Position numbers and translations under genes: made by a program. Below are positions 1 to 35,510 of a stretch of DNA of 35,510 nt, in pieces. The DNA lies in the NCBI GenBank assembly GCA_016178585.1, contig JACOTA010000004.1, positions 1-35,510 on the forward strand, in the 5' to 3' direction. Numbering within the stretch: the first letter of the stretch is position 1; every line of letters starts with the position of its first letter. The notes under the pieces were generated by a model. The model saw only the letters and a program-made list of their open reading frames with translations. It was not told the DNA's origin and made no database searches. The DNA is from Nitrospirota bacterium (GTDB lineage: Bacteria; Nitrospirota; Nitrospiria; JACQBW01).

Positions 1-123
1 AACTTTGCCCGCATCAGAAGCTACCTATCCACAGCTCGTAAAAACGGCTGGAACCTCTTGCAATCCATTTCCCAGTCCCTGACAGGTCAACCGTACTTGC
101 CTGAAATGCTTTTTCCTCCCTGA
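1..123 (+). CDS. IS66-type transposase, C-terminal end (partial)
   Basis: Frame 1 is open from the window edge for 40 codons and stops at TGA 121-123. The peptide contains [14 protein letters not shown] followed by a short tail with LTGQPYLPE. This closely resembles the C-terminus of IS66-family DDE transposases, where an 'IRSYISTARKQG.N' segment precedes a short 'F.G.P..P' tail. Only the last few percent of the protein is visible, so activity cannot be judged. No right-end inverted repeat was recognised. Its position beyond the TA module, where nuoN would be expected, suggests mobile DNA accumulated downstream of nuoM. Identification rests on a short motif, hence moderate confidence. Confidence 0.62.
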
Positions 124-289
124 CACTCCTGAGTAGTTACTCATTTTTTTACATTTATTGGCATTAGACAAGGTTTTCCCAAAAAGTTTACTTCATTTTT
201 ACGATAATTTTCATTTTAGTTATCCTGAAAACCTGGCGACAAAGTTTTATGAGACTGTGTTAATAGACCTATTCAAACATGAGCATTTG

Positions 290-318
290 TTGACTTTTCA
301 CCAAATAAAGGCCATAAT
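290..318 (+). promoter_or_regulatory. Sigma70-type promoter of the Phd/YefM-ParE module
   Basis: TTGACT (290-295) and CATAAT (313-318) are separated by exactly 17 nt. Transcription would start near 325, just before the strong ribosome binding site AAGGAGGT (327-334) of the antitoxin gene at 340. The rest of 124-289 is AT-rich and holds nothing recognisable. Confidence 0.6.
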
Positions 319-339
319 TTAGTCCGAAGGAGGTCACCT

Positions 340-618
340 ATGAATTTAAAGGAAACAATCAAACCGGTAACATACATGAAAACGAACGCGGCCGATATTT
401 TATCTACCGTGTCCAAAACCCACCGCCCGATGATTATTACCCATAACGGCGAGGGCAAAATGGTAATTCAGGATATCGAATCATATCAAAACATGAAAGA
501 GTCTCTAGACCTGTTAAAAATTGTCGCACTGGGGCGAAAATCGGTCGAACGCAAAAATGTCAAATCTGCCACCGAAGCATTCAAGATAATTGAAAAGAGA
601 AAAAAACGTTATGCCTGA
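340..618 (+). CDS. Phd/YefM-family antitoxin
   Basis: A 92-residue protein starting at ATG 340 behind AAGGAGGT. The N-terminal half has the Phd/YefM pattern: TYMKTNAADILSTV, then a beta hairpin with 'PMIITHNGEGKMVIQDIESYQNM', split here as PMIITHNGEG and KMVIQDIESYQNM. This fold binds operator DNA as a dimer, and the basic, helical C-terminus (residues about 55-92) would wrap the toxin. In this family the antitoxin neutralises a RelE/ParE-fold toxin and represses its own operon. Its stop overlaps the toxin ATG by 8 nt (ATGCCTGA), so the pair is translationally coupled. The two genes run opposite to nuoM. Confidence 0.85.
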   Translation: MNLKETIKPVTYMKTNAADILSTVSKTHRPMIITHNGEGKMVIQDIESYQNMKESLDLLKIVALGRKSVERKNVKSATEAFKIIEKRKKRYA

Positions 619-937
619 CGGGCAGGTATTTGTCACATTTGACGCAATGAACGACCTCGATAATATCGTCGAATACATTGAAATTCACGACTCTTCAGAA
701 CGCGCGGATCAGATTTACAAACAGATTAAAAAAATCGTTCTCGGTCTGAAAACTATCCCAAGGCGGGGACGAATTGTCCCTGAACTAAAAGAGATTGGCA
801 TTTATGAATATCGGGAAATTTTCTTTAAACCCTATCGCATTCTTTACTTCATCATTGACAAAAGAGTCTTTGTCTTTGCGATTTTTGATGGACGACGCGA
901 TTTGCAGGAAGTTCTTCAACGGAGGTTACTTCAGTAA
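611..937 (+). CDS. ParE/RelE-superfamily toxin
   Basis: A 108-residue protein from ATG 611. An in-frame TTG at 590 would add seven residues, but ATG overlapping the antitoxin stop fits the usual TA layout better. Visible RelE/ParE features are an N-terminal strand (VFVTFDAMNDL), two amphipathic helices (DNIVEYIE; RADQIYKQIKKIV), the PRRGRIVPELKEIGIYEYREI core, and the C-terminal strands PYRILYFII and VFVFAIFDGRRDL. The conserved YREI, PYRI.Y and DGRRD pieces are typical of the ParE branch, which poisons gyrase, while RelE members cleave mRNA on the ribosome. Which activity applies cannot be read from sequence. It is paired with the antitoxin at 340. Confidence 0.85.
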   Translation: MPDGQVFVTFDAMNDLDNIVEYIEIHDSSERADQIYKQIKKIVLGLKTIPRRGRIVPELKEIGIYEYREIFFKPYRILYFIIDKRVFVFAIFDGRRDLQEVLQRRLLQ

Positions 938-944
938 GAAAACC

Positions 945-996
945 GATGCCCCCGAACCCCCCGTTCGGACTGGCAAAGCCAGATCCTCACTTACGA
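945..996. repeat. REP-like dispersed repeat, family 1, copy A
   Basis: It contains TGCCCCCGAACCCCCCGTTC, then the hairpin core CTGGCAAAGCCAG (970-982) and CTCACTTACG. The same order of blocks recurs near 14552, 23377 and 26671, and in reduced form near 7231. The minus-strand TAA stop of nuoM (991-993) lies inside the conserved right end of the element. Confidence 0.7.
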
Positions 997-2532
997 TAGA
1001 TGAAACAGGGAGTGGATTAATTCCTTCCAGGAAAAAGCATAAGCAGACTGCACACTGACCTGCTCCAACAGATGATTGACGGACGCGTGCATCATATTTA
1101 GAAAAGGATTCGGGTAGACACCAATATAAAAAACGAGAATGAGCAGGGGAACCAGAGTTGAAAGTTCCCTTAAGGTGATATCCGGAAGAAGGGAATTGCT
1201 TTCTTTCGTAATATTTCCAAAAAGGACCCTTTGAAGCATCCAGAGCATATAAACCGCGGCCCAGATTATTCCGAAGGTGGCAATCACCCCGATGAGCTTA
1301 TTCGACAAAAAGCTCCCGACCAAAACAAGAAACTCTCCGATAAAACTGTTGGTTCCCGGCAAGCCGAGCGACGAAAGAGAAAAAATGACGAGCATCGTCG
1401 CATAAACGGGCATATTTTTGGCAATTCCCCCATAATCGGAAATGAGCCTGGAATGCGTCCGGTCGTAGATCATTCCCACGCAAAGAAAAAGCGCGCCGGT
1501 CGTAATGCCATGATTGATCATTTGAAGGATGGCTCCTTCAACCCCCTGGATATTCATCGCAAAAATGCCCAGTGTGACAAAACCCATATGACTGACGCTG
1601 GAATAGGCAATCAATTTTTTTAAATCGGTTTGGGCCATTGCCATAAAGGCTCCGTAAAGGATGGCGAAGGCCGAAAGAATGAAAATGGCGGGCGTGTAGG
1701 CATGGGACGCACCCGGAGCAAGGGGAAGGCAAAACCTTAAAAACCCATAGGTTCCCATTTTCAGCAAAACCGACGCAAGAATGACGCTCCCGGCGGTGGG
1801 GGCTTCGACATGGGCGTCCGGCAGCCAGGTGTGAAAAGGAAACATCGGGACCTTAATCGCAAAGGCCAGGAAAAAAGCCCAGAAAATCCAGAACTGAACG
1901 GCGGAACTATAATGACCGTGCATTAAAGCCAGGATATCAAACGTCTCTCCGCCGATAAAATATAAGGCAATAATAGCGATTAAAAGAAGGAGGCTTCCGG
2001 CCAGGGTATAGAGGAAAAATTTGATCGCGGCATAAAGCCGGTTCGGACCGCCCCAGACCCCGATAATCAAATACATTGGGATCAGCATCGCTTCCCAGAA
2101 GACATAAAACAGGACAAAATCGAGCGCCATAAAGACGCCCAGCATGGCCGTTTCCATAAAAAGGATGCTGATCATGAACTCTTTGACTCTTTTTTCAACC
2201 GCGTGCCAGGAACAGAGAATGCAGATTGGCGTTAGCAAGGTCGTCAGTAAAATCAGCCAGATGCTTATCCCGTCAACACCCAGAGTATAATTGATATGAA
2301 ATTGGGGAATCCACGGGTGAGTCTCACCCAGCTGCATTCGATAAGTAGAGGCATCAAAGTGGATCAAAATTGGAATCGACAGGACCAGATCCACGAGACT
2401 GGTTCCAAGGGCAAGGGAACGGACAAGGTATTCATTTTTAATAAATAAAATGAATAGAACGCCAAGGAGCGGGAAAAAGACCACCCAGCTTAAGATTGAA
2501 ATTCCCGATGAATTATAAATAATTTCTTCCAT
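991..2532 (-). CDS. nuoM: NADH-quinone oxidoreductase subunit M (NuoM)
   Basis: A 513-residue polytopic membrane protein of the antiporter-like proton-channel family in the complex I membrane arm; it helps pump protons as NADH is oxidised. Key motifs are FWEAMLIPMYLIIG (the conserved proton-path Glu on TM5) and LPDAHVEAPTAGSVILAS, the NuoM signature around the broken helix with its conserved Lys. Length matches the family (about 490-520). ATG 2532 is the start. It is the last nuo gene here, 158 nt after nuoL across a repeat. No nuoN follows: the stop codon sits in a REP-like repeat, and a TA pair on the other strand comes next. Confidence 0.96.
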   Translation of the reverse strand: MEEIIYNSSGISILSWVVFFPLLGVLFILFIKNEYLVRSLALGTSLVDLVLSIPILIHFDASTYRMQLGETHPWIPQFHINYTLGVDGISIWLILLTTLLTPICILCSWHAVEKRVKEFMISILFMETAMLGVFMALDFVLFYVFWEAMLIPMYLIIGVWGGPNRLYAAIKFFLYTLAGSLLLLIAIIALYFIGGETFDILALMHGHYSSAVQFWIFWAFFLAFAIKVPMFPFHTWLPDAHVEAPTAGSVILASVLLKMGTYGFLRFCLPLAPGASHAYTPAIFILSAFAILYGAFMAMAQTDLKKLIAYSSVSHMGFVTLGIFAMNIQGVEGAILQMINHGITTGALFLCVGMIYDRTHSRLISDYGGIAKNMPVYATMLVIFSLSSLGLPGTNSFIGEFLVLVGSFLSNKLIGVIATFGIIWAAVYMLWMLQRVLFGNITKESNSLLPDITLRELSTLVPLLILVFYIGVYPNPFLNMMHASVNHLLEQVSVQSAYAFSWKELIHSLFHLS

Positions 2533-2593
2533 TTGCCGTTTTTTATCCCTTTAAGTGCTCATATTAATACAAACGTATTTAATCTCGTTGTCT

Positions 2594-2664
2594 GTCATTG
2601 CATACGACCAACGGGAGCGTGGCAATCCAAGATTGCTTCGTCGCTTTTGGCTCCTCGCAATGAC
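2594..2664. repeat. Inverted-repeat element, family 2, copy 1
   Basis: It runs from GTCATTGCATACG to CTCCTCGCAATGAC, with GGCAATCC and GATTGCTTCGTCG inside, about 71 bp. It matches the 72-bp element at 6106 in ends and internal blocks. It lies between nuoL and nuoM and can fold into a long hairpin in the operon mRNA. Confidence 0.7.
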
Positions 2665-2690
2665 ACACCCAGGCGTGTTTCCGCAGCCTG

Positions 2691-4610
2691 CTACAAAAAC
2701 AAATAAATACTGACGATTATAAAAACCCCCATGGCCATGACCAGGGCATAATGTTGAAGCTGGCCCGACTGAAGGTAGCGCATCTGTTTCCCCCAGTTTT
2801 GGAGCGATTTTGCGACACCGTTAACCAGGCCATCAACGATTAAAACATCAAACCCTTTCCAGAGCGACTTCGCAAACGCGATAGAAGACCGGACAAAAAG
2901 CCTGTCATAAATTTCGTCAATATAAAATTTATTTAACGAAAGCGTGTATAACCCCTTCATCGAGGTTGAAATCCTTTGAGGAAGGGCGACGCTCTTCACG
3001 TAAAAGACATAGGCCAGGGCAATCCCCGCTAAACCCATGGTCATCGCAATGCCGACCAGGAACGGCTGTAAGTCCAGCGCCATTTCCCTGGCAGGCTCGC
3101 CAAGAACATGCCCCAGAAAGGGTTCGATTAAATTCATTCCTTCAAGGGGAATTCCAACCCACCCGACCGAAACCGATAAAACGGCTAAAACAATTAAGGG
3201 GAGCGTAATCGTCCAGGGAGACTCATGGAGGTGATGCTTCACCTCCGGATCGCCCCTGTAAGGGCCATGAAAGACGGAAAAAATCAACCGGAAGGTATAA
3301 AAAGCGGTCATAAAGGCGATCAGGGTGCCAACCCCCCAAAAGACCCCCCCTCCGAAACCGGCGTTAAAAACCTGCCACAAAATTTCATCTTTACTGAAGA
3401 ATCCTGAAAAAGGAGGAATCCCGGAAAGGGCAATCGCTCCCATGAGAAAGGTCCAGTAGGTTACCGGCATATAGGGCTTTAACCCCCCCATTTTTCTTAA
3501 GTCCTGTTCTCCTGCCATGGCGTGAATGACGCTTCCGCACCCTAAAAATAGAAGGGCCTTAAAAGCGCCATGGGTCAGTAAATGGAAAATCCCAGCGGTG
3601 TAAGCCCCCGCGCCGCAGGCAAGCATCATATAGCCCAGCTGGCTGAGGGTTGAATACGCCACGATTCTTTTAATATCATTTTGAGTCAAGGCAATATAGG
3701 CCGCCATAAAAGCGGTGACGGCCCCGATGATCATGATAAAATGTTGCGCATCCGGGGAAAGATTATAAATCGGGTGCATTCTTGCGACCATAAAGACGCC
3801 CGCGGTAACCATCGTTGCCGCATGAATTAACGCCGATATCGGGGTGGGACCTTCCATGGCGTCCGGCAGCCAGGTGTGGAGCGGAAACTGAGCCGATTTT
3901 CCCATAGCGCCGATAAACAAGAGAACGGCGATTAAGGTCAGGACATCCACATTCCAAACACTGCCCATCCACCCCAGGAGGTTCATGGTTTGACCCGCCT
4001 GCTCGTTTAAACGGGAAAAGACCGTTTTATAGTCGAGTGAACCAAAAAGGGAAAAGATCAAAAGGATCCCAACGCCAAATCCAAAATCACCCACACGATT
4101 GACGACAAACGCTTTGGTCGCCGCCTTATAGGCGGTTTCTTTTTCATACCAATGGGCAATCAAAAGATAGGAACAAAGCCCGACCGCCTCCCAAAAGACA
4201 TACAATTGAAGGAAGTTATTTGCCATGACGAGCATGATCATTGAAAAAGTAAACAAGGCGATATAGGCAAAAAACCGGTCATAGCCCCGGTCCCCGTGCA
4301 TATACCCAACGGTATAGAGGTGCACCAAAGAGCTGACCGTGGTCACCAAAAGGAGCATGGCCGCGGTCAGGGCATCCGCCTGCATCCCAATGGAAACGTT
4401 AAAAGTTCCTGAAGAAATCCACTGATACCAGGTGATGTAGATTTCTTTGTCCGGATAAATTTCAAGAAAGAGTTTGACCGAAAAGAAAAAGGAGGCAATG
4501 ACCGCCGGAACAGCAATCCAATGACTTTTTCCGTTCATCTGCTTTTCAAACAGACCGATGAACAAAAAGGCCAGGAAGGGGAACAAGGGAATGAGCGTAT
4601 AGAGGTTCAT
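2691..4610 (-). CDS. nuoL: NADH-quinone oxidoreductase subunit L (NuoL)
   Basis: A 639-residue membrane protein, the distal proton-pumping subunit of complex I. It carries the FWEAVGLCSYLLI segment with the essential TM5 Glu and the LPDAMEGPTPISALIHAATM signature, and it ends in the family's long lateral-helix region (about residues 500-639). Length is near the usual 610-650. ATG 4610 starts one base after the nuoK stop (TAA-A-ATG), so translation is coupled. Nothing suggests damage. Downstream, a 158-nt gap with a hairpin repeat separates it from nuoM. Confidence 0.96.
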   Translation of the reverse strand: MNLYTLIPLFPFLAFLFIGLFEKQMNGKSHWIAVPAVIASFFFSVKLFLEIYPDKEIYITWYQWISSGTFNVSIGMQADALTAAMLLLVTTVSSLVHLYTVGYMHGDRGYDRFFAYIALFTFSMIMLVMANNFLQLYVFWEAVGLCSYLLIAHWYEKETAYKAATKAFVVNRVGDFGFGVGILLIFSLFGSLDYKTVFSRLNEQAGQTMNLLGWMGSVWNVDVLTLIAVLLFIGAMGKSAQFPLHTWLPDAMEGPTPISALIHAATMVTAGVFMVARMHPIYNLSPDAQHFIMIIGAVTAFMAAYIALTQNDIKRIVAYSTLSQLGYMMLACGAGAYTAGIFHLLTHGAFKALLFLGCGSVIHAMAGEQDLRKMGGLKPYMPVTYWTFLMGAIALSGIPPFSGFFSKDEILWQVFNAGFGGGVFWGVGTLIAFMTAFYTFRLIFSVFHGPYRGDPEVKHHLHESPWTITLPLIVLAVLSVSVGWVGIPLEGMNLIEPFLGHVLGEPAREMALDLQPFLVGIAMTMGLAGIALAYVFYVKSVALPQRISTSMKGLYTLSLNKFYIDEIYDRLFVRSSIAFAKSLWKGFDVLIVDGLVNGVAKSLQNWGKQMRYLQSGQLQHYALVMAMGVFIIVSIYLFL

Positions 4611-4611
4611 T

Positions 4612-4914
4612 TTACCATTTCATCAGGTTAATCTGGTCAACATTAAGGGTCTTATGGTTTTTATAGAGCGCGATGATGATGGCCAGACCGATCACCACTT
4701 CCGCCGCGGCGACGGACAGAACGAAAAATACGAAAACCTGGCCGGTAATATTATGGAGATAATGAGAAAACGCCACAAAGTTAATGTTGGTGGCATTGAG
4801 CATCATTTCAATGGAAAGGAGGATCGTCACGATATTACGCCGGATCAAAACACCGGCGACGCCGAGCATGAAGAGAATCGATGATAAGATGATGTAGTAA
4901 CTTAAAGGTACCAT
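4612..4914 (-). CDS. nuoK: NADH-quinone oxidoreductase subunit K (NuoK)
   Basis: A 100-residue protein with three membrane helices, the complex I MrpC-like subunit. It has LLSIEMMLNATNINFVAFS with the conserved membrane Glu, and VAAAEVVIGLAIIIALYK with the second conserved Glu; both are needed for proton transfer in the family. The reading frame extends ten codons upstream, but ATG 4914 gives the standard length and has AGGAG about 11 nt before it. It lies 8 nt after nuoJ and one base before nuoL. Confidence 0.95.
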   Translation of the reverse strand: MVPLSYYIILSSILFMLGVAGVLIRRNIVTILLSIEMMLNATNINFVAFSHYLHNITGQVFVFFVLSVAAAEVVIGLAIIIALYKNHKTLNVDQINLMKW

Positions 4915-4922
4915 TTCACACT

Positions 4923-5453
4923 TTACTCCTTTTTCTCGCTCCACTGGTCTCTTAGTATTCCATTTTTAGAGAGCACGATGGCCCCAATCATCGCTGCCAA
5001 TAGGACGAGAGAGGCAATTTCAAATGGCCATAAATAGGTCGTAAATAGAGATTCCCCTATTGCCCGGGTATTTCCAATGGTTTGAATTTTTTCGACGGTA
5101 TCTGAACCGGCAGTCCCGGAAAAACTGGACCGGTTAAAAAAAACAACGACCTCAACGAAAAGGGCAAGCCCGATAAAAGATCCGACAAGGACCTGAGGGG
5201 TATGCGATTTTTCTTTTCCGGAAAGATTAAGCAACATCACGACAAAAAGATATAAGACGAGGATAGCGCCGGCATAGACGATAATCTGGACCGCGGCGAT
5301 AAATTCAGCATTGAGGAGAATGTAAATTCCCGCGACGTGAAAAAACATCACCAAAAGGTTTAAAACAGAATAAACGGGATTAGAAAGCGAAATCACTAAG
5401 ATCCCGGAAATAATGATCACGGCGGCAAAATAGCTAAAAAAGACAAGCGTCAT
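4923..5453 (-). CDS. nuoJ: NADH-quinone oxidoreductase subunit J (NuoJ)
   Basis: A 176-residue protein with five predicted membrane helices, the MrpB-like subunit of complex I. Recognisable parts are NPVYSVLNLLVMFFHVAGIY and IVYAGAILVLYLFVVMLLNL, which contains the TM3 pi-bulge region important for coupling. ATG 5453 has AAGGAA about 9 nt upstream. A 17-nt hairpin repeat lies in the 87-nt gap from nuoI. Length is normal for the family. Confidence 0.94.
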   Translation of the reverse strand: MTLVFFSYFAAVIIISGILVISLSNPVYSVLNLLVMFFHVAGIYILLNAEFIAAVQIIVYAGAILVLYLFVVMLLNLSGKEKSHTPQVLVGSFIGLALFVEVVVFFNRSSFSGTAGSDTVEKIQTIGNTRAIGESLFTTYLWPFEIASLVLLAAMIGAIVLSKNGILRDQWSEKKE

Positions 5454-5488
5454 GCGATTCTTTCCTTTTTAATTATGCTCTCCCTAAA

Positions 5489-5506
5489 TTCCCGCTTTCG
5501 CGGGAA
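5489..5506. repeat. Short hairpin repeat between nuoI and nuoJ
   Basis: TTCCCGC-TTTC-GCGGGAA is a perfect 7-bp stem, followed by TGACGACTTTTT. It resembles the 'cccgcgaaagcgggaatgac' repeats scattered through many environmental bacterial genomes. No second copy was seen here. It could act as an mRNA hairpin between the two cistrons. Confidence 0.5.
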
Positions 5507-5540
5507 TGACGACTTTTTACGAGACCATCCATCTTTATCT

Positions 5541-6083
5541 TTATGATTTTTGATGGACAGGAGGAAAATTCTTTTTACCCAAATTAAAGATATTGAGATA
5601 TTTTTTATCCGGCACAAATCTTTTTTGGCGGACAGGGAACGCTTTGTCCCCCATTTCCAGCATTTTTTCTTTATTTAAAATCAGGTCTCTTTTGTTGGTG
5701 GTCGAAAATTCGTAAAATTTCGACATTGCAAGGGCATCCACCGGGCAGGCGGCGACACAAAAAGCGCAAAAGACGCATTTGGACAGGTCAAAAATATATT
5801 CCTTGGCATATCGCTGTAAAGGGTTTCCATCGACTTCATCGCTAATCACCTTAATACAGCGGGAAGGACAGGCGGCTTCACAAAGGGAGCACCCGACGCA
5901 TTTTTCCGTTCCATCATCATAACGAAGTTGAACGAGGATTCCGCGATAACCATCCGGCAACTCTCTTTTTTCATGGGGATATTGGAACGTAATCGGCCTT
6001 TTGATGATCAAGTGTTTCAGGGTCAGAACCATTCCCTGAAGAATTTCGATAAACATGATTTGATGCAAAAATTTTTTGATCAT
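5541..6083 (-). CDS. nuoI: NADH-quinone oxidoreductase subunit I (NuoI)
   Basis: A 180-residue ferredoxin-like subunit of the peripheral arm that carries clusters N6a and N6b and passes electrons from NuoG to NuoB. Two complete CxxCxxCxxxCP motifs are visible: C62/65/68/72 (CVGCSLCEAACP) and C103/106/109/113 (CVFCAFCVAACP). The N-terminal amphipathic helix (residues 1-30) is the membrane-docking segment. Start is ATG 6083. It lies between nuoH and nuoJ as in canonical operons; the 113-nt gap from nuoH is filled by an inverted-repeat element. Confidence 0.96.
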   Translation of the reverse strand: MIKKFLHQIMFIEILQGMVLTLKHLIIKRPITFQYPHEKRELPDGYRGILVQLRYDDGTEKCVGCSLCEAACPSRCIKVISDEVDGNPLQRYAKEYIFDLSKCVFCAFCVAACPVDALAMSKFYEFSTTNKRDLILNKEKMLEMGDKAFPVRQKRFVPDKKYLNIFNLGKKNFPPVHQKS

Positions 6084-6105
6084 AGTCTTATCTCTTCATA
6101 ATTGT

Positions 6106-6177
6106 GTCATTGCGAGCCCAAAGGGCGCGGCAATCTCGTTTTTCTGGATTGCTTCGTCGTTTTCTCCTCGCAATGAC
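6106..6177. repeat. Inverted-repeat element, family 2, copy 2
   Basis: A 72-bp element bounded by perfect 11-bp inverted ends, GTCATTGCGAG (6106-6116) and CTCGCAATGAC (6167-6177). Internal blocks CGGCAATCTC and GGATTGCTTCGTCG extend the partial palindrome. It is related to 2594-2664. This type is common between genes in Deltaproteobacteria and Nitrospirota. No target-site duplication was identified. Confidence 0.72.
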
Positions 6178-6196
6178 AAGTTGAGCAGGAAATAGT

Positions 6197-7222
6197 TTAA
6201 TTAACCCAATAAACGACCAGGGCTGTAACGGCCACGTTGATAAACGCGATCGGGAGCATGATTTTCCAGCCCAATTTCATGAGCTGATCATAACGAAGCC
6301 TTGGAACCGTTCCCCTTAACCAGATAAAGAAAAAAAGGATGAAATAAACTTTTAAAATAAACCATATAAACGGTGAAATAAATTTAAAAGGCGAGATCAC
6401 TTCGAGGAAGTGAAAGGGCGCCTGCCAACCGCCAAGAAACAGGACTGCGCCAATGCTTGAAACAATGATCATGTTGGCATATTCTGCCAGGAAATAAAAG
6501 GCGAATCTCATTCCACTATATTCGGTGAACCATCCCGCCACGAGCTCGCTTTCCGCTTCCGGCAAATCAAAGGGCAGCCGGTTTGTTTCGGCCAGCCCGG
6601 AAATAATATAAAGAACAAAAGCGACGGGCTGAAAAAGAATAAACCAGTGATCTTTCTGCGCAAGGGTAATCTCCACCATGCTCAAAGATTGGGCCATTAA
6701 AATGACACCCACGATGGAAAGACCCATGGTAAGTTCATAACTAATGACCTGAGCCGCCGACCGTAACCCTCCCAGAAGAGCGTATTTGCTGTTGGACGCC
6801 CAACCTCCCAACAAAATTCCGTAAGCGCCGACTGAACTAAAGGCAAGAATATACAAGACGCCAATATTGATATCGGTGATATAAGGATGAATTATCCCGG
6901 CGGGACCGGTTGGGGATTCATTAAAAGGGATAATCGCAAACCCGATCAGGGCGGGAACGAGCGAAATAATCGGGGCGATGCTGAAAATAAATTTGTTGGC
7001 TCCGGCGGGAACGATATCTTCCTTAAAAAAAAGCTTCAGGCCGTCTGCAATCGGCTGGAGAAGGCCATGCGGTCCCACCTCCATAGGTCCGAGACGGTCC
7101 TGCATGAAACTTAAGATTTTTCGCTCGGCATACGTCAGATAGGCCACATGACCCAGAACAACGGCAAGAACCACAACAATCTGAAGTAAAATCACCGCAA
7201 GGTGTATGAAAGTCTCAGCCAT
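6197..7222 (-). CDS. nuoH: NADH-quinone oxidoreductase subunit H (NuoH)
   Basis: A 341-residue protein with about eight membrane helices; it forms the quinone-binding chamber where the membrane arm meets NuoB and NuoD. Signature stretches are AERKILSFMQDRLGPMEVGP, RSAAQVISYELTMGL and FDLPEAESELVAGWFTEYSG, the acidic loop that links the quinone site to the proton path. Length fits the family (about 320-350). Start is ATG 7222, with AGGAT a few bases upstream. It is separated from nuoG by 89 nt that hold a reduced copy of the family 1 repeat. Confidence 0.96.
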   Translation of the reverse strand: MAETFIHLAVILLQIVVVLAVVLGHVAYLTYAERKILSFMQDRLGPMEVGPHGLLQPIADGLKLFFKEDIVPAGANKFIFSIAPIISLVPALIGFAIIPFNESPTGPAGIIHPYITDINIGVLYILAFSSVGAYGILLGGWASNSKYALLGGLRSAAQVISYELTMGLSIVGVILMAQSLSMVEITLAQKDHWFILFQPVAFVLYIISGLAETNRLPFDLPEAESELVAGWFTEYSGMRFAFYFLAEYANMIIVSSIGAVLFLGGWQAPFHFLEVISPFKFISPFIWFILKVYFILFFFIWLRGTVPRLRYDQLMKLGWKIMLPIAFINVAVTALVVYWVN

Positions 7223-7230
7223 CTATCCTA

Positions 7231-7291
7231 AGGGGCTCACGTCGCCCCCTCCACTGGCAAAGCCAGATGGAGCCTCCCTCTCTCGCTCACG
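7231..7291. repeat. REP-like dispersed repeat, family 1, reduced copy E
   Basis: It contains GGGGCTCACGTCGCCCCC, the hairpin core CTGGCAAAGCCAG (7254-7266), and CTCTCGCTCACG. It lacks the CCGAACCCC block of the longer copies. It lies between nuoG and nuoH. Confidence 0.55.
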
Positions 7292-7311
7292 TTGTTCGCT
7301 GTTTTTAACCA

Positions 7312-9957
7312 TCATCTTTTTTCGATCTCTACATGACCCAGTTTGAAATAAGGGACATCGGTTTCAGGGTCGACCTGGCATTGAATTAAATCCCTTAGAT
7401 TCGGATCTGATAAATGCTGAGGATAAAAGGCCAGGCCGGGGGGATAGGCGGGATCAAATTTAACCCTCACTTCCATTTGACCCAATTCCGATTTTACACG
7501 AACCCTCTCTCCCGCCTGCACCCCTATCTTTTTTCCATCGGCAGGGTTCATGATCAACGACCCGTCAGGATAAAGTTTCATCAACCCATCCGCATGGCGT
7601 GAAAGCTTTCCCGAATGATAAAGAACCGGCCGGATCAACAGGGCCCACTGTTCCGGGGAAGCAGAAGCCGGCTCTTCCATCTGATAACGCTCTTTCAAGG
7701 TTAAGCCAGCCGTTTCTTCAAAATAACTCTTTTTTCTTGTTTCAATTAACTGCCTTTGTTCCGGCCCGACAGGAAGGGCGCGGTAATAATCAGGAATCGC
7801 TTTTTTAATTTCTTTCCGGATGGCATTGACATTTTCATATACCAGGGGGAATCCCGACCGCGTGGAAACGGTTGAAAAAATTTCCCAGTCTGAAAGGCTT
7901 TCTCCGGCCGGCTTAAGGGCCTTCCGGATTCTCTGGGCACGGCCTTCCATATTCGTATAGCTTCCCTCTTTTTCCACGAAACTACAGGCCGGAAAGACCA
8001 CATCGGCCATCGCCATGGTTGAATTCATAAAGAGATCCTGACAGACCAAAAATTCAAGTTTTGAAAATGCTTCCCGGGCGTTTAAAGACGCCGGAAGGCT
8101 GTCGATCGGGTTTTCACCGACGATGTAAAGCATTTTTATTTCACCGCGATTGATTTTTTTAATCATTTCCGGGAGCGTGGCGCCCTTTTGAAAAACCGGG
8201 GTCCCATGCCATAGACCGGAATAACGTTTTTGAGCAGAAGGGTCATTGACCTCCATTAAGCCGGGGAGAAATTCAGGGACACCCCCCATTTCAACTACCC
8301 CTTGCTCATTATTTTCATAACAGAGCGGGTTCAACCCGGAACCCGGCTGGTCTAATTTGCCAGACACCCAGGCAAGATCAATCATGTTTTTGACATTTTG
8401 ATAACCATTTTTCGCTGAGGTCACGCCCGGGCCGAAAACAATGACACCTGGCTGAGTCTGATACAACAAACTGCCTGCTTTTTTATACACGGTTTCGCGG
8501 ATTCCGGTGATTTCCTCAATTTTCTTGAAAGACACGGGGTCTGTGGCCTCTTTTAACTGACGACCATAAGAATGCGCGGCGTAAGGGTTTCCCTCAACCT
8601 GTAAAATAGCTTTAATGAGTCCCAGGATGACCATTCCTTCGGAGCCAGGGCGAGCCTGAAGATGATCGGAAGCGAGTTTGGCCATATTGGTTTTAACGGG
8701 GTCGACGACGATCATTTTCGCACCGCCCTTTCTCACCGCTTTTTTTACGTAGAGAGCTGAAACAGGGTTGGTTTCACTCATATCCGTCCCGATTAACAGA
8801 ATCACCCTGGCCTGGGCCAGCTCTTCATACGAATTCAGCATTCGGTTGAATCCAAACGCTTCCTTAAAAGCCATGACGGTATTCATATGGCCGTATCGGA
8901 CGGTGCTGTCGATATGGGGCGTCCCGATGCCCAACCGCATCCATTTTTGGAAAAGATAGGCCTCTTCATTGGTACAGCGGGCCGAAATCAGCCCGGCGAT
9001 GGCCTGACCGCCGTAGCGGGATTTTATTTCATTTATTTTCTGGACCGTCAGATCAAGGGCTTCATCCCACAAAACGCTGACTAATTTCTTTTCAACTTTA
9101 ATCAAAGGCGCGGTCAGCCTCTCCTTATGATTCAGATAATGGTATCCATAAAACCCTTTGGCGCAGAGGTTCCCTTCGTTCCGCCCGACCCCCCACTCGG
9201 AAGTAACACGCATGACCACGTTGTCAAACGTTTCGAGGGTAATCTGGCAGCCGTCCGCGCAGTGCTGACAAATGCTTTCTGTTTTTTTTAGTTCCCAGGG
9301 ACGGAATTGATACATTGAAAAACGGTTGGTGAGGGCACCCACGGGACAAATCTGAACGCATCCCCCGCAAAAGACACAATCAAGTTCCTGCCGGCCAAAG
9401 GTTGAAATTTCCGATTTTACCCCTCGTTCCACCGAACCCAGGGCTTTTACCTCCATGACTTCATCGCAATACCGGACGCACCGGAGGCAGGAGACGCAAC
9501 GGTTCATCTCTTTTTCAATAAAACCGCCGAAATATTCTTTATTAAAAACTCTTTTTTCTTCCGTAAAACGGCCTTGTTTGCTGTATTCATGGCTTAAATC
9601 CTGGAGATGACACTCACCCCCTTTGTCGCAGATCGGACAATCAAGCGGATGGTTGGAAAGAATAAATTCAATGACGCCGTTTCTCGCCTTAATCACATTG
9701 GGAGAATGGGTTTGAACCACCATCCCTTCGGCCACCGGCATACTGCAGGAGGTCTGAAGCTTCGGGTTTTTTTCGATTTCAACGAGGCACATCCGGCAGT
9801 TGGCATCGGGATCAAGCTGGGGATGATAACAAAAATGAGGGACTTCAATTCCTAATTTTTTTGCGGCGGCAATCAGGTAAGTTCCTTCCTCCACCTGAAG
9901 ATCCTGCCCGTTAATTTTTAAGGAAACCATTTTTTTAGTTTGCGGGTTTGTCGTCAT
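7312..9957 (-). CDS. nuoG: NADH-quinone oxidoreductase subunit G (NuoG)
   Basis: An 881-residue iron-sulfur subunit of the NADH-oxidising module. Ligands in order: [2Fe-2S] C43, C54, C57, C71; N5 H103, C107, C110, C116; N4 from C154/157/160/164 and C194/197/200/204; then C230-x2-C233-x3-C237-x27-C265, the motif for extra cluster N7 that bacteria such as E. coli have and mitochondria lack. The rest is the molybdopterin-oxidoreductase-like domain, which is structural in complex I. ATG 9957 overlaps the nuoF stop (ATGA). An in-frame start at 10002 lies deep inside nuoF and is less likely. Length is typical for long bacterial NuoG. Confidence 0.95.
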   Translation of the reverse strand: MTTNPQTKKMVSLKINGQDLQVEEGTYLIAAAKKLGIEVPHFCYHPQLDPDANCRMCLVEIEKNPKLQTSCSMPVAEGMVVQTHSPNVIKARNGVIEFILSNHPLDCPICDKGGECHLQDLSHEYSKQGRFTEEKRVFNKEYFGGFIEKEMNRCVSCLRCVRYCDEVMEVKALGSVERGVKSEISTFGRQELDCVFCGGCVQICPVGALTNRFSMYQFRPWELKKTESICQHCADGCQITLETFDNVVMRVTSEWGVGRNEGNLCAKGFYGYHYLNHKERLTAPLIKVEKKLVSVLWDEALDLTVQKINEIKSRYGGQAIAGLISARCTNEEAYLFQKWMRLGIGTPHIDSTVRYGHMNTVMAFKEAFGFNRMLNSYEELAQARVILLIGTDMSETNPVSALYVKKAVRKGGAKMIVVDPVKTNMAKLASDHLQARPGSEGMVILGLIKAILQVEGNPYAAHSYGRQLKEATDPVSFKKIEEITGIRETVYKKAGSLLYQTQPGVIVFGPGVTSAKNGYQNVKNMIDLAWVSGKLDQPGSGLNPLCYENNEQGVVEMGGVPEFLPGLMEVNDPSAQKRYSGLWHGTPVFQKGATLPEMIKKINRGEIKMLYIVGENPIDSLPASLNAREAFSKLEFLVCQDLFMNSTMAMADVVFPACSFVEKEGSYTNMEGRAQRIRKALKPAGESLSDWEIFSTVSTRSGFPLVYENVNAIRKEIKKAIPDYYRALPVGPEQRQLIETRKKSYFEETAGLTLKERYQMEEPASASPEQWALLIRPVLYHSGKLSRHADGLMKLYPDGSLIMNPADGKKIGVQAGERVRVKSELGQMEVRVKFDPAYPPGLAFYPQHLSDPNLRDLIQCQVDPETDVPYFKLGHVEIEKR

Positions 9958-11255
9958 GGGAATCCGATTGTTGCCAGTCTCTCGGAATGATTGACCGGAC
10001 ATTTTTTTTCACGAATGTGATATTCATATTCCTGTTTGAAGTACTTTAACGTTCCCAAAATAGGAGCCACTTCAGCTTCGCCAAAAGCACAAACCGTTTT
10101 GCCGGCGATATTTCCACAAAGGTCGACCAAAAGATCGAGGTCTTCCATTTTTCCTTCTCCATGCTCAATCCGATGGATGACTTTATACAACCAGGGCGCT
10201 CCTTCCCGACAGGGGGTGCATTTGCCGCACGATTCATGGGAGAAAAAATGCATTAAATTCAGCGTCGCCCAGACCATGCAGGTCTCTTCATCCATCACGG
10301 TTACGGCGCCCGAACCCAGCATCGACCCCGCCTGAGCAACCGCTTCAAAATCGAGTTTTACATCAAGGTGCTTTTCCGTAAAAACAGACGCGGAAGCGCC
10401 TCCCGGGATAATTGCTTTTAACTTTTTGTCGTTTAAAATTCCCCCGCCCAGATCAAAGATCAGTTCCCGGAAGGTCGTTCCCATCGGAACTTCGTAATTC
10501 CCGGGTTTTTTGACATGGCCGCTCAAAGAAAATAAACGGGTTCCCGTGCTTTTGCCGACGCCAATTCCGGCAAACCATTCTCCTCCCCGAATCACGATTT
10601 GAGGAATATTGCTGAGCGTTTCAACATTATTGACGACCGTCGGCTTGCCATATAACCCGTAATTGGCGGGAAAGGGGGGTTTAAACCGGGGTTTTCCTCT
10701 TTTTCCTTCAAGGGACTCCAGGAGAGCGGTCTCTTCTCCGCAAATGTAGGCGCCGGCTCCAGGATGGACATAAATGTCCAGATCAAACCCGCTATTTAAA
10801 ATATTTTTTCCAATAAACCCTTTTTGCCGCGCTTCTTTAATGGCCTGTTCAAGGACCTTCATGGCATAAACCAACTCTCCCCGAACATAAATATAAGCGG
10901 TATGGGCTCCGATGGCATAACAGGAAATAATGATCCCTTCTAACATTTGATGGGGATCCCGCTCCATGAGCTGCCTGTCTTTAAAAGTTCCGGGTTCACC
11001 TTCGTCGGCATTCACACAAAGATATTTGGTCAGAGCCGGGTTTTTAGGAATAAAACTCCATTTTGTTCCCGTGGGAAAACCGGCGCCCCCGCGGCCCCTT
11101 AGTCCTGATTTTTTGACGGTTTCCACCAGTTGATCGGGAGTTATTTTTTCCGAAAAAACCTTTTCAAGGGCTTGATATCCCCCCGCCTTTAAATAAGAGG
11201 CGATTTCGGGGGTATAGCCAGGTGAAGACATGTTCTTAAACAGAATGCGTTCCAT
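9954..11255 (-). CDS. nuoF: NADH-quinone oxidoreductase subunit F (NuoF)
   Basis: A 433-residue subunit that binds NADH and FMN and carries [4Fe-4S] cluster N3. GLRGRGGAGFPTGTKW is the NADH-binding glycine-rich segment, NADEGEPGTFKDR and GAGAYICGEETALLESLEG surround FMN, and SCGKCTPCREG plus the later KTVCAFGE cysteine ligate N3. Length matches the family. Its ATG directly follows the nuoE stop (TAG-ATG), and its TGA overlaps the nuoG ATG, so the three NADH-module subunits are made together. Confidence 0.96.
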   Translation of the reverse strand: MERILFKNMSSPGYTPEIASYLKAGGYQALEKVFSEKITPDQLVETVKKSGLRGRGGAGFPTGTKWSFIPKNPALTKYLCVNADEGEPGTFKDRQLMERDPHQMLEGIIISCYAIGAHTAYIYVRGELVYAMKVLEQAIKEARQKGFIGKNILNSGFDLDIYVHPGAGAYICGEETALLESLEGKRGKPRFKPPFPANYGLYGKPTVVNNVETLSNIPQIVIRGGEWFAGIGVGKSTGTRLFSLSGHVKKPGNYEVPMGTTFRELIFDLGGGILNDKKLKAIIPGGASASVFTEKHLDVKLDFEAVAQAGSMLGSGAVTVMDEETCMVWATLNLMHFFSHESCGKCTPCREGAPWLYKVIHRIEHGEGKMEDLDLLVDLCGNIAGKTVCAFGEAEVAPILGTLKYFKQEYEYHIREKKCPVNHSERLATIGFP

Positions 11256-11741
11256 CTATTTTGCCTTTTGCCTTAAATCGTCTAATATCTGGTCTACCTT
11301 ATTTTTGTTCAAATTTTCGTAATAATCGTCGTTAATCTGCATCATCGGCGCTGTCCCGCATGAAGCCAGACATTCCACTTCAGCAAGCGTAAAAAGTCGA
11401 TCTGGCGTGGTTTCTCCCGATTCGACGCCGAGTTTTTCTTCCAAATAACTGACAAGCTTTTCCGCCCCCATTAAAGCACAGGGAAGCGTTCTGCAGACCT
11501 GAATATGATATTTACCGATCGGTTTCAGGTTATACATCGTGTAAAAAGTGGCCGCTTCATATACCTGTAATGGCGTAATTTCCAGGATATCCGCAACTTC
11601 TTTCATAAGGTCTTCGGTTAAATGTCCCTGGTTCTCTTTTTGGGCGATATTGAGCGCTGGAAGAAGCGCGGACCGTTTTTGTTCCGGAGGATAATGACCC
11701 ATAATTTCCACAATTTGATTCCGGCTGGTTTCCGATATCAT
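11256..11741 (-). CDS. nuoE: NADH-quinone oxidoreductase subunit E (NuoE)
   Basis: A 161-residue thioredoxin-like [2Fe-2S] subunit (cluster N1a). The ligand pattern C-x4-C (VCRTLPC) followed by C-x3-C (ECLASCGTAP) is complete, and the N-terminal helical bundle (LLPALNIAQKENQGHL) is present. AGGGG lies 6-7 nt before ATG 11741. A 126-bp MITE-like element ends 18 nt upstream of the start, leaving the ribosome binding site intact. NuoE works with NuoF and NuoG in the NADH module. Confidence 0.95.
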   Translation of the reverse strand: MISETSRNQIVEIMGHYPPEQKRSALLPALNIAQKENQGHLTEDLMKEVADILEITPLQVYEAATFYTMYNLKPIGKYHIQVCRTLPCALMGAEKLVSYLEEKLGVESGETTPDRLFTLAEVECLASCGTAPMMQINDDYYENLNKNKVDQILDDLRQKAK

Positions 11742-11759
11742 AGTTTCCCCTTCAAAAAA

Positions 11760-11885
11760 CCTGGATGCTTAGAACAGGTTATATACGAGGCGGAACAAGA
11801 AGATGCACCGGAGCGTACAGAGAAGTACGTGAGGATGCGGATTCGCAGTGACAACGCGGTAGATAACCTGTTATCAGCATCCAGG
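11760..11885. mobile_element. 126-bp MITE-like element between nuoD and nuoE
   Basis: The ends form a 23-bp imperfect inverted repeat: CCTGGATGCT-tag-AACAGGTTAT on the left and ATAACCTGTT-atc-AGCATCCAGG on the right. Only the three middle positions fail to pair. The interior is itself partly palindromic around CGTAC-AGAGAA-GTACG. It has no coding capacity. It fills nearly the whole gap: nuoD stops at 11887 and nuoE starts at 11741. It is probably a non-autonomous element moved by a transposase in trans; no target duplication was confirmed. Confidence 0.7.
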
Positions 11886-11886
11886 A

Positions 11887-13140
11887 TCATCTGTCGCATT
11901 CTCCCATGACGATATCATACGTTCCAAAAATCGTAATAATATCCGAGATCATATATCCCCTGGCCATGTAATCAAACGCCCCCATATGGATAAAGGAAGG
12001 GGGACGAATTTTGAGTCGATAGGGCCGGTTCCCTCCGGTGCTATAAATATAGAAGCCTAATTCCCCTTTTGGAACTTCCGTTCCGCAATAAACCTCCCCT
12101 TTCGGCGCATCAAATCCTTTAGAAGCCACCAGAAAGTGATGAATTAAACTTTCCATATCGGACATGACCAGATTTTTTTTCGGGAGAGTCACCATCGGAC
12201 TGCTGGCTAGAATCGGACCTGACGGAAGTTTTTCAAGACATTGTTCAATCATTCGAGCCGATTGAATCATTTCCAGAATTCTAATCCAATACCGGTCGTA
12301 GGTATCGCCGTTTTTCCCTAACGGAACTTCCCAATCCAGCCTGTCATAGACCCCATAAGGCTCAGCCTTCCGGATATCGTAATTGACCCCCGACCCTCGC
12401 AAGGGAGGTCCGGTCAAACCGAAATTAATGGCGTCTTCACCGGAAATCACGGCAACATCCTTTGTGCGGGAAATCCAGATTCGATTATGTTCTAAAAGGG
12501 TATTGTATTCTTTTATTTTTTTAGGAAACTCTTTGATGAATTTTTTCAACCGGTCAATAATTTTTGGGGTTAAATCGCGGTCGATCCCTCCAATCCGGTA
12601 GTAAGTCATCGTTAAACGAGCGCCGCAAAGCTCTTCAAACATATCCAGGATTTCTTCCCGCTCACGGAAGGTGAAGAAAAACACCGTCATGGCGCCGACA
12701 TCGAGCGCCTGGGTTCCAAGCCAAAACAAATGGCCCGAAATCCGCATCATTTCCGCAACCAGGGTCCGGATATATTCTGCCCGTTCCGGAATCTGGAGCT
12801 GTAAAAGCTTTTCAACCGCCCGGACAAAGGCATAATTGTTCGTCATCGAACAGACATAGTCGAGACGATCGGTCATAGGGATAATCTGGTTATAGGTTTC
12901 CAGTTCACAAAGTTTTTCAACGCCGCGATGGAGATAACCCAAATCTGGCGTGGCTTTGACAATTCTTTCACCTTCAAGATCCAGAACCACCCGAAGCACG
13001 CCATGGGTGCTGGGATGTTGGGGTCCCATGTTTAAGAGAAACTCTTCACGGCGGAGGACGGGTTTGGTTTCATGGGGAGCTTCAATCTGCTTCCCGCCAA
13101 TCGCCACGTCTTTGGTTATGTTATCGCCCTTATTAATCAT
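11887..13140 (-). CDS. nuoD: NADH-quinone oxidoreductase subunit D (NuoD)
   Basis: A 417-residue 49-kDa-type subunit that lines the quinone pocket beside cluster N2. Conserved segments are NMGPQHPSTHGVLR (the quinone-headgroup His is in this loop), GYLHRGVEKL, TDRLDYVCSM, the ESLIHHF helix, and the canonical C-terminal DIVMGECDR. Arg72, in GYLHRGVEKL, aligns with the mammalian NDUFS2 arginine that NDUFAF7 dimethylates; a homologue of that enzyme is encoded at 14738. Start is ATG 13140 with GGGAAA upstream. It is separate from nuoC, not fused. The stop is one base from the MITE-like element. Confidence 0.97.
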   Translation of the reverse strand: MINKGDNITKDVAIGGKQIEAPHETKPVLRREEFLLNMGPQHPSTHGVLRVVLDLEGERIVKATPDLGYLHRGVEKLCELETYNQIIPMTDRLDYVCSMTNNYAFVRAVEKLLQLQIPERAEYIRTLVAEMMRISGHLFWLGTQALDVGAMTVFFFTFREREEILDMFEELCGARLTMTYYRIGGIDRDLTPKIIDRLKKFIKEFPKKIKEYNTLLEHNRIWISRTKDVAVISGEDAINFGLTGPPLRGSGVNYDIRKAEPYGVYDRLDWEVPLGKNGDTYDRYWIRILEMIQSARMIEQCLEKLPSGPILASSPMVTLPKKNLVMSDMESLIHHFLVASKGFDAPKGEVYCGTEVPKGELGFYIYSTGGNRPYRLKIRPPSFIHMGAFDYMARGYMISDIITIFGTYDIVMGECDR

Positions 13141-13155
13141 GGTTTCCCGTTTAAA

Positions 13156-13647
13156 CTAACTGTTATTGGGGAGGAACTCGAATGTGTTCCTCCACCCTCT
13201 CCCCTCCGTTGGAAAATCTTTCCGGAGAGGATGGCCTTCAAAATCCTCCGGCATCATAATTCTTCTTAAATCAGGGTGGTGTTCAAAACGGATTCCCATC
13301 ATATCGTAAACTTCCCGTTCCATGAAGTTGGCCCCTTTCCATATGGAGGTAATCGAATCGAGGGAACACTCTTCCTCAGAAACTCTGGTTTTCACCCGAA
13401 TCCGATGGTTTTTAGGAATGGAGTAAAAATGGTAAACGACTTCAAACCTCTCCTCATCTTCCGGAAAATCAAGGGAACAGATATCGGTGATATGATTAAA
13501 TTGCATTTCAGAATCATCATGCAAATACCGGCATAAGGAGACGATTCCTTCTTTTACAATAAAGAGGGTGAGTTCCCCGAGCCCAATTTGGGCCTCCTGG
13601 ACAATTTGAGGAAACGCTTCTTTAATTTTCTGAGGATCTGGATGCAA
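13156..13647 (-). CDS. nuoC: NADH-quinone oxidoreductase subunit C (NuoC)
   Basis: A 163-residue 30-kDa-type subunit of the peripheral arm that packs on NuoD. The signature WKGANFMEREVYDMMGIRFE, followed by HPDLRRIMMPEDFEGHPLRK, is complete. The best start is TTG 13647, with AAAGGT six bases upstream; no in-frame ATG gives a full N-terminus. It follows nuoB by 36 nt and precedes nuoD by 15 nt. Confidence 0.94.
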   Translation of the reverse strand: MHPDPQKIKEAFPQIVQEAQIGLGELTLFIVKEGIVSLCRYLHDDSEMQFNHITDICSLDFPEDEERFEVVYHFYSIPKNHRIRVKTRVSEEECSLDSITSIWKGANFMEREVYDMMGIRFEHHPDLRRIMMPEDFEGHPLRKDFPTEGRGWRNTFEFLPNNS

Positions 13648-13683
13648 GCTTGACCTTTTTCTTATTATTTCGCGCGGGAAGGC

Positions 13684-14163
13684 TTATTTGGTGAAAACTT
13701 TTTCCTTCATGATCTTTTCCTGTAATTTCAAGATCCCGTCGAAAAGAGCCTCCGGCCTTGGAGGGCACCCGGGAACATAAACATCCACAGGAATAATTTG
13801 ATCGACGCCTTGCACCACACTGTAACTATTATAAATATTCCCTGATGTGGCGCATGAACCCATTGAGATGACATAGCGGGGCTCCGGCATTTGATCGTAA
13901 ATTCTACGAATTACAGGGGCCATTTTTCGACAAACGGTTCCGGCGACGATCATTAAATCGGACTGGCGGGGGGAAGCTCTGAAGACACCCGCCCCAAAAC
14001 GGTCAAGATCATACCGGGAAGAGACTGACGCGATCATTTCGATTGCGCAACAGGCTAATCCAAAGGTCATGGGCCATAGAGCAGACTTTCTGGCCCAGTT
14101 CACGACGGAGTCCAGCGAGGTCGTAATAATATTTGTTTCAAACTGCAGATCCATCAATCCCAT
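13684..14163 (-). CDS. nuoB: NADH-quinone oxidoreductase subunit B (NuoB)
   Basis: A 159-residue subunit carrying cluster N2, the electron donor to quinone. The ligands are all present: tandem C38-C39 (GLACCAIE), C104 (MGSCATSG) and C133 ([11 protein letters not shown]). GGAG lies 7 nt before ATG 14163, which overlaps the end of nuoA by 10 nt. An internal ATG at 14154 also overlaps the nuoA stop but has poorer spacing to the ribosome binding site. Confidence 0.96.
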
Positions 14164-14528
14164 TCCAGGGCTCCTTTTTTCCAGGCATAAAAATACCCGA
14201 CCAGCAAAATAAGCACAAAAACAATCATTTCAATTAACGTATAAAACCCAGTTTTCTTAAAAACAACCGCCCAGGGGAAAAAGAAAATGGTTTCGACGTC
14301 GAAAATGACAAACAACATAGCGATCACATAATAACGGAAAGGAAAGGATTTTCTCGCGTCTGAAAAAGGTTCGGAACCGCTTTCATAAGGAAGGAGTTTT
14401 TCTTTATAGGGCTTGCTGGGGCGTACCAGCTTTCCGGCCAACAGGCTGACGCCTCCAAAAGCAATGGCCACAAACACAAATATTAAAATAGGCAAATAAT
14501 GATCGGGCAAAAAACTTTCAGCCTGCAT
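14154..14528 (-). CDS. nuoA: NADH-quinone oxidoreductase subunit A (NuoA)
   Basis: A 124-residue protein with three membrane helices, next to the quinone chamber. [20 protein letters not shown] is the hallmark TM1-TM2 loop, and [19 protein letters not shown] is the hallmark TM2. ATG 14528 is preceded by AGGTGG at 8 nt; a GTG at 14540 is in frame but has no ribosome binding site. This is the first gene of the operon, downstream of the promoter at 14692-14720 and a repeat in the leader. Confidence 0.94.
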
Positions 14529-14551
14529 TTTATAACCCACCTACTCTTATT

Positions 14552-14659
14552 TCAGGGGTCTTCGAGAAATTCGCTCTCAATGCCCCCGAACCCCTTGTTC
14601 TGCCCGGTCTAACTACGACCATTCCCAAGTCCGTCACTGGCAAAGCCAGTTTCTTCACT
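14552..14659. repeat. REP-like dispersed repeat, family 1, copy C
   Basis: Blocks in order: AGGGGTCTTCGAGA, CGCTCTCAATGCCCCCGAAC, an unrelated stretch of about 40 nt, the hairpin core CTGGCAAAGCCAG (14637-14649), and TTCTTCACTA. Copy B near 26671 shares the outer left block. It lies in the leader between the nuo promoter and nuoA. Confidence 0.65.
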
Positions 14660-14691
14660 AAAAAAGTTCCCAATTTTAGAGACAGAAAAAA

Positions 14692-14720
14692 ATCCTAATG
14701 GAACGCTTCTATAATGTCAA
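14692..14720 (-). promoter_or_regulatory. Promoter of the nuo operon
   Basis: On the minus strand a perfect TTGACA (14720-14715) is followed after 17 nt by TAGGAT (14697-14692). The predicted start is near 14685, giving a leader of about 155 nt to nuoA that includes repeat copy C. It is the only strong promoter seen between the methyltransferase gene and nuoA. Confidence 0.6.
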
Positions 14721-14737
14721 GAGTTTTGTTTTTACCT

Positions 14738-15880
14738 CTATTTTCTATAGAATTTGAGACCTTTTAGTTCCAGAGACCCCATCCCTTTCTGCTGAATAAG
14801 AACTTTAAAAACAGGTCCCAGGCCCTCCGGATGAATTAAATGTTTCATGGCTCGAAAGGAAAGGTCCTTTATCGGATCGTCAACCGTTTGAACAAAACGC
14901 TCCATCTCATCGATGATTCCAAGGCCGATTAAAAAATGGGACTGATCGGTGTACCCCAGGGGAAAAAGGTTCTCTTTCATTCCCTGATTTTGAAGCATTG
15001 AAAAATTAACGTGAGAGGTCATATCCTGCTCTCCCACCCATTGATACGGATCAGATTGGGTTTGATGGTTCCGATAACATAAGAACGTCCCTCTTTTCCT
15101 TTTAACCGAATAGAGGCCCTCTGCCAGGTCGCCGTAGTCAATGGTCAGAACAAAGCCTCTTTTTAAAATATCCGCTACGTCCGAAACCCAAATAATGGCA
15201 TTTAAATTAACCTCGGCCTCCTGCCCGTCAATCCAATGGACATTAAAAGAATCGAAATAACGTTCAATTTCAGGTAGAGAAGGGGGTAAAAGAACTTCGA
15301 CAAGTTGCTTCGCTTTAAAATCGACATGGATTTCGAGAAGTTTTCCATTCCTCCAAACCACCCGATAAACCGGAAACGCATCAACGAGTTCATTTGAAAA
15401 AATACACCCTTCCACCTTAGGAAGCTCTTTTAACAAAGCGACCCATTTTGATTTTTTTAGAAATTCAGGAAACCTCTGAAAAGCCTCTTTTTGTCTCTGG
15501 ATCATCGAGGGAGAGGCCTCCACCAGATAGTAGAACAATTTTTTAAAAATACCCGGATGGTCCTCCCGGAGGGTTTCAAAAATCTGGAGCGCAAGGCTCC
15601 CGTTTCCGGAACCGATCTCTACGAGATCAAAATGGGAAGAATCCTGAAAGGCTTCTGCCATTTCCGCAATTTGCCGGGCGAGCATCCTGCCAAATAAGGG
15701 ATGGACGCCGGGACTGGTATAGAAATCTCCTTTCACGCCAAATGGCTCCCTGGACGACGAATAATACCCCCCCTCCGGATCGTAAAGGGCCATTTCCATA
15801 AAGGTTTTAAACGAAAGGGGCCCGTCAGCCTTAATTTTGGCAATTATTTTTTTGAGCAGTGGCGGATTTCCTGAAATCAT
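14738..15880 (-). CDS. MidA/NDUFAF7-family SAM-dependent methyltransferase
   Basis: A 380-residue protein of the COG1565/DUF185 family. The diagnostic N-terminal segment is present (GPLSFKTFMEMALYDPEGGY, then GDFYTSPGVHPLFGRMLARQ). The SAM-binding glycine motif VEIGSGNGSLA follows at residues 87-97, then CIFSNELVDAFPVYRVVW and VLTIDYGDLAEGLY. In mitochondria NDUFAF7 (MidA) dimethylates an arginine of NDUFS2, the NuoD homologue, during complex I assembly. Placement directly before nuoA, on the same strand, suggests the same job here; this is inference. AGGA lies about 4 nt before ATG 15880. It is divergent from the 15900 gene, with only 19 nt between starts. Confidence 0.88.
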   Translation of the reverse strand: MISGNPPLLKKIIAKIKADGPLSFKTFMEMALYDPEGGYYSSSREPFGVKGDFYTSPGVHPLFGRMLARQIAEMAEAFQDSSHFDLVEIGSGNGSLALQIFETLREDHPGIFKKLFYYLVEASPSMIQRQKEAFQRFPEFLKKSKWVALLKELPKVEGCIFSNELVDAFPVYRVVWRNGKLLEIHVDFKAKQLVEVLLPPSLPEIERYFDSFNVHWIDGQEAEVNLNAIIWVSDVADILKRGFVLTIDYGDLAEGLYSVKRKRGTFLCYRNHQTQSDPYQWVGEQDMTSHVNFSMLQNQGMKENLFPLGYTDQSHFLIGLGIIDEMERFVQTVDDPIKDLSFRAMKHLIHPEGLGPVFKVLIQQKGMGSLELKGLKFYRK

Positions 15881-15899
15881 TGTATCCTTTGATTAAAAG

Positions 15900-18536
15900 A
15901 TGATACCTTCCAACATCATGAATGTGCAGCTTTTCCACCCACCCGCTCCGCGTGCCTGTTTAAGGCCGGGCGCTTCTATCCTCTTCTTTTTACTTTTTTC
16001 TATCTTTTTTTTATCGGGCAACACGGCACAGGCGTCGCCTTTCAGTCCTTCTTACGAAATAAACGCCGGTTATCATTTCGCAGGAGCTAAACCCGTTCAG
16101 ATCGAGGGAAGCATAAAAATCACCTTTTCAAATCCTTCGCCGGAACCTCTCGCCGCGATCCCGTTAATGCTCTACCCCAACCGGTTTTTGGCTCCGCCAC
16201 TCTCACTTCCTCCAGAAGTATTTAAAAAATCTTTCCCGAAACCCATTTCACCCGGCGGAATCGAAATTTCAAAAATTTTTGATTCCCTTGGCCGCTCCCT
16301 GGAAATTCACTACCTTGAGACCGGACTGGGACCTAAAATGGTTTGCCAGATCATTTTAAAAGACCCTCTCCCTCCAGGTCAATTTACCACCTTCACCCTT
16401 GATTTTACAACCCTCATACCGGAGCGTTTGGGCGCGTTCGGACAGTTTAAGTCGGTCATTTCAACTGAAGGAGGGTGGCATCCTTACCTTCCCGATTTTT
16501 TCAATAACGCATGGCAGTTTAAAAAACCTCCGCCCAAAGCTGACTTCACGGTCAACATCAGCTACCCGACGCCCTTTGAACTCAATCACACGGGGACTCT
16601 GATCACGAAAACCATTTTTAACGATTATAAATTGTCCCGGCTCCAGTCGCAAAAAACCGGGTTTTTCTCGTTGATCCTTTCAACCCGGTACCGGGATATG
16701 ATTGCGGAAGGACCCGGTCACGCCATTTACTATTCCTATTTTTCCAAAGATAAAAAATATGCCCGACAGGTCCTTCAACTGGCGGAAGAGGCGTTGCAGT
16801 TTTTTGAAACGGAGTACGGTCCGTCTAATCCCTCGGTCTTACGGCTCGCCGAGACCTATCTCTATGATGATTTATATTCAGAAGGAGAGGGGATCGTCCT
16901 GGTCAGCCATACCCTTTACAAAATATTTTTTCCTTTAAAAAGGTATCATGACGCCAGGCTTCTCCATGGAATTTATGCTCAGTTATGGAGGACTCAAATT
17001 CCCTGGGAAGAAGATTGGATTATTGAAATGTTATCCGATTACAGCACTCAGGCATTTCTGAATAAAAAACTCAAACATCCTTTGGAAGGTCTTGAAACTT
17101 TTCTAACGCCTTTTGCCTTTTTACCGGTGGTTGACGAAATCCTCTATTCCCCTAATCCTGCTTTCAGACAGGTTTTTTTTAAGGAGGCAAAGCCTTTCCC
17201 TTTTCGGGAACAGATCCGTCTCTATAACACTCCCCGGGCGGAAGGAACAGGAATCCTGTTTAAACTTCAAAATCTGCTGGGAAAGGAAAAAACGCTGGAA
17301 ATTGTTTCCGCCTATCTGGCCGCGGTCCGGGGAGAGAAAGAACGCTCTTTTGTAGAACTCAGTGAAACCCTCTCCGGGCAAAACTTGAACTGGTTTTATC
17401 AGCAATGGCTGAATTCTTTTCCTGAGCCTGATTTTGGAATCGAAAACATCCAGGACGATTTTACGGAAAAGGTTCATATGACCACGGTTGCCGTCGCCAA
17501 AAAAGGAGAAGGGACCGAACCCCTTACGGTAAGAGCCATATTTAAAAACCAGTCCGTTATGGAAATCAACCGATTATTTAAAGAAACCGGGGAGCTTTTT
17601 GTCTTTAAAAACCCTTCGCCCGTTAAGACGGTTGAAATAGACCCGGACCACCAGACCAACGATCCCTATCTTTTTAACAACCGGAAACCTCCCGAATGGA
17701 AATTTCTCCTTGATAAATTCACCGGGACGATGGATCTCCAAACCCATACCCCCGAATTGGAGGTTGGCGGATCGTTTAGAAGACTTTACGATGATCACAA
17801 CGTTCTTGGTCTTTATTATTACCGTTTTGAAGAGACCCGGGGGTTCCGGGGCGATTTCGATCATACTTTTCCGGGCAAGCTGGATCATCAGCTCATACAA
17901 ACGTTAGGAGGAAATTATAAGGGAGAAATTGTCACCCTGGCGGGACAAGAAGACGAAACTCGAGGAAGTTTGGGTTTAATCTATCGAATCAGCTACCTGA
18001 ATTACAGCCTCGGCCTTGAATATAACCTGCAGTTTACCGGACCCGAGCATCCTTATAATGGAAGAGTTTATTTTGACTACGCCAACGGCATTCAATGGTC
18101 TCCGTACCATACCCTGAAGTTTAAGGCCCAGTTGGCGGAATCCAACGGTCCCCTCTCTCTGCCCTTTACTGCCGGGGGAGGATCAGGTCTTCGGGGATAT
18201 ACTAAAACAGCCCTGTCAGGGTCAGAAAAAAGCGTTTTCAGCGTTGATTACGCCTTTCCTCTTTATTATGATCTGGATCAGAATCTGTTTGGGTTTTCCC
18301 TTTTTCATACCCTTCAGGGAGAGCTTTTTATTGATTCCGGAAATGCGTCAAATGAAAAGAATCCGCTTCTTTTTCATCAATACCTGTCTGATTTTGGAGG
18401 CGGTTTAAATCTGGATTTTGATCTCTTCGGCGCTTACCCCACCAACATGGCTTTTCAACTGGCCTACCCCATTGAACCCTTCCTCCCCGAGGAACGAAAT
18501 ATTCACTACTATTTTAATTTCGGGGTTCATTTTTAG
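15900..18536 (+). CDS. Degenerate M1-peptidase domain fused to an Omp85-like beta-barrel
   Basis: An 878-residue exported protein. Residues 22-45 form a hydrophobic signal peptide ending near AQA. Residues about 50-515 read like an M1 (gluzincin) aminopeptidase: beta-sandwich, EGEGIVLVSHTLY in place of the GxMEN strand, LLHGIYAQLW where the HExxH helix should be, DWIIEMLSDYST like the third-ligand helix, and the C-terminal WFYQQWLNSFPEPDFGI. The catalytic Glu and second His are missing, so it is probably not a zinc peptidase. Residues about 600-878 are alternating strands ending in Phe, with GGGSGLRGYTKT (759-770), the Omp85/BamA-type LRGY motif. No POTRA domains were seen. Its stop overlaps that of the convergent GGDEF gene. 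The start is uncertain (ATG 15900 or 15918; neither has a clear ribosome binding site). Confidence 0.72.
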   Translation: MIPSNIMNVQLFHPPAPRACLRPGASILFFLLFSIFFLSGNTAQASPFSPSYEINAGYHFAGAKPVQIEGSIKITFSNPSPEPLAAIPLMLYPNRFLAPPLSLPPEVFKKSFPKPISPGGIEISKIFDSLGRSLEIHYLETGLGPKMVCQIILKDPLPPGQFTTFTLDFTTLIPERLGAFGQFKSVISTEGGWHPYLPDFFNNAWQFKKPPPKADFTVNISYPTPFELNHTGTLITKTIFNDYKLSRLQSQKTGFFSLILSTRYRDMIAEGPGHAIYYSYFSKDKKYARQVLQLAEEALQFFETEYGPSNPSVLRLAETYLYDDLYSEGEGIVLVSHTLYKIFFPLKRYHDARLLHGIYAQLWRTQIPWEEDWIIEMLSDYSTQAFLNKKLKHPLEGLETFLTPFAFLPVVDEILYSPNPAFRQVFFKEAKPFPFREQIRLYNTPRAEGTGILFKLQNLLGKEKTLEIVSAYLAAVRGEKERSFVELSETLSGQNLNWFYQQWLNSFPEPDFGIENIQDDFTEKVHMTTVAVAKKGEGTEPLTVRAIFKNQSVMEINRLFKETGELFVFKNPSPVKTVEIDPDHQTNDPYLFNNRKPPEWKFLLDKFTGTMDLQTHTPELEVGGSFRRLYDDHNVLGLYYYRFEETRGFRGDFDHTFPGKLDHQLIQTLGGNYKGEIVTLAGQEDETRGSLGLIYRISYLNYSLGLEYNLQFTGPEHPYNGRVYFDYANGIQWSPYHTLKFKAQLAESNGPLSLPFTAGGGSGLRGYTKTALSGSEKSVFSVDYAFPLYYDLDQNLFGFSLFHTLQGELFIDSGNASNEKNPLLFHQYLSDFGGGLNLDFDLFGAYPTNMAFQLAYPIEPFLPEERNIHYYFNFGVHF

Positions 18537-19621
18537 ATTTCTCCCGCGATAAAAATCTTATCCCTCCCTTCATTCTTCGCCTTATACATGGCCATGTCAG
18601 CCAATTTGATCAGATCTTGCTTATTTTTCGCGTGAACAGGAAAGCCTGCGATTCCAAAACTTACCGTCAACCTGAGGTTCAATCCTCTTTTTTTTAAAAA
18701 TTTAAATTCCCGGATTTTTTTTTGAAGCCGTGTGATAATAAAAAACGTGGTTTCTACATTGGTTTCGGGAAGAACAATGACGAACTCGTCTCCCCCATAA
18801 CGGGCAATAATATCGACGTCCCGCAGACTCTCGATTAAAACCTTGCCTAACTCAATTAAGACCTGGCTTCCCGTTTGATGTCCATGGACATCGTTCACAT
18901 TTTTAAAATGGTCAATATCCAGGAAGACAAGGCTGATTTCCGATTTATATCTCTGGCTTCTCCTGAGTTCGATATCGAGCGTCTGTTCCAGATAGCGGTA
19001 ATTAAATAGTTTGGTCAAATCATCCGTCACGACCAGATCTGACATCTGTTGATAAAGAACAGACCGCTCAATCGCGATCGCCGCCTGGTCGACCAATTTT
19101 AAAAGAAGCTCAAGGTCCCTGGAGTCAAAGCTGGTTTGGTCTTCTTTGTTCACCATCTCGAGCACGCCGATCGTCTTTTTTTTGTTGATAATCGGAACAG
19201 CCAACACCGTTTTTGGACGGGCCAAAATCTTTTTTTCAATTTCTGTCGAATATTTTAAATTATCTTTGATGTTTGAAATCAGGATGGGAGTTCCGGTTTT
19301 AACAACCGTTCCCGGGATTCCCCGGCCTGCTTTAATCGAAAAGGGTTTAAAGGTTTTTTTATATTTTCCTTTAATCATCTCGAAATTTAATTCCTTCGAA
19401 TTTTCGTCAAAGAGCAGCAAGGTCCACATTTGGCCCCGCACCAAAAGATGAGCCTGTTCCAGTATCGTTTGAACAATTTTTTTAAATTCGAGGGAGGAGG
19501 TTAATAGTTTTCCGGCGTTAATAAAAAAGGAGAGTTCGCGTTCCTTTTGACGAACGCCGGCTTTTAACCGGTGAATTTCTTCTCTTAGAAGTTGCATGGT
19601 CAGGTTTGATTTATCGGCCAT
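18533..19621 (-). CDS. GAF-GGDEF diguanylate cyclase
   Basis: A 362-residue protein. A short coiled coil (about 10-35) leads to a GAF sensor domain (about 45-190, with [12 protein letters not shown] and [20 protein letters not shown]) and a GGDEF domain (about 195-362). The catalytic YGGDEF is intact at 275-280, and an RxxD inhibitory site (R267-D270) sits exactly five residues upstream. An active cyclase making c-di-GMP with product feedback is therefore expected. ATG 19621 lies inside the secA end (11-nt overlap); longer in-frame starts lie deeper in secA and are less likely. c-di-GMP often controls pili and secretion, but no link is shown here. Confidence 0.9.
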
Positions 19622-22241
19622 GGCACTTTTTATATTTTTTACCGCTTCCGCAGGGGCAGTCGTCGTTTCGACCCACTTTTTTCGCCTCCCTTTGTGCCGG
19701 CCGGGCAGCGCTTTCCTCTCCACGGTTTAAAACCATTTTTTGAGTTTGGAAAAACGGGGTTTGTCTTGCCGGAACGGTTTCTTTTCTAAACTTGACTTTA
19801 AAAAGATGTTCGACCATGTCGTTCCTGATCCGGCCAATCATGGCGGAGAACATTTCAAACCCTTCTTTCTTATATTCCACGAGCGGATCTTTTTGGCCAT
19901 AACCGCGCAGGCCTATCCCCTCTTTTAAATGGTCCATTCCCAGGAGGTGATCTTTCCAATGGGTATCGATGGCGGTCAACATAATTTGTTTTTGTATTTT
20001 GAGAAGAATGTCCGGCCCGATTTCCTTTTCTTTTTCCTCATAAGAGCGGGTAACAGCTTCCAGAACCATTTGTTTTAAGCCATCATGTCCTGAATCTTTG
20101 AGGGGCTCTTTTTCGAAATCGACTGAAATCGAAAACTGCCTTTGAAGCGCCTCGCCAAGGCCTTTTAAATCCCATTCTTCCGCGTAAACTTCGGGATTGC
20201 AGTAAAAGGATAAAAAACCTTCAATGGATTCATCCGCGATATCAAAGAGCTCTTCTTTTAAATTTTCCCCCTTTAACACCTGCTTTCGCTGTTCATAAAT
20301 GACTTCTCTTTGCTTGTTCATGACATCGTCGTATTCAATCAGTTGTTTCCGAATATCAAAATGATGGGCCTCCACCTTTTTCTGCGCATTTTCAATCGCC
20401 CGGGTAACAATTTTAGCTTCGATCGGAATTCCCTCTTCCATCCCGAGGCGTCCCATAATGCCGGAAATCCGGTCAGAACCAAAAATGCGAAGGAGATCAT
20501 CCTCTAACGACAAATAAAACCGGGAAGACCCCGGATCCCCCTGCCGCCCCGAACGGCCTCGAAGCTGGTTATCAATCCGGCGGCTTTCATGACGTTCCGT
20601 TCCGATAATATGGAGCCCTCCAAAACCAACCACCTCCTGTTTTTCTCGTTCAGCTTCTCCCCTTTGGTAGCGCCCTTTTTGTTCGATCTGTTCAGGGGTC
20701 GCTTCTCCGATTTTTTCAAGCTCTTTTTTTAAAATAAACTCCGGGTTCCCCCCTAATAAAATATCGGTGCCTCGTCCCGCCATGTTCGTGGCAATGGTCA
20801 CGGCATTTTTTCGCCCGGCCTGCGCGATAATTTCAGCCTCTTTTTCATGATATTTCGCGTTTAAAACCGAATGCTTAACCCCCTTTCGCCTTAAAAGGCC
20901 GCTGAGCTTTTCCGATTTTTCTATCGAGATCGTTCCTACTAAAACCGGCTCACCGGTCTTATTCAGGGTTTCGATTTCTTCAGAGATCGCTTTAAATTTT
21001 TCCGCCTCGGTACGGTAAATGACATCCGGGTAATCGACACGGACCATCGCACGGTTAGCGGGAACCACAACGACATCCAGGTTATAAATCTTGTTGAATT
21101 CAGCGGCTTCCGTATCGGCCGTCCCGGTCATTCCCGATAGTTTTTGATACATCCGGAAATAATTCTGGAAGGTAATCGTCGCAAGGGTTTGATTTTCACT
21201 TGCGATTTTTACGCCTTCCTTTGCTTCGATCGCTTGATGGAGACCGTCGCTCCAGCGGCGTCCCGGCATTAAACGCCCCGTAAACTCATCGACAATGAGA
21301 ACCTCTCCGTCTTTAACGACATAATCGACATCCCGCTTAAACAAAACATGGGCTCTCAATGCCTGCTGAACATGGTGGACCAATGAAATATTGGACAAAT
21401 CATAGAGGTTTTGCACGCCAAGGTAACGTTCAACTTTAATGTTTCCCTCGTCGGTCAGGGAAGCCGTTTTGGTTTTCTCTTCTATGGTAAAATCAGCTTC
21501 CGGTTTAAGGGAAGGGATAACCTTGTCGACCTGATAATAAAGATCGGTGGATTCTTCCGATGGGCCGGAAATGATCAAGGGGGTTCTCGCTTCGTCAATC
21601 AGGATGCTGTCGACTTCGTCCACAATGGCGTAAACCAGGTCGCGTTGAACAAATTGAGAGGCGTCAAACTTCATGTTGTCTCTTAAATAATCAAACCCGA
21701 ACTCATTATTGGTCCCATAGGTAACGTCGTTTCCATAAGCGATCTGCCTTTCGCTGTCATCAAGGTCATGCTGAATCAGACCGACAGAAAGCCCCAGAAA
21801 TTGATAAAGCTGGCCCATCCATTGGCTATCTCTTTTAGCGAGATAATCATTCACCGTTACCACGTGGACCCCTGTTCCGGCGAGCGCATTTAAATAAACC
21901 GGAAGGGTCGCGACAAGGGTCTTCCCTTCCCCGGTTTTCATTTCGGCGATTTTCCCCTCATGGAGAACAACCCCTCCCAAAATCTGGACATCAAAGTGCC
22001 TCATCCCTAAAACCCGTTTAGAAGCCTCCCGGACAACCGCAAACGCTTCGGGCAAAAGCTGATCCAGGGTTTCTCCTTCTGAAATCCGTTTTTTAAACTC
22101 GGGAGTTTTGGCTTGAAGCTGAGCGTCCGAGAGAGGGGAAATGGCAGGCTCGATTGAATTGACCTTTTGGACGAGGGGCCACATCCGCTTCAGTTCACGG
22201 TCATTTTTACTGCCTACAATTTTTTTTAAAATCCCAAACAT
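19611..22241 (-). CDS. secA: Preprotein translocase ATPase SecA
   Basis: An 876-residue motor that drives proteins through SecYEG. Walker A region [33 protein letters not shown] (DEAD-type Walker B), [37 protein letters not shown], and the C-terminal zinc motif [13 protein letters not shown] are all present. ATG 22241 gives the classic [19 protein letters not shown] start and has AGGA 8 nt upstream; ATG 22250 adds three residues and lacks a spaced site. It overlaps the GGDEF gene downstream, so the two are probably co-transcribed. Confidence 0.98.
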
Positions 22242-22268
22242 TACAATCATCCTGAATTAACTTAAAAA

Positions 22269-22277
22269 AATATAACA
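22269..22277 (-). promoter_or_regulatory. Possible extended -10 promoter of secA
   Basis: On the minus strand TG-T-TATATT (22277-22269) forms an extended -10 element about 28 nt before the secA start. No good -35 lies upstream, which extended -10 promoters do not require. The region is AT-rich, so a chance match is possible. Confidence 0.35.
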
Positions 22278-22310
22278 CAATTAAATTCAAAAAACCATTT
22301 CTGAAAAATA

Positions 22311-22349
22311 AAAAAACCTGGAGGAATTCTATCTTCCCCCAGGTTTTTT
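22311..22349 (-). terminator. Rho-independent terminator after the M23 peptidase gene
   Basis: Inverted repeat AAAAAACCTGG (22311-22321) and CCAGGTTTTTT (22339-22349), extended by GGAA/TTCC. On the minus strand the stem is followed by TTTTTTTATTTTT. It lies about 70 nt past the M23 stop and would insulate secA. It could work in both directions. Confidence 0.75.
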
Positions 22350-22368
22350 GAAATGCAGGAGTCGCCCA

Positions 22369-22390
22369 GGGCAGGCACGGGGGCCTGCCC
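22369..22390. repeat. Hairpin repeat with GGGCAGGC arms
   Basis: GGGCAGGC (22369-22376) and GCCTGCCC (22383-22390) enclose a 6-nt loop and are followed by CCTACAATAAAA. It resembles 'taggggcaggcccccgtgcc' repeats known from many environmental genomes. It lies between the M23 stop and the terminator. Single copy here. Confidence 0.5.
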
Positions 22391-22419
22391 CTACAATAAA
22401 ATGTAATTTCATTAATCTG

Positions 22420-23337
22420 TTAATTAATAATATACTTTAGCGGGTTGACGGGAACCGAATTAACATGAATTTCGTAATGAAGATGCGGGCCCGTTGAAAG
22501 GCCGGTATTTCCGACGTAGCCGATAATATCTCCTCTTTTTATCCGCTGTCCGACTTTTACGGCAGACTTCGCCAAATGGCCGTAAACCGTCTCCATGCCG
22601 TAACCATGTTCTATTCTCACTTCACGGCCAAAACCGCTGTCAAAGCCGTCATACCTCACAATTCCGGCGGCGGGAGCGGTAATCGGCGTTTCGGGTTTCG
22701 CGGCAATATCAATCCCCTTATGAAGGGAGACCATTCCCGTAAAAGGGGAAACCCGGTTTCCGAAACCGGACGTCATCCAACCCTTCACCGGCCAGACCGA
22801 CGGGGTCGAGGTCCACATCGTTTGGTGTTCCTTCATAACTTCGCTTAATTCCTGAAAACTAACCTGCTGTTGAATCGAAGCCGACTGGAGGAGCGAAACA
22901 TCCTGTTCCATTTTTTTAATCATCCCCGAGGGGTTGTTTTTATTTTCAATTAAATTTTCGATAGGGCTTGCCGCTTCCGCTCCGCCCATTCCAAAAAACT
23001 CCGTATTTACCTTTGACGGCCCGATATCCGCAATCACTCTTAACTTTGCGTCCAGTTCTTTTAAACGGACCATCTGTTTTTTAAGGTCTTCAATTCGGTT
23101 GGAAAACATTTGAAGCTGAAGTTTTTGGGCAACGGTTTCCTTTTGAAGGGAATTCAACTCCCATGTCTCTCCAATCAGATAAAAATATTGAAACAGGAAA
23201 AAAATCAATAAAAGAACGCCGCACGAAGAAATGCCTGCGATCTTTTTTAAGGTCTTTTTGGTGACGCAAAATCGATAGGTCTTTGACGTCGGGTTGGGAA
23301 GAACCATGATCGTGTAAGACTCTTCATGTTTTTCCAT
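22420..23337 (-). CDS. Membrane-anchored M23 (LytM) metallopeptidase
   Basis: A 305-residue protein. Residues 38-56 are one membrane helix, 58-108 a coiled coil, and about 180-305 an M23 domain. Zinc and catalytic residues are intact: H206 and D210 (HKGID), H254 (YGHL) and H285/H287 (HLHYEI). Such proteins cut peptidoglycan cross-links or, like NlpD/EnvC, activate amidases; the intact ligands point to an active endopeptidase. ATG 23337 is preceded by GGGAGGAAACAG. The frame extends 33 codons upstream only because it runs through repeat copy D. No clear promoter was found. Confidence 0.9.
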   Translation of the reverse strand: MEKHEESYTIMVLPNPTSKTYRFCVTKKTLKKIAGISSCGVLLLIFFLFQYFYLIGETWELNSLQKETVAQKLQLQMFSNRIEDLKKQMVRLKELDAKLRVIADIGPSKVNTEFFGMGGAEAASPIENLIENKNNPSGMIKKMEQDVSLLQSASIQQQVSFQELSEVMKEHQTMWTSTPSVWPVKGWMTSGFGNRVSPFTGMVSLHKGIDIAAKPETPITAPAAGIVRYDGFDSGFGREVRIEHGYGMETVYGHLAKSAVKVGQRIKRGDIIGYVGNTGLSTGPHLHYEIHVNSVPVNPLKYIIN

Positions 23338-23376
23338 ATCTGTTTCCTCCCACAAAGCTTGCTGTCGATTATATTT

Positions 23377-23456
23377 GGGGCCCATGCGGTTGCTCCGCAA
23401 TCCTCCGATGCCCCAGGCCCGCACTCGAACTGGCAAAGCCGGCTTCTCGCTTACGA
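23377..23456. repeat. REP-like dispersed repeat, family 1, copy D
   Basis: It contains GGGGCCCATGCGGTTGCTCC, CCGATGCCCCAGGCCC, the hairpin core CTGGCAAAGCCGG (23430-23442), and TTCTCGCTTACG. It is a diverged member of the family at 945, 14552 and 26671. It lies just upstream of the M23 gene. Confidence 0.6.
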
Positions 23457-23589
23457 TATCGCAGCGAAGCTATTTTTTAACTCTTTTCAACCAAACGGGG
23501 CTGACACTAACATATGAAATTTTGAAAAGTCAAGGTCAAAAGTCTTAACAATTCATTTACAAACTTAGGTTATTGAGGCTATTTGGATA

Positions 23590-23636
23590 AAAATAGAAAA
23601 ATCCTTACCCCTGATAGTAAGCAAGGCCCGTGCCTT
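23590..23636 (-). terminator. Probable terminator of the pil operon
   Basis: Read on the minus strand, AAGGC-ACGG-GCCTT (23636-23623) is followed by CTTAC...GTAAG (23621-23604) and then GATTTTTCTATTTTTAT. It lies about 75 nt past the pilQ stop. Stems are short, so confidence is moderate. The remainder of 23457-23709 is AT-rich with no gene seen. Confidence 0.42.
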
Positions 23637-23709
23637 CGATTTTAAATTCCAACTTATTGTTTTATTTGATAAAAATTAAAAAATGGATGGTTAAGAATGA
23701 CAAAAACTG

Positions 23710-25119
23710 TCACTTTTGTACATTTTTTGAATTTGACAGGTTGTCGGCGATTTCATCATTATACTCGGAAGGCGTAATAAAGATGATTAATTCCGTCTCC
23801 TGATTTCCTTTATTTTGCTTTTTAAACAACCATCCCAAAATAGGAATGTCTGATAAAAAGGGAATTCCATTTTCTTTGACAGATTCATTTTTCGTAATAA
23901 TTCCCCCTATGGCGACCGTCGAACCGTTTTTGACAATTAAATCTGTTTCAGCCGTTCGGGTCGTGAGTGGAGGAATATTTTGAACCTGGTGGCTGTAGTC
24001 GGGTTCTTTTTTCTCAGTTCTTATGTGCATCAGGATCTGATGGTCCGGCGTAATATGAGGCGTTACCACTAACTCCAGTTTTGCGTTTATCGTCGTAACC
24101 CCGCTGGTTGCTGAAGAGCCTGTGGGAGTCCCGCCGGAGGTTGCTCCTCCCGAAACAAGGGTTGCGGTTGGAATCAAGATTTCCGTCCCGCTCGAAATTC
24201 TCGCTTCTTTATGATCGAGCGTCAGAATTTTGGGTTTCGACAATATTTTTCCCTTTCCGGTGTCCTGCATGGCGGATAGTTGAACATCTAAAAGCAAATT
24301 GTTGGCAATATTCGCATAAGACAAACCGATTGAGCCTCCCAGGCCGGGTCCAACCGTGGCCGGCAGATTCACGGCATAAGGAGCGCCGCTATATCCTATC
24401 CCGTTGGTCAGTGGATTAAAAAACGTGTCGGTAGATGAGCTTTTGGTCACGCCACCCAGGAGGGAATAATTCCCGTTATTATAAAGACCTCCCCATTGGA
24501 TTCCCAGTTCACGCGTAAAGTTGGTATTTGCTTCAACAATTTTTGCCTCAATCATGACCTGGGGGGTTTTATTATCCAGCGTTTTTACCAGAGTTGATAT
24601 TTTTTCGATATTTTCAGGAATATCTTTAATAATGAGTGAGTTAGAACGGGAATCCACCGCGATATTCCCTTTTTTGCTTAATAGGCCTTTCACGGAGTCC
24701 TGGAGATCTTTTACGGTGGCATAATTTACCGGGATCAGGCGGGTTACCAGATCTTCTTCCCCTTCGGGAGAAGAGGTATGGGCAATCGTCATGATAGACC
24801 CGTTTTTGCTCGCCCAAAGATTTTGGTTTCGTAAGATCGCATCCAGGGCTTCATCCAGCGTGACGTTTTTGAAGCTCAAGGTCACTTTCCCTTTTACATC
24901 CTCCCTGATAATGACATTGATATGATTTTCCTGCCCGATGGCCCGGAGAACATCTTTTACATCGGCCTCCCGAAATTCAAGAGAAAATCTTGATGAATTT
25001 CCGTTATTTTCACCCTCTGGCAGGATTCTCACGATATGATCCTGGCCCAAGGCTTTTTCAATAAATAAAAGAGAGAGGCTAAAGAATAATAAAACCATCC
25101 ACCGATTAGAGTTTCTCAT
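23710..25119 (-). CDS. pilQ: Type IV pilus secretin PilQ (short form)
   Basis: A 469-residue outer-membrane secretin that forms the gate for the pilus. After a signal peptide (about 1-25) come an STN/N0-like domain (FSLEFREADVKDVLRAIGQE), an N1-type domain (RLIPVNYATVKDLQDSVKGL) and the secretin domain (VMIEAKIVEANTNFTRELGI through GGIITKNESVKENGIPFLSD). It ends soon after. Classical PilQ is about 700 residues with N-terminal AMIN domains; none is present here. ATG 25119 has AGGAT 8 nt upstream; ATG 25140, overlapping the pilP stop, is the alternative. It is the last gene of merR-pilMNOPQ. Confidence 0.9.
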   Translation of the reverse strand: MRNSNRWMVLLFFSLSLLFIEKALGQDHIVRILPEGENNGNSSRFSLEFREADVKDVLRAIGQENHINVIIREDVKGKVTLSFKNVTLDEALDAILRNQNLWASKNGSIMTIAHTSSPEGEEDLVTRLIPVNYATVKDLQDSVKGLLSKKGNIAVDSRSNSLIIKDIPENIEKISTLVKTLDNKTPQVMIEAKIVEANTNFTRELGIQWGGLYNNGNYSLLGGVTKSSSTDTFFNPLTNGIGYSGAPYAVNLPATVGPGLGGSIGLSYANIANNLLLDVQLSAMQDTGKGKILSKPKILTLDHKEARISSGTEILIPTATLVSGGATSGGTPTGSSATSGVTTINAKLELVVTPHITPDHQILMHIRTEKKEPDYSHQVQNIPPLTTRTAETDLIVKNGSTVAIGGIITKNESVKENGIPFLSDIPILGWLFKKQNKGNQETELIIFITPSEYNDEIADNLSNSKNVQK

Positions 25120-25136
25120 AATAGATATCCTTTTTT

Positions 25137-25508
25137 TCATTGGCTGTCCGATAAAAATGGGAGAATTCGAATCTCCCTGGACCCAAAAGCCCCCTTTAAA
25201 ATAACCCGGTCGGAATCGATAACGGCAACGGTGCCTCCCATGATCTGATCCCCTTCTGATACGATTCGATTATTGATAATCGCTGATTTACTTCCCGACG
25301 CTCCGACTAAAATGCCGGTCAATCTCCATTGATCAACCTGAACTCCCCCCGGAGCGGGATGGCTTAAGACTTTTTGACGCGGCAGATGAAAAGGGTCCCG
25401 GTTTTCGGGGTTCTGGTCAACCCGAGACTTTAAAGATTGGCCGGGAACGATTTGAGATCCCAACAAGACCAGAAAAAACAGGATTAACGTAAACAGAATG
25501 TTTTTCAT
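25137..25508 (-). CDS. pilP: Type IV pilus assembly protein PilP
   Basis: A 123-residue protein with an N-terminal signal segment (about 1-23). The RDPF motif (NRDPFHLP) typical of PilP precedes a small beta domain (VDQWRLTGILVGASGSKSAI, then INNRIVSEGDQI). PilP links the PilN-PilO inner-membrane pair to the secretin. There is no lipobox cysteine, so it may not be a lipoprotein, unlike classical PilP. ATG 25508 overlaps the pilO stop by four bases. Confidence 0.85.
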   Translation of the reverse strand: MKNILFTLILFFLVLLGSQIVPGQSLKSRVDQNPENRDPFHLPRQKVLSHPAPGGVQVDQWRLTGILVGASGSKSAIINNRIVSEGDQIMGGTVAVIDSDRVILKGAFGSREIRILPFLSDSQ

Positions 25509-26101
25509 CCTTCCTCTTTCTTAAGCCGCGTCGTCACAAGCAGTTCAGCAAAAATCAATGGGGTTTCGTCCTCCAGGGTTTCAATCTTAATCCGATCAAT
25601 TTTAACCGGTTGGGGAAAATGGTCCAGCTTGGATAAATAACGCTCAAGTTCATTAAAACGGGTTTTAACCTTGACCCTTACGGTTAAAAGGACCTCTTTT
25701 TCCTCTTCCTGCCGGGAGTCCGGTCGGAATGAAATCACTTCAACCGAATCTCCGGCGGCCAAAAGAGCCATCTTCTCCAAAACCTGGGACATTTTTCGTT
25801 CATTGGCCGTAAGATGGTCGATGTTCAACGACCTTCGTTGAAGCCTTAAGTTGATTCTATTGACCTGTTCCTTCAAAAGAGAGAGGTTCTTTTCTTTTTG
25901 GACCGTCTGCGACTGCGTTAAATTTCGCTCCTCGTTTAATCGGGTCACCTCGCGTTTTTTAGGGCCATAAAATAAACCGCCGATCAGGGTGATGATCAAG
26001 GTCAACAAGATTCCGGCATAAATGGGATCCTTCAACGTTTGATATAAAACGGGAAATCGTTTTAATCCCAGGAATTGATTGATTTTTTCCAAAAAGGTCA
26101 A
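25505..26101 (-). CDS. pilO: Type IV pilus inner-membrane protein PilO
   Basis: A 198-residue bitopic protein: a short cytoplasmic tail, one membrane helix (about 28-46), a coiled coil (about 52-105) and a ferredoxin-like periplasmic domain (about 118-195, with VEVISFRPDS and FNELERYLSKLDHFPQPVKI). This is the PilO layout; it pairs with PilN. Both ends overlap neighbours by four bases (ATGA). Confidence 0.88.
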   Translation of the reverse strand: MTFLEKINQFLGLKRFPVLYQTLKDPIYAGILLTLIITLIGGLFYGPKKREVTRLNEERNLTQSQTVQKEKNLSLLKEQVNRINLRLQRRSLNIDHLTANERKMSQVLEKMALLAAGDSVEVISFRPDSRQEEEKEVLLTVRVKVKTRFNELERYLSKLDHFPQPVKIDRIKIETLEDETPLIFAELLVTTRLKKEEG

Positions 26102-26661
26102 TTGATCCTTCCTGTTATTTCGAAGTGGATAGCCCGATCTTCATGACTCTCCCCTTTTTGGGTGTAAATCAATCGAATTTGGGAAAAGAGAGGCTGACGT
26201 TCAAGCCTTGAAAGAAGAAGGGTTATCGGCGCGTAAGAATTGGCAAAACCGACGAACTTTATCTCTTTAAAAGCAGATTGCGGATTTCCATCCGATCCCC
26301 CGCCCTGTGTTATTCCTCCCTCAAGGTTTTTAAGCCATGCCCCTTCAGGAACCGTTGAGCTTATTACAGAAAGAATTTCTTTCCATTTAATGACCTCTTT
26401 AAAAAAATTTTCGCTTTCCATCTGGCCGTTTTTCTGAATAAAGAGGGTCAGGTCCTGCTCTTCCTTAGAAATTTGGGCAAGACGGTTTTGAAGTTGAGTC
26501 AGTTCGGCTTTCCTCTCTTTAATCTCCACCATTCGTGAACCGATCTCCCAGGCAAACCCTAAAATCAAAATAACCAGCCAGACCGCCAATAGTTTTGGTT
26601 GAATCCGGCTGAACGGGTCAAAGACGAACTCGTCCGTTATTAAATTTATTTCTCTCTTCAT
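26098..26661 (-). CDS. pilN: Type IV pilus inner-membrane protein PilN
   Basis: A 187-residue bitopic protein. The cytoplasmic N-terminus carries INLI (residues 5-8), matching the INLL motif by which PilN binds PilM. Then come one membrane helix (about 27-45), a coiled coil and a periplasmic ferredoxin-like domain. ATG 26661 gives a standard start but has a weak ribosome binding site. The same frame stays open through repeat copy B back to GTG 26742, directly after the pilM stop, which would add 27 repeat-encoded residues. The short form is preferred because the extension looks like repeat sequence. Confidence 0.87.
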   Translation of the reverse strand: MKREINLITDEFVFDPFSRIQPKLLAVWLVILILGFAWEIGSRMVEIKERKAELTQLQNRLAQISKEEQDLTLFIQKNGQMESENFFKEVIKWKEILSVISSTVPEGAWLKNLEGGITQGGGSDGNPQSAFKEIKFVGFANSYAPITLLLSRLERQPLFSQIRLIYTQKGESHEDRAIHFEITGRIN

Positions 26662-26670
26662 CTTAATACT

Positions 26671-26749
26671 CGGGGACCTTCGCAGACTACGCTCAATGCC
26701 CCCGAACCCCGCGTTTCGCGCTGGCAAAGCCAGGCGCTTCACTTATGCG
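26671..26749. repeat. REP-like dispersed repeat, family 1, copy B
   Basis: Blocks in order: CGGGGACCTTCGCAGA, CGCTCAATGCCCCCGAACCC, a GCG-TTT-CGC hairpin, the core CTGGCAAAGCCAG (26721-26733), and CTTCACTTATGCG. The best-preserved full-length copy, about 79 bp. The pilM stop (26743-26745) lies in its right end, and it forms the pilM-pilN spacer. Confidence 0.72.
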
Positions 26750-27807
26750 TTTCCCGGCAACTTGCCCCTTAAAGCCAGGCCGATGGAACCTGCCCAAAGG
26801 GAACCCATCGGATTTAATTCTTTTAAAAAATCCGAACTGCAGACCATAGAAGAAAAAGGATTTTCAAGAACAACCGGCAGGTCAAAATGGGTTTCAAAGT
26901 AATCCCGAAAACCAGCCATTAAGGGGGTTCCTCCCATTAAAATGATTTTTTGAAACAAAGGGTCCCGAAATTGAGTCCGGTAATAGTCCATCGACCGTTG
27001 AACTTCGAGAACCATCCGGTCCATTTCTTCCTTTATGACGCTTTTAAACTCAGAATGGTTTAACCCATCCTTTTTTTTGATGTTTTCCGCCTCGTCAAAA
27101 GAAATGGTTTCTTTTGCCATCATCGCGCGGGAAATGTCGTTCCCTCCATGCTTGATTTGCCGGGTAAACCGCAAGACTCCTTCGCGGCAAATATTAATCT
27201 CCATTTTGGCGGAACCGATATCCATAAAGATCAGGTCATGATCCTTTTCCGGGGAATGATTGAGTTCAACGACTTTAAGCAAAGCGAGAGGGTTGACATC
27301 CATCAAACGGGGATAAATTCCAGCTCTCCCGATATTGTTCAGTTCCTCCGAAATATCACTTTTATCCACCGCGACAAGAATAAGATGCAATACAACCTTT
27401 CCACTCTCTTCATTTTTCTGAAGGACAGCGTAATCAATCACCTTGGTCTCCAGGGGTTCCGTCATCAGCTTTTGGGCTTCCCATTTTATCGCTTCTTCCA
27501 CCTCGTTTTGGGGCATTTCGGGCAACTTTAAATAACGGATTAAAGGGGTTTTTCCCGTATAATTCACCACCACCGGATTTTTTTTAAACTGAAAATTTTC
27601 AAAAACCCCTTTCAGACTGATTAACATTTCGGGTGTTAACGGGTAATTTTCCCTATTTTCATTATTTCCATCGGAACGCCCGTTCGGCATAAAAGGCAAG
27701 ATGTGGGCGTAGTCCAAAAAAAACTTCTCTTCCTTTTTAGAAATAACCGAAAGTTTGATGCTCGATTCGCCGATATCCATTCCAATTAAAGGACGGTTAA
27801 AATTCAC
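26743..27807 (-). CDS. pilM: Type IV pilus assembly ATPase-like protein PilM
   Basis: A 354-residue actin/FtsA-like cytoplasmic protein. The phosphate-1 loop (LIGMDIGESSIKLSVI), phosphate-2 strand (LIFMDIGSAKMEINI) and adenosine region (KIILMGGTPLMAGFRDYFE) are visible. PilM binds the PilN tail and joins the inner-membrane complex to the cytoplasmic motor. ATG 27807 overlaps the merR-like gene by four bases. The final codons run into repeat copy B. Confidence 0.93.
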   Translation of the reverse strand: MNFNRPLIGMDIGESSIKLSVISKKEEKFFLDYAHILPFMPNGRSDGNNENRENYPLTPEMLISLKGVFENFQFKKNPVVVNYTGKTPLIRYLKLPEMPQNEVEEAIKWEAQKLMTEPLETKVIDYAVLQKNEESGKVVLHLILVAVDKSDISEELNNIGRAGIYPRLMDVNPLALLKVVELNHSPEKDHDLIFMDIGSAKMEINICREGVLRFTRQIKHGGNDISRAMMAKETISFDEAENIKKKDGLNHSEFKSVIKEEMDRMVLEVQRSMDYYRTQFRDPLFQKIILMGGTPLMAGFRDYFETHFDLPVVLENPFSSMVCSSDFLKELNPMGSLWAGSIGLALRGKLPGNA

Positions 27808-28040
27808 CTTTTTTCTCCGCTGATCTCTTTCATCGCCTGTTCAAAAGCGATCCGGTGTTTAAATCCTTTTTTAAGGTATTTCCAGATGGCCTCAATTTTT
27901 AAAAAATCTTCCTTTGAATAATCCCGGGACTCTAAATCCCCCATCGGAATCCGCTTTGGAGAGATATACCCCTTCTGTTCCAGGTAATAGAGTTTGTGCC
28001 GCGGGATTTTCACCTTTTCTAAAATTTCAGATGTTCTCAT
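27804..28040 (-). CDS. Small MerR-type HTH protein
   Basis: A 78-residue protein that is little more than a MerR-like winged helix: RTSEILEKVKIPRHKLYYLE, QKGYISPKRI, then a wing and a last helix (FLKIEAIWKYLKKGFKHRIA). It lacks the long dimerisation helix and effector domain of full MerR regulators. Its stop overlaps the pilM start (ATGA), making it the first gene of the pil operon. It may regulate the operon or serve as a small partner protein; the sequence does not decide. No convincing promoter was found in 28041-28131. Confidence 0.75.
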   Translation of the reverse strand: MRTSEILEKVKIPRHKLYYLEQKGYISPKRIPMGDLESRDYSKEDFLKIEAIWKYLKKGFKHRIAFEQAMKEISGEKR

Positions 28041-28131
28041 CGACTTATTTAAGTTCTTTCGTGATCAATACATTGTTTATTGTTGAAACTAAACACAAAA
28101 TTAAATCTAAACTTCTACAGTTAAAAGCCTC

Positions 28132-28154
28132 AAAAAAGCGACGCGATCGTCGCC
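28132..28154 (-). terminator. Terminator of the pilV-pilW-pilX operon
   Basis: GCGACG-CGAT-CGTCGC (28138-28153) is a perfect 6-bp stem with an extra C on the left, followed on the minus strand by TTTTTT. It lies about 80 nt past the stop of the 28234 gene and separates the minor pilins from merR-pilM. Confidence 0.75.
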
Positions 28155-28233
28155 TTTCTTATAAAAGGATAGCGTCAAACGGAAATCTGTCAAGCCCGGC
28201 GACTGGAGTAATCACGTCTGAAAGAGGCTAAAA

Positions 28234-29979
28234 TCACTGGGGAACTTCCCGCCAGGCGATATTGGGTCGCTTCGGTCCGATAAGATAAACACTATTTAAT
28301 ATCGTATTCTGACTGTTCAGGGTTTCAATGATCCAATCTGTGCCGTTCCAATGAAGGACCAACGGCCGTTGACCCGCGCCTCCCGGACTTCCCACGGCCC
28401 AGCAATCATTGGAGGTCACGCAGGATACCGATCGAAGAGGGAGATTAATCGTAACAGCTGTCCCGGCAAAATTTCTGACTGAGTTTCTAAGGGACCATGT
28501 CGCTCCATTCCAATACAAAATTAAAGGCCGTTGCCCACCTCCTCCCGGATTTCCCACCGCCCAGCAGGTGACAGGAACAAGATTGCTGTTGCAGTAAACA
28601 GAGTTAAGATTACGAGGAATTCCCAGGAGAGAGTTTTGTCGCGCCCACGTTGCCCCGTTCCAATATAAAATGAAGGGACGTTCATTCGCTGGAGCGCCCC
28701 CGGCTGTATTCCCCACCGCCCAGCAGGTGACAGGAACAAGATTGCTGTTGCAGTAAACAGAGTTAAGATTACTGGAAATTCCCAGGAGGGAATTTCTTGG
28801 CCCCCACGATGCCCCATTCCAATAAAGAATTAACGGGCGCTGTGCGGCAACACCTCCCGCATTGCCTACTGCCCAACAATTAACAGGCAAAGAATTGCTG
28901 TTGCAGTAAACAGAGTTAAGGTTCCGGTTAATAGCCGGTAAACCGGTTTTTCTGAGAGACCAGGTCGTCCCGTCCCAATAATAGATAAGTGGCTGTTGGG
29001 CCGCAACCCCTCCCGGGTTTCCCACTGCCCAGCCATCGTTTGAGGCATTCATGTAAATGGAATTGAGTGGACGAGCGGCAGGAAGAGGAAAAGATGACCA
29101 ATTGACACCGTTCCAACGAATAAAACGTCCCGAAGCGGACCCACTTACTGCCCAACCATCTGCAGGAGAAAGCATCGAAACAGAAGTTAAATTACCAATT
29201 CCACCAGGCGCTACAGCAGTCCTATCAGCCCAGGAGCTCCCATCCCAAAGAAACATTCTAGGAGGGGTGATCCCACCAGCTGTGTTTCCCACTGCCCAAC
29301 CGTTCTGAACCACATCCGCCTGACTGACGACCCTCTGGTTTGTTCCTGCGCCAATGGTTGGAACACCCCCGGTAGAGGTTAATAGACATTGTGTTTGAGC
29401 AACGGAAGTGCCAATGACATGCTGTGCGGGAGCTGTTCCATCCGCCCCTCGGACGGCCCCGACAAAACAAGAGGGTGCGCCTCCGCCACACACTCCTGCG
29501 CCTTGCCCCAGAGCGGTATAGTCAATCATTTCCTTATCGATCATGATCCGGCCAAATGAGGCATACCCTGAAACCGAAAGATTTGCCGCTGTCGCAGGAA
29601 TCGTTGTCGTCACATTATCAGTCAAAGCAAACAAAGAAGTCGGCGCCAGGTTATTATTAAAAACAGAGGTTACAGTAAACTGTCCGCTTCCCGACGCTGT
29701 AAAGGCCGGAACAGCTCCGTTAAAAGATGTGCTTGTATTAATAGAAGCACAGGTACAGGTTGTGCAGGGAGGGGATCCTTCTCTCTTTAATAAATACCTT
29801 CCTGCTCTTTCCAATCCGCCTTCGGCAATATACAGGGCTCTGCTGGAATAAACTTCGTTGACAGACTGAGTCATATTATTGGAAGAGAGAGAGATAAAAA
29901 TTACTCCGACAAAAGCCATGACCACGAGGAAAAAGATCACCGCCAATAACGCCACCCCTGTTTGGTTTCTAAAAAACAT
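28234..29979 (-). CDS. PilX-like minor pilin with seven propeller-type repeats
   Basis: A 581-residue protein. Residues 1-65 match the PilX N-terminus: a hydrophobic helix (VALLAVIFFLVVMAFVGVIF) then SSRALYIAEGGLERAGRYLL. Residues 65-220 are Cys-rich (CTTCTC). From 225 to the end come seven units marked by WAVG or WAVS (Trp at 228, 276, 317, 369, 420, 473, 527), each followed by a strand such as LILYWNGATW; spacing is 41-54 residues. Seven such units suggest a seven-bladed beta-propeller. Units 4-6 carry paired cysteines (VYCNSN...CWAVGN). A pilin with a large propeller would sit at or near the pilus tip, as an adhesin or sensor; this is inferred. It follows pilW by 4 nt. Confidence 0.75.
   Translation of the reverse strand: MFFRNQTGVALLAVIFFLVVMAFVGVIFISLSSNNMTQSVNEVYSSRALYIAEGGLERAGRYLLKREGSPPCTTCTCASINTSTSFNGAVPAFTASGSGQFTVTSVFNNNLAPTSLFALTDNVTTTIPATAANLSVSGYASFGRIMIDKEMIDYTALGQGAGVCGGGAPSCFVGAVRGADGTAPAQHVIGTSVAQTQCLLTSTGGVPTIGAGTNQRVVSQADVVQNGWAVGNTAGGITPPRMFLWDGSSWADRTAVAPGGIGNLTSVSMLSPADGWAVSGSASGRFIRWNGVNWSSFPLPAARPLNSIYMNASNDGWAVGNPGGVAAQQPLIYYWDGTTWSLRKTGLPAINRNLNSVYCNSNSLPVNCWAVGNAGGVAAQRPLILYWNGASWGPRNSLLGISSNLNSVYCNSNLVPVTCWAVGNTAGGAPANERPFILYWNGATWARQNSLLGIPRNLNSVYCNSNLVPVTCWAVGNPGGGGQRPLILYWNGATWSLRNSVRNFAGTAVTINLPLRSVSCVTSNDCWAVGSPGGAGQRPLVLHWNGTDWIIETLNSQNTILNSVYLIGPKRPNIAWREVPQ
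28553..28772. repeat. Identical 61-bp direct repeats inside the propeller region
   Basis: 28553-28613 and 28712-28772 are identical over 61 bp and offset by 159 bp, which is 53 codons, so they are in frame. A third, diverged unit lies near 28865-28925. Recombination between the two would add or remove exactly one propeller unit. Confidence 0.85.
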
Positions 29980-29983
29980 CGAT

Positions 29984-30499
29984 CTAAAAATTCCTCGGAT
30001 GAACGGTGATCTGCAGGGGAAGGGTCTCTCCCCCTTGAGCGGGAGTTAAATTTAGAGTAATGTTCCAGATTGAGGAACAGACAGTGGTAGGGTTCCCTGA
30101 AGAATCCCTGTAGGTAAATGTAAAACTGCTCAGGTTATCGGCAAGAGTGTTTCCCCCGTCTGAAAGGATGCCTCCAGCATAACGATACGTAATCGAATTT
30201 CCTTGAACATCGGTAAAAATAAGCCGCTGTGGAGTAGTGGGTGTGGTAGTGCAGGTTGAAATAGCCGCCGGGTTTTTAATCATCCTGATCTCTCTGGCCA
30301 TTTTTTCAAGGGCCAACCTTCCCTGATTTAAAATAGCGGAATAATTGTCTTCCTTTTGATAAGTTTGGGCCGCCTGACCAATCAGAAGACTGGCGGTCAT
30401 CGCGATAATTCCGATTAAAACAATCACAATGGCTAACTCAACCATTGTAAAACCTTTCTGATTGAACAGAATTAACTTCTGTAAAATTCTTTTGAACAT
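29984..30499 (-). CDS. Minor pilin, PilW/PulJ type
   Basis: A 171-residue prepilin. The cleavage site is KG^FTMVELAIVIVLIGIIAM, with the essential Glu at +5. The pilin helix continues through ALEKMAREIRMIK, a stretch typical of PilW/PulJ minor pilins. Cysteines near residues 103 and 141 may pair. It lies between the PilV-like and PilX-like genes, the usual V-W-X order. Confidence 0.82.
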   Translation of the reverse strand: MFKRILQKLILFNQKGFTMVELAIVIVLIGIIAMTASLLIGQAAQTYQKEDNYSAILNQGRLALEKMAREIRMIKNPAAISTCTTTPTTPQRLIFTDVQGNSITYRYAGGILSDGGNTLADNLSSFTFTYRDSSGNPTTVCSSIWNITLNLTPAQGGETLPLQITVHPRNF

Positions 30500-30510
30500 A
30501 AGAATTGCCT

Positions 30511-30921
30511 TTAGTAACTTCCGATGAGGGTGCTGGTTGTCACTGTTCCTGTTTTGGACGTTACCGAAACCATTATATTTTTATAATTGGTTGGACCCGC
30601 AACAGTGGCGTTTAGCGCCCCTGTATTCACAAAAATGACATTGACACTTCGATTGAAACCAGAAAAACCCGGTACAGGATTTTCAGCGGGGTAAATGGCA
30701 CTGGTCACATAATTAAACCCCCTGGCTGAATTTTCTTTGTCGGCAATGATCAGGTCCAGTTTTTCCTGCGCCAGTTCCGTTGCCTGAGTGATCACCGAAG
30801 GGTCGCCATTGCTTTGAGAAAACGTCGTAAACATCGCCATTAATCCAGACGTAATAATGGCCAATAAAACGATCGTTATTAAGATTTCTATGAGGGTAAA
30901 ACCCCGTTGATTTTGGAACAT
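30511..30921 (-). CDS. Minor pilin, PilV/PulI type
   Basis: A 136-residue prepilin with a very short leader (MFQNQRG^FTLIEILITIVLL). The pilin helix continues with ATELAQEKLDLIIAD, characteristic of PilV/PulI. It is the first gene of the minor pilin operon. There is no recognisable ribosome binding site before ATG 30921, and the predicted transcription start falls on the ATG itself, so it may be translated from a leaderless mRNA. Confidence 0.82.
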   Translation of the reverse strand: MFQNQRGFTLIEILITIVLLAIITSGLMAMFTTFSQSNGDPSVITQATELAQEKLDLIIADKENSARGFNYVTSAIYPAENPVPGFSGFNRSVNVIFVNTGALNATVAGPTNYKNIMVSVTSKTGTVTTSTLIGSY

Positions 30922-30927
30922 ACTGAA

Positions 30928-30955
30928 AGTGTATCGCTTAAATGGTTTTCGTCAA
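30928..30955 (-). promoter_or_regulatory. Possible promoter of the minor pilin operon
   Basis: On the minus strand TTGACG (30955-30950), 16 nt, TACACT (30933-30928). The start would fall at about 30921, the first base of pilV. It may have become the operon's own promoter after the TA island separated pilV from fimT. Confidence 0.4.
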
Positions 30956-30976
30956 GGAAAGGGTTTGGGTTTTGGC

Positions 30977-31067
30977 TTGATTTTCGCTCGACTGGTCTAT
31001 ATGGAGCAATGCAACGGAGGAAATGATGAAAATTGAAATTGGTTCGTACGAAGCGAAAACTAAATTG
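30977..31067 (+). pseudogene. Remnant of a phd antitoxin gene: promoter and first 14 codons
   Basis: It nearly matches the start of the intact phd gene at 31987. Shared parts are a TTGATT-like -35, one copy of ACTGGTCTATAT (30991-31002), AACGGAGGAAATGATGAAAA, and codons for MKIEIGSYEAKTKL from ATG 31026. Homology stops at 31067, exactly where the brnA stop codon begins. The intact copy has a second ACTGGTCTATAT that is missing here. Confidence 0.8.
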
Positions 31068-31283
31068 TTACGCCGCCCATTCAAACTTCGGTTTCTTCTT
31101 ACTCTTCACACAATCACGCAGGTAAAGATCAATCAAGGTTTGATAAGGAATCCCCGATTCTTTAGAAAGACCTTTGAAATAATCAATAACCTCCGTGCTT
31201 AGATTAATTCCAACGGCTTTCTTTCTTGAGGCATAGGGATTTTTTTTAGCTTTCATTTTTGAAAAATCATATTCCTTCTTCAT
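31068..31283 (-). CDS. brnA: BrnA-type antitoxin
   Basis: A 71-residue ribbon-helix-helix protein. A short basic lead (KNPYASRKKAVGINLSTEVI) is followed by the helices DYFKGLSKESGIPYQTLIDL and YLRDCVKS, the BrnA/CopG-type DNA-binding fold. ATG 31283 has AAAGGAG upstream; the open frame extends further but overlaps brnT. It follows the toxin gene, the usual BrnT-BrnA order, overlapping it by 17 nt. It should neutralise BrnT and repress the operon. Confidence 0.85.
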   Translation of the reverse strand: MKKEYDFSKMKAKKNPYASRKKAVGINLSTEVIDYFKGLSKESGIPYQTLIDLYLRDCVKSKKKPKFEWAA

Positions 31284-31551
31284 AACTTTTAATCTCCTTT
31301 TTAGTCGCTTTTCTGGCTGAAATGATACGAACAATTTCGCGTTTATTTCTTTCGCAAAAGACAATGACCAAAACTCTAGCAGAACCACTTAACCCCAATA
31401 AAAGAAACCGATCCTCGTGATTTGAGTGGTCTTCATCGTAAAACACCAGGCCATTTGGATCATCAAATACCTGTTGGGCTTCTTCAAACCAAATTCTGTG
31501 TTTTTTACGGTTAGATTCATTTTTTCGCTCATCCCACTCAAATTCAATCAC
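31267..31551 (-). CDS. brnT: BrnT-type ribonuclease toxin
   Basis: A 94-residue protein with the BrnT signature: FEWDERKNESNRKKHRIWFE, EEAQQVFDDP, then strands ending with RIISARKATKKE. BrnT is a RelE-fold RNase that blocks translation until bound by BrnA. The start is GTG 31551, which fits the conserved N-terminus. No ribosome binding site precedes it, and the predicted transcription start is the G of this GTG. Confidence 0.88.
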   Translation of the reverse strand: MIEFEWDERKNESNRKKHRIWFEEAQQVFDDPNGLVFYDEDHSNHEDRFLLLGLSGSARVLVIVFCERNKREIVRIISARKATKKEIKSYEEGI

Positions 31552-31557
31552 GTCTAT

Positions 31558-31586
31558 AATATAACTATATGTTATATAGATATCAA
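31558..31586 (-). promoter_or_regulatory. Promoter and palindromic operator of brnT-brnA
   Basis: On the minus strand TTGATA (31586-31581), 17 nt, TATATT (31563-31558). The inverted repeat ATATAAC-TATAT-GTTATAT (31559-31577) covers the -10 and part of the spacer, a fitting site for BrnA repression. The predicted start falls at about 31551, the first base of brnT. Confidence 0.55.
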
Positions 31587-31723
31587 ATCTAATCTGCTAA
31601 ATTATTCAGGCCGATTCGGCTTGGACTTTCTGATGATACCACTTTGGTAAGGTTGTATGTGGAATGGAGAGCGGTAAACCTGTTGACTCCAGGAAGCACT
31701 GATGCGATCTACGAGTATTTAAT

Positions 31724-31924
31724 GTGCGTATCGGGCTGGATTTACACAGGCGCATTGTGCTTACTGCATCGGGAAAAGGGTTAAGTTTAAATCGTTTCAT
31801 TGCCGAATTACTGGAAAAAGAAACAAATAAAAACGAAATTTCCTTCTCCCCCCTCACCCAGACTCTCCCACGGGGAGAGGAGTCATTTTGTATGCACGAA
31901 TCCACTGATGTTTTTTGCGCTTGA
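31724..31924 (+). pseudogene. Remnant of a HicB-family antitoxin, C-terminal DNA-binding part
   Basis: The frame encodes RIGLDLHRRIVLTASGKGL then SLNRFIAELLEKE (about 31727-31820). This is the ribbon-helix-helix end of HicB antitoxins, where 'R...LHR.....A...G.SLN.WI...L' is typical. The RNase-H-like N-terminal domain is missing and the upstream frame is closed. After about 31830 the frame reads through an unrelated hairpin repeat. 31587-31723 shows nothing recognisable. Confidence 0.6.
31863..31879. repeat. Hairpin repeat CTCTCCC-ACG-GGGAGAG
   Basis: A 7-bp stem with a 3-nt loop, preceded by CCCCCCTCACCCAGA. It is similar to the 'cctcaccctgaccctctccc' intergenic repeats of many proteobacterial and related genomes. 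It lies between the hicB remnant and the phd promoter. Single copy here. Confidence 0.5.
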
Positions 31925-31958
31925 CTTTCAATAGACTGGTCTATATACTGGTCTATAT
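31921..31958 (+). promoter_or_regulatory. Promoter and tandem operator of phd-vapC
   Basis: TTGACT (31921-31926), 17 nt, TATACT (31944-31949). Two adjacent copies of ACTGGTCTATAT (31935-31946 and 31947-31958) overlap the -10. A 12-bp period puts both copies on nearly one face of the helix, as expected for cooperative antitoxin-toxin binding. Confidence 0.65.
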
Positions 31959-31986
31959 GATACTGTTCGCCGTAACGGAGGAAATG

Positions 31987-32229
31987 ATGAAAATCGAAAT
32001 TGGTTCGTACAAAGCAAAGACTAACCTGTCCATGTTGCTGCGGCAGGTGAAGGAGGGTAAGAGCTTCACAATTACCAATCGCGGCGAAGCCATCGCAGAC
32101 CTTGTGCCGAGCGCCAGCGTGAAGACGAAAGACAAGGTTGCGGCGGTGAAAAAGATTAAGGCTTTCATGCTGGAGAATCCGGTGCACGGGGTGAATATCA
32201 AGGAACTCATTGAAGAGGGGCGCGCGTGA
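31987..32229 (+). CDS. Phd/YefM-family antitoxin
   Basis: An 80-residue protein. The N-terminus MKIEIGSYKAKTNLSMLLRQ and the following SFTITNRGEAIADLVPS are the Phd DNA-binding fold. The C-terminal tail (AAVKKIKAFMLENPVHGV) would bind the toxin. ATG 31987 is chosen over the adjacent ATG 31984 because GGAGG then sits 5 nt upstream. The stop overlaps the toxin start (GTGA). Base composition is visibly richer in G and C than the surrounding pil genes, suggesting recent transfer. Confidence 0.87.
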   Translation: MKIEIGSYKAKTNLSMLLRQVKEGKSFTITNRGEAIADLVPSASVKTKDKVAAVKKIKAFMLENPVHGVNIKELIEEGRA

Positions 32230-32642
32230 ACTTTGTTCTCGACAACTCCGTGGCTATGCGCTGGTTCTTCGGGGACGGCAAGCCGCTGGAACTTGCCTAC
32301 GCCGGGAAAGTGCTTGACGTAATGAAGAACGCGAGTGCTCTCGTTCCGGTGACATGGGGACTCGAAGTGGCCAACGTCATTTCCAGGGCGGAAGCGAAGG
32401 GGCTCGTCACAGAGGCTCGCAGCGGTGTATTCCTTGAGATGCTTGAAGGGGTGGATATCGAAGTGGATGAGGCTACTTTCTCTCATGCGCTGTCAGACAC
32501 CCTTCAGTTGGCGCGGCGCTACCGGCTATCCGCTTATGACGCCTCTTATCTTGAACTGGCTCTGCGTGAGGGGATACCGCTGGCAACGCTGGATGAAGAG
32601 TTGCAGAAGGCCGCCAGGAAAGCGGGTGTAAAACGATTTTGA
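32226..32642 (+). CDS. VapC-type PIN-domain ribonuclease toxin
   Basis: A 138-residue PIN protein with all four acidic residues: D6 (FVLDNSV), E48 (GLEVANV), D105 (YDASYLELA) and D123 (TLDEEL). VapC toxins cut tRNA or rRNA using Mg2+. It starts at GTG 32226, overlapping the phd stop. This Phd-with-PIN pairing is common in the family. GC-rich like its antitoxin. A diverged copy of its 3' end lies at 33436. Confidence 0.88.
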   Translation: MNFVLDNSVAMRWFFGDGKPLELAYAGKVLDVMKNASALVPVTWGLEVANVISRAEAKGLVTEARSGVFLEMLEGVDIEVDEATFSHALSDTLQLARRYRLSAYDASYLELALREGIPLATLDEELQKAARKAGVKRF

Positions 32643-32746
32643 ATTTGAAATATTTCTGATCGCCTTTTCTATAATTATAGAATATAGAAATCTCTTTGGG
32701 GAGTCCGAAGAAGAGAAAGAAAACCCTGAAAATGATTTTGTTTTTT

Positions 32747-33148
32747 TTATTTTAAAAGCTTGAGGGTGGAGCACCCCGCAATCGAATTGAAATCGTGATC
32801 TGTCGTCAAAAGGTAACAGTCATACCTGATACAAATAGAGGCAATTAAAAAATCGATCGTACCCGCCTGAACTCCTTTCGAAGAACAATGGTTTCTAAGA
32901 CGTGCGGCTTCAATATAATCTTTACGATGAGGCTCAATAAGTGGAAAGGGGAAAAGCTGTTCTAATAAACGGGCAAAATCTTTTGAAAATTTAATCCCCT
33001 GTAAAAGCTCCTGTAAAACAACTCCTAACAGAAAAATATTTTCCTCATTTTGAATCAAGTCGGTCAGTTTTTCAACGGGAGGAGTGGTCTGGCTTGATTT
33101 TCTGCGAAGCGCCAATGACCAGACAGAGGTATCGACAATAACATTCAT
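32747..33148 (-). CDS. vapC: VapC-type PIN-domain ribonuclease toxin
   Basis: A 133-residue PIN protein unrelated in detail to the one at 32226. Acidic residues are D6 (IVDTSVW), E47 (LQELLQG), D99 (GTIDFLIA) and D117/D119 (TTDHDF). It converges on the phd-vapC pair across a 104-nt gap that holds a 14-bp palindrome, TCTATAATTATAGA (32668-32681), but no clear terminator. It overlaps its antitoxin by 4 nt. Confidence 0.9.
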   Translation of the reverse strand: MNVIVDTSVWSLALRRKSSQTTPPVEKLTDLIQNEENIFLLGVVLQELLQGIKFSKDFARLLEQLFPFPLIEPHRKDYIEAARLRNHCSSKGVQAGTIDFLIASICIRYDCYLLTTDHDFNSIAGCSTLKLLK

Positions 33149-33345
33149 CGTTTCAATCTGGATTTTTTATAATCGTATATGGGATCCCATTCCAATGTTC
33201 CAAATAACTCCAGAATCTTTTTCTGTTTATGACGATGAATATATTCTTTGAGAGCATCGGTCACCGCCTCTTTTTTTGTTTTATGGCCACCCAACAGTTT
33301 TGCCTCTTCAATCAGCCGGTCATCCAGGGCAAGATTCGTTGCCAT
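33145..33345 (-). CDS. vapB: VapB-type antitoxin
   Basis: A 66-residue protein. LALDDRLIEEAKLLGGHKTK and KEAVTDALKEYIHRHKQ form the ribbon-helix-helix domain, and ILELFGTLEWDPIYDYKKSR is the toxin-binding tail seen in this VapB type. ATG 33345 is preceded by AAAGGGGG. Partner of the VapC at 32747. Confidence 0.9.
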   Translation of the reverse strand: MATNLALDDRLIEEAKLLGGHKTKKEAVTDALKEYIHRHKQKKILELFGTLEWDPIYDYKKSRLKR

Positions 33346-33374
33346 GATTTACCCCCTTTATTTCATTTTTTCAA

Positions 33375-33403
33375 AGTATCACACATTCGTCCACACATGT
33401 CAA
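33375..33403 (-). promoter_or_regulatory. Promoter and operator of vapB-vapC
   Basis: On the minus strand TTGACA (33403-33398), 17 nt, GATACT (33380-33375), with a TG that makes an extended -10. Two CACACAT repeats (33380-33386 and 33392-33398, plus-strand reading), 12 bp apart, lie in the spacer and may bind VapB. Confidence 0.6.
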
Positions 33404-33435
33404 GCGCAGCCGGGCGCTCGACAAGATTGTGAGAT

Positions 33436-33486
33436 GGCAGGCGTCCGCCAGGAAAACAGACGTAAAACGATTTGCACTTTGAAAGC
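33436..33486 (+). pseudogene. Remnant of a vapC gene, 3' end only
   Basis: It aligns without gaps to the end of the intact vapC at 32226-32642 plus its first downstream bases, 39 of 50 positions identical by eye. The frame reads ASARKTDVKRFAL then TGA (33480-33482), against KAARKAGVKRF in the intact toxin. Nothing of the catalytic region remains. Confidence 0.7.
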
Positions 33487-33532
33487 TTTATGGAGGCCTT
33501 TGGGTATAAGGAAATAAGATGGGGGAAAACTG

Positions 33533-33577
33533 ATGGAATATAAAAGCTATTATGGGTCCGTCCATATTCTTGGGTAA
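33533..33577 (+). pseudogene. Probable remnant of a hicB gene, 5' end
   Basis: ATG 33533, behind GGGGGAAAACTG, encodes MEYKSYYGSVHILG and then TAA. HicB antitoxins typically begin 'M.YKGY.GSV.(Y/F)'. The match is short but specific in position and spacing. It lies just after the vapC remnant. Confidence 0.42.
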
Positions 33578-33588
33578 AAAGAAAAGCT

Positions 33589-33617
33589 TTGACAAAACGT
33601 ACGTTATTACGTATTTT
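33589..33617 (+). promoter_or_regulatory. Promoter and operator of the Phd/YefM-YoeB module
   Basis: TTGACA (33589-33594), 17 nt, TATTTT (33612-33617). The inverted repeat TACGT-TATT-ACGTA (33600-33613) sits between the two boxes, a likely antitoxin site. GAGGGG precedes the ATG at 33643. Confidence 0.55.
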
Positions 33618-33642
33618 AAAAGAAAAACCTGAGGGGCCTTGA

Positions 33643-33885
33643 ATGAAAACGATTTCGATTACAAAAGCTCGTTCTTCCTTTTATAAACTTATCGATGAGA
33701 CGGCGGAATCACACACTCCCGTTAAAATTTCGGGTAAACTGCATAACGCTATTCTGATAGGGGAAGAGGACTGGTCCGCCATTGAAGAAACTTTATTTCT
33801 GCTTTCTATTCCTGGAATGCGAGAATCAATTATTAAAGGAATGCAAACCCCAATAGAAAAATGTGCTGACAAGTTAAAGTGGTAA
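33643..33885 (+). CDS. Phd/YefM-family antitoxin
   Basis: An 80-residue protein: ISITKARSSFYKLIDETAES, the strand PVKISGKLHNAILIGEEDW, then the toxin-binding helices IEETLFLLSIPGMRESIIKG. This is the YefM pattern, including the SIPGM.ESI.EG-type segment usual in YoeB-paired antitoxins. Its end overlaps the toxin start by 7 nt. Confidence 0.9.
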   Translation: MKTISITKARSSFYKLIDETAESHTPVKISGKLHNAILIGEEDWSAIEETLFLLSIPGMRESIIKGMQTPIEKCADKLKW

Positions 33886-34145
33886 AATGGAAACTGGTTT
33901 TTACCTCCCAGGCCCAAAAAGATGCGAAAAAACTTGCCCGTTCCGGTCTAAAAGGTAAAGCCCAAAAGATTCTTAAAATACTTGAGGACCATCCTTTTCA
34001 GTCTCCTCCACCTTATGAAAAACTTGTTGGGGATCTAAAGGGGGCCTGCTCACGTCGAATCAATATTCAGCACCGCGTGGTTTACCAGGTACTGGATGAA
34101 GAAAAGGTTGTAAAAATCTTAAGGCTATGGACTCATTATGAATAG
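33879..34145 (+). CDS. YoeB/Txe-type mRNA interferase toxin
   Basis: An 88-residue RelE-fold toxin: WKLVFTSQAQKDAKKLARSG, PPPYEKLVGDLKGACSRRIN, QHRVVYQV, and the terminal LRLWTHYE. Catalytic-type residues are E47, R60 or R66, and H86/Y87 near the C-terminus. YoeB cuts mRNA at the ribosome A-site. GTG 33879 is the only suitable start. It ends two bases from the convergent fimT stop, marking the right edge of the TA island. Confidence 0.9.
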   Translation: MVKWKLVFTSQAQKDAKKLARSGLKGKAQKILKILEDHPFQSPPPYEKLVGDLKGACSRRINIQHRVVYQVLDEEKVVKILRLWTHYE

Positions 34146-34147
34146 TT

Positions 34148-34696
34148 TTAAGGAACAGAGGTTTTGCCGGTACCGGCGACAACGGTTACGGTTCGGCCGC
34201 CTGGATTTAGGGTAACCGTTTTAAATCCTGTAATTGAAACAGGGGGTGTCGGGCAAACCCCTGCACTTCCCTCCATTGGAACACCTGCTGAATTAAATTC
34301 TAAATAGTCGCACCCAAAGGTCGTCGAAAAGAGCAAAACACTGGTGTAACTTCCTGTGTTCAGTGCAATCGCAAAAGGCGACGCGTTCGTTGAAGGATCA
34401 AGAATAGAACTCCACCCCGGGCAGGGAGTGTTTTGGTTGGAACAGGCTTGCACTGTGTAACTGTTTGTCGCCGTGGTAAACTGTACACGGTAATGAACCC
34501 TATGGGTCATCGCTTGTTCTTGGGCGTAGGTAATATCCGACTGAATTTTCCGCGCCGTGCCATAAACTTTGGTCGTTGTCGAATCTCCTAAAAGCTCATA
34601 CGCAGCCGCCGACAAAATTGCGACGATTAATATAACAATTACAAATTCAATTAGGGTAAACCCTTTTTGCCTTGCAATATGATTCACAAGCCACAT
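34148..34696 (-). CDS. Minor pilin, FimT/GspH type
   Basis: A 182-residue prepilin with cleavage site QKG^FTLIEFVIVILIVAILS. KIQSDITYAQEQAMTHRVHY, which follows the pilin helix, is typical of FimT/GspH. A Cys-containing beta domain follows (CSNQNTPC; GCDYLEF). GspH-like pilins prime the pseudopilus or pilus. It lies downstream of pilA beyond a hairpin terminator. A decayed copy is at 35230. Confidence 0.85.
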   Translation of the reverse strand: MWLVNHIARQKGFTLIEFVIVILIVAILSAAAYELLGDSTTTKVYGTARKIQSDITYAQEQAMTHRVHYRVQFTTATNSYTVQACSNQNTPCPGWSSILDPSTNASPFAIALNTGSYTSVLLFSTTFGCDYLEFNSAGVPMEGSAGVCPTPPVSITGFKTVTLNPGGRTVTVVAGTGKTSVP

Positions 34697-34713
34697 TTCT
34701 CAAAATATTTATT

Positions 34714-34865
34714 AAAGAAAGACTCGCAGATTTACTTCTGCGTGTCTTTAAACCATTTTATTTAAACTAGCATTGATGTACTGTAGGATCTGCGCAAACA
34801 ATGGTAATAGGATCATTTGCAGTAGCACCCGCAGTGAGGGTCCAACTGGTCGATGTCGGAGTTGC
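34714..34865. repeat. 152-bp direct repeat, copy 1 (pilA 3' region)
   Basis: It matches 35359-35510 at 151 of 152 positions (T at 34724 against A at 35369), offset 645 bp. It covers the pilA C-terminal codons, stop and terminator. The window ends inside copy 2, so the true repeat may be longer. Confidence 0.95.
34718..34749 (-). terminator. Terminator or attenuator between pilA and fimT
   Basis: AAAGACTCGCAGA (34718-34730) and TCTGCGTGTCTTT (34737-34749) pair over 12 of 13 bp with a 6-nt loop, followed on the minus strand by CTTTAATAAATA. It could let pilA be made in excess over fimT. Confidence 0.65.
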
Positions 34866-35215
34866 GCTAAGCCTGTCAATGTAACTGTAGCTGCAACCAC
34901 GGGATTAGGAGTTAACGTTGACGGTTGTGACCCCGTAAGACAGCCTTCTACCGCCGAAAATAATGGTAAAACGGTTCCTGTAGCATTGACACAAACGGTT
35001 CCTGCGGCAACGGTCTTACCTAACCTTTGTCCAGCAAAGTTAACCGCTAGCACACTTCTTAAGCCTGCGATATAGCCTACGTCCGCGGCAGCCTGGGCAT
35101 TCGTCTGCATATCCACATATTTAGGAATTGCAACCGCAGCAAGAATTCCTAATACCACGATCACGATAATTAATTCAATTAACGTAAAACCTTTTTGATT
35201 TCGTAATACCTTCAT
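34748..35215 (-). CDS. pilA: Type IV major pilin PilA, copy 1, frameshifted near the C-terminus
   Basis: A 155-residue frame starting at ATG 35215 behind AAAGGAG. The prepilin site is NQKG^FTLIELIIVIVVLGIL. The frame is normal through VVAATVTLTGL; then a missing base between 34860 and 34873 moves it into a basic, non-pilin tail ending at 34748. In the neighbouring frame the sequence continues as ATPTSTSWTLTAGATANDP, then ITIVCADPTVHQC, and TAG at 34767, the expected pilin end with its disulfide loop. The shift may be real, recoded, or an assembly error at the repeat edge. Confidence 0.85.
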   Translation of the reverse strand: MKVLRNQKGFTLIELIIVIVVLGILAAVAIPKYVDMQTNAQAAADVGYIAGLRSVLAVNFAGQRLGKTVAAGTVCVNATGTVLPLFSAVEGCLTGSQPSTLTPNPVVAATVTLTGLAQLRHRPVGPSLRVLLQMILLPLFAQILQYINASLNKMV

Positions 35216-35229
35216 CTAGTTCTCCTTTG

Positions 35230-35340
35230 TCAATGATACTGATGGCTCATATTTTCTTCCGAGGCATATATCTGATCCGATTGAAATTTTCGTTTTGTTC
35301 CATAGGCTTTCGTTAAGGAATCGTCCACATAACAGGAGAA
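35230..35340 (-). pseudogene. Decayed FimT/GspH pilin fragment
   Basis: The minus strand reads DDSLTKAYGTKRKFQSDQIY then ASEENMSHQYH and TGA (35230-35232). It aligns with GDSTTTKVYGTARKIQSDIT and YAQEQAMTHRVHYR of the intact FimT at 34148. The leader, pilin helix and beta domain are gone. It lies just upstream of pilA copy 1, where fimT lies after pilA copy 1, so it marks an earlier pilA-fimT duplication. Confidence 0.68.
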
Positions 35341-35362
35341 ATACCCAATAGAAATATAAAAG

Positions 35363-35394
35363 AAAGACACGCAGATTTACTTCTGCGTGTCTTT
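35363..35394 (-). terminator. Terminator after pilA copy 2
   Basis: AAAGACACGCAGA (35363-35375) and TCTGCGTGTCTTT (35382-35394) form a perfect 13-bp stem with a 6-nt loop; on the minus strand it is followed by CTTTTATATTTCTATT. Confidence 0.7.
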
Positions 35395-35411
35395 AAACCA
35401 TTTTATTTAAA

Positions 35412-35510
35412 CTAGCATTGATGTACTGTAGGATCTGCGCAAACAATGGTAATAGGATCATTTGCAGTAGCACCCGCAGTGAGGGTCCAACTGGTCGATG
35501 TCGGAGTTGC
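35412..35510 (-). CDS. Type IV major pilin PilA, copy 2, C-terminal end (partial)
   Basis: Open on the minus strand from the window edge for 32 codons to TAG 35412: ATPTSTSWTLTAGATANDP then ITIVCADPTVHQC. This is a pilin C-terminus with the Cys pair that closes the disulfide loop, in the correct frame, unlike copy 1. The N-terminal part lies outside the window. Confidence 0.8.
   Translation of the reverse strand, partial: ATPTSTSWTLTAGATANDPITIVCADPTVHQC

Follow-up and report, generated by a model that had tools for sequence, protein, structure and literature searches.

We analyzed a 35,510-nucleotide stretch of DNA from a Nitrospirota bacterium (assembly GCA_016178585.1, contig JACOTA010000004.1; hereafter the window). 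Its minus strand carries a nuo operon in which NCBIfam named nuoA, nuoB, nuoC, nuoD, nuoE, nuoF, nuoG and nuoH, then nuoL and nuoM. A 126-bp inverted-repeat element at 11760–11885 had been noted there in a preliminary description made from the letters alone, and recomputation of its arms and fold confirmed that it is real. It sits, as described, between two genes: the stop codon of nuoD (11887–13140, minus strand) occupies 11887–11889, one base off the element, and on the other side the downstream gene nuoE (11256–11741, minus strand) starts at 11741. A presumed nuoE ribosome binding site read by eye (GAAGGGG, 11747–11753, minus strand) lies about nine bases beyond the hairpin foot, and between the two is a run of six T on the minus strand (U in the mRNA; 11754–11759).

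The two arms, 11760–11786 and 11859–11885, are 27 nt each and 89% complementary, with 72 nt between them. Folded with short flanks, the plus strand reached −56.2 kcal/mol (z −4.0, equalled by 0 of 200 shuffles) and the minus strand, which has the sense of the nuo mRNA, −53.1 kcal/mol (z −2.7, equalled by 2 of 200); the bare plus strand folded as DNA gave z −7.5. In the plus-strand fold, an outer arm pairs 11760–11769 with 11876–11885 and a second stem pairs 11773–11782 with 11863–11872. The centre, previously described as non-pairing, turned out to contain a 6-bp apical stem (GCGTAC/GTACGT; 11813–11818 and 11825–11830) that is conserved in the family. This conserved hairpin, GGAGCGTAC(n)GTACGTGAGGA, lies in a plus-strand core at 11810–11835 delimited by a core pattern search and by alignments. 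The alignments also showed two conserved plus-strand boxes: AGGCGGAACAAG at 11788–11799, the counterpart of GCAAGGCGGCAAG in the ERIC/RU-1 consensus, and GACAACGCGG at 11850–11859, the counterpart of CCAACGCAGC. On the basis of the inverted repeat, the fold and a family model match at 11758–11888, we designated 11760–11885 an ERIC-like element on the plus strand, which is the strand of the conserved core and antisense to nuo. The element had also been described as lacking coding capacity; a 95-aa plus-strand reading frame (11622–11909) does cross it mechanically, but is probably not a gene.

Within the window, the family covariance model matched only at 11758–11888 (125 bits), with no second match up to E 10. 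Rfam covariance models found nothing in 11500–12200 up to E 5, and at ten loci with family copies they returned only tRNAs and chance-level matches. The element had been called MITE-like, and a genome search for further copies had been set beforehand as the test on which that reading could fail. The search turned up no fewer than 44 members of the family within this genome (hereafter G000) at E≤0.1, using a covariance model (R1) built from 30 copies, with 150 of 289 candidates scored. The reading as a dispersed element is thus supported, with further copies in the own genome, in genomes of the same family and across the phylum. BLAST likewise detected relatives of the element in G000, where the exact core occurred 11 times and a reversed control pattern not at all. 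Across 40 genomes (39 relatives and G000), the core was present in 15, with a maximum of 72 occurrences in one, and the control scored 0 in all. A second model (R2) was built from 96 copies, and neither model contained an enterobacterial sequence. R2 found 68 copies in G002 and 15 in G001, which represent other genera of the same family, and, in a sample of 80 genomes across the phylum, had a match at E≤1e-4 in at least 35, with up to 42 candidates scored per genome. A strict form of the pattern hit, among named genomes, two MAGs of Nitrospirae along with three that are filed under Deltaproteobacteria. Copies were mainly intergenic; only 2 of 31 copies in G000 shared more than 40 nt with a predicted ORF. 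Neither arm type was matched in a plasmid collection, and in the open-licence literature we found no report of ERIC-like elements in Nitrospirota.

To describe the conserved structure, we used an alignment of 30 of 32 dereplicated copies, drawn from 58; two copies of another arm type were excluded, and seven with insertions or odd arms had been excluded earlier. In this alignment, 21 of the 34 base pairs had changed on both sides with pairing kept, and 93.7% of cells were paired. None of 500 shuffles reached the observed value on any of five measures, and structures slid along the alignment paired in 24.6–42.8% of cells; these shuffles, by the tool's own warning, do not remove relatedness among the copies. 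For the copies of G000 alone, in an alignment fitted to the model, 24 of 34 pairs had changed on both sides, and at one pair of the apical stem C-G occurred 18 times and U-A 12 times, a further compensated variant. When the letters of the plus strand were read, G.U pairs outnumbered A.C mismatches by 48 to 10. The excess was kept when structures were predicted with G.U pairs disallowed (32 versus 7), including a structure derived from the minus strand (31 versus 7, in the same direction), and therefore does not arise from the way the structure was derived. In the own-genome set the counts were 69 and 20, with 23 of those G.U pairs coming from one column. The plus strand was also the more stable one in 28 of 30 copies. 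Together with the G.U excess, this indicates that a constraint, or a process that matches the arms to each other, acts on one folded strand. Judged from sequence, the constrained form is one folded strand, of RNA or single-stranded DNA, and not just a pair of double-stranded terminal repeats.

Because the core resembled that of ERIC, we compared real ERIC copies, using five distinct sites from ten loci fetched (two chromosomal, in E. coli, and three plasmid-borne, in Pantoea, Rahnella and E. coli). R1 recovered all five at full length, in the correct position and on the correct strand, with E-values of 8.5e-6, 0.0084, 0.022, 0.048 and 0.13 in 63 kb searched, and its best match in a 2-kb E. coli control stretch had 10.7 bits (E 1.3). 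With R2, the values in 47.5 kb were 2e-6, 0.00025, 0.00037, 0.0009 and 0.0018, and the next match outside known elements scored 11.5 bits (E 0.79); the tool itself describes its covariance-model E-values as rough. A profile that used sequence only (nhmmer) gave no significant match to the five sites (L112, E 0.14; the other four unlisted). R2 also matched the wrong strand of the nuo copy (21.8 bits, E 0.0015), pairing up the arms and skipping the centre, and two further wrong strands at 18.2 and 17.7 bits, which means that scores of 20–25 bits can come from palindromic arms. The ERIC sites, unlike these, were aligned through the core and on the right strand. Since wrong strands scored well and the sequence-only profile was weak, we tested the RU-1 consensus separately, in the form printed in PMC2759123. 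Against 32 copies it scored z 7.0 over dinucleotide shuffles and z 5.7 over pair-preserving shuffles (0 of 500 in each case), and against the nuo copy alone z 3.1 (2 of 500) and z 2.9 (6 of 500). Reverse-complemented or reversed copies scored lower.

The element and ERIC share the boxes GCAAGGCGG, GGAGCkTAC, GTAmGTGA and CAACGCAGC in the same order and spacing. Both are imperfect palindromes that form a long hairpin, of nearly equal length (127 bp for ERIC, 126 bp here), and both occur as many dispersed intergenic copies. They differ at one compensated pair of the apical stem (GCTTAC/GTAAGT in ERIC, GCGTAC/GTACGT here), and the arms are not the same. ERIC has TA termini, whereas the nuo copy runs CCTGG..CCAGG without TA ends. 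The host also differs: ERIC is reported from Enterobacteriaceae and Vibrionaceae in a passage of PMC10969869, a range that does not include Nitrospirota. The sequence comparisons make it very probable that the element is related to ERIC (RU-1/IRU), and it likely represents a branch of ERIC-type repeats in Nitrospirota. It is not filed as ERIC proper, because the nuo copy lacks TA termini and the host lies beyond the reported range; we therefore call it ERIC-like. The element is placed as ERIC is and, by analogy, would also work as ERIC does.

We then examined where copies lie relative to genes, using gene ends from a simple codon-usage gene caller for G000 and for two further relatives, G012 and G016. 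Counts covered 31 placements out of 44 matches in G000, 43 placements in G012 and G016 (excluding one truncated copy and the 'Deltaproteobacteria' loci), and 27 of 30 loci, from 83 matches, in G001 and G002. In G000, 17 of 21 genes converging on the 3′ end of an element stopped within 15 nt of it, mostly at 0–4 nt, as did 25 of 29 in G012 and G016, again mostly at 0–4 nt. Of the G001 and G002 copies, 20 of 27 ended at the stop codon of a frame of at least 100 codons. Between co-directional genes, the element was antisense in 17 cases and sense in 5 in G000, and antisense in 16 and sense in 9 in G012 and G016. Stop codons were found at the 5′ end in 3 of 10 cases in G000 and 1 of 22 in G012 and G016. 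We dropped the stricter statement that the 5′ end never lies at a stop codon: 11 of the 22 upstream genes in G012 and G016 end 25–35 nt before the core-aligned 5′ end, and because this distance equals the length by which that arm type extends on the 5′ side, the real 5′ end there may likewise be flush.

The upstream proteins keep their natural C-terminus in seven of eight informative cases. NuoD, a polyprenyl synthase, an SDR protein, a transketolase half, a GspE-like ATPase, PurH and phosphoglycerate dehydrogenase end within five residues of the profile end; coproporphyrinogen oxidase ends 24 positions short of it, and three more proteins were uninformative. ERIC resembles the element here as well, the converging gene's stop codon lying 0–4 nt from the 3′ end. 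Three of the five real ERIC sites checked have a converging gene, whose stop codon is separated from the end of ERIC by 0, 1 and 4 nt, and a 3′ end flush with converging stop codons could, on these sequences, hold for ERIC in general. Sequence shows the family to have many copies, a conserved core, variable but complementary arms, a preferred folding strand and placement at stop codons. Of the points reported here, the preliminary description had not seen the ERIC relationship, the strand preference or the placement at stop codons.

At the nuoD–nuoE junction itself, G002 carries the element at the same place and in the same orientation, and there, as here, the nuoD stop and nuoE are 145 bp apart. 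G001 has an empty junction of 0 bp, in which TAA is directly followed by ATG. When the G000 and G002 copies were compared over 34 pairs, 25 were unchanged, six had changed on both sides and were still paired, one had changed on one side and was still paired, and two were broken. R2 found no element in the 11 searched of 28 other, unfilled nuoD–nuoE loci of the class. This pattern is compatible with one old insertion that was later lost in G001, and also with two separate insertions at a favoured site. On the reading we prefer, the element would have been mobilized in trans and inserted behind the nuoD stop codon before the genera of G000 and G002 split, and the hairpin would afterwards have been kept or re-corrected. 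Another stop-codon site is filled in three genera (L165, L175 and L195), and the arms there look different; the different arms of the G001 copy at that site suggest recurrent insertion or replacement. Two other relatives showed further arrangements near this junction. In G007, a family member (46 bits; 1198–1391 of L131) lies just upstream of nuoD, which is at 1501, and the nuoD–nuoE gap holds a short, arm-like inverted repeat without the centre. In G008, the junction (L143) holds a different near-perfect hairpin of about 65 nt that R2 did not match.

Past mobility of the family appears very likely. Passages in PMC2229807 and PMC2759123 describe ERIC with TA termini and a TA duplication. By a scripted count over one arm type of G012 and G016, 16 of 21 copies carry TA after the 3′ arm, and 10 of the 21 carry it at each end. 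Together with the terminal inverted repeats and the absence of coding capacity, these features would suit descent as a MITE from an ordinary insertion sequence, such as one targeting TA, with the parent element since lost from the genome. Such an origin is possible but doubtful: no target-site duplication emerged from 33 copies (mean shared word 3.21, versus 3.22 in shuffles, with ends uncertain by a few bases), and it is the centre that is conserved, not the ends. Nor did a small-scale search for an insertion sequence with matching ends find one: the reading frames scanned in three far-spaced arm pairs gave five proteins and no transposase. These pairs, 1.3–2.5 kb apart in G016 and G012, had been candidates for an autonomous element with matching arms and were rejected, all the arms belonging to separate complete elements; between them lie genes for a FAA hydrolase, an aminotransferase and an ATP-grasp ligase, or unclassified frames. 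Movement as a REP/REPIN-type repeat by a RAYT (Y1) transposase would agree with a palindromic, intergenic element that folds as a single strand, and with Y1 proteins in 30 of 40 relatives and four matches in G000. It is nevertheless extremely improbable, and we rejected RAYT/Y1 as the mobilizer for want of a link: G002 has its 68 copies and no PF01797 match, and in G000 no Y1 match fell within the 3-kb loci or the contig positions closely compared. On contig C18, elements at 27987 and 74502 lie several kb from Y1 matches at 43515 and 56554, and on C13, elements at 8085 and 35941 lie several kb from Y1 at 138. The element also has 126 bp against 20–40 bp for REP, as REP is defined in PMC3733652, and its 30-copy alignment shows no conserved GTAG/CGTC end.

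The remaining alternatives concern the nuo operon and the likeness to ERIC. One is that the element is a structured RNA or a regulatory domain conserved in the operon and only looks like a repeat; this would explain why G002 keeps it at the same place with compensatory changes, and why the folding constraint is strand-specific. This reading is very unlikely in view of at least 44 copies beside unrelated genes, of G001 and the 11 searched class loci without the element, and of a constrained strand that is antisense to nuo. The six U that follow the hairpin foot on the mRNA strand could be read as part of an intrinsic terminator or attenuator at the nuoD–nuoE junction, but the copy in G002 has no U run and nuoE, nuoF and nuoG follow downstream in the same operon, which makes this reading highly improbable. 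A terminator scan was empty, with loops of only 3–8 nt allowed, a setting blind to a hairpin this long. Finally, two unrelated families of long hairpins might have converged with no common descent between the element and ERIC; the sequence-only search was not significant, the arms differ wholly and wrong-strand controls do score. Against this stand the four boxes in shared order and spacing, the z-scores of the RU-1 consensus over both kinds of shuffle, the placement at stop codons common to both, and the intermediate apical stems of G000, and we regard convergence as improbable.

We thus favour kinship with ERIC. Extended across phyla, the kinship would make ERIC one branch of an old family of hairpin elements that are recognized and moved as a single folded strand and land at stop codons, leaving proteins intact and giving each transcript a new 3′ hairpin. 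Recognition as a single strand is proposed because of the strand-specific tolerance of G.T/G.U, the conserved tip and the arms that are exchanged yet complementary. We put this wider reading forward tentatively.

The preliminary description had also proposed that the element forms a long hairpin in the nuo mRNA, one that might shift the balance between the quinone and NADH modules. Such a hairpin is indeed predicted on that strand, but it is weaker than the one on the other strand; because it is the less stable strand that is present in the nuo mRNA, the plus-strand constraint provides no evidence for a role there. In the folding model, the hairpin would sit between the nuoD stop and the nuoE start and would end any stop–start coupling like that of G001 (TAA ATG). 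Where ERIC lies at the 3′ end of a Yersinia gene, it destabilizes the upstream transcript via RNase E in an orientation-dependent manner, according to passages in PMC2229807 and PMC10969869. By analogy with Yersinia, the most likely role would be that of an intercistronic boundary for mRNA stability or processing. An effect on nuo expression is plausible; that it would be measurable in the nuo mRNA is conceivable, and we lean somewhat against it.

Several other repeats resemble the element in part. REP, BIME and REPIN sequences are likewise short intergenic palindromes in many copies, and differ in length and in their GTAG/CGTC tag, the element also having no RAYT link. Passages of PMC2229807 and PMC10969869 describe Correia/NEMIS and RUP MITEs as small non-coding inverted-repeat elements able to alter mRNA; in these it is the ends that are conserved, and we set them apart by description, not by sequence. 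The same holds for Chunjie of Geobacter uraniireducens (178–235 bp), which a passage of PMC10969869 presents as a MITE inside an operon, and for the Yersinia repeat YPAL/RU-2, a long enterobacterial palindrome of about 168 bp in a passage of PMC2229807, both compared by description and not by sequence.

Bacterial fingerprinting has drawn on ERIC for decades. The Nitrospirota relatives of this repeat, with tens of copies per genome, supply many more filled and empty sites and a covariance model for searching, and their placement at stop codons is a clear rule that any mechanism of mobilization has to explain. Such repeats need to be annotated before intergenic hairpins of Nitrospirota are read as regulators or terminators.

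Some copies occur in close arrays. In G000, tandem pairs a few bases apart lie at C33:14683 and 14829 and at C32:5021 and 5156. On contig C98 of G012 (L206), three elements lie within 3 kb, where neighbouring genes for a FAA hydrolase and an aminotransferase are each followed by one. Two IMG/VR contigs (L092 and L099) have several family matches each and may for that reason be host DNA or prophage flanks. The starts of contigs C78 and C43 (L014 and L015) have near-identical sequence, which by eye resembles the end of a transposase gene and is likely an assembly break.

Follow-up and report, generated by a model that had tools for sequence, protein, structure and literature searches.

The PilX-PilY1 tip complex of type IVa pili, described for M. 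xanthus and P. aeruginosa, combines a Glu5-less PilX located atop the minor pilins with a seven-bladed propeller, and counterparts of both features are predicted for the protein analyzed here. PilX and the type II secretion tip pseudopilin GspK both lack Glu5 and have been placed at the tip (PMC7541494). In models of the PilX-PilY1 complex, the C-terminal strand of the tip protein adjoins PilX (PMC11046646, PMC7541494, PMC13190605). Specifically, in the M. xanthus models the last eight residues of PilY1.3, like those of PilY1.1, are arranged as a strand on PilX (PMC11046646), and a PilY1 C-terminal strand on PilX has been modelled in further systems (PMC13190605). GspK additionally carries an extra domain inside its pilin sheet (PMC8179133). 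Modular pilins are likewise known, including S. sanguinis PilB with a vWA module and PilC with a lectin module, while YCF48/PSII_BNR propellers are characterized by seven blades and a GWAVG motif. Most of what is known about how tip adhesins of type IV pili are anchored and resist pulling forces comes from models. A 2026 preprint by Ellison reportedly deals with strand complementation in tip initiation complexes.

The window analyzed here comprises 35,510 nucleotides from a Nitrospirota bacterium (contig JACOTA010000004.1) and contains a pilus operon in which the gene at the PilX position is fused to a repeat region. We propose, with a probability of roughly 0.6, that this gene encodes a PilX-class minor pilin together with its own tip adhesin in a single chain, with the docking strand acting in cis. 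The components of the operon are:

34748..35215, minus strand: PilA/GspG-like pilin, Glu5 present
34148..34696, minus strand: FimT/GspH-type minor pilin, Glu5 present
30511..30921, minus strand: PilV-type minor pilin, Glu5 present
29984..30499, minus strand: PilW-type minor pilin, Glu5 present
28234..29979, minus strand: fused PilX-slot minor pilin with predicted seven-bladed WAVG propeller, 581 amino acids, coordinates including the stop
26743..27807, minus strand: PilM
26098..26742, minus strand: PilN
25505..26101, minus strand: PilO
25137..25508, minus strand: PilP-like protein, assigned by its position between PilO and PilQ and kept in relatives
23710..25140, minus strand: PilQ secretin

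The fused gene directly follows PilW and precedes PilM, with gaps of only a few bases on the side of PilV and PilW, and thus lies within a fimU/T-pilV-pilW-pilX cluster. The order FimT-PilV-PilW-PilX-PilMNOPQ is conserved in relatives, and the genome also encodes one prepilin peptidase match and several PilB/PilT-type ATPases. The pilin cluster is split between FimT and PilV by toxin-antitoxin genes (31068-33148; BrnA-like, Phd-like and two PIN proteins). A regulator-like ORF of 78 amino acids is located between the fused pilin and PilM (27804-28040, minus strand), and G004 and G035, two of the relatives surveyed, carry a MerR-type ORF at the equivalent place.

The open reading frame starts with ATG and can be divided into the following parts:

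29956..29979, minus strand: class III (prepilin) leader MFFRNQTG, with the prepilin peptidase predicted to cut after Gly8
29872..29955, minus strand: residues 9-36, the hydrophobic helix at the N-terminus of the mature pilin, with Ala and not Glu at position 5
29305..29871, minus strand: residues 37-225, the pilin region, comprising the end of the helix and the beta part; homologous in relatives with every type of module
28279..29304, minus strand: predicted seven-bladed propeller, residues 226-567, strand 559-567 completing blade 1
28538..28839, minus strand: two adjacent blade units with 85% identical DNA over 143 nt, found by a gapless repeat finder
28237..28278, minus strand: C-terminal tail GPKRPNIAWREVPQ, in which W-x-E is kept irrespective of module type; a candidate strand for docking on the pilin sheet

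An ORF artefact was considered and rejected, as full-length counterparts with the same gene order are found in G029 and G002. The N-terminus is that of a type IV prepilin: an eight-residue class III leader ending in Gly (..NQTG) is followed by a mature sequence beginning VALLAV, whose first 20 residues have a mean hydropathy of 3.19. AlphaFold2 predicts a helix at residues 6-32, with a pLDDT of about 30 over most of the pilin part. Glu5 is absent from all 14 related proteins read, as it is from the fused pilin, but present in each of the window's four other pilins. The preliminary description of this DNA had called the N-terminus PilX-like. Leader, hydrophobic stretch and missing Glu5 agree with this, whereas the match to Pfam PilX_N (PF14341) reaches only 13 bits, under the cut-off of 25.5; the G029 relative scores 21 bits. 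The PilX assignment is therefore based on gene order, the missing Glu5 and the relatives and not on the Pfam model, and the protein appears, from these sequence characters, to work like a PilX, with no claim to formal Pfam membership. A sub-domain of the pattern GRIMID.E.ID..F.GA.RG.DGT...H occupies residues 135-197 of the window pilin; it is absent from the G002 pilin and doubled in the short pilins discussed below (loci compared: L041:9189-10544 and L050:6763-7686). The genome encodes a second modular prepilin, with PilX_N and DUF7305 (L038:8301-9716, contig C32), which is its only PilX_N match over the cut-off.

The repeat region contains seven WAV[GS] motifs (residues 228, 276, 317, 369, 420, 473 and 527) spaced 41-54 amino acids apart, while 20,000 shufflings of this region yielded at most three. 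A hidden Markov model of the unit likewise finds exactly seven units. The description of a pilin fused to seven WAVG repeats holds. W-N-G strands are present, and four units, not three as first described, contain a cysteine pair (359/368, 410/419, 463/472 and 520/526). The 85% DNA identity between neighbouring units is a sign of recent internal blade duplication; Tandem Repeats Finder detected no array in the region where the gapless repeat finder found one.

AlphaFold2 predicts a closed ring at residues 226-567 made of 28 strands, corresponding to seven blades of four, with pLDDT mostly 60-90, from a shallow input alignment of three rows of which the other two span the propeller only; closure of this predicted ring was judged from strand order and fold matches. 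Since strand 559-567 completes blade 1, chain entry and exit share one blade. Residues 225-581 had initially been proposed for structure prediction; the predicted propeller takes up 226-567 of this span, and the last 14 residues form a separate low-confidence tail. Neither outcome named beforehand as speaking against a pilin-propeller fusion, a prediction without a closed ring or the lack of a functional-type prepilin N-terminus, occurred. The best solved Foldseek match of the propeller is YCF48 (E 3e-8), a designed seven-bladed protein is matched with a TMt of 0.79, and PilY1 (3HX6) is not among the 50 matches listed. Pfam names no propeller family in the window protein, with no match to either PSII_BNR (PF14870) or the PilY1 domain (PF05567), and a sequence search of the PDB returned nothing meaningful. 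A PilY1 domain fused to PilX was rejected for want of a PF05567 match, and the predicted fold points to a YCF48/WAVG-type propeller rather than one of PilY1 type.

The protein can thus be set apart from each described system. Compared with the PilX-PilY1 complex, there is one chain instead of two and a WAVG/YCF48-sort propeller; unlike PilY1, the window protein has no Sec signal but a pilin leader in its place. A pilin module joined to a separate domain makes it a modular pilin, but in contrast to known modular pilins the module is flanked by the pilin region on one side and a conserved C-terminal tail on the other, the pilin is PilX-class and modules exchange at one locus. The insert of GspK is an alpha-domain, and the window protein scores 16 against the NCBIfam GspK model (cut-off 130). 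Although its propeller has the blade number and GWAVG motif of YCF48/PSII_BNR proteins and finds its best fold match there, it differs from them in lacking a Pfam PSII_BNR match, in its W-N-G strands and in being carried on a pilin. Modular pilins as such are already known; new are a propeller on a PilX-class pilin, heads exchanged at a fixed locus and a tail linking fused, split and PilY1 systems. The text of the modular-pilin paper names no propeller module (PMC8179133). No paper on a PilX-propeller fusion was found in a literature search whose scope excluded most subscription journals and all preprints.

Relatives were sought first in 58 related genomes and then in wider sets, 270 from the class and 396 from the phylum, and the pilin part was found well outside its own family. 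At the PilW-PilM locus the same pilin carries a WAVG propeller, one of two other repeat modules or none. The proposed search for other prepilin-propeller fusions succeeded: propeller heads occur at the PilX slot in the genome of the window and in G001, G002, G029, G004 and G016, as well as in G008 as part of a mosaic with a broken frame. A beta-rich repeat head that looks Ig-like by sequence is found in G035, G013, G036, G042 and G050, and another repeat serves as the head in G012 and G031; Pfam names none of the three head types. G273, from another class of the phylum, has yet another repeat head and the C-terminus IKWKENY. G012 and G016 belong to one genus and differ in head. Mapping head type onto the PilQ tree gives at least six changes, and even if only its well-supported branches are considered, the propeller requires three. 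Such repeated head swaps at one locus suggest that pilus surface specificity changes by module exchange.

The number of WAVG units varies among the fusions. Seven units are present in the window protein, G002 and G029, and also in G016 once a duplicated edge at the sequencing gap that interrupts this fusion is allowed for. The G004 fusion (L042:9926-12412) contains about fourteen units, apparently one seven-bladed propeller inserted inside the first blade of another. The G001 fusion (L039:7961-9274) has four units and a closing strand, two units sharing 59 identical bases, and may be a real small ring or an assembly collapse. Scans of viral contigs for relatives gave only one remote propeller, and a scan of the genome collection turned up a single lipoprotein-like propeller, from Myxococcales.

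The C-terminus of the window protein, IAWREVPQ, belongs to the 14-residue tail outside the predicted propeller, and the last 13 residues have a pLDDT under 50. A W-x-E C-terminus is found in 14 of 15 fused proteins, across all head types, compared with 4 of 515 background sequences, namely the C-termini of other ORFs at the same loci. A looser pattern, [WFYL][RKQ][ED], occurs in 12 of 21 PilY1 proteins of the class and in three of five split partners, compared with 14/515 in the background; because both counts are uncorrected for relatedness, with related sequences non-independent, and the patterns were written after viewing the sequences, p-values are too strong and the counts support but do not prove a common tail. 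The PilY1 C-termini vary (GWRDF, TWQEKQM, FWRELFQ, VFQEKPE, SWINQRD and similar).

The split partners belong to loci with a short PilX that lacks the tail (G007, G011 and G022; G036 and G042 have it as a second copy). These short proteins end about nine residues from the start of the last conserved pilin block (RVV/RVI), the point at which fused proteins continue into the head; the junction was read by eye, since the short pilins, having a second copy of the sub-domain, are mis-registered in the alignment. The gene that follows encodes a separate secreted protein, which combines a Sec-type signal with beta-rich repeats. The partners end in IWQEQFR, ESYREEFR (two) and ATREDFP (two), the last of which, from G011 and G022, fits the tail motif poorly. 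The likeness of the W-x-E tail to the ends of PilY1 and split adhesins suggests that the propeller is held between two pilin-fold parts and not hung on an end.

The tail could instead be the last beta-strand of the pilin itself in an ordinary modular minor pilin, its likeness to PilY1 tails being convergence or chance. Such pilins are common, with 264 architectures counted (PMC8179133), fused proteins of every module type conserve the tail well, and the more distant PilX-like protein of G005 likewise ends in WREVAPQ. However, all five short PilX proteins lack the tail while the next gene carries a similar one in three of the five cases, and PilY1 C-termini are enriched for a similar, looser pattern; we consider this explanation unlikely. 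Even less probable is a propeller acting as a spacer, a cap or a binding module elsewhere in the pilus, or a protein with a GspK-like secretion role: YCF48, whose fold is nearest, functions as an assembly factor and its structure contains a bound peptide, and there is a weak N-terminal GspK match, but the operon, with its PilQ secretin, belongs to the PilMNOPQ pilus type and not to a GspD system, and published models put PilX-slot proteins at the tip (PMC7541494, PMC11046646).

According to the preferred reading, a PilX-class pilin with its adhesin in one chain, the N-terminal helix would place the Glu5-less subunit atop the pilus-initiating complex of PilV, PilW and FimT, so that the globular part would be located at the tip, as in PilX-PilY1 systems. 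The seven-bladed WAVG propeller would be a display head, presumably adhesive, flanked by the pilin region and by a short C-terminal strand ('WREV'), and this head would be exchangeable at a fixed locus. By analogy with the PilX-PilY1 strand, the tail would dock on the pilin sheet and close it in cis; in published models the C-terminus of PilY1 adds a strand to PilX, and in related organisms separate secreted tip proteins (beta-repeat proteins or PilY1) end in a similar tail. With the sheet closed in this way, the propeller would be held at both ends and pulling force passed into the pilin. A broader idea, which we put forward tentatively and at somewhat less than even odds, is that in this lineage the PilX-adhesin joint has become a cassette, in which unrelated heads are swapped into a split pilin fold. 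Its common C-terminal docking strand would then also be used by separate tip proteins, PilY1 among them, and the fused and split forms would be two states of one design. A natural PilX-head fusion beside split-gene relatives, several of which have a similar tail with the head, offers a direct, testable case of strand docking, and the fused protein is a single-chain construct for structural work.

Following the suggestion to check for a pilY1 gene elsewhere in the genome, PF05567 was searched for and not found in the genome of the window or in its two family members; as these three genomes are 82-96% complete, absence of PilY1 is likely, not proven. PilY1 is present in 33 of the 58 relatives and occurs together with a propeller fusion in G004, G016 and G029, so the fusion is not always a stand-in for PilY1. 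The candidate explanation that the fusion replaces PilY1 was consequently kept only in part.

PilY1 genes of the class are mostly found in a second minor pilin cluster. In most cases the next gene is a conserved one of about 310 amino acids, lipoprotein-like in several instances (L077-L096). WAVG propellers are also found in lipoprotein-like proteins away from pili (L007; contig C18). The protein on contig C18 of the genome of the window (L037:12996-16103) is about 1030 amino acids long, has a strong PSII_BNR match and contains roughly 21 YCF48-type units by eye and 16 by hidden Markov model, perhaps three seven-bladed propellers in a row.
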